Positions 1 to 64,000 of a stretch of 64,000 bases of DNA are shown here, in pieces. Location of the stretch: the NCBI GenBank assembly GCA_947460455.1, contig CANHKG010000001.1:1-64000 (forward strand), read 5' to 3'. Below the pieces are notes generated by a model. That model made no database searches, was not told the origin of the DNA, and saw only the letters and a program-made list of their open reading frames with translations. Origin of the DNA: Rhodospirillales bacterium. Lineage in GTDB: Bacteria; Pseudomonadota; Alphaproteobacteria; Acetobacterales; Acetobacteraceae. Position 1 is the first letter of the stretch; each line of letters begins with the position of its first letter. Made by a program: the position numbers and the translations under genes.

Positions 1-1
1 G

Positions 2-109
2 ACCGGCGAGGACCTGTTCCGCCTGGTCCGCAACGTGCTGATCCAGGAGATCGCGCACCATTTCGGATGGTCGGACGCCGACATTGAGCGGCTGGAGAGG
101 GATGAGTAG
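2..109 (+). CDS. C-terminal end of zincin-like metallopeptidase family protein (partial)
   Basis: The window opens inside this gene, and only the last 35 codons are visible. They read LFRLVRNVLIQEIAHHFGWS and then an acidic tail ending at TAG. This looks like the C-terminus of the small alphaproteobacterial 'metallopeptidase family' (zincin_1 type), in which an HExxH helix followed by HFG and a Ser-Asp pair closes the protein. The first metal-binding His of HExxH appears as Gln here (QEIAH). Either the protein has lost one zinc ligand or the family tolerates this, so peptidase activity should not be assumed. The N-terminus lies outside the window. Confidence 0.6.
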   Translation, partial: TGEDLFRLVRNVLIQEIAHHFGWSDADIERLERDE

Positions 110-399
110 CCGGTTCATGCCGCACCCCGTGTAGCGAGCCCGATCCGGCCTGCGCGGCATCACCGCCGCCTGGTCCACCCGGTATCCCGGCATTGCGGGG
201 TACGGCGGCGTTGCGGGAAGTCGGGCTGCTGGGCACCGTCGGGGCGGCTGCCGCGCTATGGGGCCAGGGCGAATCGTTACGATTTGCGGCAGTCGGTTGC
301 ATTGTTAATCGATTGAGGGTCACCCTCCGCGCGCCGCAGACACGCGGCCAATAGCGCAAGGGCCCGCATGCTGAATCTCTCCCCGATCACGGGTGCTCC

Positions 400-2034
400 G
401 TGATCGGCCCACTGCTTTCGCCCATCCCTGATTCGGCCTGGTTCACCGCCGGGCCGCGCCCTGCCGACCAGGCGCTGCCAGAAGGACTGCCTGGGGGACT
501 GCCGAAGCCGGCGATCGATGCCGGTTGGGCCGGGCGTGCCCTCCTGACCCATCTCGCCGGCCATGCCGCGCGCCAGCCGCGGGCGATCGCGATTGCCGAT
601 GGCGCCCATACCCTGGACTTCGCCGCGCTCTATGCTTCGGCCTGCCGGCTGGGCGCGGCGCTGCGCGCGGCGGCTTGGGCAGAGGGCGCGGTGGGCGTGT
701 TGCTGCCCAACGATGCGCGCTATCTCGTTGCCATGTTCGGCTGCCTGGCGGCCGGGCGGCCCTGCATGCTGCTCGACCCGCATCAGCCCGGTGCCATGCT
801 GTCTGCCGGCATCGCCGCCGCGGGCCTCGTGGGCGTGGTCGCCACGCCGGAACTGGCGGCGCGGCTCGATGGCGCGGTGCCGGTGCTCGATCCCGCCGCG
901 GCCGTCGCATGGCCGCCGGCGGACCCGGTGCTGCTTGATCCCGCCGCGCCGGTGTTCATCGTCTCCACCTCCGGCAGCACCGGCGCGCCCAAGGCGGTGG
1001 TGCAGATCCAGCAGACCATCCTGGCCAACTATGCCCAGCGGATCCGCCAGCTTCGGCTCGGCCCGCAGGACCGCGTGGCGGTGATCGGCCCGCCCGCCAC
1101 TGCCGGCGCGGTGTCGCACCGGCTTTATGCCCTGATGGCCGGGGCCGGGCTGGTGCTGCCGGACCCGCAGGCGCGGGGGCTTGGCGGCGTGCTGGAGCAG
1201 GTGCGGCACGCCCAGGCCAGCGTGCTGCATGCCACGCCGCGGCTGCTGACGGTTTTGGCCGGGCTGCCTGCCGCGCGTGCCGCCTTCGCGGGGCTGCGGC
1301 TGGTGATGCTGGGCGGGGATGCGCTGCTGCAGGCCGATCTCGCCCTGATCCGGGCCGCCCTGCCGCCGGGGTGCCGCGTGAGCTACGGGCTGAGCCTGAG
1401 CGAAGCGGCGCGGGTGGCGGGCTGGTTCGTGCCGGAGGAGGACCGGCACGACCCCGTGCGCGTGGGCTCCGGCTACATCAATCAGGGGGTGGAGGTGGCG
1501 ATCCTCGATGAGGCGGGCCACCCCGTGGCGCCCGGCGAGGCGGGCGAGCTGGTGGTGCGCACCCCCTTCGCCGCGGCGGGCGACTGGGTGGCCGGCCGGA
1601 TGGTGGCGGCACGCTTTCCGACCGATCCGGCCCATCCCGGCAAGCGCATCTACCACACCGGGGATATCGGGCGGCTTGCGCCCGATGGCGTGCTGGTGGT
1701 GCTGGGCCGGCGCGACCGGATGGTGAAGATCGCCGGCCAGCGCGTGGAGCCGGCCACGATCGAGATGGCCCTGCGCGGCCTGCCCGGCATCGCCGATGCC
1801 GCCGTGCTGGCGCGGCAGGTGGCGGGCGAGGTGCGCCTGGCGGGGTTCGTGGTGCCGTCGCCCGATGCGGCGGCGATGACCGACACGGTGCTGCTGCGCG
1901 GCGTGCGCGCGGCGCTGCACGGGAAGCTGCCCGCGGCGATGATCCCGGCCAGCCTGCACCGGATCGACGCGGTGCCGCTGACCGGTGCCGGCAAGCGCGA
2001 TGATGCGGCGCTGGCCGCCCTGGTGGGACCGTGA
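400..2034 (+). CDS. AMP-dependent synthetase/ligase (adenylate-forming enzyme), first of two in an ACP operon
   Basis: A 544-residue adenylate-forming enzyme (ANL superfamily) that should activate a carboxylic acid with ATP and pass it to CoA or a carrier protein. Visible motifs are the P-loop TSGSTGAPK near residues 189-198, an A5-like YGLSLSEA, the HTGD-containing A7 region near residue 418 running into GRRDRMVKIAGQRVEP, and the C-terminal GAGK lysine near residue 531. The catalytic set therefore looks intact. The GTG start at 400 overlaps the stop of an 11-codon leader frame (368-403) and lies in a 7-bp hairpin (386-404). It overlaps the next gene by 4 nt. The substrate cannot be read from sequence; it could be an acyl or amino acid. 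NRPS A-domain-like and acyl-CoA ligase-like are both possible. Confidence 0.88.
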   Translation: MIGPLLSPIPDSAWFTAGPRPADQALPEGLPGGLPKPAIDAGWAGRALLTHLAGHAARQPRAIAIADGAHTLDFAALYASACRLGAALRAAAWAEGAVGVLLPNDARYLVAMFGCLAAGRPCMLLDPHQPGAMLSAGIAAAGLVGVVATPELAARLDGAVPVLDPAAAVAWPPADPVLLDPAAPVFIVSTSGSTGAPKAVVQIQQTILANYAQRIRQLRLGPQDRVAVIGPPATAGAVSHRLYALMAGAGLVLPDPQARGLGGVLEQVRHAQASVLHATPRLLTVLAGLPAARAAFAGLRLVMLGGDALLQADLALIRAALPPGCRVSYGLSLSEAARVAGWFVPEEDRHDPVRVGSGYINQGVEVAILDEAGHPVAPGEAGELVVRTPFAAAGDWVAGRMVAARFPTDPAHPGKRIYHTGDIGRLAPDGVLVVLGRRDRMVKIAGQRVEPATIEMALRGLPGIADAAVLARQVAGEVRLAGFVVPSPDAAAMTDTVLLRGVRAALHGKLPAAMIPASLHRIDAVPLTGAGKRDDAALAALVGP

Positions 2035-3671
2035 AGCGGCATTGCCTGGCGGCGCTGTTGGCGGGCCTGCTGGTGAGCGCCGGGCCGGCCGCCGCCCAGC
2101 CTCGGCCAGCGGCGGATGGGCGTGTTGCGGCGGGGCGGCTGGTGGTGGGCCTCTCCGTTGCGCCCTCGGGGCTGGACCCGCACGCCTATGCCGCCAACAG
2201 CGACAGCGCCGTACATGCCAACATCTACGAGGCGCTGGTGCGGATCGACCCTGCCGGCGCCGCCGCCCCATCCCTGGCCACGGGCTGGAGCGTCGCCGAG
2301 GGATTCGCCTGGGACATCGCGTTGCGCCCTGGGGTGGTGTTCCACGACGGCACGCCGTTCACGGCACAGGATGTGGTGGCCAGCTTCGCACGGGCATCCG
2401 GCCTCAAGACCAGCCTGCGCGGCCTTGCCAGCAAGCTGCAGCCGATCACCCGGGTGGACGTGCGCGGCCCGCACGCGCTGCGCCTTTACACTGCGGGCCC
2501 CGCGCCAACCTTGATCGCCGATCTCGCCAAGGTGCCGATCCTGCGCCGGAGTGCGGCCACCGTTACGGAGCCGGAGGCATTCAACAGCCTGCGCGAAGCG
2601 ATCGGCACCGGCCCGTTCCGCGCCGTTGGCTACGTGCCGGAGGCTTCGCTGGAACTGGCCCGCCATGCCGGCTGGTGGGGCGGGGCGCAGCCATGGGCCA
2701 CGGCGGCGCTGCGCTTCATCCCGCGCGATGCGGTGCGCGCCGCCGCGCTGCTGGCCGGCGACCTCGACGTGATCGAGAAGGTCTCGGCCGCCGATGCGCA
2801 GATGCTGGCGGGACGGCGGGATTTCACGCTGGCGCGGGCGTCGGCGGCAAGCGCGGTCTATGTCATTCCCCATGTGGCCCGCGAGGAGGGCGGGGCCTTC
2901 CTGGCCGGCCCAGGCGGTGGGCCGCTGGCGACCAATCCGCTGCGCGACCGGCGGGTGCGCCAGGCGCTGTCGCGTGCCGTGGCGCGCCCGGCGCTGACCG
3001 AGCGGCTGTTGGCCGGGGCGGGCATTCCCGCCGGGCAGATCGCCCCCAACGACACGGCGCAGTTCGTGCCCGGTTTCGGCACCCCGGCGCAGGACCTGGC
3101 CGCCGCCCGCGCGCTGCTGGCCGAGGCAGGGTTCGGCGAGGGCTTCCGGCTGACGCTGCATGGGCCCTCTGACCGTTATGCCGGCATCACCCAGGTGGCC
3201 GAGGCGCTGGCGCAGATGTGGTCGCGCATCGGGGTGGCGGCACAGGTGGAGACGATGCCCTGGAACATGCTGGCGCGCCGCGCCGGGCGGGGCGAGTTCG
3301 CCGCCCTGCTGTTCGCCTGCTGCGCCAGCACGCTGGACACGCTGTCTGTCACCCGGGACCTGCTGGCCAGCAACGATCCCGCCCGCAGCCTGGGCGTCAG
3401 CAATTACGGCCGCTACGCCAACCCGGCACTGGACCGGATCCTGGAGGAGGGGCTGACGAGCTTCGATCCGATGGTGCGGGCCCGTGCGCAGCGCGAGGCG
3501 GCGCAGGTGCTGGCGGAGGACGTGCCGCTGGTGCTGCTCTACCACCCCGTCAACATCTGGGCGGCTCGCGCCCCGGTGGTGTACGAGGCGCGGCTGGATG
3601 GGCTTTCCCCCGTGACCGGTGCGGCGCGCGGGCCGGGTGATGTGGGAGTGCGGCCGAATGCCTGGCCCTGA
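2031..3671 (+). CDS. Periplasmic oligopeptide/nickel-type ABC substrate-binding protein (SBP_bac_5)
   Basis: A 546-residue family-5 extracellular binding protein (DppA/OppA/NikA-like). The first 23 or so residues form a Sec signal peptide (Lys/Arg start, Leu-Ala-rich core, cleavage near AAA-QP). The family signature follows: W-x-IALRPGVVFHDGTPFTAQD and the later 'RRVRQALSRA' segment. The GTG start overlaps the upstream ligase by 4 nt (GTGA), and the 3' end overlaps the next gene, so it is translated as part of the carrier-protein operon. No permease or ATPase lies beside it, which is unusual for a transporter component. It may feed a permease elsewhere, or bind the precursor or product of this operon. 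The ligand is unknown. Confidence 0.88.
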   Translation: MKRHCLAALLAGLLVSAGPAAAQPRPAADGRVAAGRLVVGLSVAPSGLDPHAYAANSDSAVHANIYEALVRIDPAGAAAPSLATGWSVAEGFAWDIALRPGVVFHDGTPFTAQDVVASFARASGLKTSLRGLASKLQPITRVDVRGPHALRLYTAGPAPTLIADLAKVPILRRSAATVTEPEAFNSLREAIGTGPFRAVGYVPEASLELARHAGWWGGAQPWATAALRFIPRDAVRAAALLAGDLDVIEKVSAADAQMLAGRRDFTLARASAASAVYVIPHVAREEGGAFLAGPGGGPLATNPLRDRRVRQALSRAVARPALTERLLAGAGIPAGQIAPNDTAQFVPGFGTPAQDLAAARALLAEAGFGEGFRLTLHGPSDRYAGITQVAEALAQMWSRIGVAAQVETMPWNMLARRAGRGEFAALLFACCASTLDTLSVTRDLLASNDPARSLGVSNYGRYANPALDRILEEGLTSFDPMVRARAQREAAQVLAEDVPLVLLYHPVNIWAARAPVVYEARLDGLSPVTGAARGPGDVGVRPNAWP

Positions 3672-4776
3672 TGTTGCTGAGACGCTGATTGTTCCGCCCC
3701 AGGCCCCGCCCGGAGCGCTGCGGGATGTGACCTTCGCCGACCCGCATCTGCTGGTGCGGGGTGCCCGGGTGGAGCCTGAGCGGCGAGGCCACCTGCTCGT
3801 GTTCCCGCTCCAGCTTCCCTGCGGCGATCTCCGGCTGGTGTCGCGTCATGCACAGCCGGCGGCATTGGGGATCGGCGGCGATGTGCGCCAGCTCGGCCTG
3901 CGCGTGCGCGAGCTGCGCGTGGTGCGGGGGGCGGAGGTGGTGGACGTGCCGCTCGGTCATCCCGATCTGCACGAGGGTTTCCATCCGCTGGAGGATGGCG
4001 TGGCACGCTGGACCACTGGCGATGCGCTGGTGCCGTCGCACCTGCTGGGCGATGGTACGGGGCCGGCGGAACTGCATCTGGCGGTGTGGTCGCTGCCGCG
4101 CTACCTGGCCGGGGAAACCGGCGATGCGGCGCTGTTCGCGCGGTTCGCGGCACTGGGCGACGATTGCGAGCTGGGGCTGGTGCAACGTGAATTCGGCGCC
4201 GAGCCGATGGACCTGCTGCGTTGGGTGGGCACCGACATCGCGCGGCTGATGCTGGGCCTGTGCCGGCGGTTCGAGGGGCTGGGCGACCCGGCGCGCACGC
4301 AGCTGTATTTCCGCGAGGATGAGAACGAGTACCGGCTGCGTGATCCGGTCTATCTCGGCATGCATACCTGGACCTTCGGGCGGCTGGCCGATCCGGCGGA
4401 GGAGGAGGCGATGCGGCTGGCCGGTGCGGCGCGGCTGCGGCTGATGCGGCGCAAGCTGCTGGCCGAGATCGAGGAAGGCCGGCGCATCCTGGTCTTCGCC
4501 TCCATCAAGCATGCGTTGCAGCGCGAGGCCTTCGTGGCGCTGCACGCGGCGGTGCGCGGCATCGGGCCGGCGCCGCTGCTGTGCGTGGCGCTGGCACCGG
4601 AGCGGGACATGGTTGGCCGGGTGGAGCGCCTGGGTGACGGGCTCTACCTGGGCTATCTTGACCAGTTCAGGTCGCCCACGACCGGGTTTTCCTACAGCAC
4701 CTGGCGGCGCCTGTGCCGCGCGGTGGCCGCGCTGGTGGATGCCGATGTTTCCGCGCAACCGAAGGCTGATGCATGA
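3658..4776 (+). CDS. Uncharacterised protein with GDDCELGLVQRE motif, in ACP operon
   Basis: A 372-residue soluble-looking protein I cannot assign. The N-terminal 110 residues are beta-rich without a known motif. From about residue 160 comes ALGDDCELGLVQREFGAEPM followed by DLLRW. This resembles motifs in uncharacterised Acetobacteraceae proteins found near glycosyltransferases, and distantly the Cys-containing motif of DUF1796 (putative papain-like fold). Conserved-looking His residues occur in HTWTFG and SIKHAL. I chose ATG 3658 because it overlaps the upstream stop by 14 nt; an in-frame start at 3619 would overlap by 53 nt. The stop overlaps the ACP start (ATGA). By position it should work with the ligases and ACP, perhaps as a transferase or hydrolase of the carrier-bound product; that is inference. 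Confidence 0.7.
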   Translation: MPGPDVAETLIVPPQAPPGALRDVTFADPHLLVRGARVEPERRGHLLVFPLQLPCGDLRLVSRHAQPAALGIGGDVRQLGLRVRELRVVRGAEVVDVPLGHPDLHEGFHPLEDGVARWTTGDALVPSHLLGDGTGPAELHLAVWSLPRYLAGETGDAALFARFAALGDDCELGLVQREFGAEPMDLLRWVGTDIARLMLGLCRRFEGLGDPARTQLYFREDENEYRLRDPVYLGMHTWTFGRLADPAEEEAMRLAGAARLRLMRRKLLAEIEEGRRILVFASIKHALQREAFVALHAAVRGIGPAPLLCVALAPERDMVGRVERLGDGLYLGYLDQFRSPTTGFSYSTWRRLCRAVAALVDADVSAQPKADA

Positions 4777-5042
4777 CCCTGATCCGCCCTCCCGCCCTGG
4801 AGCCCGCTGCGGTGCTGGAGGCCGTGGTCCGCATTCTGGAACAGGTGTCGCGGCGCCAGCAGCCAGGGTGCACGATGGATACGGAGTTGCACGCACTGGA
4901 TGGAGTGGACAGCCTGCGGCTGCTGGAGACGGTGGCGCTGGCGGAGGAGCATTTCGGCGTGCAGGTCGATACCGGCGGGCTGGGCCAGATCGAGACGGTG
5001 GGGGATATCGTGCGGCTGGTGGCTTCGGGCCGGCGGGGCTGA
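4773..5042 (+). CDS. Stand-alone acyl carrier protein
   Basis: An 89-residue phosphopantetheine-binding protein. The attachment motif reads LDGVDSLRLLE, with the modifiable Ser at about residue 47 at the head of helix II, followed by the acidic helix ETVALAEEHFG and the typical end 'VGDIVRLV'. Length and layout match discrete ACP/PCP proteins rather than a domain cut from a synthase. It overlaps the upstream gene by 4 nt and lies 2 nt before the second ligase, so all are probably co-translated. It is the likely acceptor of an acyl or aminoacyl group activated by one or both ligases. The fatty-acid-synthesis AcpP normally sits near fabG/fabF, which are absent here, so this is a dedicated carrier. 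Confidence 0.9.
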   Translation: MTLIRPPALEPAAVLEAVVRILEQVSRRQQPGCTMDTELHALDGVDSLRLLETVALAEEHFGVQVDTGGLGQIETVGDIVRLVASGRRG

Positions 5043-5044
5043 CC

Positions 5045-6610
5045 ATGCTTCCTCCTGATGTCTGGCGGCAGGAGGGGGCGGTGCCGGCGGCGCGGCAGGC
5101 ATTGTCGTTGCGGCCGTTGCTGGACGGCCTGGAGGAGGCCTGCCGGCATCCCGCGGGGCATGCGGCGATGGTGGGCACGGCTGGCCGGCTCTCGCGGCCC
5201 GATTTCATTCACATCGTGCGCCGGGTGGCGGCTGCGGTGCAGCGGCGTGTGCCGGTGGGGGCGCGGGTGGCGGCGTTCCTGCCGCAGACGCCCCAGGGCG
5301 TGGCGGCGTTGCTGGGCTGCGCCAGTGCCGGGCGTGTGTGCGTGGTGCTCAATCCCGCCGACCCGCCGGAGCGGCTGCGGCTGACGCTGGAGGATGCGGC
5401 ACCGGCGGCGGTGCTGTTCGACGATGCGCTGGCCGTGCAGGTGCCCTGGCCGGCGGGGGCGGGGGCGATTGCGCTGTCGGACTGCCTGGCGGGGGATGGC
5501 GACGTGGCGGCGGCGCCGCATGATCCGGATGCACCGAGCATGATCCACTACACCTCCGGCAGCACGGGGCGGCCGAAGGGGATCGTGCTGTCTTCGTTCA
5601 ACGTGATGGCGCGCGCTTCGATGATGATCGAGCGGCAAGACATGACCGAGCGGGATCGCTACCTGATCCCGACGACGATTTCCGATGGCTCCTGCGTGGC
5701 GGCGCATATCGCCGGCGTGCTGTGCGGCGGCACGCAGCTGGTGATCAGCTTCGCGGCCGAGGGGCCCGGCGGTGTGGTGCGGCTGGCGGCGCGGGAGGGG
5801 GCGACGATCCTGGCCGGGCCGACGGCGATGCTGCGGTCGCTGCGCAGCCTGGCGGCGATGCCTCAGGCGGTGGCACGGCTGCGGCTGCTGCGGATCGGCG
5901 GCAGTGGGCTGCCGGCGGATGACCTCGCCGCGTGGCGGGCGCTGCTGCCGGCGGGGTGCGGCATCAGCCATTCCTATGCCTCTACCGAGGCGATGGTGGT
6001 GAGCGACTGGTCGTTGCCGATCGAGCAGATCGCCGAGAGTGGCACGCTCAGCATCGGGCGGATGCTGCCGGGGGTGGAATACGCCCTGCTGGATGAGCAG
6101 GACCGGCCGGTGGCGGCGGGCGAGGCGGGGCAGATGGTGCTGCGCGGGCGGCAATTGGCGTTGGGCGAGTTGCAGGGCGGGCAGGTGGTGCCGGGGCGGA
6201 TGCTGCCCGATCCCGCGCTGCCCGGCGCGCGGGTGTTCCGCACCGGGGATGTGCTGCGGCGGGACGCGGATGGCATGTTGCATTTCGCCGGGCGGGCCGA
6301 CCGGCAGATGAAGGTGAATGGCGTGCGGCTGGAGCCGGCGGAGATCGAGGCGGTGCTGCGGGCGGAGCCCGGCGTGCGCGATGCGGCGGTGGTGCAGCTG
6401 GACGATGGCGCGCTGCACGGTTTCGTCGCGGTGCCGGAGCGGGATTGGGCGGAGGTGAAGCCGTTGCTGATCGCCCGGCTGCGCGACAGTGTTCCGACAG
6501 CGATGCGGCCGCGCCGGCTGCATGTGCTGCCGGCGCTGCCGCTATTGCCGAGCGCCAAGCATGACCTGGCGGCGCTGCGGCTTTTGGCCGCTCATACCGG
6601 CCCGTGTTGA
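5045..6610 (+). CDS. AMP-dependent synthetase/ligase (adenylate-forming enzyme), second of two in ACP operon
   Basis: A 521-residue ANL-superfamily enzyme. Motifs seen are HYTSGSTGRPKG near residues 167-178, the A5-like SYASTEAMV, RTGD near residue 399 followed by GRADRQMKVNGVRLEPAEIE, and a C-terminal catalytic lysine in LLPSAKHD near residue 505. It starts at ATG 5045, 2 nt after the ACP stop; a longer in-frame reading back to 4511 would run through the upstream gene and ACP and is rejected. It differs enough from the first ligase to suggest a different substrate or acceptor. Its last codons and stop lie inside a strong terminator hairpin, which marks the end of the operon. Confidence 0.88.
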   Translation: MLPPDVWRQEGAVPAARQALSLRPLLDGLEEACRHPAGHAAMVGTAGRLSRPDFIHIVRRVAAAVQRRVPVGARVAAFLPQTPQGVAALLGCASAGRVCVVLNPADPPERLRLTLEDAAPAAVLFDDALAVQVPWPAGAGAIALSDCLAGDGDVAAAPHDPDAPSMIHYTSGSTGRPKGIVLSSFNVMARASMMIERQDMTERDRYLIPTTISDGSCVAAHIAGVLCGGTQLVISFAAEGPGGVVRLAAREGATILAGPTAMLRSLRSLAAMPQAVARLRLLRIGGSGLPADDLAAWRALLPAGCGISHSYASTEAMVVSDWSLPIEQIAESGTLSIGRMLPGVEYALLDEQDRPVAAGEAGQMVLRGRQLALGELQGGQVVPGRMLPDPALPGARVFRTGDVLRRDADGMLHFAGRADRQMKVNGVRLEPAEIEAVLRAEPGVRDAAVVQLDDGALHGFVAVPERDWAEVKPLLIARLRDSVPTAMRPRRLHVLPALPLLPSAKHDLAALRLLAAHTGPC

Positions 6611-6650
6611 CCCATAAAGAGTGGGTCAACGCGGGCCGGTATGAGTCTTT
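6591..6650 (+). terminator. Intrinsic terminator of the ACP operon
   Basis: Two 24-nt arms (6591-6614 and 6622-6645) pair with one G-U/mismatch position around a 7-nt loop (TAAAGAG), followed by TCTTTGTTTTG. The left arm contains the last codons and the TGA of the upstream gene, so termination is built into the coding end. Confidence 0.85.
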
Positions 6651-6684
6651 GTTTTGCGCGCGGCCACCGGCCAGCCCCGCGCGC

Positions 6685-6737
6685 GATACCAGCCCGCGCA
6701 ATGGCTGGTAGGGTCAGCCATTGCGCGGGCTGGTATC
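6685..6737. terminator. Perfect 23-bp inverted repeat between convergent genes (probable terminator)
   Basis: Arms 6685-6707 and 6715-6737 are perfectly complementary around a 7-nt loop. The right arm reaches into the stop codon of the minus-strand LLM gene. Together with the hairpin at 6591-6645 it separates two converging transcription units. No long T tract follows on either strand, so it may act as a transcript-end barrier rather than a classical terminator. Confidence 0.7.
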
Positions 6738-7605
6738 AGGCGTAGGCGCGGACCAGCGGGGCGATCTCGGCCAGGCGGGCCTGGGTGCGTTCGGGGCGCT
6801 GGTTGCCGAGGTGCAGCACGAGGCGATGCACGCCGACCTCCTCGTATTCGCGCATCGCGTCGATCGGCATGCCGGGCGGCGGGGTCATGATGATCTGGAA
6901 TTCCGGCGGGCGTTTCTTGCCCTCCTTGGCGAAGGCGGCGTCGAGGCGGGCGATCATCTCCTTCGTGCCGGCGGGGTCGCGGCTGAAGCCGTACCAGCCG
7001 GCGCCGAAGCGCACGGCGCGGCGCAGGGCGGCACCGGCGTAGCCGCCGACGATGATCGGCACGTGCGGCTTCTGGATCGGCTTCGGGTCCAGGCGGCAGG
7101 TTTCGATGTTCACCCACTTGCCGTGGAAATCGACAACGGGCTCGGTCCAGAGGCGGCGCATGACTTCCAGGAACTCGTCGCAGCGGGCGCCGCGGTCTTC
7201 CCAGCTGTAGCCGCAGGCTTCCACTTCTTCCTTGTTCCAGCCGACTCCGATGCCGAAATCGATGCGGCCATCCGTCAGCCAATCCAGCGTGCACATTTCC
7301 TTGGCGGTGTACATCGGGTTGCGCTGAGGGACGAGCGCGACGCCGGTGCCGAGGCGGATGGTGCTGGTGGCCGCCGCGAGGAAGCCGAAGGTGGCGACCA
7401 CATCGAGCATGCCGCCGCCCTCGGGGACCGGGATGCGGCCGTCCTTGCTGGAGGGGTAGGGGAAGGTGTTGCGGTCGAACAGCACCACGTGTTCGCCCAT
7501 CCAGATGGAATCGAGGCCGGTGTCCTCGGCGCGGCGGCCGAAGTCGCGGATCATCGCCGGCGTGGCGAGCGGGGACATGAAGGTGGAGAAGATGCCGATC
7601 TTCAT
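6736..7605 (-). CDS. LLM-class (F420-dependent type) oxidoreductase
   Basis: A 289-residue luciferase-like monooxygenase fold protein. It begins MKIGIFSTF and contains GLDSIWMGEHV, the TSTIRLGTGVALVPQRNP segment typical of the TIM-barrel flavin/F420 enzymes, and FGIGVGWNKEEVEACG. It matches the 'TIGR03619-like F420-dependent' subgroup in style, but whether this organism uses F420 or FMN is not visible. The start is supported by an AGGAGG site about 7 nt upstream. A 99-nt divergent gap separates it from two acyl-CoA dehydrogenase genes, suggesting a shared promoter region and a common catabolic role. The substrate is unknown. Confidence 0.85.
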   Translation of the reverse strand: MKIGIFSTFMSPLATPAMIRDFGRRAEDTGLDSIWMGEHVVLFDRNTFPYPSSKDGRIPVPEGGGMLDVVATFGFLAAATSTIRLGTGVALVPQRNPMYTAKEMCTLDWLTDGRIDFGIGVGWNKEEVEACGYSWEDRGARCDEFLEVMRRLWTEPVVDFHGKWVNIETCRLDPKPIQKPHVPIIVGGYAGAALRRAVRFGAGWYGFSRDPAGTKEMIARLDAAFAKEGKKRPPEFQIIMTPPPGMPIDAMREYEEVGVHRLVLHLGNQRPERTQARLAEIAPLVRAYA

Positions 7606-7704
7606 GGATGGGTCCTCCTGTGGTTTTGCGCGAGTGTGGGCGCAGCGCGGGGGGGTGGGCAACCGGCGTTTCGGGGCTAGATTGGGGGCAGGGGAGATCA
7701 ATCC

Positions 7705-8820
7705 ATGAAGTTCAGCTTTTCCGCCGAGCAGGAGGCATTCCGCGAAAGCCTGCGGGGGTATCTCGCGGAGCGGTCGCCGACCAAGGAGGTGCGGCGGCTG
7801 ATGGAGACCGAGGCCGGCTGGGAGCGCGAGGGCTGGGCGCGGATGAATGCGGAGATGGGGCTCGCCGCCGTGCGAATTCCGGAAGCCTATGGCGGGCAGG
7901 GGTTTGGGTTCTCCGAGCAGTGCATCATGCTGGAGGAAATGGGGCGGGTGCTGCTGTGCGCGCCGTTTTTCGCCAGCGCGGTGTTGGCCGCCGGTGCGAT
8001 CCTGCAGGCGGGGACCGAGGCGCAGAAGGCGGCGCTGCTGCCGGGGATCGCTTCCGGCGATGTGGTGGGCACGCTGGCCTGGGTGGAGGATTCCGGGCGC
8101 TGGGATGCCGAGGGGACGACGCTGTCGGCGGTGCGCGATGGCGCGGGCTGGCGGCTGGATGGGCACAAGAGCTTCGTGATCGACGGGCATACGGCGGATT
8201 TGATCGTGGTGCTGGGGCGCACGGCGGCTGGGCTTTCGCTGTTCACGGTGGATGGGGCTGCGGTTTCGCGGCGGGCGGTGCAGGGGATTGATCCCACGCG
8301 CAAGCTGGCGCGGCTGGCGTTTGCGGGCGTGCCGGCCGCGTTGCTCGGCGAGGACGGCGGGGCGGCGGGGCCGTTCGGGCGGGTGATGACCGAGGCGGCG
8401 GTGTGCCTGGCCAATGAGATGGTGGGCGGGGCGGAGCGGCTGCGCGAGGATGCGTTGGCCTACGCCAAGATGCGGATGCAGTTCGGCAAGGTGATCGCCG
8501 GGTTCCAATCCATGAAGCACAAGCAGGCGGACATGCTGATGGAGGTGGAACTGGCGAAGAGCGCCGCCTACTACGCCGCCGCGGCGCTGGATGAGGGCGA
8601 CGCGGATGGGGCGGTGGCGGCTTCCATCGCCAAGGCGGCGGCCTCGGAGGCGTATCTGCAGACGGCGATTCATGCGGTGCAGATCCATGGCGGGATCGGG
8701 TTCACCTGGGACAACGAGACGCATCTCTGGTTCAAGCGCGCCAAGGCGAGCGAGGTGATGCTGGGCGATGCGACGCTGCATCGGGAGCGAATGATGCAGG
8801 CGATGGTGGAGGGCGCGTGA
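7705..8820 (+). CDS. Acyl-CoA dehydrogenase family protein (371 aa)
   Basis: An FAD-dependent acyl-CoA dehydrogenase-like protein of 371 residues, near the family's usual size. It starts MKFSFSAEQEAFRESLRGYL, has the mid-domain 'GTLAWVEDSGRW' region and ends with the helical C-domain containing AYAKMRMQFGKVIAGFQSMK and IHGGIGFTWDNE, the flavin/tetramer contact typical of the family. A GGGAGAT site precedes the ATG. Its stop overlaps the start of a second, distinct acyl-CoA dehydrogenase. Such paired genes often encode alpha2beta2 heteromeric enzymes acting on unusual acyl-CoAs (steroid side chain, terpenoid, branched acids). The actual substrate is not deducible. Confidence 0.88.
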   Translation: MKFSFSAEQEAFRESLRGYLAERSPTKEVRRLMETEAGWEREGWARMNAEMGLAAVRIPEAYGGQGFGFSEQCIMLEEMGRVLLCAPFFASAVLAAGAILQAGTEAQKAALLPGIASGDVVGTLAWVEDSGRWDAEGTTLSAVRDGAGWRLDGHKSFVIDGHTADLIVVLGRTAAGLSLFTVDGAAVSRRAVQGIDPTRKLARLAFAGVPAALLGEDGGAAGPFGRVMTEAAVCLANEMVGGAERLREDALAYAKMRMQFGKVIAGFQSMKHKQADMLMEVELAKSAAYYAAAALDEGDADGAVAASIAKAAASEAYLQTAIHAVQIHGGIGFTWDNETHLWFKRAKASEVMLGDATLHRERMMQAMVEGA

Positions 8821-10082
8821 TGAGCGAGGCGATGGGCAGCGAAGCGGGGGTGCGCGCCGAGGTTCGGGCCTGGCTGGCGGAGAACTGGGACCCGGCGCTG
8901 GGGCTGGTGGAGTGGCGGACGCGGCTGGCACATTCCGGCTGGGGCATGCCAACCTGGCCGACGCGGTGGTACGGGCGGGAGATGCCCGAGGCGATGGTGC
9001 CGGTGATCGAGGAGGAGTTTGATCAGGCGGGCGCCATCGGCGTGGCGCGGATCGGCATCCGCACGTTGGCGGCGGCGACGATTCTGGCGCACGGGACGGA
9101 TCTGCAGAAGGAGAAATACCTGCTGCGGATCCTCACGGGCGAGGATACGTGGTGCCAGTTGTTCAGCGAGCCGGGCAGCGGCAGCGACGTGGCCGGTGCG
9201 GTGACGCGGGCGGAGTTCCAGGGCAACCAGTGGGTGGTGAACGGGCAGAAGGTGTGGACCACCAGCGCGCACAAGGCGCATTGGGGGCTGCTGCTGGCGC
9301 GGACCAACTGGGATGCGCCGAAGCATCGCGGGCTTTCGTATTTCATCATCGACATGAAGCAGCCGGGCGTTTCGGTTTCGCCGCTGCGGCAGATGAACGG
9401 GTTCGCCAGCTTCAACCAGGTGTTCCTGACCGACGCGATCGTGCCGCCGGAGATGATCGTTTCCACCGAGGGCGATGGGTGGACGGTGACCAACACCACG
9501 CTGATGCATGAGCGGCGCGGGGCGGATGGGTTGCGGGCGCAGCCGAAGGGGAGCGACCGGCCGGAGCGGATCTATGGCGAGGAGCGTGACGAGATCGCGG
9601 TCGCGCTGGAGCCGTATCGTTGGTACCCCTCCCGGGCCGGGCGGGTGGATTTGGTGTTGCCGCGGGCGATCGAGACCGGGGCGATCCATGATCCCGTGGT
9701 GCGGCAGGAGGTGGGCAAGCTGCTGGTGATGGCGCGCTGTGCCGAGTTCACGGCGCGGCGGGCGCGGGCGGCGAAGGAGCAGGGCAAGCCGCAGGGGCCC
9801 GAGGGGTCGCTGGGCAAGCTGGCGGCGAGCGTGGTGGCGCGGGCTGCGGCGCGGGTTCATACGCAGATCACCGGGGCGGGGGCGTTGCTGGCCGGGCCGG
9901 AGGCGGCTGCGGGCGGGACGGTGGCGGAGATTCTGCTGTCGGTGCCGGCGGTTTCGATTGCCGGCGGGACGGATGAGATCCAGCGGAACATCATCGCCGA
10001 GCGGGTGCTGGGGATGCCGCGGGAGCCGAGCGAGGATACGAAGAAGCCGTTCCGGGATGTGCCGCGGAATACGGTCGGATAA
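8820..10082 (+). CDS. Acyl-CoA dehydrogenase family protein (420 aa), partner of the upstream gene
   Basis: A second acyl-CoA dehydrogenase, longer than its neighbour. Visible features are the N-terminal helical part with WGMPTWPTRWYG, the FAD/substrate segment QLFSEPGSGSDVAG, the 'VVNGQKVWTTSAHKAHWG' strand, and the C-terminal 'SIAGGTDEIQRNIIAERVLG', all standard for large-subunit-type FadE proteins. I start it at ATG 8820 (TGATG overlap with the preceding stop); GTG 8817 would add one residue. Tight coupling to the 371-residue paralogue suggests they form one heteromeric enzyme. After the stop there is 350 bp without a gene. Confidence 0.88.
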   Translation: MSEAMGSEAGVRAEVRAWLAENWDPALGLVEWRTRLAHSGWGMPTWPTRWYGREMPEAMVPVIEEEFDQAGAIGVARIGIRTLAAATILAHGTDLQKEKYLLRILTGEDTWCQLFSEPGSGSDVAGAVTRAEFQGNQWVVNGQKVWTTSAHKAHWGLLLARTNWDAPKHRGLSYFIIDMKQPGVSVSPLRQMNGFASFNQVFLTDAIVPPEMIVSTEGDGWTVTNTTLMHERRGADGLRAQPKGSDRPERIYGEERDEIAVALEPYRWYPSRAGRVDLVLPRAIETGAIHDPVVRQEVGKLLVMARCAEFTARRARAAKEQGKPQGPEGSLGKLAASVVARAAARVHTQITGAGALLAGPEAAAGGTVAEILLSVPAVSIAGGTDEIQRNIIAERVLGMPREPSEDTKKPFRDVPRNTVG

Positions 10083-10281
10083 AGTTTCGATATTGCAACA
10101 ATTTGGGCATGCCCTGGCGGGCCCCGTTCTCAGGCGAGGATGGGGCACGGCGGGGCGCGTGCGGTTGTGGGGCGTGCCTGGGGCTGGGCGCCGAGGTTGC
10201 GGGCGCGCCAGGTGGGGATGCGGCGGCAACGTGCCCCCCTCCGGCTCCCCCTGGCTTCACCGAGGCGAGAGAAGTAAGTTA

Positions 10282-10372
10282 GCAAGAAAGAAAGTGGCCA
10301 CAGAGGCACAGAGACACAGAGGAGCAAGGCAAGGGAGAGAAAGTTGGCGGAACCGCTTCGCGTTCTGCCCTA
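10282..10372 (+). repeat. CACAGAGG-type dispersed repeat, copy 1
   Basis: This stretch runs from GCAAGAAAGAAAGTGGCCAC through GGCACAGAGACACAGAGGAG and GCAAGGCAAGGGAG to GGCGGAACCGCTTCGCGTTC. The reverse complement of the same series occurs at 61315-61415 with few differences. It lies in intergenic DNA and carries no frame. The repeat is A-rich and clearly unlike the surrounding GC-rich DNA. Confidence 0.85.
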
Positions 10373-10401
10373 CACGGTTCGGAATAAATGAAGTTTTTTT
10401 G

Positions 10402-10425
10402 CTTCTTTTTGTTCACAAAAAGAAG
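10402..10425 (-). terminator. A/T-rich hairpin, probable terminator
   Basis: CTTCTTTTTGT and ACAAAAAGAAG form an 11-bp perfect stem just 8 nt past the stop of the minus-strand phosphoesterase gene. Read on the minus strand it is followed by an A/T-rich run ending in several T. It belongs to the same family of hairpins as those at 13.1, 35.8 and 58.1 kb. Confidence 0.65.
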
Positions 10426-10433
10426 AGTCTTTC

Positions 10434-11180
10434 TTAGTCCTGGTAGAGCCAACCTTCGGTGCGCGGCAGGAGGCGGGGTTTGTCGCCGGGCCAGATGGGG
10501 GTTCCGGCGAGGGTGGTGCCCCAGGCGGCGGCGACACCTTGGGCTTGGAGGCCGTCGGGCGCGGTGGCGCGGTAGGTGGTGTGGTGGTGGCCGTGGACGA
10601 CCAGGGTGGCGCCCATGGCGCGGGCCAAGTCGTCCAGCACGTGCGCGCCGCTGCGGTGGCTGCTGGGGGCTTCGTGGGTGACGAGGATGTCGGCGCGCTT
10701 TGTGGCGAGGCGATCGATGTCTTCGGGCCAGATGGCCAGGGTGGCGAGGTTGCGGGCCAGGGCGGCGGTGGCATCCGGGCTCCAGCCGGGGCCGATGGTG
10801 GCCATGTCTGCTTGCAGTTGGTCTCGGCTGGTGAGGCGAGGTTTTTGGGGTGGGTTCCAGACGCGGGTGTGGAAGGTGCCGCCGAGGCCGGCGATGCGCA
10901 GGCCGGCGACTTCGATGACGCGGCCGTGCAGGGCGCCTTCCGCGGTGAGCGGGTTGCGGCTGGGGTCGGCCAGGTTGGCCCACATGTTGGGGCCGCCATC
11001 GGCATCGTGGTTGCCGAAGATCCAGTGCAGCGAGGCGCCGGCGGCGAGGATGGGGGCCACGTGGTGGTCGAGCGGCGCGGTGCATTCCATGTCGCCAAGC
11101 AGGATGACGTGGCGCGGCGTGCGGGGCTGGGCCTGGAGGCCGGCTTCGACGTGGTGCCAGTGGCGGTGGATGTCGCCCAC
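10434..11180 (-). CDS. Metallophosphoesterase (calcineurin-like)
   Basis: A minus-strand protein of about 248 residues with calcineurin-like phosphoesterase motifs in order: GDIH, LLGDMEC (GD), GNHDADGG (GNHD), a later 'ILVTHEAPSSH', and VVHGHHHTTYR (GHxH). These supply the usual two-metal site. The start is unsettled. GTG 11180 falls within the first beta strand (codons for DIVFV lie directly upstream in the same frame), so the natural start is probably further upstream at a non-ATG codon such as CTG. The upstream frame is open but has no ATG or GTG close by. Targets could be nucleotides, phosphoproteins or nucleic acids. The gene diverges from the flavin monooxygenase gene. Confidence 0.8.
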   Translation of the reverse strand: MGDIHRHWHHVEAGLQAQPRTPRHVILLGDMECTAPLDHHVAPILAAGASLHWIFGNHDADGGPNMWANLADPSRNPLTAEGALHGRVIEVAGLRIAGLGGTFHTRVWNPPQKPRLTSRDQLQADMATIGPGWSPDATAALARNLATLAIWPEDIDRLATKRADILVTHEAPSSHRSGAHVLDDLARAMGATLVVHGHHHTTYRATAPDGLQAQGVAAAWGTTLAGTPIWPGDKPRLLPRTEGWLYQD

Positions 11181-11338
11181 GAAGACGATGTCGTGGCTGG
11201 GGTCGTGCAGCAGGCTCAGGGGAGGCGCTCCGGGGGTGAGGGCGAAGGGTAGGGGGGGCGGGGAGGGAGGGCAAGGCAGGGTGTTGGCGTGGTGGTGCCG
11301 GGCCGGTAGTTTGGGGGTTCGGGAGAAGGACGTTGGCG

Positions 11339-13102
11339 ATGGACGTGATGGTTTCTGCGGGTGAGCGGGCGCGGGCAGTGGTGGAAGGGTGGCTGCGGCG
11401 GTTCAATGCGGCGCTGGAGGGTGGCGACGCGGCGGCTGTGGGGGCGTTGTTCCGCGACGATGGGCATTGGCGCGATATCGTGGCGCTGAGCTGGAAAATC
11501 GCGACGTGGAGCGGCGACGATGTTGCGGCTTCGCTGCTGGGCGGGGCGCAGGCGCAGGGGGCGCGGGAGTTCGAGGTGGACCCCATGCGCACGCCACCGC
11601 GCGAGGTGGAGCGGGCCGGGGAGCCGGCGGTGGAGGCGATCCTGCGCTTCACCACGCGCGTGGGCGTGGGCGCCGGGGTGCTGCGGATCAAGCTGGCGGA
11701 TGCGGATCCGTTGCAGGCATGGACGTTGATGACCAGCCTGGATCACATCGCCGGGCATGACGAGGAGAGCGCCAGGGAGGCGCGCGAGGAGCCGGCTTTC
11801 GAGCGCGACTGGCAGGGGCCGAACTGGCTGGACAAGCGCGATGCGGCGCGGCGCTTCGATGACCGGGAGCCCGCCGTGCTGGTGGTGGGCGGCGGCCATG
11901 CCGGGCTGGCGGCGGCGGCGGCGCTGGGTGCGCTGAATGTCGATACGCTGGTGGTGGATCGCATGGAGCGCGTGGGGGACAACTGGCGGAAGCGCTACCA
12001 CGGGCTGAAGCTGCACAACCAAGTGTACAGCAACCACATGCCGTACATGACCTTCCCGAAGACCTGGCCGCGCTACATCCCGAAAGACAAGATCGCGAAC
12101 TGGCTGGAGACGTATGTGGAGGCGATGGAGATTGCCTTCTGGACGCGGACCAGCTTCGAGGGCGCGACATACGATGCGCAGGCGAAATGCTGGCAGGCGC
12201 GGCTGAAGATGGCCGATGGCAGCGAGCGGGTGGTGCGGCCGCGGCATATCGTGATGGCGACGAGTGTCTCCAGCGTGCCGAATATTCCGGTGATCCCGAC
12301 GCTGGAGAAGTTCGGCGGGCGGGTGGTGCATTCCTCCAAGTTCGGCAATGGCGCGGAATATCGGGGCAAGCCGGTGCTGGTGTTCGGCACCGGGACGAGT
12401 GCCCATGACATCGCGCAGGACCTGCACGGCAACGGCGCGCTGGTGACGATGGTGCAGCGCAGCCCGACGCTGGTGACCAACGTGGAACCGGCGGCGCAGC
12501 TGTACGATGGGATCTACTATGGGCATGGCCCATCGCTTGCTGACCGCGACCTGGTGAACACCTCTGTGCCGCTGCCGGTGATGAAGCAGGCGCACAAGCT
12601 CCTGACGGCGAAATCCCGCGAGCTGGATCGCGAGATGCTGGAAGGGCTGGAGCGGATCGGGTTCAAGCTGGAGTTCGGCGAGGACGGGACAGGGTGGCCG
12701 CTGAAGTATCGCTCGCGCGGCGGCGGGTATTATTTCAACGTTGGCTGCTCCGAGCTGCTGATCCGTGGCGAGATCGGGCTGATCCAGTATTCCGATATCG
12801 ACTCGTTCTTTGCGGGCGGGGTGCGGATGAAGGACGGGCGCGTGGTGCCGTCGGAGCTGGCGGTGCTGGCGACGGGCTACAAGGGGCAGGATGCGATGGT
12901 GCCTGCCTTCTTCGGGGCCGAGGTCGCCGCGAAGGTGGGGCAGGTGTGGGGGTTCGACCACGCCACGCAGGAGCTGGCGAACATGTGGACGCCCTCGGGC
13001 CAGGATGGGCTTTGGTTCACTGGCGGGAGTTTTTCGCAGTGCCGGATGTATTCGCGGCATGTGGCGGTGCAGATCAAGGCGTGGGAAGTGGGGGTGAGGT
13101 AA
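11339..13102 (+). CDS. Flavin-containing monooxygenase with N-terminal NTF2/SnoaL-like domain
   Basis: A 587-residue protein from ATG 11339 (a TTG at 11333 is also in frame), with GGGAGAAGGA upstream. Residues 1-150 look like an NTF2/SnoaL-type cone fold (RFNAALEGGDAAAVGALFRD, then DDGHWRDIVALSW). From about residue 175 a Rossmann FAD site appears (AVLVVGGGHAGLAAAAALG). A second dinucleotide motif PVLVFGTGTSAHDIAQDL lies near residue 340, and an ATGYKGQD segment near the end. This is the layout of bacterial class-B flavoprotein monooxygenases (FMO/BVMO-like) with an added N-domain. It would use NAD(P)H and O2 on a soft nucleophile or ketone; the substrate is unknown. It ends in an array of hairpins. 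Confidence 0.87.
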   Translation: MDVMVSAGERARAVVEGWLRRFNAALEGGDAAAVGALFRDDGHWRDIVALSWKIATWSGDDVAASLLGGAQAQGAREFEVDPMRTPPREVERAGEPAVEAILRFTTRVGVGAGVLRIKLADADPLQAWTLMTSLDHIAGHDEESAREAREEPAFERDWQGPNWLDKRDAARRFDDREPAVLVVGGGHAGLAAAAALGALNVDTLVVDRMERVGDNWRKRYHGLKLHNQVYSNHMPYMTFPKTWPRYIPKDKIANWLETYVEAMEIAFWTRTSFEGATYDAQAKCWQARLKMADGSERVVRPRHIVMATSVSSVPNIPVIPTLEKFGGRVVHSSKFGNGAEYRGKPVLVFGTGTSAHDIAQDLHGNGALVTMVQRSPTLVTNVEPAAQLYDGIYYGHGPSLADRDLVNTSVPLPVMKQAHKLLTAKSRELDREMLEGLERIGFKLEFGEDGTGWPLKYRSRGGGYYFNVGCSELLIRGEIGLIQYSDIDSFFAGGVRMKDGRVVPSELAVLATGYKGQDAMVPAFFGAEVAAKVGQVWGFDHATQELANMWTPSGQDGLWFTGGSFSQCRMYSRHVAVQIKAWEVGVR

Positions 13103-13104
13103 GC

Positions 13105-13216
13105 GGTTCTTTTTTGAAAAAAAGAACCAAAAAACTTTTGTTCCTTTGCGCCGGGGGGAGCCTCGGCGCAAAGGAATGAAGTCTTTTTTGCTTCTTTTTT
13201 CTTCAGAAAAAAGAAG
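13105..13216. repeat. A/T-rich composite hairpin element, copy between convergent genes
   Basis: Three inverted repeats are packed between convergent stops. The first is GGTTCTTTTTT...AAAAAAGAACC (13105-13128). The second is TTCCTTTGCGCCG...CGGCGCAAAGGAA (13141-13176). The third is CTTCTTTTTTCT...AGAAAAAAGAAG (13191-13216). The 33 nt at 13106-13138 are identical to 58129-58161, and the third hairpin recurs near 58280-58307. It probably acts as a bidirectional terminator and is also a dispersed repeat. Confidence 0.85.
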
Positions 13217-13224
13217 ACGCTTGC

Positions 13225-14244
13225 TTAGCCTTCCATGTCTGGCAGCCAGGATTTCACTTCGCCGGCGTAGGCGGGGCCGGGGTTGCCCCAGACGGTGGTG
13301 CGCCACATGACGCGGGCGAGGTGTTCGGCGTCGAACCAGGTGGCGGCGTGCAGGGTGCAGCGGTTGTCCCACACGACCAGGTCGCCTTGGGTCCATTCGT
13401 GGACGTAGACGAAGCGGGGATCGGTGTAGTGGGCGGCGAGTTCGACGAGGAGGCGGCCGCCTTCGCCGTCTGGGCCCGGCTCCAGGCCTTCGATGGGGCC
13501 TTCCAGCCAATCCATCTGGCCGTATTCGCAGAGGTAGAGCGATTTCTGGCCGGTGACGGGGTGGGTGCGGACGAGGGGTTGGCGGACGGGGCGTTCGTGG
13601 GGGGCGAGCTCGCGTTGGGGGGCGCCGGATTTCACCGCGTCGTATTTGCGGCCGGCGGCTGAGGCGATGTGCAGGCCTTGCAGGGTTTCGATGCGGGATT
13701 TGGTGGCGGCGGGCAGGGCTTCGTAGGCGGCGATGCCATCGGCAAACAGGGTTTGGCCCTGGCCTTGCGGGACCGGCTGGACGGCGAGGAAGAGGGAGAT
13801 ATCCGGCGGGGGGCGGCGGTAGGATTGGTCGGTGTGCCAGCCGCGGCGGTGGGGGAACTGGACCGGGAGCTTGCCTTCAGGCGTGAGGGGCGGGGTGGGC
13901 TTGGGCGGCGGGGCGCGGAAGACCGGCGGGATGTTGGAGACGACGAAGATCTCCGGCACCTCCGGGTGGACCATGTTCGCGGCCATGTGGGTGGTGCGGT
14001 AGTTCTCGACCTCGGGCCCGAAGAGGCGGGAGAGGCGCACGAGGAGGGCGGGGTTTTCGGCGATCGCGCCCATGCCGGAGATGACCATGACGCCGTGGCT
14101 GCGGGCGAGGGCCTGGGTGAGGGCAGTGGGGTTGGCCTCTGCGGCTTCGATGACCGCGAGGGCGCCGGCGGCACCCTCCACGTGGATGCGGCCGCCGAAG
14201 CTGGCGCCGGTGAGGGGGTGTTCGAGGCGGAAGCCGATGTCCAT
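13225..14244 (-). CDS. TauD/TfdA-family Fe(II)/2-oxoglutarate-dependent dioxygenase
   Basis: A 339-residue protein of the TauD/TfdA superfamily. The facial triad can be seen as H-x-D in RGWHTDQSYR (about residues 136-138) and the distal His in DNRCTLHAATWFD (near residue 297). The 2-oxoglutarate-binding Arg follows in RVMWRTTVWG. These enzymes hydroxylate a substrate with O2 and 2-oxoglutarate, releasing CO2 and succinate; taurine, alkylsulfonates, aryloxyacids and betaines are family examples. None can be assigned here. It is transcribed away from the fds operon (142-nt divergent gap, GC-rich with no clear promoter) and converges on the flavin monooxygenase gene. Confidence 0.87.
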   Translation of the reverse strand: MDIGFRLEHPLTGASFGGRIHVEGAAGALAVIEAAEANPTALTQALARSHGVMVISGMGAIAENPALLVRLSRLFGPEVENYRTTHMAANMVHPEVPEIFVVSNIPPVFRAPPPKPTPPLTPEGKLPVQFPHRRGWHTDQSYRRPPPDISLFLAVQPVPQGQGQTLFADGIAAYEALPAATKSRIETLQGLHIASAAGRKYDAVKSGAPQRELAPHERPVRQPLVRTHPVTGQKSLYLCEYGQMDWLEGPIEGLEPGPDGEGGRLLVELAAHYTDPRFVYVHEWTQGDLVVWDNRCTLHAATWFDAEHLARVMWRTTVWGNPGPAYAGEVKSWLPDMEG

Positions 14245-14385
14245 GGGGGCCCTCCTGGTTTTGGGGAGGGTATCGGGGGGTGGATGGGCGGGTCAAACGG
14301 CTTGGGCGTTGCGGTGCGGGGCGTTCGGCCGCAGAGTTGCGGGCAAGGGCCGGGGAGCCTGGCCAAGGTTGGGGATCGACACGGC

Positions 14386-14847
14386 GTGACCGGGTTTGCT
14401 GCATGGGATGAAGGGGCGGCGCGGGCGCTGCTGGCGGGGATGGGCGGCGGGCAGGACAAGGTGCTGCCCATGCTGCAGGCGTTGCAGGCCCAGTATGGCT
14501 ATGTGCATGCCGAGGCTGTGGGGCTAGTGGCGGCGGCGGTGAATGTGTCTCGCGCCGAGGTGCATGGGGTGGTGACATTCTACCATGATTTTCGCATGGA
14601 GTTGCCGGCGGGGCGGGTGATCCGGCTGTGCCGGGCGGAGGCGTGCCAGGCGGTGGGGTGCGAGGCGCTGGTGGATGAGGCGGCGCAGCTGGGGGTTCCG
14701 GTGGATGGGCCCGCTTCGGGCGGTGTGGCGGTGGAGACGGTATATTGCCTCGGCAATTGCGCGCTGGGGCCGGCGGCGCTGGTGGGGGAGGAATTGGTGG
14801 GTCTGCTGGATGTGGACGGGTTGCGGGCGTTGGTGGCGGGGGCGTGA
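14386..14847 (+). CDS. fdsG: NAD-dependent formate dehydrogenase gamma subunit (NuoE-like)
   Basis: A 153-residue [2Fe-2S] thioredoxin-fold subunit homologous to NuoE. The cluster cysteines are seen in CRAEACQ and, 40 or so residues later, VYCLGNCALGP. The N-terminal 'DKVLPMLQALQAQYGYV' and 'HGVVTFYHDF' are family signatures. It passes electrons from the beta subunit's FMN in the diaphorase part of the complex. GTG 14386 is the first usable start in frame. The stop overlaps the next start (GTGA). The order G-B-A-C-D matches the fds operons of aerobic Proteobacteria such as Rhodobacter and Cupriavidus. Confidence 0.92.
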   Translation: MTGFAAWDEGAARALLAGMGGGQDKVLPMLQALQAQYGYVHAEAVGLVAAAVNVSRAEVHGVVTFYHDFRMELPAGRVIRLCRAEACQAVGCEALVDEAAQLGVPVDGPASGGVAVETVYCLGNCALGPAALVGEELVGLLDVDGLRALVAGA

Positions 14848-16337
14848 GCGTGCGGGTGTTCGTGCCAGGAGATGCGGCGGCGCGGTCGGTGGGGGCCGAG
14901 GCGGTGGCGCTTGCGTTCGCGGCTTCGGGGGCGGAGATGGTGCGAACGGGGTCGCGCGGGTTGCTGTGGCTGGAACCGCTGGTGGAGGTGGAGGGGGCGG
15001 ACGGGCGGTTGGGGTTCCGCAACGTGCGTGCGGGGGATGTGGCGGGGTTGGTGGCTTCGGGGTTTGCTGCCTCGCATGCGTTGGCGGTGGGGCGGGTGGA
15101 GGATTTGCCGTGGCTGGCGCGGCAGTCTCGGCTGACCTTTGCGCGGGTGGGGGTGGAGGATCCGCTGTCCCTGGCGGCGTATCGGGCGCAAGGCGGGCTG
15201 GCGGGGTTGGCGGCGGCGCGGGGGATGGCGCCCGACGCGATCGTGGCGGCGGTGCTGGCTTCCGGGTTACGTGGGCGCGGCGGGGCGGGGTTTCCGACCG
15301 GGGTGAAGTGGCGGACGGTGGCAGGCGCCGTGGCGGACCAGAAATATGTGGTTTGCAATGCCGATGAGGGCGATAGCGGGACGTTTGCCGACCGGATGCT
15401 GATCGAGGGCGATCCCTTCGTGCTGATCGAGGGGATGGCGATTGCGGGGCTGGCGGTGGGGGCGAGCCAGGGGTTCATCTATCTGCGCAGCGAGTATCCG
15501 CTGGCGGAGAAGGTGCTGCGGGCGGCGCTGGCGATTGCGCGGGCGGAGGGCGTGCTGGGGGCTGGATTCGAAATCGCGCTGCGGATGGGGGCTGGGAGTT
15601 ACATCTGCGGCGAGGAGACGGCGCTGCTGGAGAGCCTGGAGGGGCGGCGCGGGGTGGTGCGGGCCAAGCCGCCGCTGCCGGCGTTGCAGGGGTTGTTCGG
15701 CAAACCCACCGTGGTGAACAACGTGCTTTCGCTGGCAGCCGTGCCGTGGATCCTGGCGCATGGCGCCGAGGCCTATGCGGCGTTGGGCACCGGGCGGTCG
15801 CGCGGAACGCTGGTGGTGCAGCTGGCGGGGAATGTGAAGCGCGGCGGGTTGTTCGAGGTGCCGTTCGGGATTTCGCTGCGCGAGGTGGTGGACGGGATCG
15901 GCGGCGGGACGCGCAGTGGCCGCCCTGTGCGCGCGGTGCAGGTGGGCGGGCCGCTGGGGGCGTATCTGCCGGCCTCATTGCTGGATACGGCGCTGGACTA
16001 TGAGGCGATGGCGGCGGTGGGCGGGATGCTCGGCCATGGCGGTGTCGTGGTGTTCGACGACACGGTGGACATGGCGAAGCAGGCGCGCTTCGCCTTCGAA
16101 TTCTGCGCCAAGGAGAGCTGCGGCAAGTGCACGCCGTGCCGGATCGGGGCAGTGCGCGGCGTGGAGGTGGTGGACCGGATCATCGCCGGGAAAGCCGGCG
16201 AGATCGCGGTGCTGGAGGACCTGGCGGCGCTGATGACCGATGCCTCCCTGTGCGCCATGGGCGGGCTGACGCCGTTGCCGGTGATGAGTGCGTTGAAGCA
16301 TTTTCCCGAGGATTTCCGCCGGGCTTTGGCGGCGTGA
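14844..16337 (+). CDS. fdsB: NAD-dependent formate dehydrogenase beta subunit (NuoF-like)
   Basis: A 497-residue diaphorase subunit. About 130 N-terminal residues look like a degenerate thioredoxin-like part. The NuoF core follows: GLRGRGGAGFPTGVKW (NADH site), CNADEGDSGTFADR (FMN site), GSYICGEETALLESLEG, and the [4Fe-4S] motif ESCGKCTPCR near the C-terminus. It reduces NAD+ with electrons taken from formate through FdsA. The GTG at 14844 overlaps the fdsG stop by 4 nt. It ends 10 nt before fdsA. Confidence 0.93.
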   Translation: MSVRVFVPGDAAARSVGAEAVALAFAASGAEMVRTGSRGLLWLEPLVEVEGADGRLGFRNVRAGDVAGLVASGFAASHALAVGRVEDLPWLARQSRLTFARVGVEDPLSLAAYRAQGGLAGLAAARGMAPDAIVAAVLASGLRGRGGAGFPTGVKWRTVAGAVADQKYVVCNADEGDSGTFADRMLIEGDPFVLIEGMAIAGLAVGASQGFIYLRSEYPLAEKVLRAALAIARAEGVLGAGFEIALRMGAGSYICGEETALLESLEGRRGVVRAKPPLPALQGLFGKPTVVNNVLSLAAVPWILAHGAEAYAALGTGRSRGTLVVQLAGNVKRGGLFEVPFGISLREVVDGIGGGTRSGRPVRAVQVGGPLGAYLPASLLDTALDYEAMAAVGGMLGHGGVVVFDDTVDMAKQARFAFEFCAKESCGKCTPCRIGAVRGVEVVDRIIAGKAGEIAVLEDLAALMTDASLCAMGGLTPLPVMSALKHFPEDFRRALAA

Positions 16338-16347
16338 GGAGCGTGGC

Positions 16348-19182
16348 ATGGGGCTGATCCGGGAGACCGATTTCGGCACGCCGGTGCGGCAGGGCGAAGC
16401 AACCGTTTCGCTGGTGATCGACGGGCAGCGCGTGAGCGTGCCGGCGGGGACCAGCGTGATGGCGGCGGCGATGCACGCGGGCACGAAGATTCCGAAGCTG
16501 TGCGCCACCGACAGCCTGGAGCCGTTCGGGTCTTGCCGGCTGTGCCTGGTGGAGATCGAGGGGCGGCGGGGCACGCCGGCTTCCTGCACCACGCCGGCCG
16601 AGGAAGGGATGGTGGTGCGCACGCACAGCGATCGCCTGGGCAAGCTACGGCGTGGGGTGATGGAGCTGTACATCTCCGACCATCCGCTGGATTGCCTGAC
16701 CTGCTCCGCGAATGGGGATTGCGAGCTGCAGGACATGGCCGGGGCCGTCGGGCTGCGCGAGGTGCGCTACGGCTATGAGGGCGCCAACCATTTCGATGGC
16801 GTGAAGGACGAGAGCAACCCGTATTTCAGCTACGACCCCGCCAAGTGCATCGTGTGCAATCGCTGCGTGCGCGCGTGCGAGGAGGTGCAGGGGACGTTCG
16901 CGCTGACCATCACCGGGCGTGGTTTTGATAGCCGGGTGGCGCCAGGGCCGACGGATTTCCTGGGCAGCGAATGCGTTTCCTGCGGCGCCTGCGTGCAGGC
17001 CTGCCCGACGGCGACGCTGACCGAGAAGAGCGTGATCGAGATGGGGCAGCCGGAGAAATCCGTTGTCACCACCTGCGCCTATTGCGGCGTGGGCTGTTCG
17101 TTCAAGGCGGAGCTGCAGGGTGACCGGGTGGTGCGGATGGTGCCGCACAAGCAGGGCGGGGCGAATGAGGGCCATTCCTGCGTGAAGGGGCGGTTTGCCT
17201 GGGGCTATGCCACGCACAAGGATCGCATCACCAAGCCGATGATCCGTGGCTCCATCCATGAGCCGTGGCGCGAGGTGAGTTGGGCCGAGGCGATCGGGCA
17301 TGCGGCTTCGGAGTTCAAGCGGCTGCAGGCGACGCATGGGCGCGATGCGGTGGGCGCCATCAGCTCCTCGCGCTGCACCAATGAGGAAGTGTTCCTGGTG
17401 CAGAAGCTGGTGCGTGGGGCGCTGGGCAACAACAACATCGATACCTGCGCGCGGGTGTGCCACGCGCCGACGGGGTATGGGCTGAAGACGACGTTCGGCA
17501 CCTCGGCCGGGACGCAGGATTTCAAAAGCGTTGCGAAGGCGGATGTGATCCTGGTGATCGGGGCGAACCCGACCGATGGGCACCCGGTGTTCGCCTCACG
17601 CATGAAGCGGCGGCTGCGGCAGGGGGCGAAGCTGATCGTGGCCGATCCGCGGCGGATCGATCTGGTGCGCTCGCCGCATATCGAGGCGTCGCACCATTTG
17701 CAGCTTCTGCCGGGCAGCAACGTGGCCTTCGTGAATGCCATGGCGCATGTGGTGGTGACGGAAGGGCTGGTGGACGAGGCGTTCGTGCGCGAGCGCTGCG
17801 ACCTCGGCGATTTCGAGGCCTGGGCGCGGTTCGTGGCGCTGGCGGAGAATTCGCCGGAGGAGACAGAGCGCTTCACCGGGGTGCCGGCGGCGGAGCTGCG
17901 GGCGGCGGCGCGGCTGTATGCCGCGGCGGGGAACGGGGCGATCTATTACGGGCTGGGCGTGACCGAGCACAGCCAGGGTTCCACCATGGTGATGGGCATG
18001 GCGAACCTGGCGATGGCGACCGCGAATATCGGGCGCGAGGGCGTGGGAGTGAACCCCTTGCGTGGCCAGAACAACGTGCAGGGCGCCTGCGACATGGGCA
18101 GCTTTCCGCATGAGTTCAGCGGGTATCGCCATGTGGCGGATGACGCGACGCGGGAGATGTTCGAGGCAACCTGGGGGCGGGCGCTGGATGGCGAGCCCGG
18201 GCTGCGCATTCCCAACATGCTGGACGAGGCGATCGGGGGCGGGTTCCGCGGGCTCTACATCCAGGGCGAGGACATCGCGCAATCCGATCCGAACACGCAG
18301 CACGTGACGGCGGCGCTGCGGGCGATGGAATGCGTGGTGGTGCAGGACCTTTTCCTGAACGAAACGGCGCAGTTCGCGCACGTGTTCCTGCCCGGTGCCT
18401 CGTTCCTGGAGAAGGACGGCACCTTCACCAATGCGGAGCGGCGCATCAACCGGGTGCGCAAGGTGATGGAGCCGCTGGCGGGGATGGCGGAGTGGGAGGT
18501 GACGGCGGCGCTGGCCACCGCGCTGGGCTTCCCGATGCGATACGACCATCCCAGCGAGATCATGGACGAGATCGCGCGGGTGACGCCGAGCTTTACCGGT
18601 GTGAGCTACGCGGTGCTGGAGGCGCGCGGCTCCGTGCAGTGGCCGTGCAATGCGGCCGCACCGGAGGGCACGCCGATCATGCATGTGGATCGGTTCGTGC
18701 GTGGCACTGGCAAGTTCATGATCACCGAGTTCGTGCCGACGGAGGAGCGCACCGGGCCGCGCTTCCCGCTGATCCTGACCACGGGGCGCATTCTGAGCCA
18801 GTACAACGTGGGCCAGCAGACGCGGCGCACGGCCAACGTGGCGTGGCACAACGAGGATGTGCTGGAGATCCATCCCTTCGATGCCGAGAGCCGCGGGATT
18901 ACCAGCGGCGAGTTGGTGGCGCTGGCCAGCCGGTCTGGCGAGATTTCGCTGCGGGCGGTGGTGTCGGAGCGGATGCAGCCGGGCGTGGTGTACACCACCT
19001 TCCATCATGCCCGCACCGGGGCCAACGTGATCACCACCGACTATTCCGATTGGGCGACGAATTGCCCGGAATACAAGGTGACGGCGGTGCAGGTGCGGCG
19101 GACCAATGCGCTGTCCCGCTGGCAGGAGATGCATCAGCAGGAGGCCGGGCAGCTGCGCCGGATCGCGCCTGCCGCCGAATAG
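16348..19182 (+). CDS. fdsA: NAD-dependent formate dehydrogenase alpha subunit (molybdopterin, catalytic)
   Basis: A 944-residue molybdoenzyme with an N-terminal NuoG-like iron-sulfur module. The [2Fe-2S] cysteines lie in PFGSCRLCLVEIEG and neighbours, and a His/Cys segment in CLTCSANGDCELQ. Two ferredoxin clusters follow (CIVCNRCVRACEE and CVSCGACVQACP), then CAYCGVGCSF at the start of the molybdopterin domain. The active-site motif is TCARVCHAPT with the Mo-ligating Cys at residue 371, the position that holds selenocysteine in E. coli FdhF, followed by the catalytic His. It oxidises formate to CO2 in the cytoplasm. Length and order agree with oxygen-tolerant FdsA proteins. Confidence 0.95.
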   Translation: MGLIRETDFGTPVRQGEATVSLVIDGQRVSVPAGTSVMAAAMHAGTKIPKLCATDSLEPFGSCRLCLVEIEGRRGTPASCTTPAEEGMVVRTHSDRLGKLRRGVMELYISDHPLDCLTCSANGDCELQDMAGAVGLREVRYGYEGANHFDGVKDESNPYFSYDPAKCIVCNRCVRACEEVQGTFALTITGRGFDSRVAPGPTDFLGSECVSCGACVQACPTATLTEKSVIEMGQPEKSVVTTCAYCGVGCSFKAELQGDRVVRMVPHKQGGANEGHSCVKGRFAWGYATHKDRITKPMIRGSIHEPWREVSWAEAIGHAASEFKRLQATHGRDAVGAISSSRCTNEEVFLVQKLVRGALGNNNIDTCARVCHAPTGYGLKTTFGTSAGTQDFKSVAKADVILVIGANPTDGHPVFASRMKRRLRQGAKLIVADPRRIDLVRSPHIEASHHLQLLPGSNVAFVNAMAHVVVTEGLVDEAFVRERCDLGDFEAWARFVALAENSPEETERFTGVPAAELRAAARLYAAAGNGAIYYGLGVTEHSQGSTMVMGMANLAMATANIGREGVGVNPLRGQNNVQGACDMGSFPHEFSGYRHVADDATREMFEATWGRALDGEPGLRIPNMLDEAIGGGFRGLYIQGEDIAQSDPNTQHVTAALRAMECVVVQDLFLNETAQFAHVFLPGASFLEKDGTFTNAERRINRVRKVMEPLAGMAEWEVTAALATALGFPMRYDHPSEIMDEIARVTPSFTGVSYAVLEARGSVQWPCNAAAPEGTPIMHVDRFVRGTGKFMITEFVPTEERTGPRFPLILTTGRILSQYNVGQQTRRTANVAWHNEDVLEIHPFDAESRGITSGELVALASRSGEISLRAVVSERMQPGVVYTTFHHARTGANVITTDYSDWATNCPEYKVTAVQVRRTNALSRWQEMHQQEAGQLRRIAPAAE

Positions 19183-19201
19183 CGCGGCACCCACCCGGCA
19201 G

Positions 19202-19975
19202 GTGCATGGCGAGGCGCTGCGCTTCGACGGAGGGGGCGTGGCGCGCGTGCCGGTGGAGGTGGCGGCCGAGGTGCCGGTGAACCTGGTGTATGCCACGCTG
19301 CCGCATGCGGTGATGATGGCCACGCCCGCGGATCTGGTGGATTTCGCCTATGGCTTCAGCCTGACCGAGGGCGTGATCGCGGCGGCGGAGGAGATCCGCG
19401 CCGTGACAATGCGCGAGGTGCCGCGCGGGATCATGCTGGAGGTGGATCTGGTACCGGCGGCGCTGCGGCGGCACATGGCGCGGCGGCGTTCGATGGCCGG
19501 GCGCACGGGGTGCGGGATTTGCGGCATCGAGAGCCTGGAGGATTTGCCACAGGGGCGGAAGGTGGCGCCTGGGCCCGCAATCGCGCCGGCTGCGATCCGC
19601 GCGGCGCTGCTGGGGCTGGAGGGTCGGCAGGTGCTGAACCAGGCGACGCGGGCGGTGCACGCGGCGGCATGGTGCGACGGGGCGGGGGCGATCGTGGCGC
19701 TGCGCGAGGATGTCGGCCGGCACAATGCGCTTGATAAGCTGGTGGGGGCCTGCCTGCGGGATGGCATCGGGCCCGGGGGCGGCTTCGTGCTGCTGACCAG
19801 CCGGGCCTCGTTCGAGATGGTGGAGAAGGCGGCGTCGTTCGGGGCGGGCACGGTGGTGGCGATTTCGGCGCCGACCTCGCTGGCGGTGGAGCGGGCGGCG
19901 GCGCTGGGGATCGCGCTGGTGGCAGTGGCGCGGCCCGATGGGGCGGTGCGGTTCACGCCGGGAGAACTGGAATGA
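19202..19975 (+). CDS. fdhD: Formate dehydrogenase accessory sulfurtransferase FdhD/FdsC
   Basis: A 257-residue FdhD-family protein needed to sulfurate the molybdenum cofactor before insertion into FdsA. The catalytic CxxC is seen as GCGICG (Cys104 and Cys107), followed by the family motifs 'VLNQATRAVHAAAWCD', REDVGRHNALDKLVGA and LLTSRASFEMVEKAA. I use GTG 19202, 19 nt after the fdsA stop; an in-frame ATG at 19106 would overlap fdsA by 77 nt. It sits between fdsA and fdsD, as in other fds operons, and its last 4 nt overlap the fdsD start. Confidence 0.92.
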   Translation: MHGEALRFDGGGVARVPVEVAAEVPVNLVYATLPHAVMMATPADLVDFAYGFSLTEGVIAAAEEIRAVTMREVPRGIMLEVDLVPAALRRHMARRRSMAGRTGCGICGIESLEDLPQGRKVAPGPAIAPAAIRAALLGLEGRQVLNQATRAVHAAAWCDGAGAIVALREDVGRHNALDKLVGACLRDGIGPGGGFVLLTSRASFEMVEKAASFGAGTVVAISAPTSLAVERAAALGIALVAVARPDGAVRFTPGELE

Positions 19976-20187
19976 CGGAGGTGGCGCGGCTGGCATGGAT
20001 GGCGGGCCGGATCGCGGCCGCCTTCGATGCCCTGCCGGAGGAGCAGGCGGCGGCGGCGATCGCAGCGCATATCAACCAGTTCTGGGCGCCCCCGATGCGG
20101 CGCGGGCTGCTGGCGGCCGACCCCGCCACGCTGGCGCCGCGGGTGCGGCGGGCGCTTTCGCTGGTGCGGCCGCCGGCCCGAACTTAA
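19972..20187 (+). CDS. fdsD: Formate dehydrogenase delta subunit
   Basis: A 71-residue protein with the FdsD signature HINQFWAPPMRRGL, following an acidic EEQAAAAIAAHI helix. FdsD associates with FdsA and supports assembly or cofactor handling of NAD-dependent formate dehydrogenase. It overlaps fdhD by 4 nt and closes the operon. Its TAA overlaps the stop of the minus-strand lipoprotein gene by 4 nt, so two convergent messages share their ends. Confidence 0.9.
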   Translation: MTEVARLAWMAGRIAAAFDALPEEQAAAAIAAHINQFWAPPMRRGLLAADPATLAPRVRRALSLVRPPART

Positions 20188-20459
20188 TTTCGGCGACGCG
20201 GGCGGTCTTGGCGGCGGTATCCGTCGTCGTCCTGTTGTCGTTGCGACTGGTCGTAGAGATAGCCGCCACCGGCGCCGACGCCGGCGCCGAGCAGGGCGCC
20301 TAGCCCGGCATTGCCGCTGAAGGAGCCGAGCAGGCCGCCAACGCCGGCACCGCCCAGGGCGCCAACCGCGGTGCGCTGCTGGGTGGCGTTCATGCCGTCG
20401 CAGCCGGCCAGGCCGAGGCCGGCGGCGAGCAGTGCGGCCATTCGCAGGGTTCGGGTCAT
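20184..20459 (-). CDS. Small glycine-zipper lipoprotein
   Basis: A 91-residue envelope protein. The N-terminus MTRTLRMAALLAAGLGLAGC is a lipoprotein signal with lipobox LAGC, so Cys20 should be lipidated. The middle is a glycine-zipper stretch (AVGALGGAGVGGLLG and GALLGAGVGAGGGY) like outer-membrane 'OmpA-like Gly zipper' lipoproteins. The C-terminus is hydrophilic and rich in Gln, Asp and Arg. It lies 14 nt after a secreted Rap1a-like protein and is probably co-transcribed. The molecular role is unknown; a structural envelope role is likely. Confidence 0.8.
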   Translation of the reverse strand: MTRTLRMAALLAAGLGLAGCDGMNATQQRTAVGALGGAGVGGLLGSFSGNAGLGALLGAGVGAGGGYLYDQSQRQQDDDGYRRQDRPRRRN

Positions 20460-20473
20460 GGGTGGTCTCCCTC

Positions 20474-20899
20474 TCAGCGCTGGCGAACGGTGCGGCCGGC
20501 GGCCATGGGCGGGCAGGGGTAGCGGGCCTGGGCCCAGCGCAGGAAGCCATCCAGCGCCGGTTCCTCCGCGAAGCGTGGCGTGGCGCGGGCCCATTGGGCG
20601 AAGTCCACGCCGGAGTCGGCGATGCTGGGGCGGCGTTCCGGCAGGCAGAAGAGCGGGTGGAGTGGCGTGCCGGCGGGGTGGGTGAGGGTGTGGTACTGGG
20701 CGGCGGCGGTGATGAAGCCCTGGCAATAGGCGATCGCCTCCAGCCGCGGCATGCCGCCCCAGGCGGGGTCGCAGACGGCGGCGAGGTCGCGCACTGTCTC
20801 CACATGGGTGGTGGGGCCGGCGCCCGGTGGTGGTGGCTGGGCGAGGGCCGGGGCGGCGGCGATGGCGAGCAGCGCGGCCAGGCTGGGGCCGAGGCGCAT
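20474..20899 (-). CDS. Secreted Rap1a/Tai-like protein
   Basis: A 141-residue protein with a clear Sec signal (MRLGPSLAALLAIAAAPALA, cleavage before QPPPP). The mature part has four cysteines in the pattern AVCDP, AYCQGFITAAA, LFCLPE and YPCPP. The YCxGFI...FCLP spacing resembles the Rap1a/Tai domain, first known from type VI secretion immunity proteins but common as orphan periplasmic proteins. No type VI genes are near. I start it at ATG 20899, because the longer frame upstream has no signal peptide. The function is uncertain; the family assignment is by motif only. Confidence 0.7.
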   Translation of the reverse strand: MRLGPSLAALLAIAAAPALAQPPPPGAGPTTHVETVRDLAAVCDPAWGGMPRLEAIAYCQGFITAAAQYHTLTHPAGTPLHPLFCLPERRPSIADSGVDFAQWARATPRFAEEPALDGFLRWAQARYPCPPMAAGRTVRQR

Positions 20900-20958
20900 G
20901 GGCGGTTCCTCCACGGGGGTCCGGGAGGAAGCGCGCTGGGGCCTTGCGGGTTCCCTGG

Positions 20959-21243
20959 CTAGATGAACTGCCCGCGCAGGAAGCCCAGGGCGGGCAGGGG
21001 CTGCCAGCCGCGCGGCAGGTCGGCGCGGCGCATGGGGGCGACGGAGTAGCGCGGCGGGGGCTGGCGGCTGCCGCTGAGGAAGGTGGAATGGGCAGCCACC
21101 TGGGCTTCCCGCCAGGCGCGGTCTTCCAGGGCGGCGGCGCGGCTGGGGTAGATGTTGGCGACCTTCGAGAGCTTGCCGATGGAGGCGATGACGGCCCACA
21201 TCGTGTCGTCCCGGGCGCGGGGGAGGGCGACGACCTCGCTCAT
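20959..21243 (-). CDS. Hypothetical protein, 94 aa
   Basis: A short minus-strand frame starting ATG at 21243, with product beginning MSEVVALPRARDDTMWAVIA and ending FLRGQFI. It is amphipathic, has no signal peptide or membrane helix and no cysteine. I do not recognise it. Codon usage (high G/C in third position on the minus strand), isolation between two minus-strand genes and the lack of a better frame support coding. The 118 nt upstream of it (21244-21361) hold nothing I can name. Confidence 0.5.
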   Translation of the reverse strand: MSEVVALPRARDDTMWAVIASIGKLSKVANIYPSRAAALEDRAWREAQVAAHSTFLSGSRQPPPRYSVAPMRRADLPRGWQPLPALGFLRGQFI

Positions 21244-21361
21244 GGCCTCGCCCCCGGCACGCTTGCCTCGGGGGTATCTCCCGCATTCGGACCTGGCATC
21301 GGCACCTCGTCCATCGTCCTGTCACAAATGATAGCGGCGGGCGCTGTGGCGTCCAGCGTTA

Positions 21362-21946
21362 TCAGAGGCCTGAGATGGGGGGCATGGTGGCCTGGAACAA
21401 CGGGGTGGCGGTGGCGGCATCGAACCAGGCGGCCAGCACGGGGCGGCCGTGGCGCCAGGCCCAGGCGGTGTGGCGGCGCTCGCAGTAACCCAGCGCGCAG
21501 GCCAGCGCGAGGCTGGCGGTTTCGTGCCGGGGCAGGGCGGCCTCCAGGCGATCCGCGGTGCGGTTGGCGCGGGTTTCCTCCAGCGCGATCACGCCGGGGG
21601 AGCGTTCGTGCTGCGGGCGGCGCAGCTCACGGTTCCACACCGCGATGCCGTCCAGCAGGCCTATGGCCTGGCCCAGCTCGGCGAGGCCGGCGGGGGTTTC
21701 GGGGATCAGGCGCGGGCCTGTGTGCAGGCGATCGAGATGGGTGAGGATCAGCATGGTTTCGCTGAGCGCGGTGCCGTCGGCCAGTACCAGCGTGGGCACG
21801 CGGCCGACGGGGTTGTGCGGCAGCAGGTCGGATTCGGGGTCGCGCAGGGTGGTTTCCTGCTCCGTGATCCCCGCGATGCCGCGCTCGCGCCAGGCGATGC
21901 GGACCATGCGGGCATAGGGGGAGCCCTGGACGTAGTGGAGGCGCAT
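21362..21946 (-). CDS. Glutathione S-transferase family protein
   Basis: A 194-residue GST-like protein. The N-terminal thioredoxin-fold part reads MRLHYVQGSPYARMVRIAW, with the SPYARMVR helix start that binds glutathione in many bacterial GSTs. The conserved NPVGRVPTLVLADGTALSET follows, giving cis-Pro and the Glu-Ser/Thr glutathione contact. The C-terminal helical domain follows. The start overlaps the stop of the upstream dehydratase gene (ATGA), so both are made from one message. The substrate is unknown. Confidence 0.88.
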   Translation of the reverse strand: MRLHYVQGSPYARMVRIAWRERGIAGITEQETTLRDPESDLLPHNPVGRVPTLVLADGTALSETMLILTHLDRLHTGPRLIPETPAGLAELGQAIGLLDGIAVWNRELRRPQHERSPGVIALEETRANRTADRLEAALPRHETASLALACALGYCERRHTAWAWRHGRPVLAAWFDAATATPLFQATMPPISGL

Positions 21947-22941
21947 CAGGCGGCGAGGGCGCGGCCGAACACGTCCGGGTCGATGTTGCCGCCGCTGAGC
22001 ACGAGGCCAACCACCTTGCCCTTCGCGTCGAACTTGCCGGCGAGCAGGGCGGCGAGGCAGACGGCGCCGCCGGGTTCCACCACCAGCTTCAGGTGGGCGA
22101 AGGCGAACTTGATGGCGGCGAGCACTTCGGCATCGGTCACCGCGAGGCCGCCGGCCAGGCGCGGGCGGTTGACGGCGAAGGTGAGCTTGCCCGGCGAATG
22201 GGCCAGCAGCGCGTCGCACAATGTGGAGCCGCCGGGGGTGTTGGTTTCGCGGTTGCCGGAAACGAGGGAGCGGCCGGTATCGTCCCAGCCTTCGGGCTCC
22301 ACGGCGTAGAGGCGGGTATCCGGCGAGGCGCCTTCCACGGCCAGGGCGCAGCCGGCGATCAGGCCGCCGCCGCCGGTGCAGGCGAGCATTGCATCCATGG
22401 TGAAGCCGGCCTCGCGCGCATCCTCCACCAGTTCCAGGGCCAGCGTGCCCTGGCCGGCGATGACGTGCGGGTGGTCGAAGGGCGGGACCATGGTGGCGCC
22501 GGAGGCTTCGGCATGGGCGCGGGTCATGCCCTCGCGGTCATCCTTCATGCGGTCGTAGCGGCGGATCTCGGCGCCCCAGCGCTGGGTGCTCTCCACTTTG
22601 ATGGCCGGCGCGTCGTCCGGCATGAAGATGGTGGCGCGGGCGCCGACCGAGGCGGCGGCATAGGCGGTGGCCTGGGCGTGGTTGCCGGAGGAATGGGTGA
22701 CGACGCCGTTGCGGCGCTGGGCCTCGCTGAGCTGCAGGATGGCGTTGCTGGCGCCGCGCAGCTTGAAGCTGCCGGTGCGCTGCAGCGGTTCCGGCTTCAG
22801 CAGGATGGTGCCGCCGGTGATCTTGTCCAGCCAGGGGTTGCGCAGCATGGGGGTGCGGACCACGAGCGGGGCGATGCGGGCGCGGGCGGCCTGCACATCC
22901 TCGTAGGTGGGCATCTGGTCGAAGCTGGCGGGCTGGGTCAT
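21946..22941 (-). CDS. Threonine/serine dehydratase-like PLP enzyme
   Basis: A 331-residue fold-type II PLP enzyme of the serine/threonine dehydratase family. The Schiff-base lysine lies in LQRTGSFKLRGASNAI, SSGNHAQATAYAA is the substrate Asn loop, and CTGGGGLIAGCALA is the Gly-rich phosphate loop. There is no C-terminal ACT domain, so it is the catabolic or non-regulated type. Candidates are threonine ammonia-lyase, serine racemase or threo-3-hydroxyaspartate ammonia-lyase, which cannot be separated by eye. It is followed directly by the GST gene and overlaps the end of the upstream membrane glycosyltransferase gene by 4 nt. Confidence 0.86.
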   Translation of the reverse strand: MTQPASFDQMPTYEDVQAARARIAPLVVRTPMLRNPWLDKITGGTILLKPEPLQRTGSFKLRGASNAILQLSEAQRRNGVVTHSSGNHAQATAYAAASVGARATIFMPDDAPAIKVESTQRWGAEIRRYDRMKDDREGMTRAHAEASGATMVPPFDHPHVIAGQGTLALELVEDAREAGFTMDAMLACTGGGGLIAGCALAVEGASPDTRLYAVEPEGWDDTGRSLVSGNRETNTPGGSTLCDALLAHSPGKLTFAVNRPRLAGGLAVTDAEVLAAIKFAFAHLKLVVEPGGAVCLAALLAGKFDAKGKVVGLVLSGGNIDPDVFGRALAA

Positions 22942-24449
22942 GGGCTGGGGTCCCGTAGGGGGGCGTGCGGGCGCGGCATCAGTGCCGCGGGCTGCTCGCC
23001 GTGGCGGCCGGTGGCACGATACAGGCGGAATTGCTCGGCCGCCATCCCGTCCCGCCCGCGGGTGAGGGTGGCGATCTGCCGTGGGGCGGTGACGTCGTCG
23101 GTATGCAGCCGTTCGTCGCGGCGGGCGCTGTGCAGCAGCAGAACGGGGCGGCCGGCGAGGATGGGGCGGGCATCCGGCAGGCGGAACAGGGCCCAGCGGC
23201 CTTCCAGCCCCACCACGGCGATGTCGGGCGGCAGCAGGCGGGCGAGCAGGGCGGCGTGGCCGTAATTGGTGCTGGCGACGATGCTGATGCCCTCGCGCCG
23301 GGCGGCGGTGGCGATGTCGGCGGCCAGGGCGTTCCAGCCGGCCAGGCGCAGCAAGGTGGGATCGAGCGGTGCGGGCAGGGGCAGGGGCGCGAGCGTCGCC
23401 TGGGCCCAGGTGGCGGCGGTGACGATAAGGCCGAGGGCGAGGCCGGGGCGCACCCAGCGCCGCCAGCGTTCGGCCAGGGTGGGGACGATGGCGGCGGCGG
23501 CGATGCAGGCGGCGGGGTAGGCGATGCCGGGCCAGTTGGCCTGCACGCGCTCGCCCAGGGCATGCAGCGTGAACACCACGGCGGGCATGCCCGCCAGCCC
23601 GGCGAGCAGCACCCAGCCGGGCTGGTCCCGCGTGCCCAGGCGCAGCGCGGTGAGCAGGCCGGCGGCGCAGAGCACGGCGATCACCGGGGTGGCGAGCGCC
23701 AGCTGGCCGGCCACCAGCTCGGCCAGGAATTGCAGCGCGCGCAGCGGTGGCCCGTCGCCGCCGCGGGCGCTTTGCTTGAGGATGCTGGCCCAGCCATGGG
23801 CGGCGTTCCAGGCCAGCACCGGCGCCACGACGGCAGCGGCCAGGGCGGCGCCGGCCCAAACCGGCCAGGAGAGCAGCCAGCGCCGGTGGGCGGGGATGGC
23901 CAGCACCCAGAGCAGGATGGGGGGCGTGATCAGCAGGGCGGAATACTTGCTGGCCCCGGCCGCGCCGATGAACAGCCCGGCGGCGAGCCACCAGCGCGGA
24001 TCGGCGCCGGCCTGGAGGCGGCCCAGCGCCCAGATCGTGGCGGTCCAGAAGAACAGCAGCGGGGTGTCGGGCGTCATCGTCACGCTGCCGGCGCCGAACA
24101 GCAGGGTGGCGTTCAGCAGGGCGGCGGCCAGCACGCCGGCTTCGCGCCGTGCCGTCTCCTCCCCTGGCAGCAGGTCGCGTGCCGCGCGGGCCAGCATCAG
24201 GGAGCCGAGCAGGGCGGCGGGTGGGGCCAGCAGGCGCACGCCCAGCGCGCCCTCCCCGGCCACGGCCGTGCCGGCGGCGATCCAGAGCGCCACCATGGGG
24301 GGATGGTCGAAATAGCCCGGGGCCAGCGCGCGCGACCACACCCAGTAATAGGCCTCGTCCGGCAGCAGCGGCATCCAGGCCGCGACAACGAGGCGCAGGG
24401 CGGTCAGGCCCAGGAGGGCGGCGAAGGCGAGGCGTTCGAGGCGCAGCAA
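22938..24449 (-). CDS. Membrane glycosyltransferase family 39 (ArnT/dolichol-P-mannose type)
   Basis: A 503-residue protein with about ten hydrophobic segments. Near the N-terminus it has WMPLLPDEAYYWVWSRALAP and YFDHPPMVAL. The acidic DE pair and FDHPP are the periplasmic-loop signatures of GT39/PMT-type transferases such as ArnT. It should move a sugar from a polyprenyl-phosphate donor to a lipid, protein or glycan in the periplasm. I see no ATG near the front; TTG 24449 gives a short cytoplasmic start before the first helix. It overlaps the dehydratase gene by 4 nt and follows the Lrp gene by 23 nt. Confidence 0.85.
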   Translation of the reverse strand: MLRLERLAFAALLGLTALRLVVAAWMPLLPDEAYYWVWSRALAPGYFDHPPMVALWIAAGTAVAGEGALGVRLLAPPAALLGSLMLARAARDLLPGEETARREAGVLAAALLNATLLFGAGSVTMTPDTPLLFFWTATIWALGRLQAGADPRWWLAAGLFIGAAGASKYSALLITPPILLWVLAIPAHRRWLLSWPVWAGAALAAAVVAPVLAWNAAHGWASILKQSARGGDGPPLRALQFLAELVAGQLALATPVIAVLCAAGLLTALRLGTRDQPGWVLLAGLAGMPAVVFTLHALGERVQANWPGIAYPAACIAAAAIVPTLAERWRRWVRPGLALGLIVTAATWAQATLAPLPLPAPLDPTLLRLAGWNALAADIATAARREGISIVASTNYGHAALLARLLPPDIAVVGLEGRWALFRLPDARPILAGRPVLLLHSARRDERLHTDDVTAPRQIATLTRGRDGMAAEQFRLYRATGRHGEQPAALMPRPHAPLRDPSP

Positions 24450-24472
24450 GGGCGGGTGCGGGGCCGCCGCTG

Positions 24473-24949
24473 TCAGAGTGGCACGCCGGCCAGGCTGCGG
24501 CTGGTGCGGATGGTTTGCAGCGTTTGCACGCGGGCGACAGCGGCGGCGCCGGTGAGGCGTTGCGTCAGCTGGTTCTCATGCGCGGTGTCGCGCGCCACCA
24601 GTTTCAGCAGGAAATCGCCGCCGCCGCGGATCATGTGGCACTCCCGCACCTCCGGCCATTCGGCAACCATCGATTCGAAGGCGGCCAGCACCGCCTCCTT
24701 CTGGCTTTCCAGCCCGACGATGGCGAAGAAGGTGATCTCCCAGCCCAGCTTCTGCGGATTGGAATCGGCGTGGTAGCCGCGGATGATCCCGGCCTCCTCC
24801 AGCCGGCGGACGCGGCGCAGGCAGGGGGGCGCGGAGATGCCGGCGCGGCGGGCCAGTTCCACGTTGGTCATGCGCCCATCGGCCTGGAGCTCGGCCAGGA
24901 TGCGGCGGTCGATGGCGTCCAGCACGGGGACGTCGGAGGGCAATTTCAT
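24473..24949 (-). CDS. Lrp/AsnC family transcriptional regulator
   Basis: A 158-residue regulator with an N-terminal winged helix (LDAIDRRILAELQADGRMTN, then VELARRAGISAPPCLRRVRR) and a C-terminal RAM/ligand domain (LGWEITFFAIVGLE... and MIRGGGDFLLKLVA). The start ATG 24949 fits the family. It is divergent from trxB, an arrangement common in alphaproteobacteria, and leads a minus-strand run of glycosyltransferase, dehydratase and GST. It may sense an amino acid and control itself and the divergent gene; that is family knowledge, not shown here. Confidence 0.92.
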   Translation of the reverse strand: MKLPSDVPVLDAIDRRILAELQADGRMTNVELARRAGISAPPCLRRVRRLEEAGIIRGYHADSNPQKLGWEITFFAIVGLESQKEAVLAAFESMVAEWPEVRECHMIRGGGDFLLKLVARDTAHENQLTQRLTGAAAVARVQTLQTIRTSRSLAGVPL

Positions 24950-25081
24950 CGGTGGACGTATCTTCCCCAAGGGAGCAGCCAGTATGGGCAGGCAGGGTGG
25001 GCAGGCAGGCAAGGTGGTGGCCGCTTGGCGCGGCATGACGAAATATTATTGCACAAGTCTGGCCGCACAAGGCCCGCTTCC

Positions 25082-25110
25082 TTGAAGCGCACCGCCGCTG
25101 GGCCCTATTG
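25082..25110 (+). promoter_or_regulatory. Candidate sigma-70-type promoter of trxB
   Basis: TTGAAG (25082-25087), a 17-nt spacer, then CTATTG (25105-25110) places a transcription start about 25 nt before the trxB ATG. An A/T-rich island (AAATATTATT near 25040) about 45 nt further upstream may serve the divergent lrp promoter. Confidence 0.45.
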
Positions 25111-25139
25111 TCCCGCGCTCACCGCTGGAATCGCCCCGC

Positions 25140-26150
25140 ATGGCTGCCACCACCCACCGAACCCGCCTGCTGATCATCGGTGCCGGCCCCGCCGGCTACA
25201 CCGCCGCGATCTATGCCGCGCGCGCCAGCCTGGAGCCGATGCTGGTGGCCGGGCTGCAGCCGGGCGGGCAACTGATGATCACCACCGACGTGGAGAACTA
25301 CCCGGGCTTCGCCGAGGCGATCCAGGGGCCGTGGCTGATGGAGCAGATGCAGAAGCAGGCCGAGCATGTCGGCACGCGCATCGCCTATGACCTGATCACC
25401 CAGGTGGATTTCTCGCAGCGCCCGTTCCGCTGCCAGGCGGATTCGGGGGATGTGTACATCGCCGACTCCGTGATCATCGCCACCGGGGCGCAGGCGCGCT
25501 GGCTGGGGCTGGAATCGGAGAAGAAGCTGCAGGGCTTCGGGGTTTCCGCCTGCGCCACCTGCGACGGGTTCTTCTTCCGCGGCAAGCGCGTGGCCGTGGT
25601 GGGCGGTGGCAACACCGCGGTGGAGGAGGCGCTGTACCTGGCCAACCTCGCCAGCGAGGTGACGCTGATCCACCGGCGGGACAGCCTGCGCGCGGAGAAG
25701 ATCCTGCAGAAGCGCCTGTTTGCGCATCCACGGGTGAAGGTGGTGTGGAACGCGGTGGTGGAGGAGATCACCGCCAGCGCCGCGCCGGTGGGCGTGAGCG
25801 GCGTGGCGCTGCGCGATACCGTTACCGGCGATGCCAGAACGCTGGATCTTGACGGTGTGTTCATCGCCATCGGGCATTCCCCCACCACCGAGGTGTTCCG
25901 CGGCCAGGTGGATCTGGATACGGAAGGCTACGTACTCACCCCCCCTGGATCGACCCGAACTTCGGTGCCTGGGGTGTTCGCGGCGGGCGATGTACAGGAC
26001 AAAGTGTGGCGACAGGCGGTCACAGCCGCAGGAACAGGTTGCATGGCAGCCCTGGAAGTCGAAAAGTGGCTTGCGGAGCATGCGGTCGAGTCGCACGCGG
26101 CCGGGAGCGATGTGGAAGCGCCCGTGCCGACGTTGGCGGGCGGCCGATAG
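25140..26150 (+). CDS. trxB: Thioredoxin-disulfide reductase
   Basis: A 336-residue FAD/NADPH enzyme that reduces thioredoxin. The FAD site LLIIGAGPAGYTAAIYAARA is at the front. The PGGQLMITTDVENYPGF segment, redox-active CATC in GVSACATCDGFFF, NADPH motif VAVVGGGNTAVEEALYLAN and VFAAGDVQDKVWRQAVTAA at the end are all typical of TrxB. Length is slightly above E. coli TrxB because of a short Ala/Pro-rich C-terminal tail. The lrp-trxB-lysR neighbourhood is recurrent in alphaproteobacteria. Confidence 0.96.
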   Translation: MAATTHRTRLLIIGAGPAGYTAAIYAARASLEPMLVAGLQPGGQLMITTDVENYPGFAEAIQGPWLMEQMQKQAEHVGTRIAYDLITQVDFSQRPFRCQADSGDVYIADSVIIATGAQARWLGLESEKKLQGFGVSACATCDGFFFRGKRVAVVGGGNTAVEEALYLANLASEVTLIHRRDSLRAEKILQKRLFAHPRVKVVWNAVVEEITASAAPVGVSGVALRDTVTGDARTLDLDGVFIAIGHSPTTEVFRGQVDLDTEGYVLTPPGSTRTSVPGVFAAGDVQDKVWRQAVTAAGTGCMAALEVEKWLAEHAVESHAAGSDVEAPVPTLAGGR

Positions 26151-26238
26151 GAAGCGGAATCGTCCCTGTTTCGGTGAGGCGGGGACCAAGCAAATCGTTG
26201 TCCCGCTACGGGCGGGGTAACAGGGGAATGGCTGCATT

Positions 26239-27120
26239 ATGGACTGGGACAAGTTGCGTGTGTTCCACGCGGTTGCCGAGGCAGGTAGCTTCACGCATGC
26301 CGGCGACACGCTGAACCTGAGCCAATCTGCCGTATCACGGCAGATTTCGGCGCTGGAGGAGGCCCTGCAGGTGCCTCTGTTCCACCGCCACGCCCGCGGG
26401 CTGATCCTGACGGAGCAGGGCGAGAGCCTGAACCGGACGGTGCGCGAGGTGTTCGCCAAGCTGGCGATGACCGAGGCGTTGCTCACCGAGAGCAAGGAGC
26501 GCCCGGCCGGGCGGCTGAAGGTGACCACCACGGTGGGCTTCGGCTCCTCCTGGCTGGCGCCCAGGCTGCACGTGTTCCTGGCGCAATATCCAGATGTGAC
26601 CATGCAGCTGCTGCTGGACGACACCGACCTCGACCTCGCCATGCGCGAGGCGGACGTGGCGATCCGCATGCATGCGCCGAAGCAGCCAGACCTGGTGCAG
26701 CGCCACCTCACCGCCATCGAGTGGCATGTGGTGGCCTCGCCCGAATACCTGAAGCAGCACGGCACGCCCAAGACGGCGGAAGACCTGGACAACCACCGGC
26801 TGATCCTGTTCGGCGAGCATCACCCGCCGGTGCCCGACATCAACTGGCTGGCCGAGGTCGGCCGGCGGCCGGGCAGCCCGCGCAAGGCGGTGCTGGAGAC
26901 CAATTCGCTACGCGCCATGCTGGCCGCGGCACGTTCCGGCCTCGGCATCGCCGCCATCCCCGACTACATGCACGTCGATGAAGGGCTGGTGCAGGTGCTG
27001 GGCGAGGTGAAGGCGCCGAAGGTGGACGTGTATTTCGTCTATCCGGAGGAGCTGCGGAATTCGAAGCGCGTGGCGGTGTTCCGCGACTTCCTGTTGGCCC
27101 AGCTCGCCCAGCGCAGCTGA
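26239..27120 (+). CDS. LysR-family transcriptional regulator
   Basis: A 293-residue LTTR. The N-terminal helix-turn-helix lies in MDWDKLRVFHAVAEAGSFTH and AGDTLNLSQSAVSRQISALE, followed by the linker helix and the effector-binding domain (TTTVGFGSSWLAPRLHVFLA onward). It follows trxB by 88 nt in the same direction. The gap has no clear terminator, so co-transcription is possible. The target genes are not apparent; LysR proteins beside trxB in relatives are of unknown or redox-linked function. Confidence 0.93.
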   Translation: MDWDKLRVFHAVAEAGSFTHAGDTLNLSQSAVSRQISALEEALQVPLFHRHARGLILTEQGESLNRTVREVFAKLAMTEALLTESKERPAGRLKVTTTVGFGSSWLAPRLHVFLAQYPDVTMQLLLDDTDLDLAMREADVAIRMHAPKQPDLVQRHLTAIEWHVVASPEYLKQHGTPKTAEDLDNHRLILFGEHHPPVPDINWLAEVGRRPGSPRKAVLETNSLRAMLAAARSGLGIAAIPDYMHVDEGLVQVLGEVKAPKVDVYFVYPEELRNSKRVAVFRDFLLAQLAQRS

Positions 27121-27642
27121 TCGCCTTGATGTGATGCGGCACGGGCCGGCGCCAGGGATGGTGCCGGCCCGATGCGTGTACGGGCTTCGCATGCTGCCGT
27201 ATGTGCGCGGGGTTGCCGCTGGTCTGGCGGGGGTGCGGCGGGGCGATTTCGTCACGCCAGTTTAACATCGCTGCCATGGAAACGTCGCAAAATCCTGCGG
27301 AATCAACAGGGACGCCGCGTGATTTGCGCGACCGGCATGGCCGCGTCCGGCATTTCGCCATGGTCCGGCTCCGCAGCGCACCATAGCTTCTGGCCACGGG
27401 TTCGGACGGGCCCGGGGCGCTGCCACACAGGCCGGCCCCCGGGTTCTTCCCATCGGTTTCCCGGCCGCTGCGCCGGGGAAGGGGGCCTTCGGGCTCCTGC
27501 GTCTCCCAGACGTGAAGCCTCCCTGTACACTTGCCCCGCTTGCCCAATGGGTTAGCGGGGCTTTTTTTTGCCAGCGCGCTAGCTCTTTGTTTTAGCGAGC
27601 AACTTAAGCCTATCGGATGATTCCATCCGATAGGCTGTTGCT
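27121..27642. other. Gene-free interval with possible structured transcript and two hairpins
   Basis: These 522 nt hold no convincing protein gene. From about 27240 the DNA is GC-rich with several short self-complementary runs (for example GGCCGGCCCCCGGGTT and CCGGGGAAGGGGGCCTTC near 27430-27492). It ends in a strong plus-strand terminator at 27533-27569. A stable small RNA that ends there is possible. It does not match 4.5S RNA or tmRNA by eye. Confidence 0.4.
27533..27569 (+). terminator. Intrinsic terminator (plus strand)
   Basis: GCCCCGCT (27533-27540) pairs with AGCGGGGC (27554-27561) around a 13-nt loop and is followed by eight T residues. It lies 410 nt beyond the LysR stop. Either the lysR message has a long 3' end, or a separate RNA from this gap terminates here. 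Confidence 0.85.
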
Positions 27643-27643
27643 C
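27597..27643 (-). terminator. Long hairpin at the end of the histidine kinase gene
   Basis: AGCCTATCGGATG (27607-27619) and CATCCGATAGGCT (27624-27636) form a perfect 13-bp stem with a 4-nt loop. Outer arms GAGCAAC (27597-27603) and GTTGCTC (27637-27643) extend it. It begins at the kinase stop codon. The minus-strand downstream side has only mixed A/T, so terminator function is likely but not textbook. Confidence 0.7.
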
Positions 27644-28998
27644 TAGACGGGCAGGATCAGCGTGGCGCGCAGCCCGCCGCCGGGGCGGTTCTGCAGCGTC
27701 ACGTCGCCGCCATGGGCGCGGGCGATGTTGCGGGTGATCGGCAGGCCCAGCCCCATGCCGCCGGTCTCACGGTTGCGGCTGGGTTCCAGGCGCTGGAAGG
27801 GCAGGAACACGCGCTCCAGATCCTCGGGCGGGATGCCGGGGCCGTCATCGTCCACGTGCAGCACCACCAGGCCATCCTGCGGCGGCATCAGCGTCACCCT
27901 TGCCGTGCCGGCGTAGTTCAGCGCGTTGGTGACGAGGTTGGTCAGCGCGCGCTTCAGCGCCACCGGCCGGGTGGTGATGGTGAAGCGATCCGGGCCCGCG
28001 TAGTCCACGGCCTCGGGTGGGAGGTCGGGCCTGGCGTCCCCGGCCTCGGTCAGCACGGTGTTCACCAGGGCGGCGAGGTCCACCGGCACGGCCGGCTCGC
28101 TGGAGGTGGCGTCCCGGCCGAAGGCCAGCGTGGCGCTCACCATCGTCTCCAGCTCGTCGAGGTCGGCCAGCATGCGGGTGCGCTGGTCGTCGTCTTCCAT
28201 GAACTCCGCGCGCAGGCGCAGCCGGGTGATCGGGGTGCGCAGGTCGTGGCCGATGGCGGTGAGCAGGAAGGTGCGGTCTTCCACGAAGCGGCGGATGCGC
28301 GCGGCCATGGTGTTGAAGGCCGCCGCCGCGGTGGCCAGCTCCGCCGGGCCGGTTTCCGGCAAGGGGGGCGCGTTCACGTCGCGGCCCAGCGCCTCTGCGG
28401 CACCCGCCAGGGTGGCCACCGGCTCCACCAGCCGCCGCACCGCCCACAGCGTGAGCAGCGCCGCCACCGCCGACATGATGCCGAAGGTGGCCAGGAAGGC
28501 GTTGGAATGCCAGGGCCAGATCGGCCGCAGCGACAGTTCGGCCATCAGCCACTGCCCCTCCGGCAACTGCAGGCCCACGGCCACGCGGGCATGGTCTTCC
28601 GTGCTGTGCACCAGAATCTGGCGCGGGCGCAGGGATTGCGGCAGCGGGACAATCAGGGTGTGGGACTGCATGTGCCGCTGCAGCGGCAGCGAGGCGAGCG
28701 GCAGGGTGAATGTCGGCGCCGTCTCGCTCAGCACCAGGGCAATGTCGCCGGGCACCCGTGCCTCGTCGATCAGGTTGGCGCGCTGTTCCGGCCGGGCCAG
28801 CACCACGCTGCGATAGGTGGTCATCACCCGGCGCGCCATTTCGTGCTCCTGCGCCGAGTGCAGCATCTCGGCACGGTCGAGCGCGTGCAGCATCAGCCCG
28901 CCGATCTGGGACAGCAGCAAGCCGCCCAGCAGCACCAGCGCGGTGCGGGCCGCGAGGCTGGCGGGCCAGACCCGCAGGGCGCGGATCCGGTTCAGCAC
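27643..28998 (-). CDS. Sensor histidine kinase (EnvZ-like)
   Basis: A 451-residue membrane kinase. The first transmembrane helix is near residues 13-33 (ARTALVLLGGLLLSQIGGLM). A periplasmic sensor of about 130 residues follows, then a second helix (AFLATFGIMSAVAALLTLWA), a HAMP region, the H-box AIGHDLRTPITRLRLRAEF with the phospho-accepting His, the N-box LVTNALNY and the G-box DDDGPGIPPEDLERVFLPFQ. The start is GTG. It follows its response regulator by 13 nt and is surely its cognate partner. The signal is unknown; EnvZ-like kinases respond to osmotic or acid stress. Confidence 0.93.
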   Translation of the reverse strand: MLNRIRALRVWPASLAARTALVLLGGLLLSQIGGLMLHALDRAEMLHSAQEHEMARRVMTTYRSVVLARPEQRANLIDEARVPGDIALVLSETAPTFTLPLASLPLQRHMQSHTLIVPLPQSLRPRQILVHSTEDHARVAVGLQLPEGQWLMAELSLRPIWPWHSNAFLATFGIMSAVAALLTLWAVRRLVEPVATLAGAAEALGRDVNAPPLPETGPAELATAAAAFNTMAARIRRFVEDRTFLLTAIGHDLRTPITRLRLRAEFMEDDDQRTRMLADLDELETMVSATLAFGRDATSSEPAVPVDLAALVNTVLTEAGDARPDLPPEAVDYAGPDRFTITTRPVALKRALTNLVTNALNYAGTARVTLMPPQDGLVVLHVDDDGPGIPPEDLERVFLPFQRLEPSRNRETGGMGLGLPITRNIARAHGGDVTLQNRPGGGLRATLILPV

Positions 28999-29011
28999 GG
29001 CAGCCGGGCGT

Positions 29012-29761
29012 TCAGCCGCGCGTCACTTCGGCGGCCAGCACGTAGCCGCCACCGCGCACGGTCTTGATCAGCTGGGCGTGGCGCCCGTCATCTTCCAGCT
29101 TGCGGCGCAGGCGGCTGATCGCCACGTCGATCGCGCGGTCGAACGGCCCGGCCTGGCGGCCGCGCAGCAGGTCCAGCAGCATGTCCCGCGTCAGCACCTT
29201 GTTGGCGCGGTCCAGCAGCGCCACCAGCAGGTCGTATTCGCCGCCGGTGAGCGGCACCTCCGCACCGTCCGGGTTCAGCAGCCGGCGGCGGGCCGATTCC
29301 AGGGTCCAGCCGTTGAAGAACAGCGTTTTGCTGCTGCTTTCGCGCTTCTCGCCGGCCTCGCTGGAACGGCGCATCACGGCGCGCATGCGGGCCAGCAGCT
29401 CGCGCGGGTTGAACGGCTTGGTCAGGTAGTCGTCCGCGCCCAGTTCCAGGCCGATGATGCGGTCGTTCTCCTCGCCCAGGGCGGTGAGCATCAGGATCGG
29501 CACGTCGCTTTCGGTGCGCAGCCAGCGGGCGAAATCGAGCCCGCCTTCGCCCGGCAGCATCAGGTCCAGGATCACCATCTGGAAGGTGGTGGTGGGCCAG
29601 ATGCGCCGCGCCTCGCGGGCATCGCGCACGGCGGTGACGCGGAAATGCTGCCGTTCCAGATAGCGGGCGAGCAGGTCGCGGATCTCCCGGTCGTCGTCGA
29701 CCACAAGGATATGCGGGTTAACCGTGATGGTGGCTGTTTCCATAAGCATGAGACTATCCAT
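29012..29761 (-). CDS. OmpR-family two-component response regulator
   Basis: A 249-residue regulator if started at ATG 29761; in-frame ATGs at 29749 and 29743 would give 245 or 243 residues, and none has an ideal ribosome site. The receiver domain has the acidic pocket VVDDDREIRD, phospho-Asp in VILDLMLPGEGG and Lys in LTKPFNPRELLARM. The C-terminal winged helix carries 'LTGGEYDLLVALLDRANKVL' and 'DVAISRLRRKLEDD'. With the kinase it forms an EnvZ/OmpR-type pair. Targets are not visible in the window. Confidence 0.93.
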   Translation of the reverse strand: MDSLMLMETATITVNPHILVVDDDREIRDLLARYLERQHFRVTAVRDAREARRIWPTTTFQMVILDLMLPGEGGLDFARWLRTESDVPILMLTALGEENDRIIGLELGADDYLTKPFNPRELLARMRAVMRRSSEAGEKRESSSKTLFFNGWTLESARRRLLNPDGAEVPLTGGEYDLLVALLDRANKVLTRDMLLDLLRGRQAGPFDRAIDVAISRLRRKLEDDGRHAQLIKTVRGGGYVLAAEVTRG

Positions 29762-29860
29762 GTAACAGCCGCGTCGGCAAAGTGCCTCCCTGTCGGTGTT
29801 GCAGTTTGCAATCTCGAAGGGTTTCTTTCGCTCCATCCGGCGGTCTGCTAGTGCCGCGCG

Positions 29861-30520
29861 GTGACATTCCCCCACCCCCCCGCCGCCGCGCGCGCGGCGC
29901 TGCAGCTGCTCGTTGCGGCCGATCCGGACCTCGCCGGGATCGAGGCGGCGGCCGGCCCGCTGCCCTGGCGCCGGCGGGCGGCGGGGTTCGAGGGGTTGCT
30001 GCAGGCGATCGTGGGCCAGCAGATCAGCAACCAGGCCGCCGCCGCGATCTGGGGCCGGCTGCGCGCGGTGCCCGGGGCGCTGCAGGCGCAGGGGCTGCTG
30101 GCGCTGGACGAGGCGGCGTTGCGCGCGGCCGGGCTGTCGCGGCCGAAGGTGGCCCATGCCCGCTCGCTCGCCGCCGCGTTTGCAGACGGCACGCTGGAGG
30201 AAGGGGCGCTGGCGGCCATGGAGGACGAGGCGGCGATCGCGGCCATCGCCTCGGTGCGCGGCATGGGGCGCTGGTCGGCGGAGGTGTACCTGCTGTTCGC
30301 CCTGGAGCGGGAGGATGTGTTCCCCGCCGGCGACCTCGCCCTGGCCGGGGCCGCGGCGGACCTGAAGGGGCTGGCCGCCCGGCCGGGCCCGGTGCCGCTG
30401 CGCGCCCTGGCGGAGGGCTGGCGCCCCTGGCGGGGGCTGGCGGCACGGCTGCTATGGCACCATTGGCGCCACCTGACCGGCCGGCCCGCGTTCGACGATC
30501 TGTCCCCGGGGCCGCGCTGA
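29861..30520 (+). CDS. DNA-3-methyladenine glycosylase II-like (HhH-GPD, AlkA type)
   Basis: A 219-residue base-excision repair enzyme. GLLQAIVGQQISNQAAAAIW is the start of the HhH-GPD fold. VRGMGRWSAEVYLLFALERE is the helix-hairpin-helix, and VFPAGDLAL contains the catalytic Asp. The size fits the short bacterial AlkA/Mag form without the N-terminal domain. It should excise alkylated purines from DNA. The only good start in frame is GTG 29861. It is divergent from the response regulator gene, with a 99-nt gap. Confidence 0.88.
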   Translation: MTFPHPPAAARAALQLLVAADPDLAGIEAAAGPLPWRRRAAGFEGLLQAIVGQQISNQAAAAIWGRLRAVPGALQAQGLLALDEAALRAAGLSRPKVAHARSLAAAFADGTLEEGALAAMEDEAAIAAIASVRGMGRWSAEVYLLFALEREDVFPAGDLALAGAAADLKGLAARPGPVPLRALAEGWRPWRGLAARLLWHHWRHLTGRPAFDDLSPGPR

Positions 30521-30589
30521 CGCGCTGTTGTCAAGGCGTTGTTCATCTTTTGGCGTTTTATTCTGGGGCCGAATAGTCAGGCACTCGGC

Positions 30590-31714
30590 ATGTCCGCGCA
30601 TACCAGCGCAAACATCACGCTCCCCAAGCCGGTTCTGGGTTACCACCCCGGCACCTTCCTGGAACGCGGCGCTTCAGTGCCGTTCATCACCCCGCAGCTG
30701 AATGGCGCGCGGGCGCGGCCGGGTTCGCGCGGCGGGCTGGAATTCACCGTGCCGAACCCCTCCGGCGGCAAGGGCATCTACATCGTGCCGTGGGAGGGGC
30801 TGTTCACCCTGTGCCGGCCCACGGTGCATGATTGCCGGCTGATCTCCCTGCTTTCCACCCAGCGTGCGGTCACACCCGGCTCGATCCGTGAGGCGGCGCG
30901 CGCCATCGCCGCCGAGGGGCTGGCCGGCCGTGCCGCGCGTGCGGCGGCGGAAGTGGCGATCGCGGCTGACGCGAAGTCGCGCATGGTGGCCAATTTCCAA
31001 TTGCTGCTGGAGCTTGTTGGCCAGGTGGAGGCGGAAGAGGGCAAGCCGCTCGCGCGCGCCTCCCCCGCCGACCTGGAAGTGCGTGCCCGCCGCGTGGTGG
31101 CGCAGATCGCGCCCGCGCTGGGGCGCAGCAGCGAGCAGCTGGCCGCCATCCTGGAGGAGATCTCCGGGCTGTTCGCCCCGATCGGCCTGCGCCCGGCCGA
31201 TGTCGCCGGCAGCGTTGGCCGCACGCTGGCCGGGCTGGCCACGCTGCGCGACGAGATGGTGGAATGGGCCCGCCAATACCCCGATGAAAGCGGCGGGGAT
31301 GCCGCGCGGGTGGCCGAATCCGCCGATGTCACCCTTGTTTGCGCGCGCTCCGTGCTGGCCGACGTGCAATCCCTGCCCGCGAACATGGAGTCGCTGCTGG
31401 CCGCCTGGATCGCCGACCCCGCCACGGTGGCCGCGCGCATCGCCCGGCCGGAATGGCTGCTGGACGGGTGGGAGCGGATCATCCTGCTGTGGCAGACCGC
31501 CGAGCGGCTGGGCCGCGCCGTGACCCTGGTCGAGATGGCCAGCCTGATCCCCGTGCTGCCCAAGGAGGCGGCCGATTGGGCCCGCATCCGGGTGCCTTCC
31601 GCCAACGACGCCCCGCGCCGGCGGCTGGTGGCCATGATGGAGGATTGGCGCACCGGCATCACGATGCACGACCTGATCGCGCGCAACGAACACCTGCGCG
31701 CCGTCTCCCCTTGA
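30590..31714 (+). CDS. Uncharacterised protein, 374 aa
   Basis: No family recognised. The product starts MSAHTSANITLPKPVLGYHP. The first 100 residues look like a beta-containing domain (PNPSGGKGIYIVPWEGLFTL, then CRPTVHDCRLI). The remaining 270 residues are mostly helical and Ala/Arg/Glu-rich, without transmembrane segments or signal peptide. ATG 30590 is preferred over an in-frame start at 30539, since the N-terminus is then hydrophilic. A 23-nt gap separates it from another long uncharacterised protein on the same strand, and the pair look like an operon. The spacing after the glycosylase gene (69 nt, A/T-rich) could hold a promoter. Confidence 0.75.
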   Translation: MSAHTSANITLPKPVLGYHPGTFLERGASVPFITPQLNGARARPGSRGGLEFTVPNPSGGKGIYIVPWEGLFTLCRPTVHDCRLISLLSTQRAVTPGSIREAARAIAAEGLAGRAARAAAEVAIAADAKSRMVANFQLLLELVGQVEAEEGKPLARASPADLEVRARRVVAQIAPALGRSSEQLAAILEEISGLFAPIGLRPADVAGSVGRTLAGLATLRDEMVEWARQYPDESGGDAARVAESADVTLVCARSVLADVQSLPANMESLLAAWIADPATVAARIARPEWLLDGWERIILLWQTAERLGRAVTLVEMASLIPVLPKEAADWARIRVPSANDAPRRRLVAMMEDWRTGITMHDLIARNEHLRAVSP

Positions 31715-31737
31715 GGACCGAGAGCGGAGAATCCCAG

Positions 31738-32976
31738 ATGTCCCAGCCGACCGGACCTTCCCGCCTCGCCGAAATCAGGGCGCTCAACCGCCATCTTGTT
31801 TCCGCCCAGGATGCCAAGATCCTCAAGGTGGTGGCGATGGTGGATGCGCTGCCGCACCGCGGCGATGCCGACAACCTGATCGAGCCGCTGCGCGCCCGGC
31901 TGGCGCAGCTGCGGCCCGGCCGGCCGCTGGCGGTGGGGCGGCTGCTGTTCATGCCGCTGGATCCCGTTCTGGTGGCGGCGCCGCAATGGCAGCGCGGGGC
32001 GCTGACCGTGCCGCGCACCGTGGTGCCCTGCCTGATCCGCCAGGTGACGGCGATGGCCCCTGCCCTGATGGCCGAAATCGGCGCCCAGGTGGCTGGCGGG
32101 CGCACCGATGACCTTCCGTTGATCCTGCGCGCCGGGCCGCCGCTATGGGCGCGCGCCGCCGAACTGCTGACCGATTCCCGCCCGCCGGCCGATTGGGTCG
32201 ATGCCACCGGCCTGCAGCTGGCCGACCATGCCGCGCTGCGGCGCATGGTGGTCTCCGTGCTGCGCCAGGCCCCGGCCATCGCGCGCCAGGTGCCGCGCAA
32301 CCCGCCCGACCGGGTCGGCATCGGTGAACTGCTCACCGAGGCCGCCGCGGAGCCGGAGACGCTGGGCGTGCTGATCAGCGTGATGATGCACTGGATCCCC
32401 AGCGCCGCCGCGATGATCCTGTCCATCACCTCCGCCCACGCCTCCCCCACCGGCCTGCCCGGCCGCACCGCCACCGAGCGTGCCGTGGAGCACGTGCTGG
32501 ACACCATCGAGGCCGACCCCGTGGTGGCGCCCGACGGTGCCCCGGGGCTGGACAAGCTGCGCCGCACCGTGGCGATGCTGGATGAGCTGTCCGAAGGCTC
32601 CGCCGACCGCCCGGCGCGCAGCGCGCGCATCACCGCCACCCGCGCGCGCATCGACACCACCTGCCGTACTCGCTTCGAAACCTCCCTGCAGGCCCGTGTG
32701 CTCGCCCCGCTGGCAGCCCCGCTGCCGCAGCAGGCCGAGGCGAGCGAGGCGCTGGAGGATGCCGCGCGCGACCTGCGCCGCTTCGAGCAGGTGGCACGCC
32801 GCATCAACAATTCCGACGCCTACGACCGCATGCTGCGCAACACCCGCCCGCTGCTCTCGCCACGCCCCGGCGACGACGCCCAGGCACGGGTGGACCGGCT
32901 GCGCCTGGCGGAGATCCTGCTGGGGCCCGAGCAGGCGCTGCAGATGCTGGTGGAGGCGGAGAAGGAAGTCGCCTAG
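31738..32976 (+). CDS. Uncharacterised protein, 412 aa
   Basis: No family recognised. It begins MSQPTGPSRLAEIRALNRHL and is predominantly helical. A hydrophobic stretch around 'TLGVLISVMMHWIPSAAAMI' is too polar at its ends for a confident membrane helix. The C-terminal half is rich in Arg/Ala/Glu, with 'DLRRFEQVARRINNSDAYDR'. A purine-rich GGAGAA precedes the ATG by 8 nt. Its TAG overlaps the stop of a minus-strand gene by 4 nt. It probably works with the upstream 374-residue protein. A cytoplasmic scaffold or regulator is a guess only. Confidence 0.75.
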   Translation: MSQPTGPSRLAEIRALNRHLVSAQDAKILKVVAMVDALPHRGDADNLIEPLRARLAQLRPGRPLAVGRLLFMPLDPVLVAAPQWQRGALTVPRTVVPCLIRQVTAMAPALMAEIGAQVAGGRTDDLPLILRAGPPLWARAAELLTDSRPPADWVDATGLQLADHAALRRMVVSVLRQAPAIARQVPRNPPDRVGIGELLTEAAAEPETLGVLISVMMHWIPSAAAMILSITSAHASPTGLPGRTATERAVEHVLDTIEADPVVAPDGAPGLDKLRRTVAMLDELSEGSADRPARSARITATRARIDTTCRTRFETSLQARVLAPLAAPLPQQAEASEALEDAARDLRRFEQVARRINNSDAYDRMLRNTRPLLSPRPGDDAQARVDRLRLAEILLGPEQALQMLVEAEKEVA

Positions 32977-33266
32977 CGCCTGCCGAGCAGCTCCCGCGCC
33001 AGGGCGCGCCATTCCTCGTCCAGCGTGGTCTTCGGCATCGCCCGGCCGGCGCGGGCATACCAGTAGCCGGCATTGCCCAGGTCGCCCTCCTTGCGATGCA
33101 GGTAGGCGTGCACCGCGGCCCCGATCCGGTCGTCCTGGTCCTGGGCGCAGCCATGGGCACGGGCCCAATCGCCCTTGCCGTCCCACCACAGCCCCTGCAC
33201 CGCCAGGGACAGCCCCGGCGGCGGGGCGGCGGCGGTGAGCGAGGCCTGGAATTCCTCCAGCGTCAT
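32973..33266 (-). CDS. Small conserved-looking protein, 97 aa
   Basis: A 97-residue soluble protein starting MTLEEFQASLTAAAPPPGLS, with the striking segment AYLHRKEGDLGNAGYWYARA followed by GRAMP. That segment resembles one seen in uncharacterised alphaproteobacterial proteins. It has no signal peptide. ATG 33266 overlaps the stop of the upstream racemase-like gene (TGATG), so both are in one minus-strand unit. Its 3' end overlaps the convergent 412-residue gene by 4 nt. The function is unknown. Confidence 0.72.
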   Translation of the reverse strand: MTLEEFQASLTAAAPPPGLSLAVQGLWWDGKGDWARAHGCAQDQDDRIGAAVHAYLHRKEGDLGNAGYWYARAGRAMPKTTLDEEWRALARELLGRR

Positions 33267-33919
33267 CACGCGGCGCCCAGCAGGCGCTTCAGCTTGCGCA
33301 CGGCGCTGTCCGGCGTGGTCAGTACCGGCTTGCCGGTGACCTGCGCCACCGCTTCCGCCGCGCGGGCCAGGCTGAACTGCGAGAGCGCGATGGCGTCGCA
33401 GTCCTTCAGGGCCGCGGCGGCCAGGGCGGCCAGCCGGTCGTGCTCCGCCCCGTCGCCGCGATCCAGTGCCGCCAGCGATCCCTCGGCCAGGCACGGCACC
33501 AGCGTGATCCCCGGCGCCGCGGCGGCAAATTCCGGCGGCATGGAGGCCAGGGTGGGCGCGAAGCTGGCCATCAGCCCGATGCGGCCGGTGGGGCCGGCCA
33601 GCGCCAGCGCCTCCTCGATCATCGCCTCGTTCGGCTTCAGCACGGGCATCGGCGCGAGCGCTTCGGCACAGGCCTCGATGCAGGGGCCGAAGGCGGAGCA
33701 GGTGAACAGGATGGCATCGGCCCCGGTGTTGGCGGCGTAGCGCGCCAGCGTCAGGAACCGCTCGGTCATCGCCGGCGTCAGCGCGCCGTCGCGGGCGAGG
33801 TCGGCCGAGAGGCTGTCATCCAGCAGGTTGGTGCGCCGCACCTCGGGCCACAGCCGCGCGAAGGCGGCTTCGATCGGCGGGGGCGAATGGGCGAGGGCGT
33901 GGATGAGGGCGATGCGCAT
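33266..33919 (-). CDS. Aspartate/glutamate racemase-like protein
   Basis: A 217-residue protein of the Asp/Glu/hydantoin racemase fold. The N-terminal MRIALIHALAHSPPPIEAAF and the active-site-like ADAILFTCSAFGPCIE supply one catalytic Cys. The second, mirror-site Cys expected near the C-terminus is not obvious (the matching segment reads DAIALSQFSLARA with Ser). It might therefore be a decarboxylase or isomerase of the superfamily, rather than a classical two-Cys racemase. It is co-transcribed with the 97-residue protein. Confidence 0.78.
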   Translation of the reverse strand: MRIALIHALAHSPPPIEAAFARLWPEVRRTNLLDDSLSADLARDGALTPAMTERFLTLARYAANTGADAILFTCSAFGPCIEACAEALAPMPVLKPNEAMIEEALALAGPTGRIGLMASFAPTLASMPPEFAAAAPGITLVPCLAEGSLAALDRGDGAEHDRLAALAAAALKDCDAIALSQFSLARAAEAVAQVTGKPVLTTPDSAVRKLKRLLGAA

Positions 33920-34008
33920 GGCCGGACGATACTCGCGGGCCCGCGCCGTGCAAGGTTGAACCGTGGCCCCGCGCATGGCACAGGGGGCCTCTCCATCGGG
34001 ATGCCGTG

Positions 34009-34587
34009 ATGCTCAGGCGCTTCTACGATCGCGTGCTGGCCCTGGCCGGCAGCCGGCGTGCCCCGGCGTGGCTTGCGGTGATCAGTTTCGCCGAGAGCAG
34101 CGTCTTCCCGATCCCGCCCGATGCGCTGCTGATCCCGATGTGCCTGGCCCGGCCGCAGCACGCCTGGCGCTTCGCCCTGATCTGCACCGTCAGCTCCGTG
34201 CTGGGCGGCGCGCTGGGCTACTACATCGGCTATGCGCTGTTCGAGGTGCTGGCCCAGCCGATCATCGCGCTTTACCACTACGAGGCGGCGTTCGAGCGCT
34301 TCAAGGCCACCTATGCCGAATGGGGGCTGTGGGTGATCCTGGTGAAGGGCGCCACGCCGATCCCGTACAAGATCGTCACGATTGCCTCCGGCGCGGCCAG
34401 CTTCAACTTCGGCGTGTTCATGCTGGCCAGCATCGCCACGCGCGGCCTGCGCTTCTTCCTGGTGGCCGGGCTGCTGCGCCTGTACGGCGAGCCGGTGCGC
34501 ATCTTCATCGAGCGGCGGCTGACGCTGGTGACCACCCTGGCGGTGCTGGGCATCGTTGGCGGCTTCGCGCTGCTGAAGCTGCTATGA
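34009..34587 (+). CDS. YqaA/DedA-family membrane protein
   Basis: A 192-residue integral membrane protein of the VTT/DedA group. Motifs include FAESSVFPIPPDALLIPMCL and, later, LWVILVKGATPIPYKIVTIA. These are the two re-entrant-loop signatures (E...P and G...P.K) that define this superfamily of putative lipid scramblases or flippases. Four to five hydrophobic segments are visible. The start is ATG 34009, with GTG 34006 immediately before it. It lies upstream of mreB with a 128-nt gap containing GC-rich self-complementary DNA (34595-34625). Related proteins influence membrane lipid distribution and undecaprenyl-phosphate recycling. Confidence 0.87.
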   Translation: MLRRFYDRVLALAGSRRAPAWLAVISFAESSVFPIPPDALLIPMCLARPQHAWRFALICTVSSVLGGALGYYIGYALFEVLAQPIIALYHYEAAFERFKATYAEWGLWVILVKGATPIPYKIVTIASGAASFNFGVFMLASIATRGLRFFLVAGLLRLYGEPVRIFIERRLTLVTTLAVLGIVGGFALLKLL

Positions 34588-34664
34588 TGTGTGCCCATCC
34601 CGGCCCCGCGTACCGGGCCGGGGCCACCATGGAAGGCCTTGCCCCCGGGCACCGGGGGGGCTAA

Positions 34665-35759
<1,095 letters not shown>

Positions 35760-35785
35760 CGAAAAAGAAAGATTCCTCTTTTTCG
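35760..35785 (+). terminator. Hairpin directly after mreB
   Basis: CGAAAAAGA (35760-35768) pairs with TCTTTTTCG (35777-35785) around an 8-nt loop, immediately after the stop codon. The A/T-rich stem belongs to the same family as those at 10.4, 13.1 and 58.1 kb. It may attenuate rather than fully stop transcription into mreC. Confidence 0.65.
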
Positions 35786-36105
35786 GAAGAAAGCACGGAA
35801 AAACAGAAGCTTCGGCCGTACCCCCCACGCGGCTGGCGGTACGATCCAGTTCCGCACCGCACGCGCCGAGCAGAAGAAAGTTTTTTTGGTGGGCTGCCAT
35901 GGCCTGTTGTCGGTTGTTTTCTTTCAAGCACTTGCCGAGTTATCCACAGGATTCCGTTTTCGCTGCCGCCGCCAGCAGCCGGCAACAGTTGTGCCGATGG
36001 GGCGAATCGGGCTGGAATAGGAAGTTGATTGCTTAAGTGTTGAAATGTGTCGTGTTGTGTGGTGTCCGCAAGCGGTGATGCGGACCCAGACAGCACGGAG
36101 TTGAG
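35786..36105. other. mreB-mreC intergenic region, with a consensus DnaA box
   Basis: The interval is unusually A/T-rich for this genome (for example AGAAGAAAGTTTTTTTGG near 35870 and GGTTGTTTTCTTTC near 35915). It contains one perfect DnaA-box 9-mer, TTATCCACA, at 35940-35948. No second box was seen on either strand, so this is not a replication origin by itself. A promoter for mreC-mreD-mrdA-rodA is expected here. No protein frame is convincing. Confidence 0.55.
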
Positions 36106-36969
36106 GTGATCCGGATATCAATGCCGCTGCGACAGGCCCTTTCCAAGCTGACGCTGCCCATCTTCATGGTGGCGTCCTTCGGCCTGATGCTGCTCGGCAA
36201 GGCCGACGCACTGCTGGCCGAACGGGCCCGCATGGCCGTGGCCGATGCCCTGTCACCGCTGTATGCCGCCCTGGCCGAGCCGCTTTCCGTGGTGCATCGC
36301 GGCATCGAGGGGGCGCGCCACCTGGCCACCCTGCACGAAGAGAATGCCCGCCTGCGCGAGGAAAACGACCGCCTGCGCCGCTGGCAGGCCGTGGCCCTGG
36401 CGCTGGATGCGGAGAACACAACGCTGAAGGCGCAGCTGCGCTGGATCCCCGATCCCGCGCCCAGCTTCCTCACCGCCCGCGTGGTGGCCGATGCCGGCGG
36501 CGTCTATGCCCGCGCCGTGCTGCTCTCCCTTGGCCCCAACCACAGCGTGGCGCGCGGCCAGATCGCGCTCGACGATCGCGGCCTGGTCGGGCGCGTCACG
36601 GAACTCGGCGCGCGCAGCGCCCGCGTGCTGCTGCTGACCGACATGAACAGCCGCGTGCCCGTCACGCTGGAGAACAGCCGCGGCCGCGCCATCCTGGCCG
36701 GCACCAACGGCCCGCGCCCGCGCCTGATGTACTGGGCCGAAGGCACCCAGCCCGCCGAGGGCGAGCGCGTGGTCACCAGCGCGGAAGCCAACACTTTCCC
36801 ACCCGGCCTGCCCGTGGGCGTGGTGCGCTACAGCACCAGCAACGTGCCGGAAGTGGTGCCCTTCGCCCGGCTGGACCGGCTGGAGGTGGTGCGCCTGTTC
36901 GATTACGGCCTGAAAGGCGTCATCCCGCCCGAAGCCAGCGTGGCCCGGCAGTCAGAGCGGCGGCGCTGA
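36106..36969 (+). CDS. mreC: Rod shape-determining protein MreC
   Basis: A 287-residue bitopic inner-membrane protein. After a short basic N-terminus, one transmembrane helix (LPIFMVASFGLMLLGKADAL) is followed by a coiled coil rich in Glu/Arg (residues 65-105, HEENARLREENDRLRRWQAV). The periplasmic double beta-barrel domain includes 'VTELGARSARVLLLTDMNSR'. It links MreB to PBP2. The GTG start at 36106 has GGAG upstream; ATG 36121 is the alternative. The gene heads the mreC-mreD-mrdA-rodA operon. Confidence 0.93.
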   Translation: MIRISMPLRQALSKLTLPIFMVASFGLMLLGKADALLAERARMAVADALSPLYAALAEPLSVVHRGIEGARHLATLHEENARLREENDRLRRWQAVALALDAENTTLKAQLRWIPDPAPSFLTARVVADAGGVYARAVLLSLGPNHSVARGQIALDDRGLVGRVTELGARSARVLLLTDMNSRVPVTLENSRGRAILAGTNGPRPRLMYWAEGTQPAEGERVVTSAEANTFPPGLPVGVVRYSTSNVPEVVPFARLDRLEVVRLFDYGLKGVIPPEASVARQSERRR

Positions 36970-36980
36970 GGATAGGCCTG

Positions 36981-37529
36981 ATGGATGACCGCACGCCCGG
37001 CATCCGCCCCCGGCAGACCATCGGCCGCCTGCTGGATGCCCTCGCCCGCCGCTTCTTCCCCCTGGCTATGACGGTGGCGCTGGTGCTGATCACCGCCGCC
37101 CCCTTCCGCCTGCCCGGCCAGGCCGAGCTGCAGAATGCCGCGGCCCTGGCCTGCGTGTGGTTCTGGTCGGTGTTCCGCCCGCTTTCCATGCCGCCGCCGG
37201 CCGTGTTCCTGGTGGGGCTGCTGGCCGATTTGCTGGATTTCGCCCCGCCCGGCGTGGGCGTGGTCACCCTGCTGGTGGCCCATGCCGTGGCGCTGCGCTG
37301 GCGCCGCGCGATCACCCGCCAGGGCTTCCTGATGATCTGGCTGGCCTTCGTCACGATGGCCACGGCACTCGCCGCCGTGCAATGGCTGCTCACCTCGCTG
37401 CTCACGCTGCGCCTGGTGCCGCTGGGGCCGGCGCTGTTCCAGGCCATGCTGGCCGCCGGGCTCTACCCCCTGCTCGCCGTGCTGCTCGCCCGCGCCCACC
37501 GCACCATCGCCGAGCCGGCCAATGCCTGA
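36981..37529 (+). CDS. mreD: Rod shape-determining protein MreD
   Basis: A 182-residue protein with about five hydrophobic segments, for example FFPLAMTVALVLITAAPFRL and PPAVFLVGLLADLLDFAP. The GLLADLLD stretch is characteristic of MreD. It is an integral membrane part of the elongasome. It lies 11 nt after mreC and 24 nt before mrdA. Sequence conservation in MreD is weak, so identification rests on topology and position. Confidence 0.9.
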   Translation: MDDRTPGIRPRQTIGRLLDALARRFFPLAMTVALVLITAAPFRLPGQAELQNAAALACVWFWSVFRPLSMPPPAVFLVGLLADLLDFAPPGVGVVTLLVAHAVALRWRRAITRQGFLMIWLAFVTMATALAAVQWLLTSLLTLRLVPLGPALFQAMLAAGLYPLLAVLLARAHRTIAEPANA

Positions 37530-37553
37530 CCACGCCGCCCCAGGCCACGGCCC

Positions 37554-39434
37554 ATGAAGCGCGAGGCCCAGCGCAGCGGCGTGTTCACGCGCCGCGCCCT
37601 CATCATCGCCGGTGCCCAGGTGGCCGCCATCGGCGGGCTGGCCGCGCGCCTCTACCAGGTGCAGGTGGAGGAAGGCGCGCGCTACACCACCATGGCCGAA
37701 AGCAACCGCATCAGCGCCCGCCTGATCGCGCCCCCGCGCGGTCGGTTGCTGGACCGCGGCGGCGCCATCCTGGCCGGCAACCGCCTCAACTGGCGCGCCC
37801 TGCTGGTGGCCGAGCAGACCGGCGACGTGGCCGCCACGCTGGAGAATTTCGGCCGCATCGTGCCGCTGTCCGAAACCGAGCGCGCCCGCATCGAGCGCGA
37901 GCTGCGCCGCCACCGCCGCTTCGTGCCGATCATGGTGCGCGAATTCCTCACCTGGGAGGACATGGCCCGCATCGAGGTCAACGCCCCGGAGCTGCCCGGC
38001 ATCCTGGTGGATGTCGGCACCACCCGCGAATACCCGCACGGCCCCGCCATGGCGCATGTGATCGGCTACGTCGCCCCCCCGGCCGAGGCCGACGTGGCGG
38101 AAGACCCGCTGCTGAGCCTGCCCGGCATCCGCGTCGGCCGCGCCGGCATGGAGCGGGTGCACGACACGGTGCTGCGCGGCCGCGCCGGCGCGGTGCAGCT
38201 GGAGGTGAACGCCGTCGGCCGCGTGATCCGCGAGCTGGACCGGCGCGAGGGCACCCAGGGCCAGGACGTGAACCTGACCATCGATCTCGACCTGCAGAAA
38301 TCGGTGCTGGAGCGGCTGGGCGACGAAAGCGCCAGCGCCGTGGTGATGGATGCGCGCAACGGGGAGGTGCTGGCCATGGCCACCAACCCCAGCTTCGATC
38401 CCAGCCTGTTCAACTCCGGCGTCTCCCAGGCGCAATGGGTCGCCTGGACCTCCAACCGCCGCGCCCCCCTCATCAACAAGGCCGTCGCCGGGCTGTATGC
38501 CCCGGGCTCCACCTTCAAGATGATCGTGGCGCTGGCTGGGTTCGAGGCACGGGTGATCACCGTGGGCGAGACGGTGTACTGCCCGGGCTACCTGGATTTC
38601 GGCGATCGCCGCTTCCATTGCTGGCGCAAATACGGCCACGGCTCGGTGGATATGCGCGCGGCCATCAAGGTCAGCTGCGACTGCTACTTCTATGAGGTCG
38701 CCAAGCGCGTCGGCATCGACCGGATCGCCGCCATGTCCCACCGCTTCGGCCTGGGCACCAAGCTGGACATCGAGCTGCCCGGCGCGCGCGCCGGCCACGT
38801 GCCCACCCGCGCCTGGCGCATCGGCCAGGGCAAGGCGTGGAACATCGGCGACACCATCGTGCACGGCATCGGCCAGGGCTTCTTCCAGCTCACGCCCCTG
38901 TCGCTCGCGACCATGACAGCGCGGCTGGCCACCGGCCGCCAGGTGGAGCCGCACCTCACGCGCGCCATCGGCGGCACCATGCAGCGCGGCTTCCGGCCGG
39001 AGGACTGGCCGGCGCTGGGCGTGGCGGAGCGCGGCCTGCAGGTGATGCGCGATGCGATGTGGGCGGTGGTGAACGAGCAGGGCGGCACCGCGCTCATCGC
39101 CCGCCTGCCCGCCGCCCCCGGCAGCACCGCGCCGCCCGCCCAGATGGCCGGCAAGACCGGCTCCGTCCAGGTCCGCAACGTCACCCGTGAGCAGCGCGAG
39201 CGCGGCTTCAAGTCGGAGAACCTGCCCTGGGAATACCGCCCGCACGCGCTGTTCGTCGGCTACGCCCCGCATGATGCGCCGCGCTATGCGCTGGCCGTGG
39301 TGGTGGAGCACGGCAACGCGGGGTCGGAGGCCGCCGCCCCCATGGCGCGGGACATCATGGCCGCCACCATGGCGCGCGACCCGGTGATCCGCAGCGAACG
39401 CCCGCGTGTGGCCGAAGGGGGCCCGCCGCGATGA
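37554..39434 (+). CDS. mrdA: Penicillin-binding protein 2 (elongation transpeptidase)
   Basis: A 626-residue class-B PBP. One N-terminal membrane helix (residues 14-32, RALIIAGAQVAAIGGLAAR) anchors it. The pedestal domain follows, with PPRGRLLDRGGAILAGNR. The transpeptidase motifs are SxxK in PGSTFKM (Ser319, Lys322), the SxD-type triad VSCDCYFYEVAKR, and KTGS (Lys534) in MAGKTGSVQ. It crosslinks lateral-wall peptidoglycan together with RodA, whose start it overlaps by 4 nt. Beta-lactams of the mecillinam type target this family. Confidence 0.96.
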   Translation: MKREAQRSGVFTRRALIIAGAQVAAIGGLAARLYQVQVEEGARYTTMAESNRISARLIAPPRGRLLDRGGAILAGNRLNWRALLVAEQTGDVAATLENFGRIVPLSETERARIERELRRHRRFVPIMVREFLTWEDMARIEVNAPELPGILVDVGTTREYPHGPAMAHVIGYVAPPAEADVAEDPLLSLPGIRVGRAGMERVHDTVLRGRAGAVQLEVNAVGRVIRELDRREGTQGQDVNLTIDLDLQKSVLERLGDESASAVVMDARNGEVLAMATNPSFDPSLFNSGVSQAQWVAWTSNRRAPLINKAVAGLYAPGSTFKMIVALAGFEARVITVGETVYCPGYLDFGDRRFHCWRKYGHGSVDMRAAIKVSCDCYFYEVAKRVGIDRIAAMSHRFGLGTKLDIELPGARAGHVPTRAWRIGQGKAWNIGDTIVHGIGQGFFQLTPLSLATMTARLATGRQVEPHLTRAIGGTMQRGFRPEDWPALGVAERGLQVMRDAMWAVVNEQGGTALIARLPAAPGSTAPPAQMAGKTGSVQVRNVTREQRERGFKSENLPWEYRPHALFVGYAPHDAPRYALAVVVEHGNAGSEAAAPMARDIMAATMARDPVIRSERPRVAEGGPPR

Positions 39435-40582
39435 GCGTGATGGAACGCCGCCTGATCCGCGACAACTCCTTCGACATCACCAGCAAGCTGTTCCGTATCA
39501 GCTGGCTCTATGTGCTGCTGCTCTCGGCGCTGGCCGGCGTGGGCTACGTGGCGCTCTATTCCGCCGCCGGTGGCGCGCCGGAGCCCTATGCGGCGCGCCA
39601 CATTTTCCGCTTCGCCGTTGGCCTGGTGCTGATGCTCAGCATCGCCATGATCGACATCCGCTTCATCCAGAAAATGTCCTGGCTGGCCTGGCTCGGCGGC
39701 GTGGTGTTGCTGGTGCTGGTGCTCAAGATGGGCAACGTCGGCAAGGGCGCGCAGCGCTGGATCGAGCTGGGCGGCATGCAGTGGCAGCCTTCGGAACTGA
39801 TGAAGCTCTGCCTCGTGCTCGGGCTGGCCTCCTGGTTCCACCGCGCCAGCTGGGAGAAGATGGGCAACCCGCTGTTCCTGATCCCGCCGCTGATTGCGGT
39901 GGCCATCCCGGTCGGGCTGATCCTGAAGCAGCCCAACCTCGGCACCGCCGTCATCACCGCCGTGGTGGGCGGCACGGTGTTCCTGGGCGCCGGGCTGCGC
40001 TGGTGGAAGGTGGTGCTGGCCGTGGGCGGCGTGGTGGCCGCCGCGCCGATCGCCTACAGCCACCTGCGCGACTACCAGCGCGCCCGCATCGACACCTTCC
40101 TGAACCCCGAGAGCGACCCGCTCGGCGCCGGCTACAACATCATCCAGTCCAAGATCGCGCTCGGCTCCGGCGGCATCTGGGGCAAGGGCTACCTGCAGGG
40201 CACCCAGGGCCACCTGAACTTCCTGCCGGAAAAACAAACCGACTTCATCTTCACCATGCTGGCGGAGGAATTCGGCCTGGTCGGCAGCCTCGCCGTGCTG
40301 GGCCTGCTCGCCTGCATCATCCTGGGCGGCATGCTGATCGCGCTGCGCTGCCGCCACCAGTATGGAAGGCTGGTGGCGCTGGGCATCAGCATGAACTTCT
40401 TCATGTATGTCTTCGTGAACATCGCCATGGTGATGGGCGCCATCCCCGTGGGCGGCGTGCCGCTGCCGCTGGTGAGCCACGGCGGCTCGGCGATGATCAT
40501 GGTGATGATCGGCATGGGCGTGCTGATGAGCGTGCACGTCCACCGAGACGTGGAGTTCGACGAACGCCAGCGGGATTTGTGA
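39431..40582 (+). CDS. rodA: Peptidoglycan glycosyltransferase RodA
   Basis: A 383-residue SEDS-family membrane protein with about ten transmembrane segments. It carries the SEDS signatures GGMQWQPSELMKLCLVLGLA and LKQPNLGTAVITAVVGGTVF, plus GYNIIQSKIALGSGGIWGKG (with the catalytic Asp region before it, FLNPESDPLG). The C-terminal PVGGVPLPLVSHGGSAM follows. It polymerises lipid II into glycan strands during elongation, working with the PBP2 encoded directly upstream. It converges with a minus-strand hydrolase gene 13 nt later. Confidence 0.96.
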   Translation: MSVMERRLIRDNSFDITSKLFRISWLYVLLLSALAGVGYVALYSAAGGAPEPYAARHIFRFAVGLVLMLSIAMIDIRFIQKMSWLAWLGGVVLLVLVLKMGNVGKGAQRWIELGGMQWQPSELMKLCLVLGLASWFHRASWEKMGNPLFLIPPLIAVAIPVGLILKQPNLGTAVITAVVGGTVFLGAGLRWWKVVLAVGGVVAAAPIAYSHLRDYQRARIDTFLNPESDPLGAGYNIIQSKIALGSGGIWGKGYLQGTQGHLNFLPEKQTDFIFTMLAEEFGLVGSLAVLGLLACIILGGMLIALRCRHQYGRLVALGISMNFFMYVFVNIAMVMGAIPVGGVPLPLVSHGGSAMIMVMIGMGVLMSVHVHRDVEFDERQRDL

Positions 40583-40595
40583 AGCGCCTCCGCCC

Positions 40596-41612
40596 TCAGT
40601 TGGCGGCAGCCGCGGCGGTGTCCGCCCGTGCCAGGCGCGCCTCTTCCGCCACCCTGGCCAGGAACAGCAGCACCCGCCGGCCCATCGTCTGCCAGCCGGT
40701 CTCGCCGATCAGGAACTCGTGCCCCCCGTCCGTCAGGTGCCACTCCACGTGCTCCGACAGCGGGATGTCGCGCAGGTCCTCGGCAGTGCCGTAGGGGTCG
40801 TCCCGCCCCTGGATGATCAGCGTGGGCGTCTGGATCGTGGCGAGATGGGCATGGCGCTCCGGCTCCGGCACCCGCCCGGGCGCATGGAACGGAAAGCCCA
40901 GGCACACCACGGCGGCCACCTCCGCCTGGCGCGCATGCAGCGTCGCCACCCGCGCACCGGAGGAGCGGCCGAACAGCACCGCCTCGCCCGCCCGCCCCTG
41001 CAGCGCCGTGGCCAGCCGCTGCTGGCGGGAGGCCAGGTTGCGCTCGTGATGGCCGCGATGGTCCGGCGCCAGCATGTCTGCCTGCCCCACCATCGTGCCG
41101 GCCAGGAACGGCGCCAGCACGCGGCACAGATGCGTTTCCACATAGTCGTCCGCCGGCCAGGAATCGCCGCACAGGAAGGCGCCGTGATGGCTCGCAGAGA
41201 TCTCCGTGCCGGGCGCGCCGTAGCCCCGCACCACCAGCACCGACTCCCGGTTGAGCCCCTCGAACATCGCAGCCGGCAGCACCGCCTCGGCGCCGGTCCA
41301 GCGCCAGCCATTGGTTTCCTGCGGATGGAAGCCGGGGCCGAACGCCGCGGAGCCCGCGGCAAAATGCCGCCGCCCGCCTGCCGTCACGATATCGATTCCC
41401 GTCACCGCGAAGCCCAACTCCCGGCGGTCCAGCGAGGGGCCGTGGTCGCAGGGGCGGAACGTCGCCGCCCGCAGCACAACCTCGCCCGGCATGGGGGGCA
41501 GCGCGAACGCAAGCCAGCCCGGCGCGCTCAGCACCGGCAGCCGCTCGGCGCCCTTGTTCCTGCTCGTGACGAGGCGCAAGCCCCGGAGCCCCGCCCCAGC
41601 CGAAACCAGCAT
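40596..41612 (-). CDS. Alpha/beta-hydrolase-fold protein
   Basis: A 338-residue protein. The first 170 residues carry no motif I recognise. The C-terminal half has an alpha/beta-hydrolase triad pattern: nucleophile elbow VLFGRSSGARVATL (G-x-S-x-G), acid in LIIQGRDDPYG and His in DGGHEFLIGE. It resembles KANL3/Tex30-type or small lipase/esterase folds. There is no clear signal peptide. It is monocistronic on the minus strand, and the upstream 118 nt to the chromate transporter stop contain an A/T-rich stretch (TTAATCGAAAATC) that could be a promoter. The substrate is unknown. Confidence 0.75.
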   Translation of the reverse strand: MLVSAGAGLRGLRLVTSRNKGAERLPVLSAPGWLAFALPPMPGEVVLRAATFRPCDHGPSLDRRELGFAVTGIDIVTAGGRRHFAAGSAAFGPGFHPQETNGWRWTGAEAVLPAAMFEGLNRESVLVVRGYGAPGTEISASHHGAFLCGDSWPADDYVETHLCRVLAPFLAGTMVGQADMLAPDHRGHHERNLASRQQRLATALQGRAGEAVLFGRSSGARVATLHARQAEVAAVVCLGFPFHAPGRVPEPERHAHLATIQTPTLIIQGRDDPYGTAEDLRDIPLSEHVEWHLTDGGHEFLIGETGWQTMGRRVLLFLARVAEEARLARADTAAAAAN

Positions 41613-41730
41613 CCAGCCTCTCCGACCATCGAATCGTGGCGGGACGCTAGGGCGGGGTGGTTAATCGAAAATCACCACCCGTCTAAAAAGAATGATAATT
41701 CTCGACCCTTGGTGTGCATGCCGGCGCCTG

Positions 41731-42912
41731 TTACACGGCCAGCAGCGCACCTGCCGCCGCGGCGGCCGCCACCACCGCCCAGGGGGGGGCCTTCCACAGC
41801 ACCAGCGCCACGAAGGCGGCCAGCACCAGCGCGAAATCCGCAGGCATATGCACGCTGCCCTGCCAGATCGGGTCGAACAGCGCGGCCAGCAGAATGCCCA
41901 CCACCGCCGCGTTCACCCCGCGCAGCGCCGCCTGCGCATCGGGCCGCCGCCGCAGCCCGTCCCAGAAGGGCAGGGCGCCCGCCATCAGCAGCAGCCCCGG
42001 CAGGAAGATCGCCACCAGCACCGTCGCCCCGCCCAGCACGCCGCCAGAGGCCGCGCCCAGGAAGGCGCCGAAGGTGAACAGCGGCCCGGGCACCGCCTGC
42101 GCCAGCGCATAGCCGGCCAGGAACTGGTCCGCCGGCACCCAGCCGGAGGGCACGAAGGCCCGCTCCAGCAGCGGCAGCACCACATGCCCGCCGCCGAACA
42201 CCAAGGCACCCGCCCGGTACCCCGCCTCCGCCAGCGCCACCCCGTGGCCCAGCGGCGCCAGCACCGGCAGCCCCACCAGCAGCACCAGGAACGCCGCCAG
42301 CGCCGCCAGCGCCGGCCCGCGCCCGATCGTGATGCCCAGCGGCGCGCCCACCGAGCTTGCCCCGTCCCGGCACAGCGCCAGCCCCAGCCCGGCGCCGATC
42401 GCGATCACGCCGATCTGCGTCGCTGCCGAGGGCAGCAGCAGCATCGCCACCGCCGCCGCCGCCGCGATGGTGGCGCGCGTGCGGTCTGGCGCCAGGCTGC
42501 CCGCCATGCCCCACACCGCCTGCGCCACCACCGCCACGGCCACCAGCTTCAGCCCGTGCACGATCCCGGCCCCAACTCCGCTGGTCGCCAGATCCACCCC
42601 ATAGGCCGCCGCCACCATCACGATGGCCGAGGGCATGGTGAACCCGATCCACGCCGCGATCCCGCCGGCCAGCCCGCCGCGCAGCATCCCCAGCGCGAAC
42701 CCGGTCTGGCTGCTCGCCGGCCCCGGCAGGAACTGCGCCAGCGCCACCAGATCGGCGTACTCCGCCTCGCCCAGCCACTTGCGCCGCGTCACGAACTCCG
42801 CCCGGAAATACCCCAGATGCGCCACCGGCCCGCCGAAGCTGGTCAGGCCCAGGCGCAGGAAGATCAGCAGGATGGCGAAGAAGCCATCTTGGCGTGGGGC
42901 AGGGTGGGTCAC
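41731..42912 (-). CDS. chrA: Chromate transporter (CHR family)
   Basis: A 393-residue membrane protein made of two similar halves, as in long-chain CHR (ChrA) proteins. Repeat signatures are FLRLGLTSFGGPVAHLGYFR in the first half and GALVFGGGHVVLPLLERAFV in the second, with 'VALAQFLPGPASSQTGFALG' and 'YALAQAVPGPLFTFGAFLGA' after each. It exports chromate or a related oxyanion. The start is GTG 42912 with CGAGGA upstream. It is the last gene of the capD-degT-tam-GNAT-chrA run, 38 nt after the acetyltransferase, so it may also be read with sugar-modification genes. Confidence 0.9.
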   Translation of the reverse strand: MTHPAPRQDGFFAILLIFLRLGLTSFGGPVAHLGYFRAEFVTRRKWLGEAEYADLVALAQFLPGPASSQTGFALGMLRGGLAGGIAAWIGFTMPSAIVMVAAAYGVDLATSGVGAGIVHGLKLVAVAVVAQAVWGMAGSLAPDRTRATIAAAAAVAMLLLPSAATQIGVIAIGAGLGLALCRDGASSVGAPLGITIGRGPALAALAAFLVLLVGLPVLAPLGHGVALAEAGYRAGALVFGGGHVVLPLLERAFVPSGWVPADQFLAGYALAQAVPGPLFTFGAFLGAASGGVLGGATVLVAIFLPGLLLMAGALPFWDGLRRRPDAQAALRGVNAAVVGILLAALFDPIWQGSVHMPADFALVLAAFVALVLWKAPPWAVVAAAAAAGALLAV

Positions 42913-42950
42913 GTCGGGGGTCCTCGTGCGGGCAACCCCGGCAGCATTGG

Positions 42951-43379
42951 TCAGCCCGGCTGAAGAGGCAACTTGAAGGTGATGTCGTGGCGGCTGCGCC
43001 CGGCCTCGATCCAGCCGAAGCGGCGATAGAACGCCTCCGCCCGCGTGCCGGCCCCGGTTTCCAGCACCGCCTCGCCCACGCCCTGCTCCGTCAGCCAGTC
43101 CACGCAGGCGCGCATCAACGCCAGGCCCACGCCGCGCCCCTCGCAGCCCGGCCGCACGAACAGCGCCCACACCTCGCCATCCAGCGCCGCGATGCAGAAC
43201 CCCAGGATCGTGCCGTCCGCCTCCGCCACCCAGCCGCGGCCGCGATCCAGGATGTAGTCATGATACATCGACCGGGTCACCCGCGACGGGTCCGAAAGCC
43301 GGTTCTCGGTCACCGACAGCCGCAAGTCCTGCACCTCGTCCCAGTCGCCCAGCTGGGCCGGGCGCAAGGCGAAGCTCAC
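42951..43379 (-). CDS. GNAT-family N-acetyltransferase, 142 aa
   Basis: A compact acetyltransferase. The acetyl-CoA loop is seen in EVWALFVRPGCEGRGVGLAL (Q/RxxGxG/A type), and the C-terminal 'EAFYRRFGWIEAGRSRHDI' is the usual last strand-helix of the fold. GTG 43379 overlaps the stop of the tam-like gene by 4 nt. Longer frames upstream belong to the opposite reading of the methyltransferase. The acceptor amine is unknown. In this operon an amino-sugar acetylation role would parallel PglD, but this protein is not of the PglD (LbH) fold. Confidence 0.83.
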   Translation of the reverse strand: MSFALRPAQLGDWDEVQDLRLSVTENRLSDPSRVTRSMYHDYILDRGRGWVAEADGTILGFCIAALDGEVWALFVRPGCEGRGVGLALMRACVDWLTEQGVGEAVLETGAGTRAEAFYRRFGWIEAGRSRHDITFKLPLQPG

Positions 43380-44164
43380 CGCCGCGCCATGATGAACAAC
43401 CGCCGGAACGGCAGCAGCGTGGTCCCGTCCGCCCGGCGCGGATAATGCGGCGCCACCGCCTCGGTATAGGCCGCCAGGAACTCGGCACGCAGCCCCTCCG
43501 GCAACGGATCGAGGAACGGCCGCAGGCTGGTCCCGCTCGCCCACTGCACCGCGGCGTTCTCGCCGCTGAGCGCATGCAGGTAGATCGTCTCCCAGATATC
43601 CAGGGAGGCCGCGATGGGCTTCAGGATGTCCCAATACTGCCCGGGCTCCAGGATCGGCGGCGCCCCGCCGACATCGGCGAGCAGCGAGGCCCACGGCCCG
43701 TTGGCCGCCACCTCGTGCTGCAACGCCCGGATCGGGGCCGCATGCATCGCCGGCATCTGCACCGCCAGCGTGCCACCCGGTGCGAGCTGCCCCAGCAGCC
43801 GCGGAAACAGCGCCGCATGCCCGCCCAGCCAGTGCAGCGCGGCATTGGAATAGATCACATCCACCGGGCTTTCGGCCGTCCAGCCCCCGAAATCCGCCTC
43901 CGCGAACCGGCACCCCGGCGCGGCGCGGCGCGCCTTCTCCAGCATCGCCGCCGAGCCATCGATGCCCAGCACGTCGGCCCCCGGCCAGCGCTGCTTCAGG
44001 AACACGCTCACATTGCCGGGCCCGCAGCCCAGATCCACCACCCGCGCCGGCGCATCCGCATCCACCTTCGCCAGCAGGTCCAGCGCCGGCCGCAGCCGCT
44101 CATCGCCGTAGCGCAGATAGATCGACGGATCCCAGCTCGTCGCAATCCCCACGGGTTCAGACAT
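43376..44164 (-). CDS. tam: Trans-aconitate 2-methyltransferase-like SAM methyltransferase
   Basis: A 262-residue class-I methyltransferase. The SAM motif I is VVDLGCGPGNVSVFLKQRWP. 'DVLGIDGSAAMLEKARRAA' is the acidic loop, and 'VDVIYSNAALHWLGGHAALF' closely matches Tam proteins, as does the start 'SWDPSIYLRYGDERLRPALD'. Tam methylates trans-aconitate, an inhibitor formed from cis-aconitate. It overlaps the aminotransferase gene by 8 nt and the GNAT gene by 4 nt, so it is translated with sugar-pathway genes despite its unrelated chemistry. Confidence 0.85.
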   Translation of the reverse strand: MSEPVGIATSWDPSIYLRYGDERLRPALDLLAKVDADAPARVVDLGCGPGNVSVFLKQRWPGADVLGIDGSAAMLEKARRAAPGCRFAEADFGGWTAESPVDVIYSNAALHWLGGHAALFPRLLGQLAPGGTLAVQMPAMHAAPIRALQHEVAANGPWASLLADVGGAPPILEPGQYWDILKPIAASLDIWETIYLHALSGENAAVQWASGTSLRPFLDPLPEGLRAEFLAAYTEAVAPHYPRRADGTTLLPFRRLFIMARR

Positions 44165-45296
44165 GCGCCAGTACCGCGTCGCAGATGCGCGCCAGGTCCT
44201 CCTCCGTCAGGTCCGGATGGATCGGCAGCGCCATGATGCGCCCGGCCAGGTCCTCGGAGACCGGCAGCGCCGCCCCGTCATGCGCGCCCTGATAGGCCGG
44301 CTGCTGGTGCAGCGGCTTGGGGTAGTAGATCGCACTCGGCACGCCGGCGGCGCGCAGACCGTCCTGCAGCTTCGTCCGCGCCGCGCCATCCGGCAGCAGG
44401 ATCGCGTAGATCGCCCAGGCCGCCTTGCTGTCCGCCACCCGCGCCGGCGTCACCACCGCATTGCCCAGCCGCGAATCGTAGTAGGCCGCCACGCGCTCGC
44501 GCGCCGCCAGCTCGTCGGCGAACACCGTCAGCTTGCTCAGCAGCACCGCCGCCTGCAGCGTGTCCAGCCGCCCGTTCATGCCGGTACGCAGCACCTCGTA
44601 GCGCGTGGTGCCCTCGCCATGGGTGCGCAGGCTGCGATACAGCGCCGCCCGATCGTCGCTCTCGGTGAACAGCGCGCCGCCATCGCCATAGGCACCCAGC
44701 GGCTTGCTCGGAAAGAAGCTCGTCGCCGTCGCATCCGCCATCGTGCCCAGCATCCGGCCGGAAAGGCTCGCCCCGAAGCTCTGCGCGCAATCATCCAGCG
44801 TCACCAGCTTCTCGCGCGCGGCAATCGCCGCCAGCGCCGGCCAATCCGCCGGCTGCCCGAACAGATCCACCCCGATCAGCATCCGCGGCGTAAGCTTCCC
44901 CGCCGCCCGCACCTCGGCGACCCTTGCTGCCAGATGCGCCGGGTCGATCTGGAAGGTGCGCGGATCCACATCCACGAACACCGGCGTTGCCCCCAGCACC
45001 AGCGGCACCTCGGCCGTGGCGGTATAGGTGAAGGCCGGCAGGAACACCGCATCCCCGCGCCCGATCTCCTCGGCCATCATCGCGATCTGCAGCGCATCGG
45101 TGCCGGAGCTGATGGAAATGCAGTGCTTCGCCCCGCAGAACTGCGCCAGCGCCTGCTCCAGCTCCACCACTTCGGGCCCCAGGATGAACTGGCAATGCCC
45201 CAGCACCGCCTCCAGCCGCCGGCGCAGATCGGCCTCGATCCGGGCCTGCTGGCCCTTGAGGTCGATGAAGGGGATCGGGCGCGGCTGTTCGTTCAT
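44157..45296 (-). CDS. DegT/DnrJ/EryC1/StrS-family nucleotide-sugar aminotransferase
   Basis: A 379-residue PLP enzyme. The conserved segments are HCISISSGTDALQIAMMAEE, 'DDCAQSFGASLSGRML' and TSFFPSKPLGAYGDGGALFT with the Schiff-base lysine in FPSKPLG. These aminotransferases convert 4-keto (or 3-keto) nucleotide sugars to amino sugars, as PglE, WecE and WbpE do. It follows the CapD/PglF-like dehydratase gene by 9 nt. The two would supply a 4-amino-4,6-dideoxy sugar for a surface glycan. Confidence 0.9.
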   Translation of the reverse strand: MNEQPRPIPFIDLKGQQARIEADLRRRLEAVLGHCQFILGPEVVELEQALAQFCGAKHCISISSGTDALQIAMMAEEIGRGDAVFLPAFTYTATAEVPLVLGATPVFVDVDPRTFQIDPAHLAARVAEVRAAGKLTPRMLIGVDLFGQPADWPALAAIAAREKLVTLDDCAQSFGASLSGRMLGTMADATATSFFPSKPLGAYGDGGALFTESDDRAALYRSLRTHGEGTTRYEVLRTGMNGRLDTLQAAVLLSKLTVFADELAARERVAAYYDSRLGNAVVTPARVADSKAAWAIYAILLPDGAARTKLQDGLRAAGVPSAIYYPKPLHQQPAYQGAHDGAALPVSEDLAGRIMALPIHPDLTEEDLARICDAVLAHV

Positions 45297-45305
45297 GTCA
45301 GTCCC

Positions 45306-47261
45306 TCAGGCACGCGCCGCGCCGCCCTCTGCCGAAGCAGGGCCGGGCGCGGCGTTGTGGGCGAATTCCGGAATCTGGCGGCCCAGCAGGGCCAAGGCGA
45401 GGCGGATATTGCCGCCGCGCGCCGCCAGCGCGATCTCATCGATAGCCCGGCCGACGATGGCGGCATCGGCGGTGCGCGGGGTGGCCATCAGCAGCCCGTC
45501 ATGCCCGATCGGCACCGCGGGCTCACGGCCGTGGAACAGCTCCTCGAACAGCTTCTCGCCCGGCCGCAGCCCGGTGTAGCGGATCTCGATATCCACATCG
45601 GGCCGCAGCCCGGCCAGCCGGATCATGTTGCGCGCGAGGTCGGAAATCTTCACCGGCTCGCCCATGTCCAGCACGAAGATGCCGCCCTGGCGCAGGAAAT
45701 CCGGCGAGGTATCCAGCGCGCCGGCACCCCGTTCCGCGTCGGTCGTACCGACGACCGAGGCCTGCAGCACCAGCCCCACCGCCTCGCGCACCGTCATGAA
45801 ATAGCGCTGCATGTCCGGGTGCGTCACCGTCAGCGGCCCGCCGCGCGCCAGCTGGCGCTGGAACAGCGGCACCACGCTGCCGGTGGAGCCCAGCACATTG
45901 CCGAACCGCACGGTGATGCAGCGCATCCCGCCTGAGGCACGGCCCTGAATGTCCAGCGCCTGGCAGAACATCTCCGCCAGCCGCTTCGAAGCCCCCATCA
46001 CACTGGTCGGGTTCACCGCCTTGTCGGTGGAGATCAGCACCATCGCCGCCGCCCCGGCCGCGCGCGCCGCCTCGGCCACATGGCGCGTGCCCAGCGCGTT
46101 GGTCAGCAGCCCCTCGGCCGGGTTCGCCTCCACCAGCGGCACGTGCTTCAGCGCCGCGGCATGGAACACCAGCTCCGGCCGCGCCCGCTCGAACACGTCG
46201 CGAATCCGCGCCTCGTCGCGCACATCGGCGATCACCGCCTCGCGCGGCACCAGCGGCGCCGCCTCGCCCAGCTCCAGGTCGATCTGCCACAGCGCGAACT
46301 CGCCGGAATCCAGCAGCACCAGCTTCGCCGGGCCGAGGGCTGCCACCTGCCGCGCCAGCTCGCTGCCGATGGAGCCGCCGGCCCCGGTCACCAGCACCCG
46401 GCGCCCCTGCACCAGCCGCGCCATGCCCTCGCGGTCCAGCCGCACCTGCGGCCGGTTCAGCAAATCCTCGATCGCCACCGGCGCCAGCTGCAACCCCTTC
46501 TCCGCACCCTGCGCCGGATCCAGGCTGGTGATCCGCGGCGCACTCGCCACCCGCACGCCCTGCTGCTCCGCCACCGCCATCACCTGCGCCAGCGACGTGC
46601 CGGAAAGCGCGGGGTCGGTCACCACCAGCGTGCCCGGCAGCCGCCCCTCCTCGCGCAGCCTGGCCAGCACGGCGGGAAGCTCCGCCAGCCCGCCCAGGAT
46701 CGGCTGCCCGTTGATCCGCCGCCCGGTCTGCGCCCGCCCGGTGGAAACCAGCCCCATCACGAAGAACGGGGGCGCCGCCTCGGCCGCCAGCGCGCGCAGG
46801 AACAGGTCGCTGCCCTCGCCCGCGCCCACCAGCAGCACCGCCGCCCCGCCCTGCGCCTGCCCGCGCCCCTCCTGCGACAGCCGATAGGCCAGGCGGGGTG
46901 CCGCCAGCAGCACGATCAGCGCCAGCGCATGCGCCACCGGAAAACTCGGCCCGGGCATCACCGCCCCGCCCTCGCGCAGCCCCACCGGGAACACCGCCGC
47001 CGCCGCCACCGAAGCCGCGGCCAGCGCCAGCAAATCCTGCGTGCCGGCGAAGCGCCAGTACTGCACCGAAAGCTTGAACGGCACGCCCGCCAGCAGCAGC
47101 GCCACCGCCGCCCAGGGCAGCGCCCACCACGGCCCCAGCAGGTCGGCGCTATTCCCCGGGGGGGCCACCAGCCAGCGCGCAAGCAGATACGCGGCCGCGG
47201 CCAGCAGCCCGTCCAGCCCCACGTTCAGCCCGATCCGCACCAATGCGCGCCGCGTCGCCAT
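45306..47261 (-). CDS. Membrane-bound UDP-sugar 4,6-dehydratase (CapD/PglF/FlaA1-like)
   Basis: A 651-residue protein with four N-terminal membrane helices. A first nucleotide-binding domain (VLLVGAGEGSDLFLRALAAE) is followed by the SDR domain with VLVTGAGGSIGSELARQVAA and the active-site segment LISTDKAVNPTSVMGASKRL, the variant in which Thr-Asp-Lys replaces the usual Tyr-containing triad of 4,6-dehydratases. It should convert UDP-GlcNAc (or similar) to the 4-keto-6-deoxy sugar. I use ATG 47261 for its AAGAAGGG site; in-frame starts upstream (to 47342) are possible. It is divergent from plsC, and the aminotransferase follows. Confidence 0.9.
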   Translation of the reverse strand: MATRRALVRIGLNVGLDGLLAAAAYLLARWLVAPPGNSADLLGPWWALPWAAVALLLAGVPFKLSVQYWRFAGTQDLLALAAASVAAAAVFPVGLREGGAVMPGPSFPVAHALALIVLLAAPRLAYRLSQEGRGQAQGGAAVLLVGAGEGSDLFLRALAAEAAPPFFVMGLVSTGRAQTGRRINGQPILGGLAELPAVLARLREEGRLPGTLVVTDPALSGTSLAQVMAVAEQQGVRVASAPRITSLDPAQGAEKGLQLAPVAIEDLLNRPQVRLDREGMARLVQGRRVLVTGAGGSIGSELARQVAALGPAKLVLLDSGEFALWQIDLELGEAAPLVPREAVIADVRDEARIRDVFERARPELVFHAAALKHVPLVEANPAEGLLTNALGTRHVAEAARAAGAAAMVLISTDKAVNPTSVMGASKRLAEMFCQALDIQGRASGGMRCITVRFGNVLGSTGSVVPLFQRQLARGGPLTVTHPDMQRYFMTVREAVGLVLQASVVGTTDAERGAGALDTSPDFLRQGGIFVLDMGEPVKISDLARNMIRLAGLRPDVDIEIRYTGLRPGEKLFEELFHGREPAVPIGHDGLLMATPRTADAAIVGRAIDEIALAARGGNIRLALALLGRQIPEFAHNAAPGPASAEGGAARA

Positions 47262-47426
47262 ACCCTTCTTTACATCCCGCAACCGTGTCGCGGCCATAGG
47301 GGCCGCACCACAGAGGTCCATAGGGCCCGTTTGCGGCACCACAACGGCAACGTGAACCGAAGCTTCAACGAAGTGTCACCACGCCGCCATTGTGACAGCC
47401 CCGCCAGCGGCGTATTCGGGCGACAG

Positions 47427-48383
47427 ATGACCCAGAAATCCCGCCGACTCCCCTTCGGCCGCGCCGCCAACGCCGACCCCGCCGTGGAGGAGGCCGAGGC
47501 GGCCGCCTGGGCATTGCCCCGCCGCCGCGCGGTGCTGCGCCGCCTGGGCCCGATCTGGCGCCTGATGCTCGTCCTGCCCTGGACCCTGCTCTGCGCCATC
47601 CCGCAGCTCCTCGTGCTGGCTCTGCCCGGCAAGCCCACCGCCCTCGTCACCCGCCTCTACTGGCGCGGCCTCTGCGCCATCCTCGGCCTGCGCCTGCGCC
47701 TCATCGGCGCCCCGGCCCACACCACCGCCGATGGCCGCCCGGTGGTCTATGTCTCCAACCATTCCTCCTGGCTGGACATCCTCGCCCTCGGCGCCCAGCT
47801 CGACGCTGCCTTCATCGCCAAGGAGGAGGTCGCCGGCTGGCCCCTCATCGGCTGGATCGCCCGCCTCGGCCGCACCGTCTATGTCCGCCGCGCCCGCACC
47901 AGCACGGTGCGCGAACGCGACGAAATGCGCACCCGCCTCGCCGCCGGCGACAGCCTGATCCTGTTCCCAGAGGGCACCACGTCCGACGGCGCGCGCGTGC
48001 TGCCATTCCGCTCCGCCTTCCTCTCCATCGCCGAGCTTCCCGTCGGGCCCGGCGGCCTGCCGCCGATCGTCCAGCCGGTCTCCCTGGTGTACGACCGCCT
48101 GGCCGGCCTGCCCGTCGGCCGCGCCGCCCGCCCGATCTTCGCCTGGTATGGCGACATGGAGATCGCGCCCCACTACTGGCAGCTCGCCCAGCACGGCGGC
48201 ATGCGCGCCAGCCTGCTGCTGCACCCGCCGCTGGACCCGCGGGATTTCCCCAACCGCAAGGCCCTCACCCAGGCGGTCTGGCAGGCCAGCGCCGACGGGG
48301 CCGCCCTGCTGCGCCAGAACCGCCCGGCGCCCAGCCCCGCCAAACAGCCCGCCGAGGCCGCCTCCGCAGCGGCCCTTGCCTAG
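47427..48383 (+). CDS. plsC: 1-acyl-sn-glycerol-3-phosphate acyltransferase
   Basis: A 318-residue membrane acyltransferase with two hydrophobic N-terminal segments. Its catalytic motifs are VSNHSSWLDILALG (NHx4D type), LFPEGTTSDGARVLPFRSAF (glycerophosphate site) and a later 'PIVQPVSLVYD'. It acylates lysophosphatidic acid in phospholipid synthesis. Some relatives work on ornithine lipids. The start is ATG 47427, because earlier in-frame codons run through non-coding antisense of capD. In many alphaproteobacteria plsC lies just before miaB, as here. Confidence 0.9.
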   Translation: MTQKSRRLPFGRAANADPAVEEAEAAAWALPRRRAVLRRLGPIWRLMLVLPWTLLCAIPQLLVLALPGKPTALVTRLYWRGLCAILGLRLRLIGAPAHTTADGRPVVYVSNHSSWLDILALGAQLDAAFIAKEEVAGWPLIGWIARLGRTVYVRRARTSTVRERDEMRTRLAAGDSLILFPEGTTSDGARVLPFRSAFLSIAELPVGPGGLPPIVQPVSLVYDRLAGLPVGRAARPIFAWYGDMEIAPHYWQLAQHGGMRASLLLHPPLDPRDFPNRKALTQAVWQASADGAALLRQNRPAPSPAKQPAEAASAAALA

Positions 48384-48545
48384 CCGCAGCCGCGAAATCC
48401 TTGACACGGCACCACCCCCACCGGCGAAACTGCGCCTGTTGCCCCGGAGTGCCCCCCCAGCCTTGCGCTTGACCTGTCGCCCCGCGACCCGCATTCCTCC
48501 GCCGTTAGGCTGGACCAGCCTTCGGCTGGACAAGAGGACGCGCGG

Positions 48546-49922
48546 ATGACCAACACCAAGCGCCTCCACATGATCACGTGGGGCTGCCAGATGAACGTGT
48601 ATGACAGCGGCCGCATGGCCGATGTCCTGGCCCCGCTCGGCTACGGCCCGGCGGAGCGGCCGGATGATGCCGACATGATCATCCTCAACACCTGCCATAT
48701 CCGCGACAAGGCGGCGGAAAAGGTGTTCTCCGAACTCGGCCGCCTGCGCTTGGTCAAGCAGGCACGCGCCGAAGCCGGCCAGCGCACCATCCTCGCCGTC
48801 GCCGGCTGCGTCGCCCAGGCGGAGGGCGCCGAAATCCTCGCCCGCGCGCCCTACGTGGATATCGTGCTCGGCCCGCAAACCTATCACCGCCTGCCGGAAA
48901 TGGTCGCCCAGGCCAGCCGCGCCGCCGGCGCCGTGATCGAAACCGATTTCCCCGCCGAGCAGAAATTCGATTTCCTGCCCGAAGCCGCCGCCCCGCAGGG
49001 CCTCACCGCCTTCCTCACCATCCAGGAAGGCTGCGACAAGTTCTGCAGCTTCTGCGTCGTCCCCTACACCCGCGGCGCCGAAGCCAGCCGCCCGGCCGCC
49101 TCGGTCATCGCCGAAGCCCGCCGCCTCGTCGCCTCCGGCGCCCGCGAGCTCACCCTGCTCGGCCAGAACGTCAACGCCTGGCACGGCGAAGGCCCGGATG
49201 GCGCGCCCCGCACCCTCGGCTGGCTGATGCGCGAACTCGCCGAAATCCCCGGCCTCTGGCGCCTGCGCTACACCACGTCGCACCCGCGCGACATGGACCA
49301 GGAACTGATCGACGCCCACCGGGACATCCCGGCGGTCATGCCCTACCTGCATCTCCCCGTGCAGTCCGGCTCCGACCGCATCCTCGCCGCCATGAACCGC
49401 AAGCACACGGCCGACGAATACCGCGCCATCATCGCCCGCCTGCGCGCCGCCCGGCCGGATCTGGCACTTTCCTCCGATTTCATCGTCGGCCACCCCGGCG
49501 AGACCGATGCGGATTTCCAGGCCACGATTCAGCTCATCCGCGACGTCGGCTTCGCCAGCGCCTTCAGCTTCAAGTATTCGCCCCGCCCCGGCACCCCCGC
49601 CGCCGGCGCCGCCCTCCAGGTGCCGGAAGCGGTGAAGGATGCCCGCCTGCAGGAACTCCAGGCCCTGCTGCGCGAACAGCAGGCCGCCTTCAACGCCGAT
49701 TGCGTCGGCCGCATTGTGCCCGTTCTCTTCACCGGCCACGGCCGCCACCCCGGCCAGATCGTCGGCCGCTCGCCCTGGCTCCAGCCGGTCCACGTCATCG
49801 GCACCGAAGCCCTGATCGGAACCGAAGCCAGGGTGAAACTTTCCACCGCCCACACCAACTCCCTGTCCGGAACCCTCGCCGAAGCCGCCCTCACCCCTGC
49901 CCAGGAGCGAACCCCCGCTTGA
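48546..49922 (+). CDS. miaB: tRNA-2-methylthio-N6-dimethylallyladenosine synthase
   Basis: A 458-residue radical-SAM methylthiotransferase. The N-terminal MTTase domain has its cluster cysteines in [21 protein letters not shown] and [10 protein letters not shown]. The radical-SAM motif is [17 protein letters not shown] (CxxxCxxC). A TRAM domain closes the protein. It adds the 2-methylthio group to i6A37 of tRNAs. A TTGACA-like element sits about 145 nt upstream, without a convincing -10. Its stop overlaps the phoH start. Confidence 0.96.
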
Positions 49923-51016
49923 GCGCCACCAACCTGCCCAGCCTGCCCGGCAGCATCCGCACCGCGCAGGGCCCCGCCCAAGCCGCCGTCACCCTCCAGT
50001 TCGCCGACAACACGCTGCTGTCGCTGCTGCTCGGTGACCACGACCGGCACCTGGTGCGCCTGGAACAGGGATTGGGCGTGCGGCTCGCCTGCCGCGGCAA
50101 CCGCCTCGCCGTCACTGGCGACGCCGCCCGCGTGGAAGCCGCCCAGGGCGCCATCAACGGCCTCTACGCCAAGCTCCAGCGCGGCGAGGCCGTCGGCCCC
50201 AGCGAGGTCGATGCCGCCATCCGCCTCGCCGAAATCGAAGACCCCCGCCTGCCGCTGTCCGATCTTCCGGCCATCCGCACCAAGCGCGGCGCCATCGGCC
50301 CGCGCTCCCCGGGCCAGGCCACCTACATGGACCTGCTGGCCCGCCACGAGATGGTCTTCGCCCTCGGCCCCGCCGGCACCGGCAAGACCTACCTCGCCGT
50401 CGCCCAGGCCGTGGCCATGCTCACCGCCGGCAAGGTCGACCGTATCGTCCTCTCCCGCCCCGCCGTCGAAGCCGGCGAACGCCTCGGCTTCCTGCCCGGC
50501 GACCTCAAGGAAAAGGTCGATCCCTACCTGCGCCCGCTCTACGACGCGCTGCACGACATGATGCCCGGCGACCAGGTCACCCGCCGCATGGGCACCGGGG
50601 AGATCGAGGTCGCGCCGCTCGCCTTCATGCGCGGCCGCACCCTGGCCCATGCCTTCGTGATTCTCGACGAAGCGCAGAACACCACGCCGGTGCAGATGAA
50701 GATGTTCCTCACCCGCATGGGCGAAGGCACCCGCATGGTCATCGCCGGCGACCTCTCCCAGGTCGATCTCCCCGCCGGCACCCGCTCCGGCATGCGCGAC
50801 GCGCTGGAGACGGTGGAAGGCGTGCCCGGCATCGCCATCGCCCGCTTCGACAAGCGCGACGTGGTCCGCCACCCCCTTGTCGCGCGCATTGTCGAAGCCT
50901 ACGACCAGCGCACCGCTGCCGAGGGCGACACCGCCCGCCGCCGCCGCGCCTCGCCGCAGCCTGACGCTGTGGCACCAACAGGCCCGGCCGCTGTCGGCGG
51001 CCAAACAGGAAAGTAA
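49919..51016 (+). CDS. phoH: PhoH-like ATPase
   Basis: A 365-residue PhoH/PhoL-type protein. An N-terminal KH-like segment (residues 25-90) leads to the Walker A motif [20 protein letters not shown], the '[20 protein letters not shown]' stretch and Walker B in [20 protein letters not shown]. Unusually it begins with TTG at 49919, which overlaps the miaB stop (TTGA). No ATG exists before the KH-like part, so coupled translation is likely. PhoH proteins beside ybeY are linked to RNA processing and ribosome maturation. Confidence 0.93.
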
Positions 51017-51526
51017 ATGGACCCCTCCAGTAGACCCAGCCCCGCAACCGCGGGGCTCCCCCTCGCTCTCCCGTCGGAGATCGAGATCATCATCGCGGAC
51101 CCAGCCTGGCGACGCTTCGTCGCCCGCCCAGAGGCCGTCGCCCGCCAGGCCGCCGGCACCACCGGCGGGGCCGCTACTATCGTCCTGGCCAGTGATGCAG
51201 AGGTGAAGCGCCTCAACGCCCGCCACCGCGACCGCAACAAGCCCACCAACGTGCTCACCTTCGAGCCCGCCGCCCCCGGCCTGCCCGGTGAGATCGTGCT
51301 CGCCCTCGGCACCGTAAGGCGGGAGGCCCAATCCGCCGGCCGCCGCCCCGCCGACCACCTCGCCCATCTCGTAGTGCACGGCATGTTGCACCTGCAGGGC
51401 CACGACCACGGCGAAGCCGGCGAGGCCCGCCGCATGGAAATGGCCGAATCCCGCGCGCTGTCCCGCCTGCGCAGGCCGAACCCGTGGAAGACCTCCATGG
51501 GGAAATCCGGGGGGCGCGGCCTGTGA
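51017..51526 (+). CDS. ybeY: Endoribonuclease YbeY (rRNA maturation factor)
   Basis: A 169-residue metalloprotein with the YbeY zinc motif LVVHGMLHLQGHDH (three His ligands) and the preceding NKPTNVLTFEP segment. It acts in 16S rRNA 3'-end maturation and ribosome quality control. Its ATG directly follows the phoH stop codon. The C-terminal 20 residues (LSRLRRPNPWKTSMG) are a little longer than usual and run into the overlapping start of the CBS-domain protein. Confidence 0.95.
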   Translation: MDPSSRPSPATAGLPLALPSEIEIIIADPAWRRFVARPEAVARQAAGTTGGAATIVLASDAEVKRLNARHRDRNKPTNVLTFEPAAPGLPGEIVLALGTVRREAQSAGRRPADHLAHLVVHGMLHLQGHDHGEAGEARRMEMAESRALSRLRRPNPWKTSMGKSGGRGL

Positions 51527-52395
51527 GCGCCTCCCGCCACTCCATGCTGGACCGCATCCGCGCGAAACTCCGTGGCCGCGCCGAGCCCAGCGTGCGCGAA
51601 TCCATCGCCGAACTCGTCCAGGAAGCCGCCGGCAACCAGGCGGGCCACAACGGCACCCCGGAAATCGACCCGCACGAACAGGCCCTCATCGCCAACGTGC
51701 TGCGCCTGCGCGGCAAGCAGGCCGACGACGTCATGGTCCCGCGGGCGGACATCATCGCCATGCGCGTCGATGTCTCGCTCGATGAAGCCCTGGCCCTGAT
51801 CCGCTCCGACGGCCATTCCCGCCTGCCGGTCTACCGCGAATCCCTCGATGACATCGTCGGCATGGTCCACATCAAGGACGTCTTCGCCTATGTCGGCCGC
51901 TCCGAGGCGTTCAACCTGGAAAAGATCGTCCGCCGCCCCCTGCTCGTCGCCCCGCAGATCCCGGTGCTCGACCTGCTGCTGCAGATGCGCCAGGCCCGCA
52001 TGCACCTCGCCTTGGTAGTCGACGAGTACGGCGGCATCGACGGCCTCGTCACCATCGAGGACCTGGTGGAGGAAATCGTCGGCGACATCAGCGACGAGCA
52101 CGACGAGCCCGAAAGCCAGATGTGGACCGAACGGCCGGATGGCACGATCGAAATCGACGCCCGCCTGCCCGTCGCCGAATTCGAGCAACGCCTCGGCCCC
52201 GTCCTCACCGACGACGAGCGCAACGCCGATATCGACACGATCGGCGGCCTGGTCATGACACTCGCCGGCCGCGTCCCCACCCGCAGCGAGGTGATCGGCC
52301 ACCCCAGCGGCATCGAGTTCCGCATCCTGGAAGCCGATGTCCGCCGCATCCGCCGCCTGCGCATGCGCCGCCCTACCCCCAGCACCGACGACTGA
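51523..52395 (+). CDS. corC: CBS-domain HlyC/CorC-family protein
   Basis: A 290-residue cytoplasmic protein with two CBS domains (VMVPRADIIAMRVDVSLDEA and LLQMRQARMHLALVVDEYGG) and a C-terminal transporter-associated CorC_HlyC domain ('DIDTIGGLVMTLAGRVPTR'). It lacks the DUF21 membrane part, as CorC does. It is linked to Mg/Co efflux in enterobacteria and is regularly found after ybeY. I take GTG 51523, which overlaps the ybeY stop (GTGA); GTG 51484 is also in frame. The apolipoprotein acyltransferase gene (lnt) that often follows is absent, and the segment turns to other genes. Confidence 0.92.
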   Translation: MSASRHSMLDRIRAKLRGRAEPSVRESIAELVQEAAGNQAGHNGTPEIDPHEQALIANVLRLRGKQADDVMVPRADIIAMRVDVSLDEALALIRSDGHSRLPVYRESLDDIVGMVHIKDVFAYVGRSEAFNLEKIVRRPLLVAPQIPVLDLLLQMRQARMHLALVVDEYGGIDGLVTIEDLVEEIVGDISDEHDEPESQMWTERPDGTIEIDARLPVAEFEQRLGPVLTDDERNADIDTIGGLVMTLAGRVPTRSEVIGHPSGIEFRILEADVRRIRRLRMRRPTPSTDD

Positions 52396-52483
52396 TCCCC
52401 AAACGCCTCTTCGTGGCACCAGTTGGCAAGAGCCTGGTCGAGACCTCGCTCCGGTGAGTCAGAGGCGGCCGCTTGGCCGCCGC

Positions 52484-52559
52484 CCGGCGGTGATTTGCGA
52501 GCACCGGAGCGGAGCGGCCCGGAGGCCGTGAGCACCGGAGCACAGCAAATCGCCGTCGG
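52484..52559. repeat. Imperfect inverted repeat with internal 12-bp direct repeats
   Basis: Arms CCGGCGGTGATTTGC (52484-52498) and GCAAATCGCCGTCGG (52545-52559) pair with two mismatches. Between and next to them GAGCACCGGAGC occurs twice (52499-52510 and 52530-52541). It sits between the convergent corC and autotransporter genes and may serve as a shared terminator or be a small repetitive element. Confidence 0.6.
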
Positions 52560-52592
52560 ATGACCGCCGGAGTAGAGGTATCGATCAGGCTC

Positions 52593-54326
52593 TCACCAAG
52601 TGTAGCGCAGGCCCGCCGTCACCGCCTGGCCCAACGTGCGGGTGGAGGTGGTGTTGGAATAGGCCACGAACAGCTTCAGCGGCGTCTTCGTCTCCAGCAC
52701 CGCCTGCGCCGAGGTCACCAGCGCATCGCGCCCGCCGCCCGCGTTCATCAGCGCGAACCCCGCCCCCGGCAGGCCCGAGATCCGGCCCGAAACCCGCGTG
52801 CGCTCGTCGCCGAACTCATGCGCCCAGGCCGCGCTCACGGTGCCAACAAGCCGCATCCCCTCGCCGAACGCGAAGCCGCGGTCCACCCGCACCCCCAGCT
52901 GGGATTGCAGGCTGGTCAGCTCGCCGCGATCGATGTTGGCGCCAACCGCCCCCGCGCCATACTCATTGAGCCCGCCCTGGTGCAGCCGCAGCGCGGAGAA
53001 GCCCAGGCTCGGCTCCACCTGCCAACCCGAAACATCCATGCGCACGCCGCCCTTCACCTGGCCGCCCACGCCCAGGCTGCCGGTGTCGCCCTGCGATGTG
53101 GCGCCATAGAAGCCCAACGGGCGCGAAGCCTTGCCCTGCGCGGCCAGCAGGCTCACCTGCGCATCCACGAAACCCAGGCCGTAGGGGGTGCCAAGGCTGT
53201 AGCTGCCATACCCCGTGAGGTGACCCACCTCGCCCTTCTGTTGCCCGCCATTGCCGGCGCCCACCATCAGGTGGGAAACCCCAACCGCCGCGCCCAGCCG
53301 CAGCCCGGGCATCACGGGCGCATCCACGCCCACCGTCGCCCCGCCGCCGCGCACCGTGCTGCCCGGCTGGTTCGCCGGCCCGTTCGTCGTGCGCTGGGTC
53401 ATCCCGCTGCCCTGCATCCAGAACGTCATGCCCTGCGCCGTGGTCACGGATTGCCCGCCCGCCTGCGCCGTGCCGCTGCGCCGCGCCGAAAGCTCGCCGC
53501 CCACGCTGCCCATCGCCGCCAGGAACGCATCGCGCTGCGCCGAAAGCGCATCGGCATAGATCATCGGCGCCATCTGCCGCTGGTTCTCCAGCATCTGCGC
53601 CGGCGAAAGCCCCAGGATCGGCGCGAACACCGCCGCCTGCTCGGGCGTCGCCGCCGCACCGCCCACCGGCAGCCCGGCCGCCAGCGCCAGGCCCATCGGC
53701 GCCGACCAGTCCTGCACCACCATGAACGCCACCGGCGGCGGTGCCGCGGCCGCCGCGAACGCCCCGGGCGCATCGGTATAGAACCCCAGCGGCAGCGCGA
53801 CCGAAGCCGACCCCCCGAACGAGGTCACCACCACGCTATAGGTCGTGCCGCTCGCCAGCACCGCGCTCAGCTTCGGGCACAGCCCCGCGCTGCCGGAGCA
53901 CAGCCCCATGGTCACGCCGGGAATGCCCAGGCCGTCGGAGTCGTCGCTCAGCCCCAGCACGCCCGTCGCCGGGCTCGCCGGGTTGAACACCCCCGTCGCC
54001 AGGAACATGACGGAATCGAACGGCGCGCTGGTCTGCCCGAAGGTGAACGTCCCCGACGCCGTCGGCACATAGAACACGGAGACAAACCCGCGCGTCGTGC
54101 TCCCGCCCGTCAGGTCGGCAACCATGCTTAGCCCCCCCGCGCCGCCCGACATCGTCCCCTGCGTCAGCCCCGGCGTGCTGCCGGTAACGGTGATCGTGGA
54201 AACCTGCGCCTCCGTCACCTGCGGCACCACCGCCGCGAGGCCCATGGCCATCGCAGCCGCCACCAGCGGCCGTGCGCGCGCAGACCCCCGGGACAAAGTG
54301 GGAAATCTGTCGTGCATCTGGGCCAT
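52593..54326 (-). CDS. Autotransporter outer membrane beta-barrel protein (577 aa)
   Basis: A type Va secreted protein. An extended signal peptide (residues 1-40, basic front then LVAAAMAMGLAAVV) leads to a passenger of only about 165 residues, with GTFTFGQTSAPFDSVMFLAT and GLGIPGVTMGLCSGSAGLCP. From about residue 205 to the end is the translocator region, ending TLGQAVTAGLRYTW with the terminal aromatic residue that marks outer-membrane barrels. ATG 54326 has GGAGGTT upstream. The last 370 residues are highly similar to the neighbouring autotransporter, so the two arose by duplication, while the passengers are unrelated. It may be an adhesin or other surface protein. Confidence 0.85.
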   Translation of the reverse strand: MAQMHDRFPTLSRGSARARPLVAAAMAMGLAAVVPQVTEAQVSTITVTGSTPGLTQGTMSGGAGGLSMVADLTGGSTTRGFVSVFYVPTASGTFTFGQTSAPFDSVMFLATGVFNPASPATGVLGLSDDSDGLGIPGVTMGLCSGSAGLCPKLSAVLASGTTYSVVVTSFGGSASVALPLGFYTDAPGAFAAAAAPPPVAFMVVQDWSAPMGLALAAGLPVGGAAATPEQAAVFAPILGLSPAQMLENQRQMAPMIYADALSAQRDAFLAAMGSVGGELSARRSGTAQAGGQSVTTAQGMTFWMQGSGMTQRTTNGPANQPGSTVRGGGATVGVDAPVMPGLRLGAAVGVSHLMVGAGNGGQQKGEVGHLTGYGSYSLGTPYGLGFVDAQVSLLAAQGKASRPLGFYGATSQGDTGSLGVGGQVKGGVRMDVSGWQVEPSLGFSALRLHQGGLNEYGAGAVGANIDRGELTSLQSQLGVRVDRGFAFGEGMRLVGTVSAAWAHEFGDERTRVSGRISGLPGAGFALMNAGGGRDALVTSAQAVLETKTPLKLFVAYSNTTSTRTLGQAVTAGLRYTW

Positions 54327-54709
54327 CAGGTCGAACCTCCATCTATCGTGCTGCTGCAACACCGGGAGGCGATCTAGAAAGAAAATAGTTACCGAAAAAA
54401 TAAAACAATGATGAACAGGGAGTTAATATAGAGTGCTTAAAATCTTGAAAAAAATAACCGATTAGCCTGTCCATCGGGCTGAACCGGGCCTGAACCCCCG
54501 CCGCCCCTCCCGGCCACGCGGTCCACCCAAGCCGCCCCCGATTGGCCCATTGCGCCCACCCACCGTTGCGGCACGATACCCTCCACGGCGCCGCCCGACC
54601 CCCGCCACGCACGACGGAGACCCCAAACGCAAGCCGGGCCGATCGCCCCCCGCGAAGGAGGCAACCGGCCCGGCATCCGCGCCGCGGGGAACCCCCGCCG
54701 CAGCGGCTC
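54327..54709. other. A/T-rich upstream region of the first autotransporter gene
   Basis: The strip 54365-54470 is far more A/T-rich than the genome (for example AAAAAATAAAACAATGATGA and TAATATAGAGTGCTTAAAAT), and it probably contains the minus-strand promoter. The distal part is GC-rich. It includes the duplicated 58-nt segment at 54520-54577 and, near the end of the second autotransporter gene, complementary runs GCCGGGCC (54634) and GGCCCGGC (54666) that could terminate that gene. No protein is seen. Confidence 0.6.
54520..54577. repeat. Duplicated intergenic segment, copy 1 (other copy 57357-57414)
   Basis: GGTCCACCCAAGCCGCCCCC and the following 38 nt recur at 57357-57414 with two or three differences, both times just upstream of an A/T-rich autotransporter promoter region. 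At the second site the segment abuts the start of a GNAT gene; here it leads nowhere. This marks the outer edge of a tandem duplication. Confidence 0.85.
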
Positions 54710-57223
54710 CTACCAGCTGTAGCGCAGCCCCGCCGTCACCGCCTGCCCCAGCGTCCGGGTGGAGGCCGTGTTGGAATAGGCCACGAACAGCTTCAGCGGC
54801 GTCTGCGTCTCCAGCACCGCCTGGGCCGAGGTCACCAGCGCATCGCGCCCGCCACCGGCGTTCATCAGCGCGAACCCGGTCCCCGGCAGGCCCGAGATCC
54901 GGCCCGAAACCCGCGTGCGCTCGTCGCCGAACTCATGCGACCAGCCCGCGCTCACGGTGCCGACAAGCCGCATCCCCTCGCCGAACGGGAAGCCGCGGTC
55001 CACCCGCACCCCCAGCTGGGATTGCAGGCTGGTCAGCTCGCCGCGATCGATGTTGGCGCCAACCGCCCCCGCGCCATACTCATTGAGCCCGCCCTGGTGC
55101 AGCCGCAGCGCGGAGAACGCCACGCTCGGCTCCACCTGCCAGCCCGCGACATCCACGCGCACGCCGCCCTTGACCTGCCCGCCAGCCCCCAGGCTGCCGG
55201 TATCGCCGCGTGAGGTCGCGCCATACAGCGAAAGCTGGCGCGAAGCCTGCCCCTGCGCCGCCAGCAGGCTCGCCTGCGCATCGATGAAGCCCAGGCCCCA
55301 GGCGCCCATGCCCAGCGAATAGCTGCCATAGGCCGTCAGGTGGCCCACCTCGCCCTTGTGCTTCCCGCCATTGCCGGCCCGCACCACCTGGTGCGCCACA
55401 CCCACCGCCACGCCCAGCCGCACGCCCGGCAGCGCCAGCGTATCCACGCCCACCGTCGCCCCGCCGCCCTGCACCGTGTTGCCCGGCGTGTTGCCCGGCC
55501 CATTCGTCGTGCGCTGCGTCGTCCCGCTGCCCTGCATCCAGAACGTCGTGCCCAGCGCCGTCGTCACCGCCTGCCCGCCGGCCTGCGCCACCCCGCCACG
55601 CCGCGCCGAAAGCTCGCCACCCACGCTGCCGGTCGCCGCATGGAACGCCGTGCGCTGCGCCGAGAGCGTGTCGGCATAGATCATCGGCGCCAGCTGCCGC
55701 TGGTTCTCCAGCATCTGCGCCGTGGTCAGGCCATAGATCGGCCCGAACACTGCGGCCTGCGCCGCGCTCGCCGCACCGCCCGCAGCCGGCCGCACCGCAT
55801 CCAGTGCCAGCCCTATTGGCGCCGACCAGTCCGCCATCGCGCCGAACTGCGCCGGCGTCACCACCAGGTCGATCGTGGTGCTGCCATAAACAACGTCGAA
55901 CCGCGTATTCGCCGCCAGGCCCACCGGCTGCGCAAGGGCAGAGAACGCCCCCAGCACACCGCCCTGCGCCTGCACCACGCGGAACGCCTGGCCCACCACG
56001 GGCGTGAACGTATTGGTCGCCGCCCCGCTGATCCCGCGCAGCACTGGCGCCACTGTGCCCCCGGCGGTCAGCGTATTGCCCGGCCCCGTCACCACGATGC
56101 GGCTGAAATTCCCCGCCCCGCTGCCCGTCCCGGTTCCATCGACGTCGAACTGCGTGGTCGAACCCGCCGCCAGCACCACCGGCCCGGTTGAAACCAGTGT
56201 GCCCGGGCTGTTGCCCGGCGCCAGCACGCCGCCCGCGCCCACGCCGATCCCGCCCACTTGGCCCGTGCCGCGCAGCATGCCGCCATCGGTCACCAAAACC
56301 GATCCCGCCAAAGACCCGTTCACCGCCACCGTCGTGCCGGTCCCGATCGTTGTTGTGCCGGTATAGGTGTTCACCCCGCTCAGCGTGATGCTGCCACCCG
56401 CGCCGGAATTGACGATCGTGAGCCCCCCCGGCGTTCCCGCCACCGCATCCGACAACACGCCGGTTAGCATCGTATGCAGCCCAGCCTGGTCCAGCGTCCC
56501 GTTCGCCCCGGTGATGGTGAAGTTGAGCGCAGTGACCCCCCCGTTAGCCGCAAGCGTCCCGCCATCGAACACCGGCAGCACGGTCCCTCCCACCACGTCG
56601 CTGATTTTGGTGGTGCTCTGCACGATGTTGCCGGGCGCTGGCGGTGTCACTCCCGGGCTGGTCACGGAACCACCCTTGGTCGAGAAGGAGTTGCTCAGCA
56701 CGAAGCTGTCAACAGGCGCCCAGTCATCGGTCGGCGTTCCCGTGGGGTCGTAAGAGAGCGGGTCACCCAGGGGGATGTACGTGAACGTGTAGTTGCCATC
56801 CACCACGTTCGCGAGCGTCGCACCCTGCCAAGTGGTTGGAACTCCAGCCTTTGTACCGCCCGGGAAGAGCCCTGTCCCGGGGCTCTCATACGTACCATCC
56901 GTGTCGAACCAGTTCACGCCAGAGACGAGCCCGGTCGGCTGGGTGCTCTGCAGCAGGTTGAACTGGGAGATGGTCGTGCCCCCAGCCCCCGTCAGGCTCA
57001 CGGAACCTTCGTTGAAGTTCGTCTCGTGGTAGGTGCCGTACCAAAGCGTCACGGTGGTACCGGACATCGCGTAACCCACCGTCACCGTATGCGCAGCCGC
57101 CCTGTCTGAGGCCACCAGCACCATCGCCGGCGCCACGAACGCCGTGCTCAGCAGCAGCGCCGCCGCGATCCGCGTCCGGCGGTTGGCGGGAATGCGGAAT
57201 GTAGTGCTTGGGGAAATTTGCAC
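54710..57223 (-). CDS. Autotransporter outer membrane beta-barrel protein with PATR repeat (837 aa)
   Basis: A second autotransporter. Residues 1-45 form a long signal peptide (RTRIAAALLLSTAFVAPAMV). The passenger begins with a beta-rich domain (TVTVGYAMSGTTVTLWYGTY and onward), then an autotransporter-associated repeat 'ITLSGVNTYTGTTTIGTGTT' with LAPGNSPGTL, ending about residue 460. The barrel region (residues 464-837) ends LGQAVTAGLRYSW. I choose GTG 57223, which has AAAGGA 7 nt upstream; a TTG at 57256 is in frame. The barrel is a close paralogue of the downstream gene. The passenger probably folds as a beta-helix displayed on or released from the cell. Confidence 0.88.
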   Translation of the reverse strand: MQISPSTTFRIPANRRTRIAAALLLSTAFVAPAMVLVASDRAAAHTVTVGYAMSGTTVTLWYGTYHETNFNEGSVSLTGAGGTTISQFNLLQSTQPTGLVSGVNWFDTDGTYESPGTGLFPGGTKAGVPTTWQGATLANVVDGNYTFTYIPLGDPLSYDPTGTPTDDWAPVDSFVLSNSFSTKGGSVTSPGVTPPAPGNIVQSTTKISDVVGGTVLPVFDGGTLAANGGVTALNFTITGANGTLDQAGLHTMLTGVLSDAVAGTPGGLTIVNSGAGGSITLSGVNTYTGTTTIGTGTTVAVNGSLAGSVLVTDGGMLRGTGQVGGIGVGAGGVLAPGNSPGTLVSTGPVVLAAGSTTQFDVDGTGTGSGAGNFSRIVVTGPGNTLTAGGTVAPVLRGISGAATNTFTPVVGQAFRVVQAQGGVLGAFSALAQPVGLAANTRFDVVYGSTTIDLVVTPAQFGAMADWSAPIGLALDAVRPAAGGAASAAQAAVFGPIYGLTTAQMLENQRQLAPMIYADTLSAQRTAFHAATGSVGGELSARRGGVAQAGGQAVTTALGTTFWMQGSGTTQRTTNGPGNTPGNTVQGGGATVGVDTLALPGVRLGVAVGVAHQVVRAGNGGKHKGEVGHLTAYGSYSLGMGAWGLGFIDAQASLLAAQGQASRQLSLYGATSRGDTGSLGAGGQVKGGVRVDVAGWQVEPSVAFSALRLHQGGLNEYGAGAVGANIDRGELTSLQSQLGVRVDRGFPFGEGMRLVGTVSAGWSHEFGDERTRVSGRISGLPGTGFALMNAGGGRDALVTSAQAVLETQTPLKLFVAYSNTASTRTLGQAVTAGLRYSW

Positions 57224-57356
57224 GTCGGTCCTTTGAGTATTTTTGTGTAAGATCAAAAAAGACGGAAAAACTTAGTGAGTCCATATTTATAGTGTATTTG
57301 TATTGTTAAAAATTCCTGGTAATTTCAAAAATTAACGAATTGCTCACCATCCCGCT
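57224..57356 (-). promoter_or_regulatory. A/T-rich promoter region of the second autotransporter gene
   Basis: About 120 nt rich in A and T (for example ATTTATAGTGTATTTGTATT and AAAAATTCCTGGTAATTTCA), in sharp contrast to flanking DNA. It matches in character, though not base by base, the strip before the other autotransporter gene. Such islands are typical targets of xenogeneic silencers such as MucR/Ros or H-NS-like proteins; that link is inference. Individual -35/-10 boxes cannot be chosen with confidence. Confidence 0.5.
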
Positions 57357-57414
57357 GGTCCACCCAAGCCGCCCCCGATTGGCCCATTGCGCCCCGCCAC
57401 CGTTGCGGCACGAT
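57357..57414. repeat. Duplicated intergenic segment, copy 2
   Basis: This is the partner of 54520-54577. It lies between the A/T-rich autotransporter promoter region and the GNAT start, and it is probably the original copy because it carries the natural 5' flank of that gene. Confidence 0.85.
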
Positions 57415-57421
57415 GCGCCCC

Positions 57422-58120
57422 ATGAGCACCCAGCCCCCCATCGGCCCCGAGGTCGACACCACCCCCCGCCCGCTCCCGGTGCGAAGCCGCATCACCGGCC
57501 GCTACGTGGAGCTGGAACCCCTCCACCCCCGCCACGCCCCGGAACTCTGGCAGGCCGTCAAGGCCGGCACTGATGCCGGTGACAATTCCTGGGCCTACAT
57601 GGGCTACGGCCCCTTCGCCTCGCAGGATGCGCTGGCCAAGTTCATCGCCGATTTCTCCACCACCCACGACCCCATCGCCTGGGCCGTCCGCCCCGTCGCC
57701 ACCGGGCTGGCCACCGGCTGGCTCACGCTGATGGAAATCCAGCCCAAGAACGCCGCCATCGAGCTCGGCAACATCTGGTTCGGCCCCGCCATGCAGCGCA
57801 CCCGCGCCGCCACCGAAGCCATGTACCTCCTGCTGAAGTATTCAGCCGACGACCTCGGCTACCGCCGCCTCGTCTGGAAATGCAACTCCCTCAACGCCCC
57901 CTCCAAGCGCGCCGCCGACCGCCTCGGCTTCACCTACGAAGGCTGCCACCGCATGCACCTCACCGTGAAAGGCCGCCGCCGCGACACGGACTGGTACAGC
58001 ATCACCGCCGACGAATGGCCGCGCTGCCGCGATGCCCTCACCGCCTGGCTCGACCCCACCAACTTCGCGCCAGACGGCACCGCCCGCCGCGGGCTCGCCG
58101 AAATCAGGGCAGGGCTCTAA
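57422..58120 (+). CDS. GNAT-family N-acetyltransferase (RimJ/RimL-like), 232 aa
   Basis: An acetyltransferase with the RimL-type layout. The front region is VRSRITGRYVELEPLHPRHA. 'GWLTLMEIQPKNAAIELGNI' leads into WFGPAMQRTRAATEAMYLLL (acetyl-CoA site), and 'YRRLVWKCNSLNAPSKRAAD' with RLGFTYEGCHR is the conserved Asn-Ser helix and final strand. In-frame ATGs at 57413 and 57422 are both possible; the second follows a purine-poor leader. Targets could be ribosomal proteins, antibiotics or small amines. It is followed by a composite repeat. Confidence 0.88.
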   Translation: MSTQPPIGPEVDTTPRPLPVRSRITGRYVELEPLHPRHAPELWQAVKAGTDAGDNSWAYMGYGPFASQDALAKFIADFSTTHDPIAWAVRPVATGLATGWLTLMEIQPKNAAIELGNIWFGPAMQRTRAATEAMYLLLKYSADDLGYRRLVWKCNSLNAPSKRAADRLGFTYEGCHRMHLTVKGRRRDTDWYSITADEWPRCRDALTAWLDPTNFAPDGTARRGLAEIRAGL

Positions 58121-58128
58121 GCAAGCAT

Positions 58129-58312
58129 GTTCTTTTTTGAAAAAAAGAACCAAAAAACTTTCATGACTTGGCGCCCACACAAAACACCAAATGCCCGGAT
58201 GCCGTCATTGCGAGCGCAGCGAAGCAATCCAGAACAGACCCCCCCGAACCCAAGCCCCGCCCAAAGTCATAAAAGTCTTTTTGCTTCTTTTTCTTCAGAA
58301 AAAGAAGGCGTT
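58129..58312. repeat. A/T-rich composite hairpin element, second full copy
   Basis: The left end (58129-58161) is identical over 33 nt to 13106-13138 and forms GTTCTTTTTT...AAAAAAGAAC. The right end (about 58276-58312) repeats AGTCTTTTTTGCTTC-like and CTTCAGAAAAAGAAG sequence of the 13.18-13.22 kb end. Between them lie imperfect arms ATGACTTGGCG and CGCCCAAAGTCAT and the GTCATTGCGAGCG repeat. It fills the gap between the GNAT and MFS genes. Confidence 0.85.
58203..58231. repeat. GTCATTGCGAGCG-type interspersed repeat
   Basis: GTCATTGCGAGCGCAGCGAA plus GCAATCCAG matches a short interspersed repeat recurrent in many proteobacterial genomes. It sits inside the 58129-58312 composite element. Confidence 0.7.
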
Positions 58313-58317
58313 TCCTG

Positions 58318-59490
58318 ATGAGCCCAACCCACCCCCGCTGGCGCGTCGTCGGCGCCCTCGGCATCGCCCAGATCCTGGCCTGGGGCACGAGCTACTATCT
58401 CATCGCCGTGCTGGCGAAGCCGATCGACGACGACACCGGCTGGGGCCTCACCTGGATCGTCGGCGGCCTTTCGCTCGGCTTCCTCGTCTCCGGCCTCGCC
58501 TCCCCGCGCGTGGGCCGGCTGATCGACCGCTTCGGCGGCCGTCCCATCCTGGCCGCCAGCGCCGTCCTGCTCGCCATCGGCCTGGCGATCCTCGCCGCCG
58601 CCCCTAACATCCCGGTCTACATCCTGGGCTGGACCGTCCTGGGCCTGGCCATGGCCGCCGGGCTGTACGATCCCGCCTTCTCCGCCCTCGGCCGCATCTA
58701 TGGCGAGAACGCGCGCTCCGCCATCACGCTCCTCACCCTCTATGGCGGCTTCGCCAGCACCGTCTGCTGGCCGCTCTCGGCCTTCATGGTGGAACGCATC
58801 GGCTGGCGCGGCGCCTGCTGGGCCTATGCCGCCATCGCGCTGCTCGTCATGCTGCCGCTCTACGTGTTCTTTTTGCCGAAGGAGACGGAAACGCCCCCCG
58901 CCAAGGCAGCCGCCCACGGCACCGCGCAGATCACCCCGCGCATGCGCCGCGCCTTCTGGCTGGTCGCCGCCAACTTCACCGGCGCCTCGGTGCTGATGAC
59001 GGTGGTCTCCGTCCACATGCTCACTTTGCTCCAGGCCCGCGGCGTGGAACTCGCCGTCGCCGTCGCCCTCGGCGCGCTCATCGGCCCGGCCCAGGTCGGC
59101 GCCCGCATCATCGAAGCCTCGGTGGGCCGCAACTTCCACCCGGTCTGGACCATGATCGCCTCCAACGTCCTGGCCGCCGCCGGGCTGGGCCTCATGTTCG
59201 GCGATCCCGCCCTGGCCGCGCTCGGCCTCATCCTCTACGGCAGCGGCTCCGGCATCCGCTCCATCGCCCGCGGCACCCTCCCGCTCGCCATCTTCGGGCG
59301 CGACGGCTACCCCACCATGATGGGCCGCCTCGCCATGCCCAGCCTGCTCGCCCAGGCCGCCTCCCCCTCCCTCGGCGCCCTGCTGCTGCAGCATGGCGGG
59401 GCAGACGCCACGCTCTGGGTGCTCGCCGTCGGCGCCGGCCTCACCATCCTCGCTTCGCTGCCGCTTCTGGCCTTCCGCACCCCCGCCTGA
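58318..59490 (+). CDS. Major facilitator superfamily transporter
   Basis: A 390-residue protein with about 12 hydrophobic segments. The opening reads WRVVGALGIAQILAWGTSYY. The first-half loop motif is PRVGRLIDRFGGRPILAASA (MFS motif A between helices 2 and 3). A central hydrophilic loop separates helix 6 from helix 7. 'ILAWGTSYYLIAVLAKPI' is typical of drug/metabolite or arabinose-efflux-like members. Substrate and direction are unknown. The ATG lies 6 nt after the right end of the composite repeat, so that repeat is effectively its 5' leader; GAAGGCGTTT may be a weak ribosome site. Confidence 0.88.
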   Translation: MSPTHPRWRVVGALGIAQILAWGTSYYLIAVLAKPIDDDTGWGLTWIVGGLSLGFLVSGLASPRVGRLIDRFGGRPILAASAVLLAIGLAILAAAPNIPVYILGWTVLGLAMAAGLYDPAFSALGRIYGENARSAITLLTLYGGFASTVCWPLSAFMVERIGWRGACWAYAAIALLVMLPLYVFFLPKETETPPAKAAAHGTAQITPRMRRAFWLVAANFTGASVLMTVVSVHMLTLLQARGVELAVAVALGALIGPAQVGARIIEASVGRNFHPVWTMIASNVLAAAGLGLMFGDPALAALGLILYGSGSGIRSIARGTLPLAIFGRDGYPTMMGRLAMPSLLAQAASPSLGALLLQHGGADATLWVLAVGAGLTILASLPLLAFRTPA

Positions 59491-59511
59491 CCGCTTCTTC
59501 CATCAACCTGC

Positions 59512-59540
59512 TTGATCGCCGGCCGGTTTGCGCCTATCGG
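59512..59540 (+). promoter_or_regulatory. Candidate promoter of the RepA-like gene
   Basis: TTGATC (59512-59517), 17 nt, then TATCGG (59535-59540) lies about 110 nt before the ATG of the RepA-like gene. The remaining leader is A/T-mixed and includes TTGTTTTCGTCTTGGATG. Confidence 0.4.
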
Positions 59541-59648
59541 CTCGCATGACCAACCATGCAGGGCTCCGGGGCGGGGAAACGATCCGCGCCGCACGGGTGT
59601 CCTGGTTGTTTTCGTCTTGGATGTTTTCCCGAGCCAGCCCGCTGGAGC

Positions 59649-61202
59649 ATGACCATTCTCCCTGAATTGCGCGCCCGCCCCGCCGAGGGCGAGGCCGATG
59701 CCTTGTGGTATCACCCCGGCTTCTGCCAGTTCCCCCTCCCGCAGCGCCCCGGCGCCGCGCAGCCCTGGTCGCATGAGCGCGGCGGCACCGCCGTCACGAT
59801 CGAGCCCGGCAGCGAACGGGACCGTGTGCCAGGCGGCGCCATGCTCCGGCGCCTGCTGATGCATCTGTGCGATTCCGCCGTGCGGCTGGACCAGTCGCAG
59901 GTCTCGCTCGGCGAAAGTGCCGCCGCCCTGGCCGCCGCCATGCAGCCGCCGATCCCGGCCGAGCTGGTCCCGGCGCTGGAAGCCCAGGCCACCTCGCTGT
60001 TCGGCTGCCGCATCGTGGTCGCCACCGAAGGCGGCCCGGGTCTGTCGGTGCTGGATGCCCGCGGCCGTCCGCGCACCAGTTCCGATTGGCGCAACGTCGT
60101 GCGCCTCAACGCCCGCTTCCTCGACAACCTGCAGCGCGAAAAAGTGGCGCTGGACCGTGCCGCGGTTGCCGCCCTGCAGCGTTCGGCCATGGCGCTGGAC
60201 ATCTATGTCTGGCTCGCCGCCACCCTGCCGGCCCAGCCGGACCGTTCGATCGAAGCCGCCCCCTGGCCCGCCCTGCAAGCCCATTTCGGCGCGCCGGACC
60301 AGGACGCGGATGCCTTTCAGGCCGAATGTGCCACCGCGCTCGCCCTGCTGCGCCGCACCCTGCCGAACCTGGAAATCGACGAAGACGCCATCGGCGCCGG
60401 CTTCTCCGCCCGCGCCATGCCCGAACAGCCGCCGGCACCGCCCGCCGCCCCGGCCCCCATTCAACAAGTGGCCCCGGCCCCTGTCGCCCCGGCGCCGGTA
60501 GCAGCCCCCCAACCCGCCCCCGTCGCCGCCCCGCCGCCGCGCCAGCCGGCCCCCGAGCCCGCGCGCGAACCGCGCCAGCCCGAAGCCCCCCGCGCCGAAG
60601 AGCCGCGCCCCGAACCCCGCTTTGAGGGCCGCCGCGAAGACCGCCGCTTCGAAGACCGCCGCCCGGAGCGCTTCCAGCAGGACCGTCCCCAACAGGACCG
60701 GCCGCCCCAAGACCGGCCGCCCCAGGATCGTCCCCACCAGGATCGCCCCTACCAGGAACGCCAGGCCCAGGACGAACCCCGCCCCGACCAGTCCCGTTTC
60801 GACCGCGACCGTGATCGTGACAGGGACCGCGACCGCGCCCGCCCGGACACCGATCGCCAGACCGGCCCCGCCCGCCAGACCGTCAGCCTGCGCTCGCACC
60901 TCACCGGCCTCCAGCAGGTCGTCTGGCTGCACCGCGCCCAGGGCCGCGACAACGTGGTCATCGAGGTCACGCCCGGCACCCGCTACGACCCGGCCGTGAT
61001 CACCGTCCTCACCCTGGAGCCCATCGTCCTCCAGGTCGCCGGCGGCCTGCACGCCCGCGATTTCGAGCGCGTCTCCAGCTGGGCCACCGCCAACCGCGAC
61101 CTGATCGACGCCTTCTGGGAAGGCGAGATCGACAACATCGAAGACATCCTCGCCCGCGTCCGCAAAGTCCCCGCCCAAGGCGTCGACCGCGGCCGCTTCT
61201 AA
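59649..61202 (+). CDS. RepA-like replication-initiator-domain protein with disordered linker and extra C-terminal domain
   Basis: A 517-residue protein in three parts. Residues 20-270 resemble plasmid RepA (RepA_C-type) initiators of alphaproteobacteria: YHPGFCQFPLPQR at the front, VVRLNARFLDNLQREKVALD and SAMALDIYVWLAATLP in the core, and 'ALLRRTLPNLEIDEDAIGAG' closing it. Residues 275-405 are a low-complexity Pro/Ala then Arg/Asp/Gln tract with repeated RPPQD units and six or so RD pairs around residue 385-397. Residues 410-517 form a separate domain (SLRSHLTGLQQVVWLHRAQG and ATANRDLIDAFWEGEIDNIE). No parA/parB, origin iterons or plasmid backbone surround it. It is probably a chromosomal, repurposed initiator relative. 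Homology is by eye only. Confidence 0.65.
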   Translation: MTILPELRARPAEGEADALWYHPGFCQFPLPQRPGAAQPWSHERGGTAVTIEPGSERDRVPGGAMLRRLLMHLCDSAVRLDQSQVSLGESAAALAAAMQPPIPAELVPALEAQATSLFGCRIVVATEGGPGLSVLDARGRPRTSSDWRNVVRLNARFLDNLQREKVALDRAAVAALQRSAMALDIYVWLAATLPAQPDRSIEAAPWPALQAHFGAPDQDADAFQAECATALALLRRTLPNLEIDEDAIGAGFSARAMPEQPPAPPAAPAPIQQVAPAPVAPAPVAAPQPAPVAAPPPRQPAPEPAREPRQPEAPRAEEPRPEPRFEGRREDRRFEDRRPERFQQDRPQQDRPPQDRPPQDRPHQDRPYQERQAQDEPRPDQSRFDRDRDRDRDRDRARPDTDRQTGPARQTVSLRSHLTGLQQVVWLHRAQGRDNVVIEVTPGTRYDPAVITVLTLEPIVLQVAGGLHARDFERVSSWATANRDLIDAFWEGEIDNIEDILARVRKVPAQGVDRGRF

Positions 61203-61226
61203 CCACCACGAAGGTACGTCACCAAA

Positions 61227-61415
61227 GCAAGCAAGCGGCCACAGAGACACAGAGGCACAGAGAAGCAAGCCAAGGGAGAAGCAAACCCCCTCTCCCACCT
61301 CATATGGCGCCGAGTAGGGCGGAACGCGAAGCGGTTCCGCCATCTACCTTGCTTCCTCCTCCCTTGCCTTGCTCCTCCGTGTCTCTGTGCCTCTGTGGCC
61401 ACTTTCTTTCTTGCT
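61227..61415. repeat. CACAGAGG-type repeat, two arms in inverted orientation
   Basis: The left arm (61227-61279) reads AGCAAGCGGCCACAGAGACA and on to CAAGCCAAGGGAG. The right arm (61351-61415) is its approximate reverse complement, CTTGCCTTGCTCCTCCGTGT to ACTTTCTTTCTTGCTTCC. Together with 61315-61350 it also matches 10282-10372 in reverse. The whole could fold into a giant hairpin. It occupies most of the gap after the RepA-like gene. Confidence 0.85.
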
Positions 61416-61469
61416 TCCTCCACTTGCTTCTCTCCCCCCGCCCACCCAAAAAACATTCCCACCAACCCC

Positions 61470-61505
61470 TTGCGTCGCCCTAACAGGTTAGTTATATAAC
61501 TAACC
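61470..61505 (+). promoter_or_regulatory. Promoter overlapped by a perfect 20-bp palindrome, giving a probable leaderless message
   Basis: TTGCGT (61470-61475), a 17-nt spacer and TATATA (61493-61498) would start transcription at about 61505-61506, exactly the ATG. GGTTAGTTATATAACTAACC (61486-61505) is a perfect palindrome covering the -10 box and ending at the base before the ATG. There is no ribosome site. It looks like a dimeric repressor operator. Confidence 0.65.
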
Positions 61506-62185
61506 ATGTTCCAGCTCTCCCTCCTCCTCACCGGCCTGATCCAGGGCCTGCGCCGCGTCATCACGCGCGCAGCCCCTGTCGTCAGCGCGCTCGCACGCCC
61601 GATCTGGGCCGGGCCCGAGCTGCGCTGGATCATCGCCCCCCACGGTGATTTCCCCCTCCTCCCCGGCCCGTCTGGACCCTCCTCTGGCTCCGCCTCCACC
61701 GCCTGAACAACCGCCTCGCCCGCCTCTACGAACGCTGGCAAACCAACACCCTCCCCACCCCCCGCAAACCCACCCAACGCCCGAAAACCCTCCGCCCCAC
61801 GCCGCCCCAGATCCCCGAACTCCCCGCCCCCGGCATGCCCCTGGTCGACGCCCCCACCCGCCTCCCCCAAGGCCGCGGCTGGATCACCCGCCGCATCCCG
61901 GAAGCCGGCCCCAGCGCCGGCGCGCTTCACGACCTCCTCCAGCAGCCTCACACCCAGGATTTCGTGCAAGCCGCCCCCCAGGCCGCCCGCCTGCTGCGCC
62001 CGCTCTGCCATGCCCTCGGCATCGACCAACCGGCCTGGCTGAAACGCCCCCCGCGCCCGCGTCCCCCGCGCAAGCCGCGCGCCCCCCGCCCGCGCCGCCC
62101 CTCGTTCAACGACCCCGACCTGCACTTCCGCCCCTACGAGGTCCAGGCCGCGCGCTACTTCCGCAAAAAATACGGCCCCGACTGA
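61506..62185 (+). pseudogene. Frameshifted gene (or -1 programmed frameshift) for a basic, proline/arginine-rich protein
   Basis: The 5' frame (ATG 61506) encodes [20 protein letters not shown] and onward to the frame's stop at 61706. From 61649 the -1 frame is open to the TGA at 62183-62185 and gives [20 protein letters not shown] and ERWQTN, then a Pro/Arg tract and a conserved-looking C-terminal domain ([35 protein letters not shown]). Read as one it would be about 226 residues, with a layout like uncharacterised Acetobacteraceae proteins. The overlap of the two open frames starts precisely at T-TTC-CCC (61649-61655), a slippery-type heptamer. Alternatives are a single-base loss or a sequencing error. 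Function unknown. Confidence 0.6.
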
Positions 62186-62331
62186 CCGGGCAAACCCACA
62201 CCCAAATCATTAAGGAATCAAAACAAAAATCCCACCGCCCCCCACCTCATGCCTCGGTTTCCCGGAACGGCGTTGATCTCCAAGCCCTTCCGGTGGGACA
62301 ACCCCCGTCCCAACACAGCGAACCCCGCCCC

Positions 62332-63669
62332 ATGCCCGAGATGCGCCTGCACAATTTCCTCACCAAGCGCCGCGAAGCGCTGGTGCCGCTCGATGCCGGG
62401 CATGTGCGCGTCTATTGCTGCGGCCCGACCGTCTACGACCTCGCCCATATCGGCAACGCCCGCCCCGCCGTCATCTACGACGTGCTGGTCCGCCTGCTGC
62501 GCCGCCTCTTCCCCCGCGTCACCTATGTCCGCAACGTCACGGACATCGACGACAAGATCAACAACCGCGCCCGCGAAGCCGGCGTCCCCATAAGCGAAAT
62601 CACCGAACAAACGCTGAAGGACTACCGCCAGGACATCGCCGCGCTGGGCAACTTCCCGCCCGACCACGAGCCCCGCGCGACGGAAACCATCGCCGAGATC
62701 ATCGCCATTATCGAGCGCCTGATCACCTCCGGCCACGCCTACGAAGCCGACGGCCACGTCCTCTTCGCCGTCCCCAGCTTCCCCGACTACGGCAAGTTCT
62801 CCGGCCGCAGCCCCGATGAACTCCTCGCCGGCGCCCGCGTCGATGTCGCCCCCTACAAGCGCGACGCCGGGGACTTCGTGCTCTGGAAGCCCAGCACCGA
62901 CGATCTCCCCGGCTGGACCTCCCCCTGGGGCCGCGGCCGGCCTGGCTGGCACATCGAATGCTCCGCCATGTCCTGGAAGCACCTCGGCGAAAGCTTCGAC
63001 ATCCACGGCGGCGGCACCGACCTGATCTTCCCGCACCACGAAAACGAGATCGCCCAGTCCCTCTGCGCCTTCCCCGGCAGCCGCTTCGCCCGCATGTGGG
63101 TCCATAACGGCATGCTCGTCATCAACGGCGAGAAGATGAGCAAGAGCCTGGGCAACTTCGTCACCATCCGTGACGTGCTGGCCAAAGCCCCCGCCGAAGC
63201 CGCCCGCCTGCTGCTGCTCAAAACCCACTACCGCAGCCTGCTGGACTTCTCCGATACCGCCCTGGCCGAAGCCCGCAAGGAACTCGACCGCTTCTACCGC
63301 GCCCTCGAACGCACCCCCGCCGAAGCCTCGCCCGACCTCCCCGAACCCATCCTCGCCGCCCTCACCGACGACCTGAACACCCCCTTGGCCATCGCCGAGA
63401 TGCACGCCCTCGCCGACCGCGCGATGGCCGGCGACCAGCAAGCCGCTGCCGACCTCCGCGCCGCCGGCGACATCCTCGGCCTGCTGCAGGTCAAGAACTG
63501 GTTCCAGGGCGAAGGCGACAACTCCGCCATCGACGCCGCCATCGCCGACCGCATCGCCGCCCGCAAGGCGAAAGACTTCGCGAAAGCCGACGCCATCCGA
63601 AAGGACCTCGAAGCCCAGGGCATCATGCTGGAGGACAGCCCCCAAGGCACCATCTGGCGCCGCCGATGA
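62332..63669 (+). CDS. cysS: Cysteinyl-tRNA synthetase
   Basis: A 445-residue class-I tRNA synthetase. The front motif is [20 protein letters not shown], with the first zinc Cys and the HIGN signature. '[19 protein letters not shown]' supplies the second zinc Cys and [14 protein letters not shown] the His/Glu ligands. The KMSKS loop reads [18 protein letters not shown]. The DALR-like helical C-terminus is somewhat short, as in other alphaproteobacteria. I start at ATG 62332, since longer in-frame codons upstream run through unrelated DNA. Its stop overlaps the trmJ-like start (ATGA). Confidence 0.97.
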
Positions 63670-64000
63670 CGGGAAGGGATGGTGGCGCTGACCTGGAGCC
63701 GATTGGCAACACCCCGGTCGTCATCCTCGTCCGCCCGCAACTGGCCGACAACATCGGCGCCGTCGCGAGAGCCATGGGCAATGGCGGCCTGTTCCACCTC
63801 CGCCTCGTCGCCCCCCGCGACGGCTGGCCCCAACCCGCCGCCTGGCGCAACGCCTCCGGCGCCGATCGCATCCTCGACGAGCTCACCCTGCACGACACGG
63901 TCGCCGACGCGGTCGCGGATCTCCACCACGTCTTCGCCACCTGCCCCCGCCCCCGCCACATCATCAAGCCCGTCCTCACCGCCCGGGGTGCCGCCACCGA
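63666..64000 (+). CDS. trmJ: RNA methyltransferase, TrmJ/TrmH (SPOUT) family (5' part)
   Basis: This gene starts at ATG 63666 and runs off the window after about 111 codons. The visible product has '[20 protein letters not shown]' and [20 protein letters not shown], the hallmark N-terminal strand-helix-strand of TrmJ-type 2'-O-methyltransferases. '[10 protein letters not shown]' follows. TrmJ modifies position 32 of tRNA. It overlaps cysS by 4 nt, and cysS-trmJ adjacency occurs in related genomes. The catalytic C-terminal knot is not in the window, so the exact subfamily is uncertain. Confidence 0.85.

Follow-up and report, generated by a model that had tools for sequence, protein, structure and literature searches.

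A conserved carrier-protein cassette of Acetobacteraceae organized around g3, a candidate release or transfer enzyme

Gene organization of the locus

The window, the whole 64,000-nucleotide stretch of DNA analysed here, begins at a contig end. The draft genome to which it belongs is 5.2 Mb in size, and its relatives, for the most part metagenome-assembled genomes, belong to the Acetobacteraceae. Close to this end lies a compact operon of five plus-strand genes (Table 1), with successive overlaps of 4, 14 and 4 nt and a final gap of 2 nt. AMP-binding and AMP-binding_C domains are found in A1 and A2, SBP_bac_5 in the second gene product and PP-binding in the fourth; the third is referred to as g3. 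Coordinates, overlaps and Pfam domains agree with the initial annotation, which had described five tightly packed genes. The operon is not a product of chance, because gene order and reading frames are kept across other genomes and dN/dS is below 1.

Table 1. Features of the operon and its surroundings in the window
Feature	Position	Strand	Basis
A1, stand-alone NRPS-type adenylation enzyme	400..2034	+	544 aa; PF00501 1.7e-47 and PF13193
SBP_bac_5 solute-binding protein, periplasmic	2031..3671	+	PF00496 7.4e-61
g3, two-domain protein without known family	3658..4776	+	~372 aa; conservation, AF2 models, 2g6t fold match
ACP, discrete acyl/peptidyl carrier protein	4773..5042	+	89 aa; PF00550 2e-6; Ser in DGVDSL
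A2, stand-alone NRPS-type adenylation enzyme	5045..6610	+	521 aa; PF00501 1.1e-54
Dispersed 160-bp repeat with two long hairpins (6591-6648, 6685-6737)	6585..6745	.	genome matches, hairpin energies
LLM (luciferase-like) oxidoreductase, conserved neighbour	6736..7605	-	PF00296; synteny in L057 and L066
Acyl-CoA-dehydrogenase-like pair	7705..10082 (7705-8820, 8817-10082)	+	same pair directly 3' of g3-ACP in L059 and L060

The start of g3 is likely the ATG at 3658, which matches its relatives, rather than the GTG at 3619 where the reading frame opens. Residues of g3 are numbered from the Pro codon at 3661. The ACP carries a PP-binding domain with the modifiable Ser of the DSL motif, as the initial annotation had noted, and the genome contains a phosphopantetheinyl transferase match; each operon-bearing genome of the genus has one such PF01648 match of AcpS size. 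The solute-binding protein starts with a stretch that resembles a signal peptide by eye (MKRHCLAALLAGLLVSAGPAAAQ). ABC importers of the Opp/Dpp/Nik type combine an SBP_bac_5 protein with its own permease and ATPase. Here the domain stands alone, and no permease or ATPase gene lies beside it in this operon or in the long-form operons of relatives.

Distribution and variants of the cassette

The complete order A1-SBP-g3-ACP-A2 occurs in two further genomes of the same genus, G005 (L057) and G007 (L066). In a third, G002 (L058), the same order is present until a contig end cuts A2. Two genomes of another genus carry variants: A1-SBP-g3-ACP followed by a contig end in G253 (L061), and the altered order A1-SBP-g3-A2-ACP in G285 (L062). 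The initial annotation had asked for such a comparison and had named an order found nowhere else as a refutation; since the order recurs, it is not refuted on this count. A further genome, G003, retains g3-ACP-A2 (L056, A2 cut by a contig end). Its A1 and SBP genes have shrunk to a 163-aa fusion of the A1 start and the SBP end (L056 773-1264); the cause is an internal deletion, unless the assembly is at fault.

Shorter arrangements are also found. Four loci contain g3-ACP-A2 without A1 and SBP (L068, L069, L072, L193), two have g3-ACP with a converging A2 (L067, L073), and one shows the order A-g3-ACP (L078). Two more (L059, L060) lack an A domain; there, a pair of acyl-CoA-dehydrogenase-like genes comes directly after g3-ACP. 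The stable core is therefore smaller than five genes: it consists of g3, the ACP and an A domain, and is shared by several Acetobacteraceae genera. A1 and SBP are an optional add-on that is confined to the long version. Full-length g3 was found in 20 genomes of seven genera among 397 sampled from the family, as counted from the search listing. In 289 genomes sampled from the class, the C-terminal part of g3 found no match at E 1e-15 except in the window's own genome, although a broader search reached Reyranella, Caulobacter and Methylocystis.

The components also occur as single chains. A-T-g3 proteins are encoded at L070 and L071, and longer chains with an extra protein ahead of this unit (C-A-T-g3) at L052, L074, L075 and L189; Pfam identifies the extra part of L052 as a condensation domain. 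All fused forms place g3 behind T, the position where TE domains sit. The condensation domain of L052 (8812-13221) has TQVACDAP in place of HHxxxDG, as judged by eye, and is probably non-catalytic because this motif is missing. The window's own genome also contains a C-A-T-g3 gene (G000:C42, L042 9835-14244), which is broken by a TAA codon; unlike there, the gene is open (1469 aa) in G005 and G007.

Two neighbourhood observations complete this survey. An OpgC gene, encoding a periplasmic-glucan acyltransferase, lies directly upstream of the long version at L061 and is a single hint towards envelope glucans. Elsewhere in the window's genome (G000:C213, L043 3585-5042), a lone enzyme with 44% identity to A2, lacking Asp235 and without an adjoining ACP, is located near genes resembling the division genes mraZ and rsmH.

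Linkage and joint exchange of g3 and ACP

After removal of near-identical copies, an ACP gene was found within three genes of 13 of the 16 distinct stand-alone g3 genes that encode both the N and C parts, always on the same strand. The corresponding count for distinct genes encoding the C part only was 17 of 56. Control genes of the same loci included 2 ACPs in 385 genes (Fisher 5e-9 for N+C and 2e-5 for C-part-only genes). Since 39 of the 56 C-part-only genes have no ACP nearby, the link between the C domain and carriers is not a strict one. Most full-length g3 loci have an A domain beside the ACP or joined to it in one chain.

Comparison of close genomes adds a second line of evidence. Nucleotide identity between the window and G005 falls to 0.63-0.79 over 3601-5100, which covers g3 and ACP, against 0.86-0.99 in the flanking coding sequence; along the rest of the operon and the downstream genes it is mostly 0.90-0.99. 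Synonymous divergence (pS) reaches 0.41 in g3 and 0.36 in ACP, compared with 0.10-0.22 in A1, SBP, A2, the dehydrogenases and the LLM gene. G005 and G007 carry one type of g3-ACP (98-99% identical protein), while the window and G003 carry the other (82-85%). These sequence patterns indicate that the g3-ACP pair alone has been replaced as one block with its neighbours kept, a behaviour that would be expected of a matched carrier and enzyme.

C-part proteins, either plain or with TPR repeats, also adjoin an FkbH-type protein and a discrete ACP at L099, L135, L076 and L201. Membership of the FkbH family was confirmed for the first three (TIGR01686, 288-300 bits). FkbH makes glyceryl-ACP, as in the methoxymalonyl-ACP and tetronate systems. 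By sequence, these loci represent a second, putatively FkbH-loaded version of the system; the window operon differs from it in having A domains instead of FkbH. Another C-part gene is accompanied by an AMP-binding ligase and an ACP.

Adenylation enzymes and the acid they would load

Both adenylation enzymes contain the core motifs SGSTGxPK and TGD and the C-terminal catalytic Lys, so the intact catalytic motifs reported initially could be retrieved. Their best NCBIfam model is TIGR01733 (NRPS adenylation), with 218 bits for A1, a score below the model cut-off, and 248 bits for A2. Alignment to EntF gives the pocket codes AGSHMGGRVK for A1 and GSAARGSVVK for A2. Asp235, which in NRPS A domains binds the alpha-amino group of the substrate, is replaced by Ala in A1 and Gly in A2, and is missing from all stand-alone A domains of the cassettes. 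The A domains of fused A-T-g3 proteins keep it (code DVFSVAAVYK). Loss of this residue suggests that the acid activated by the stand-alone enzymes is probably not an alpha-amino acid.

Arg at position 299 is conserved among A2-type enzymes, except at L078. The exact acid was sought from the pocket codes and the attempt was abandoned: no nameable known code was matched, and only the absence of Asp235 and the presence of Arg299 were usable. Small polar or hydroxy acids are plausible by analogy, because FkbH or an AMP-binding ligase together with an ACP adjoins distant C-part genes.

Sequence, conservation and predicted fold of g3

Sequence searches of g3 against Pfam, NCBIfam and the PDB gave no match, the last also when a g3 profile was used. 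AlphaFold models predict an N-terminal beta-sandwich (about residues 24-142) and a C-terminal alpha/beta domain (about residues 152-362), with an AF2 pLDDT of 88 for the whole protein and 94 for the C part. Six residues are invariant across 35 sequences of the g3 family: F162, G166, C169, Q175, H235 and W348. Among 52 divergent C-part sequences, most of them 28-45% identical to g3, the Cys, Gln and Trp remain invariant and the His nearly so. In the models, the first strand leads into a helix that begins with Cys169, the position occupied by the nucleophile in SGNH-type and related alpha/beta enzymes. Cys169 and His235 look like an active site, and are treated here as a candidate. Cys169 could instead be structural.

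The closest solved structure is 2g6t, with Z 8.0-8.4 for g3 and Z 8.4 for the C part (4.0 Å, 171 aligned), but the Foldseek E values are weak (0.03-0.05), and models that lack a clear match commonly reach a top Z of about 8. Next among the fold neighbours of the C part is the OatA O-acetyltransferase domain (Z 6.3, 3.5 Å, 122 aligned). A DUF1919 protein matches 2g6t by sequence at E 1e-20, so 2g6t can be regarded as a DUF1919 structure. No hit to DUF1919 (PF08942) or DUF1796 (PF08795) was obtained with g3 at E 0.1, or with its relatives at E 1. In a plain alignment of g3 C parts with 12 DUF1919/DUF1796 sequences, 30 sequences in total, every member has its Cys in the Cys169 column, and His235 of g3 shares a column with five of six DUF1796 members. 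Profile comparison by hhalign gave a weak signal with DUF1796 (E 0.002-0.01) and none with DUF1919 (six-sequence set). Pfam labels DUF1796 a 'putative papain-like cysteine peptidase'. A papain-like fold, guessed for g3 from its Cys-His motif, was rejected: the models are alpha/beta and match DUF1919, OatA and Rossmann-like chains.

Genes of the two DUF families differ from g3 in their surroundings, as glycosyltransferase and polysaccharide genes, not ACPs, are found next to them in the loci inspected. Published descriptions place them in loci for capsule or exopolysaccharide (PMC5901230, PMC3609815). We found no demonstrated activity for any member of g3, DUF1919 or DUF1796.

Both domains of g3 have lives of their own. 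For the N part, only weak fold matches were obtained, some of them to beta-sandwich domains of glycoside hydrolases (Z 4-5). The g3 sandwich also occurs behind Hint domains; the Hint_2 proteins concerned (L029, L030, L036-L038, L041, L060 524-1792) are common among Acetobacteraceae, and plasmid records contain only the N part, in Hint proteins. C parts are also joined to TPR repeats or GT61/methyltransferase proteins.

Proposed mechanism and alternative explanations

The initial annotation, which proposed a dedicated carrier-protein pathway, is supported in part; both this view and the conservation of the gene order hold up. It also stated that ketosynthase, condensation, MBOAT and thioesterase genes are absent. 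None is indeed present in the operon. Even so, the operon probably does encode a release or transfer enzyme, namely g3, given its pairing with the ACP, its fusion behind T and its candidate Cys-His site. The protein listed as unknown is thus the centre of the system.

We propose, with a probability of about 0.5, that A2 loads the ACP and that g3 transfers the acyl group through Cys169 and His235 to an acceptor. A2 would adenylate a carboxylic acid, probably other than an alpha-amino acid, and attach it to the phosphopantetheine arm of the 89-aa ACP. g3 would dock on the acyl-ACP and take the acyl group onto Cys169, with His235 as base. It would then pass the group to the acceptor, a task carried out elsewhere by a thioesterase, a condensation domain or DltB/D. 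In the long version only, A1 would provide a second or alternative acid, and the exported solute-binding protein would recapture or sense the product or a precursor. Loading of the operon's own ACP, catalysis by Cys169 and transfer in preference to hydrolysis are the steps that we infer. A glycan or another envelope molecule as acceptor is a guess, and the glycan option draws on relatives alone, because the window operon encodes no glycosyltransferase.

Transfer must be weighed against hydrolysis. As an editing or releasing thioesterase, g3 would release the acid, either as such or in modified form, from the ACP, yielding a small soluble product. The Cys-His pair and the ACP linkage would serve this reaction equally well, single-chain g3 sits behind T exactly where a TE would, and the acyl-CoA-dehydrogenase-like pair beside g3-ACP at L059 and L060 fits oxidation on the carrier before release. 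However, the placement of DUF1919/DUF1796 relatives among glycosyltransferase and polysaccharide genes suits transfer better (PMC5901230, PMC3609815), and the additional N-terminal beta-sandwich suggests a second substrate; we therefore regard release by hydrolysis as rather unlikely. Unlikely, too, is a role of g3 as an ACP-binding accessory or as an enzyme of other chemistry, for example a scaffold between the carrier and a glycosyltransferase or oxidase. What block exchange and fusion demonstrate is no more than a joint role of g3 and ACP, and C parts are fused to TPR repeats and GT61/methyltransferase proteins. Against this reading, Cys169 is invariant and His235 nearly so in 52 divergent sequences, with Cys169 common to two further families, a pattern that looks like an active site.

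A more distant reading treats the ligases as ordinary acyl-CoA synthetases of a catabolic cluster that includes the solute-binding protein and acyl-CoA dehydrogenases, the ACP serving another purpose. Acyl-CoA dehydrogenases and the LLM oxidoreductase are indeed nearby, the operon contains the SBP gene, and Asp235 is lacking. Yet A1 and A2 score best with TIGR01733 and not with CoA ligases, and the A domain is next to or fused with the ACP in most full-length g3 loci, which makes this reading improbable.

Relation to known systems and wider meaning

The cassette resembles the dlt operon in its small size, its discrete adenylation enzyme and carrier, and a likely transfer of the acyl group elsewhere. 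It differs in lacking an MBOAT (DltB) gene, a DltD gene and Asp235. Scores against the DltA model are 99-100 bits (cut-off 560), and the DltC model is also far below its cut-off. Assignment to the dlt operon, in which DltA, DltB, DltC and DltD occur together, was consequently rejected, as were the MBOAT and CoA-ligase readings. NRPS termination modules (A-T-TE and C-A-T-TE) offer a parallel for the g3 fusions, in which g3 follows T at six sampled loci, although g3 has no sequence match to TE domains. Among working systems, the closest precedent for such a mechanism is BtrI-BtrH of butirosin biosynthesis, where a Cys acyltransferase hands an acyl group from an ACP to a sugar; the likeness considered here is one of mechanism.

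Tentatively, g3 may be the founder of an undescribed class of carrier-protein release or transfer enzymes with a DUF1919-like alpha/beta fold and a Cys-His site, used both in stand-alone cassettes and as the terminal part of A-T and C-A-T proteins. The DUF1919 and DUF1796 proteins of exopolysaccharide clusters, which have not been studied, might likewise transfer acyl or related groups. If true, this reading would be the first functional lead for both families. According to a 2021 survey of Acetobacteraceae, a complete C-A-PCP-TE set is missing from most NRPS clusters of the acidophilic group; its authors suggested that hypothetical proteins conceal non-canonical domains (PMC8776678). A concrete candidate is g3, which has a putative active site open to testing, a defined ACP partner and naturally occurring single-chain forms.

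A dispersed repeat at the A2 stop codon

The strong terminator placed at 6591-6650 by the initial annotation corresponds to a real hairpin (6591-6648, -53.8 kcal/mol, z -12.5). This hairpin is the first half of a 160-bp REP/MITE-like repeat inserted at the A2 stop codon, and a simple terminator scan did not list it. The repeat matches 28 places in its own genome, about 20 separate copies, as some places are the two arms of one copy. It is absent from the same site in the close relative L057, where the A2 and LLM genes overlap, and the assignment as an operon terminator is thereby weakened and unproven. The hairpin may still stop transcription, though it is not peculiar to the operon. In the window, the element supplies the last six or so codons of A2.
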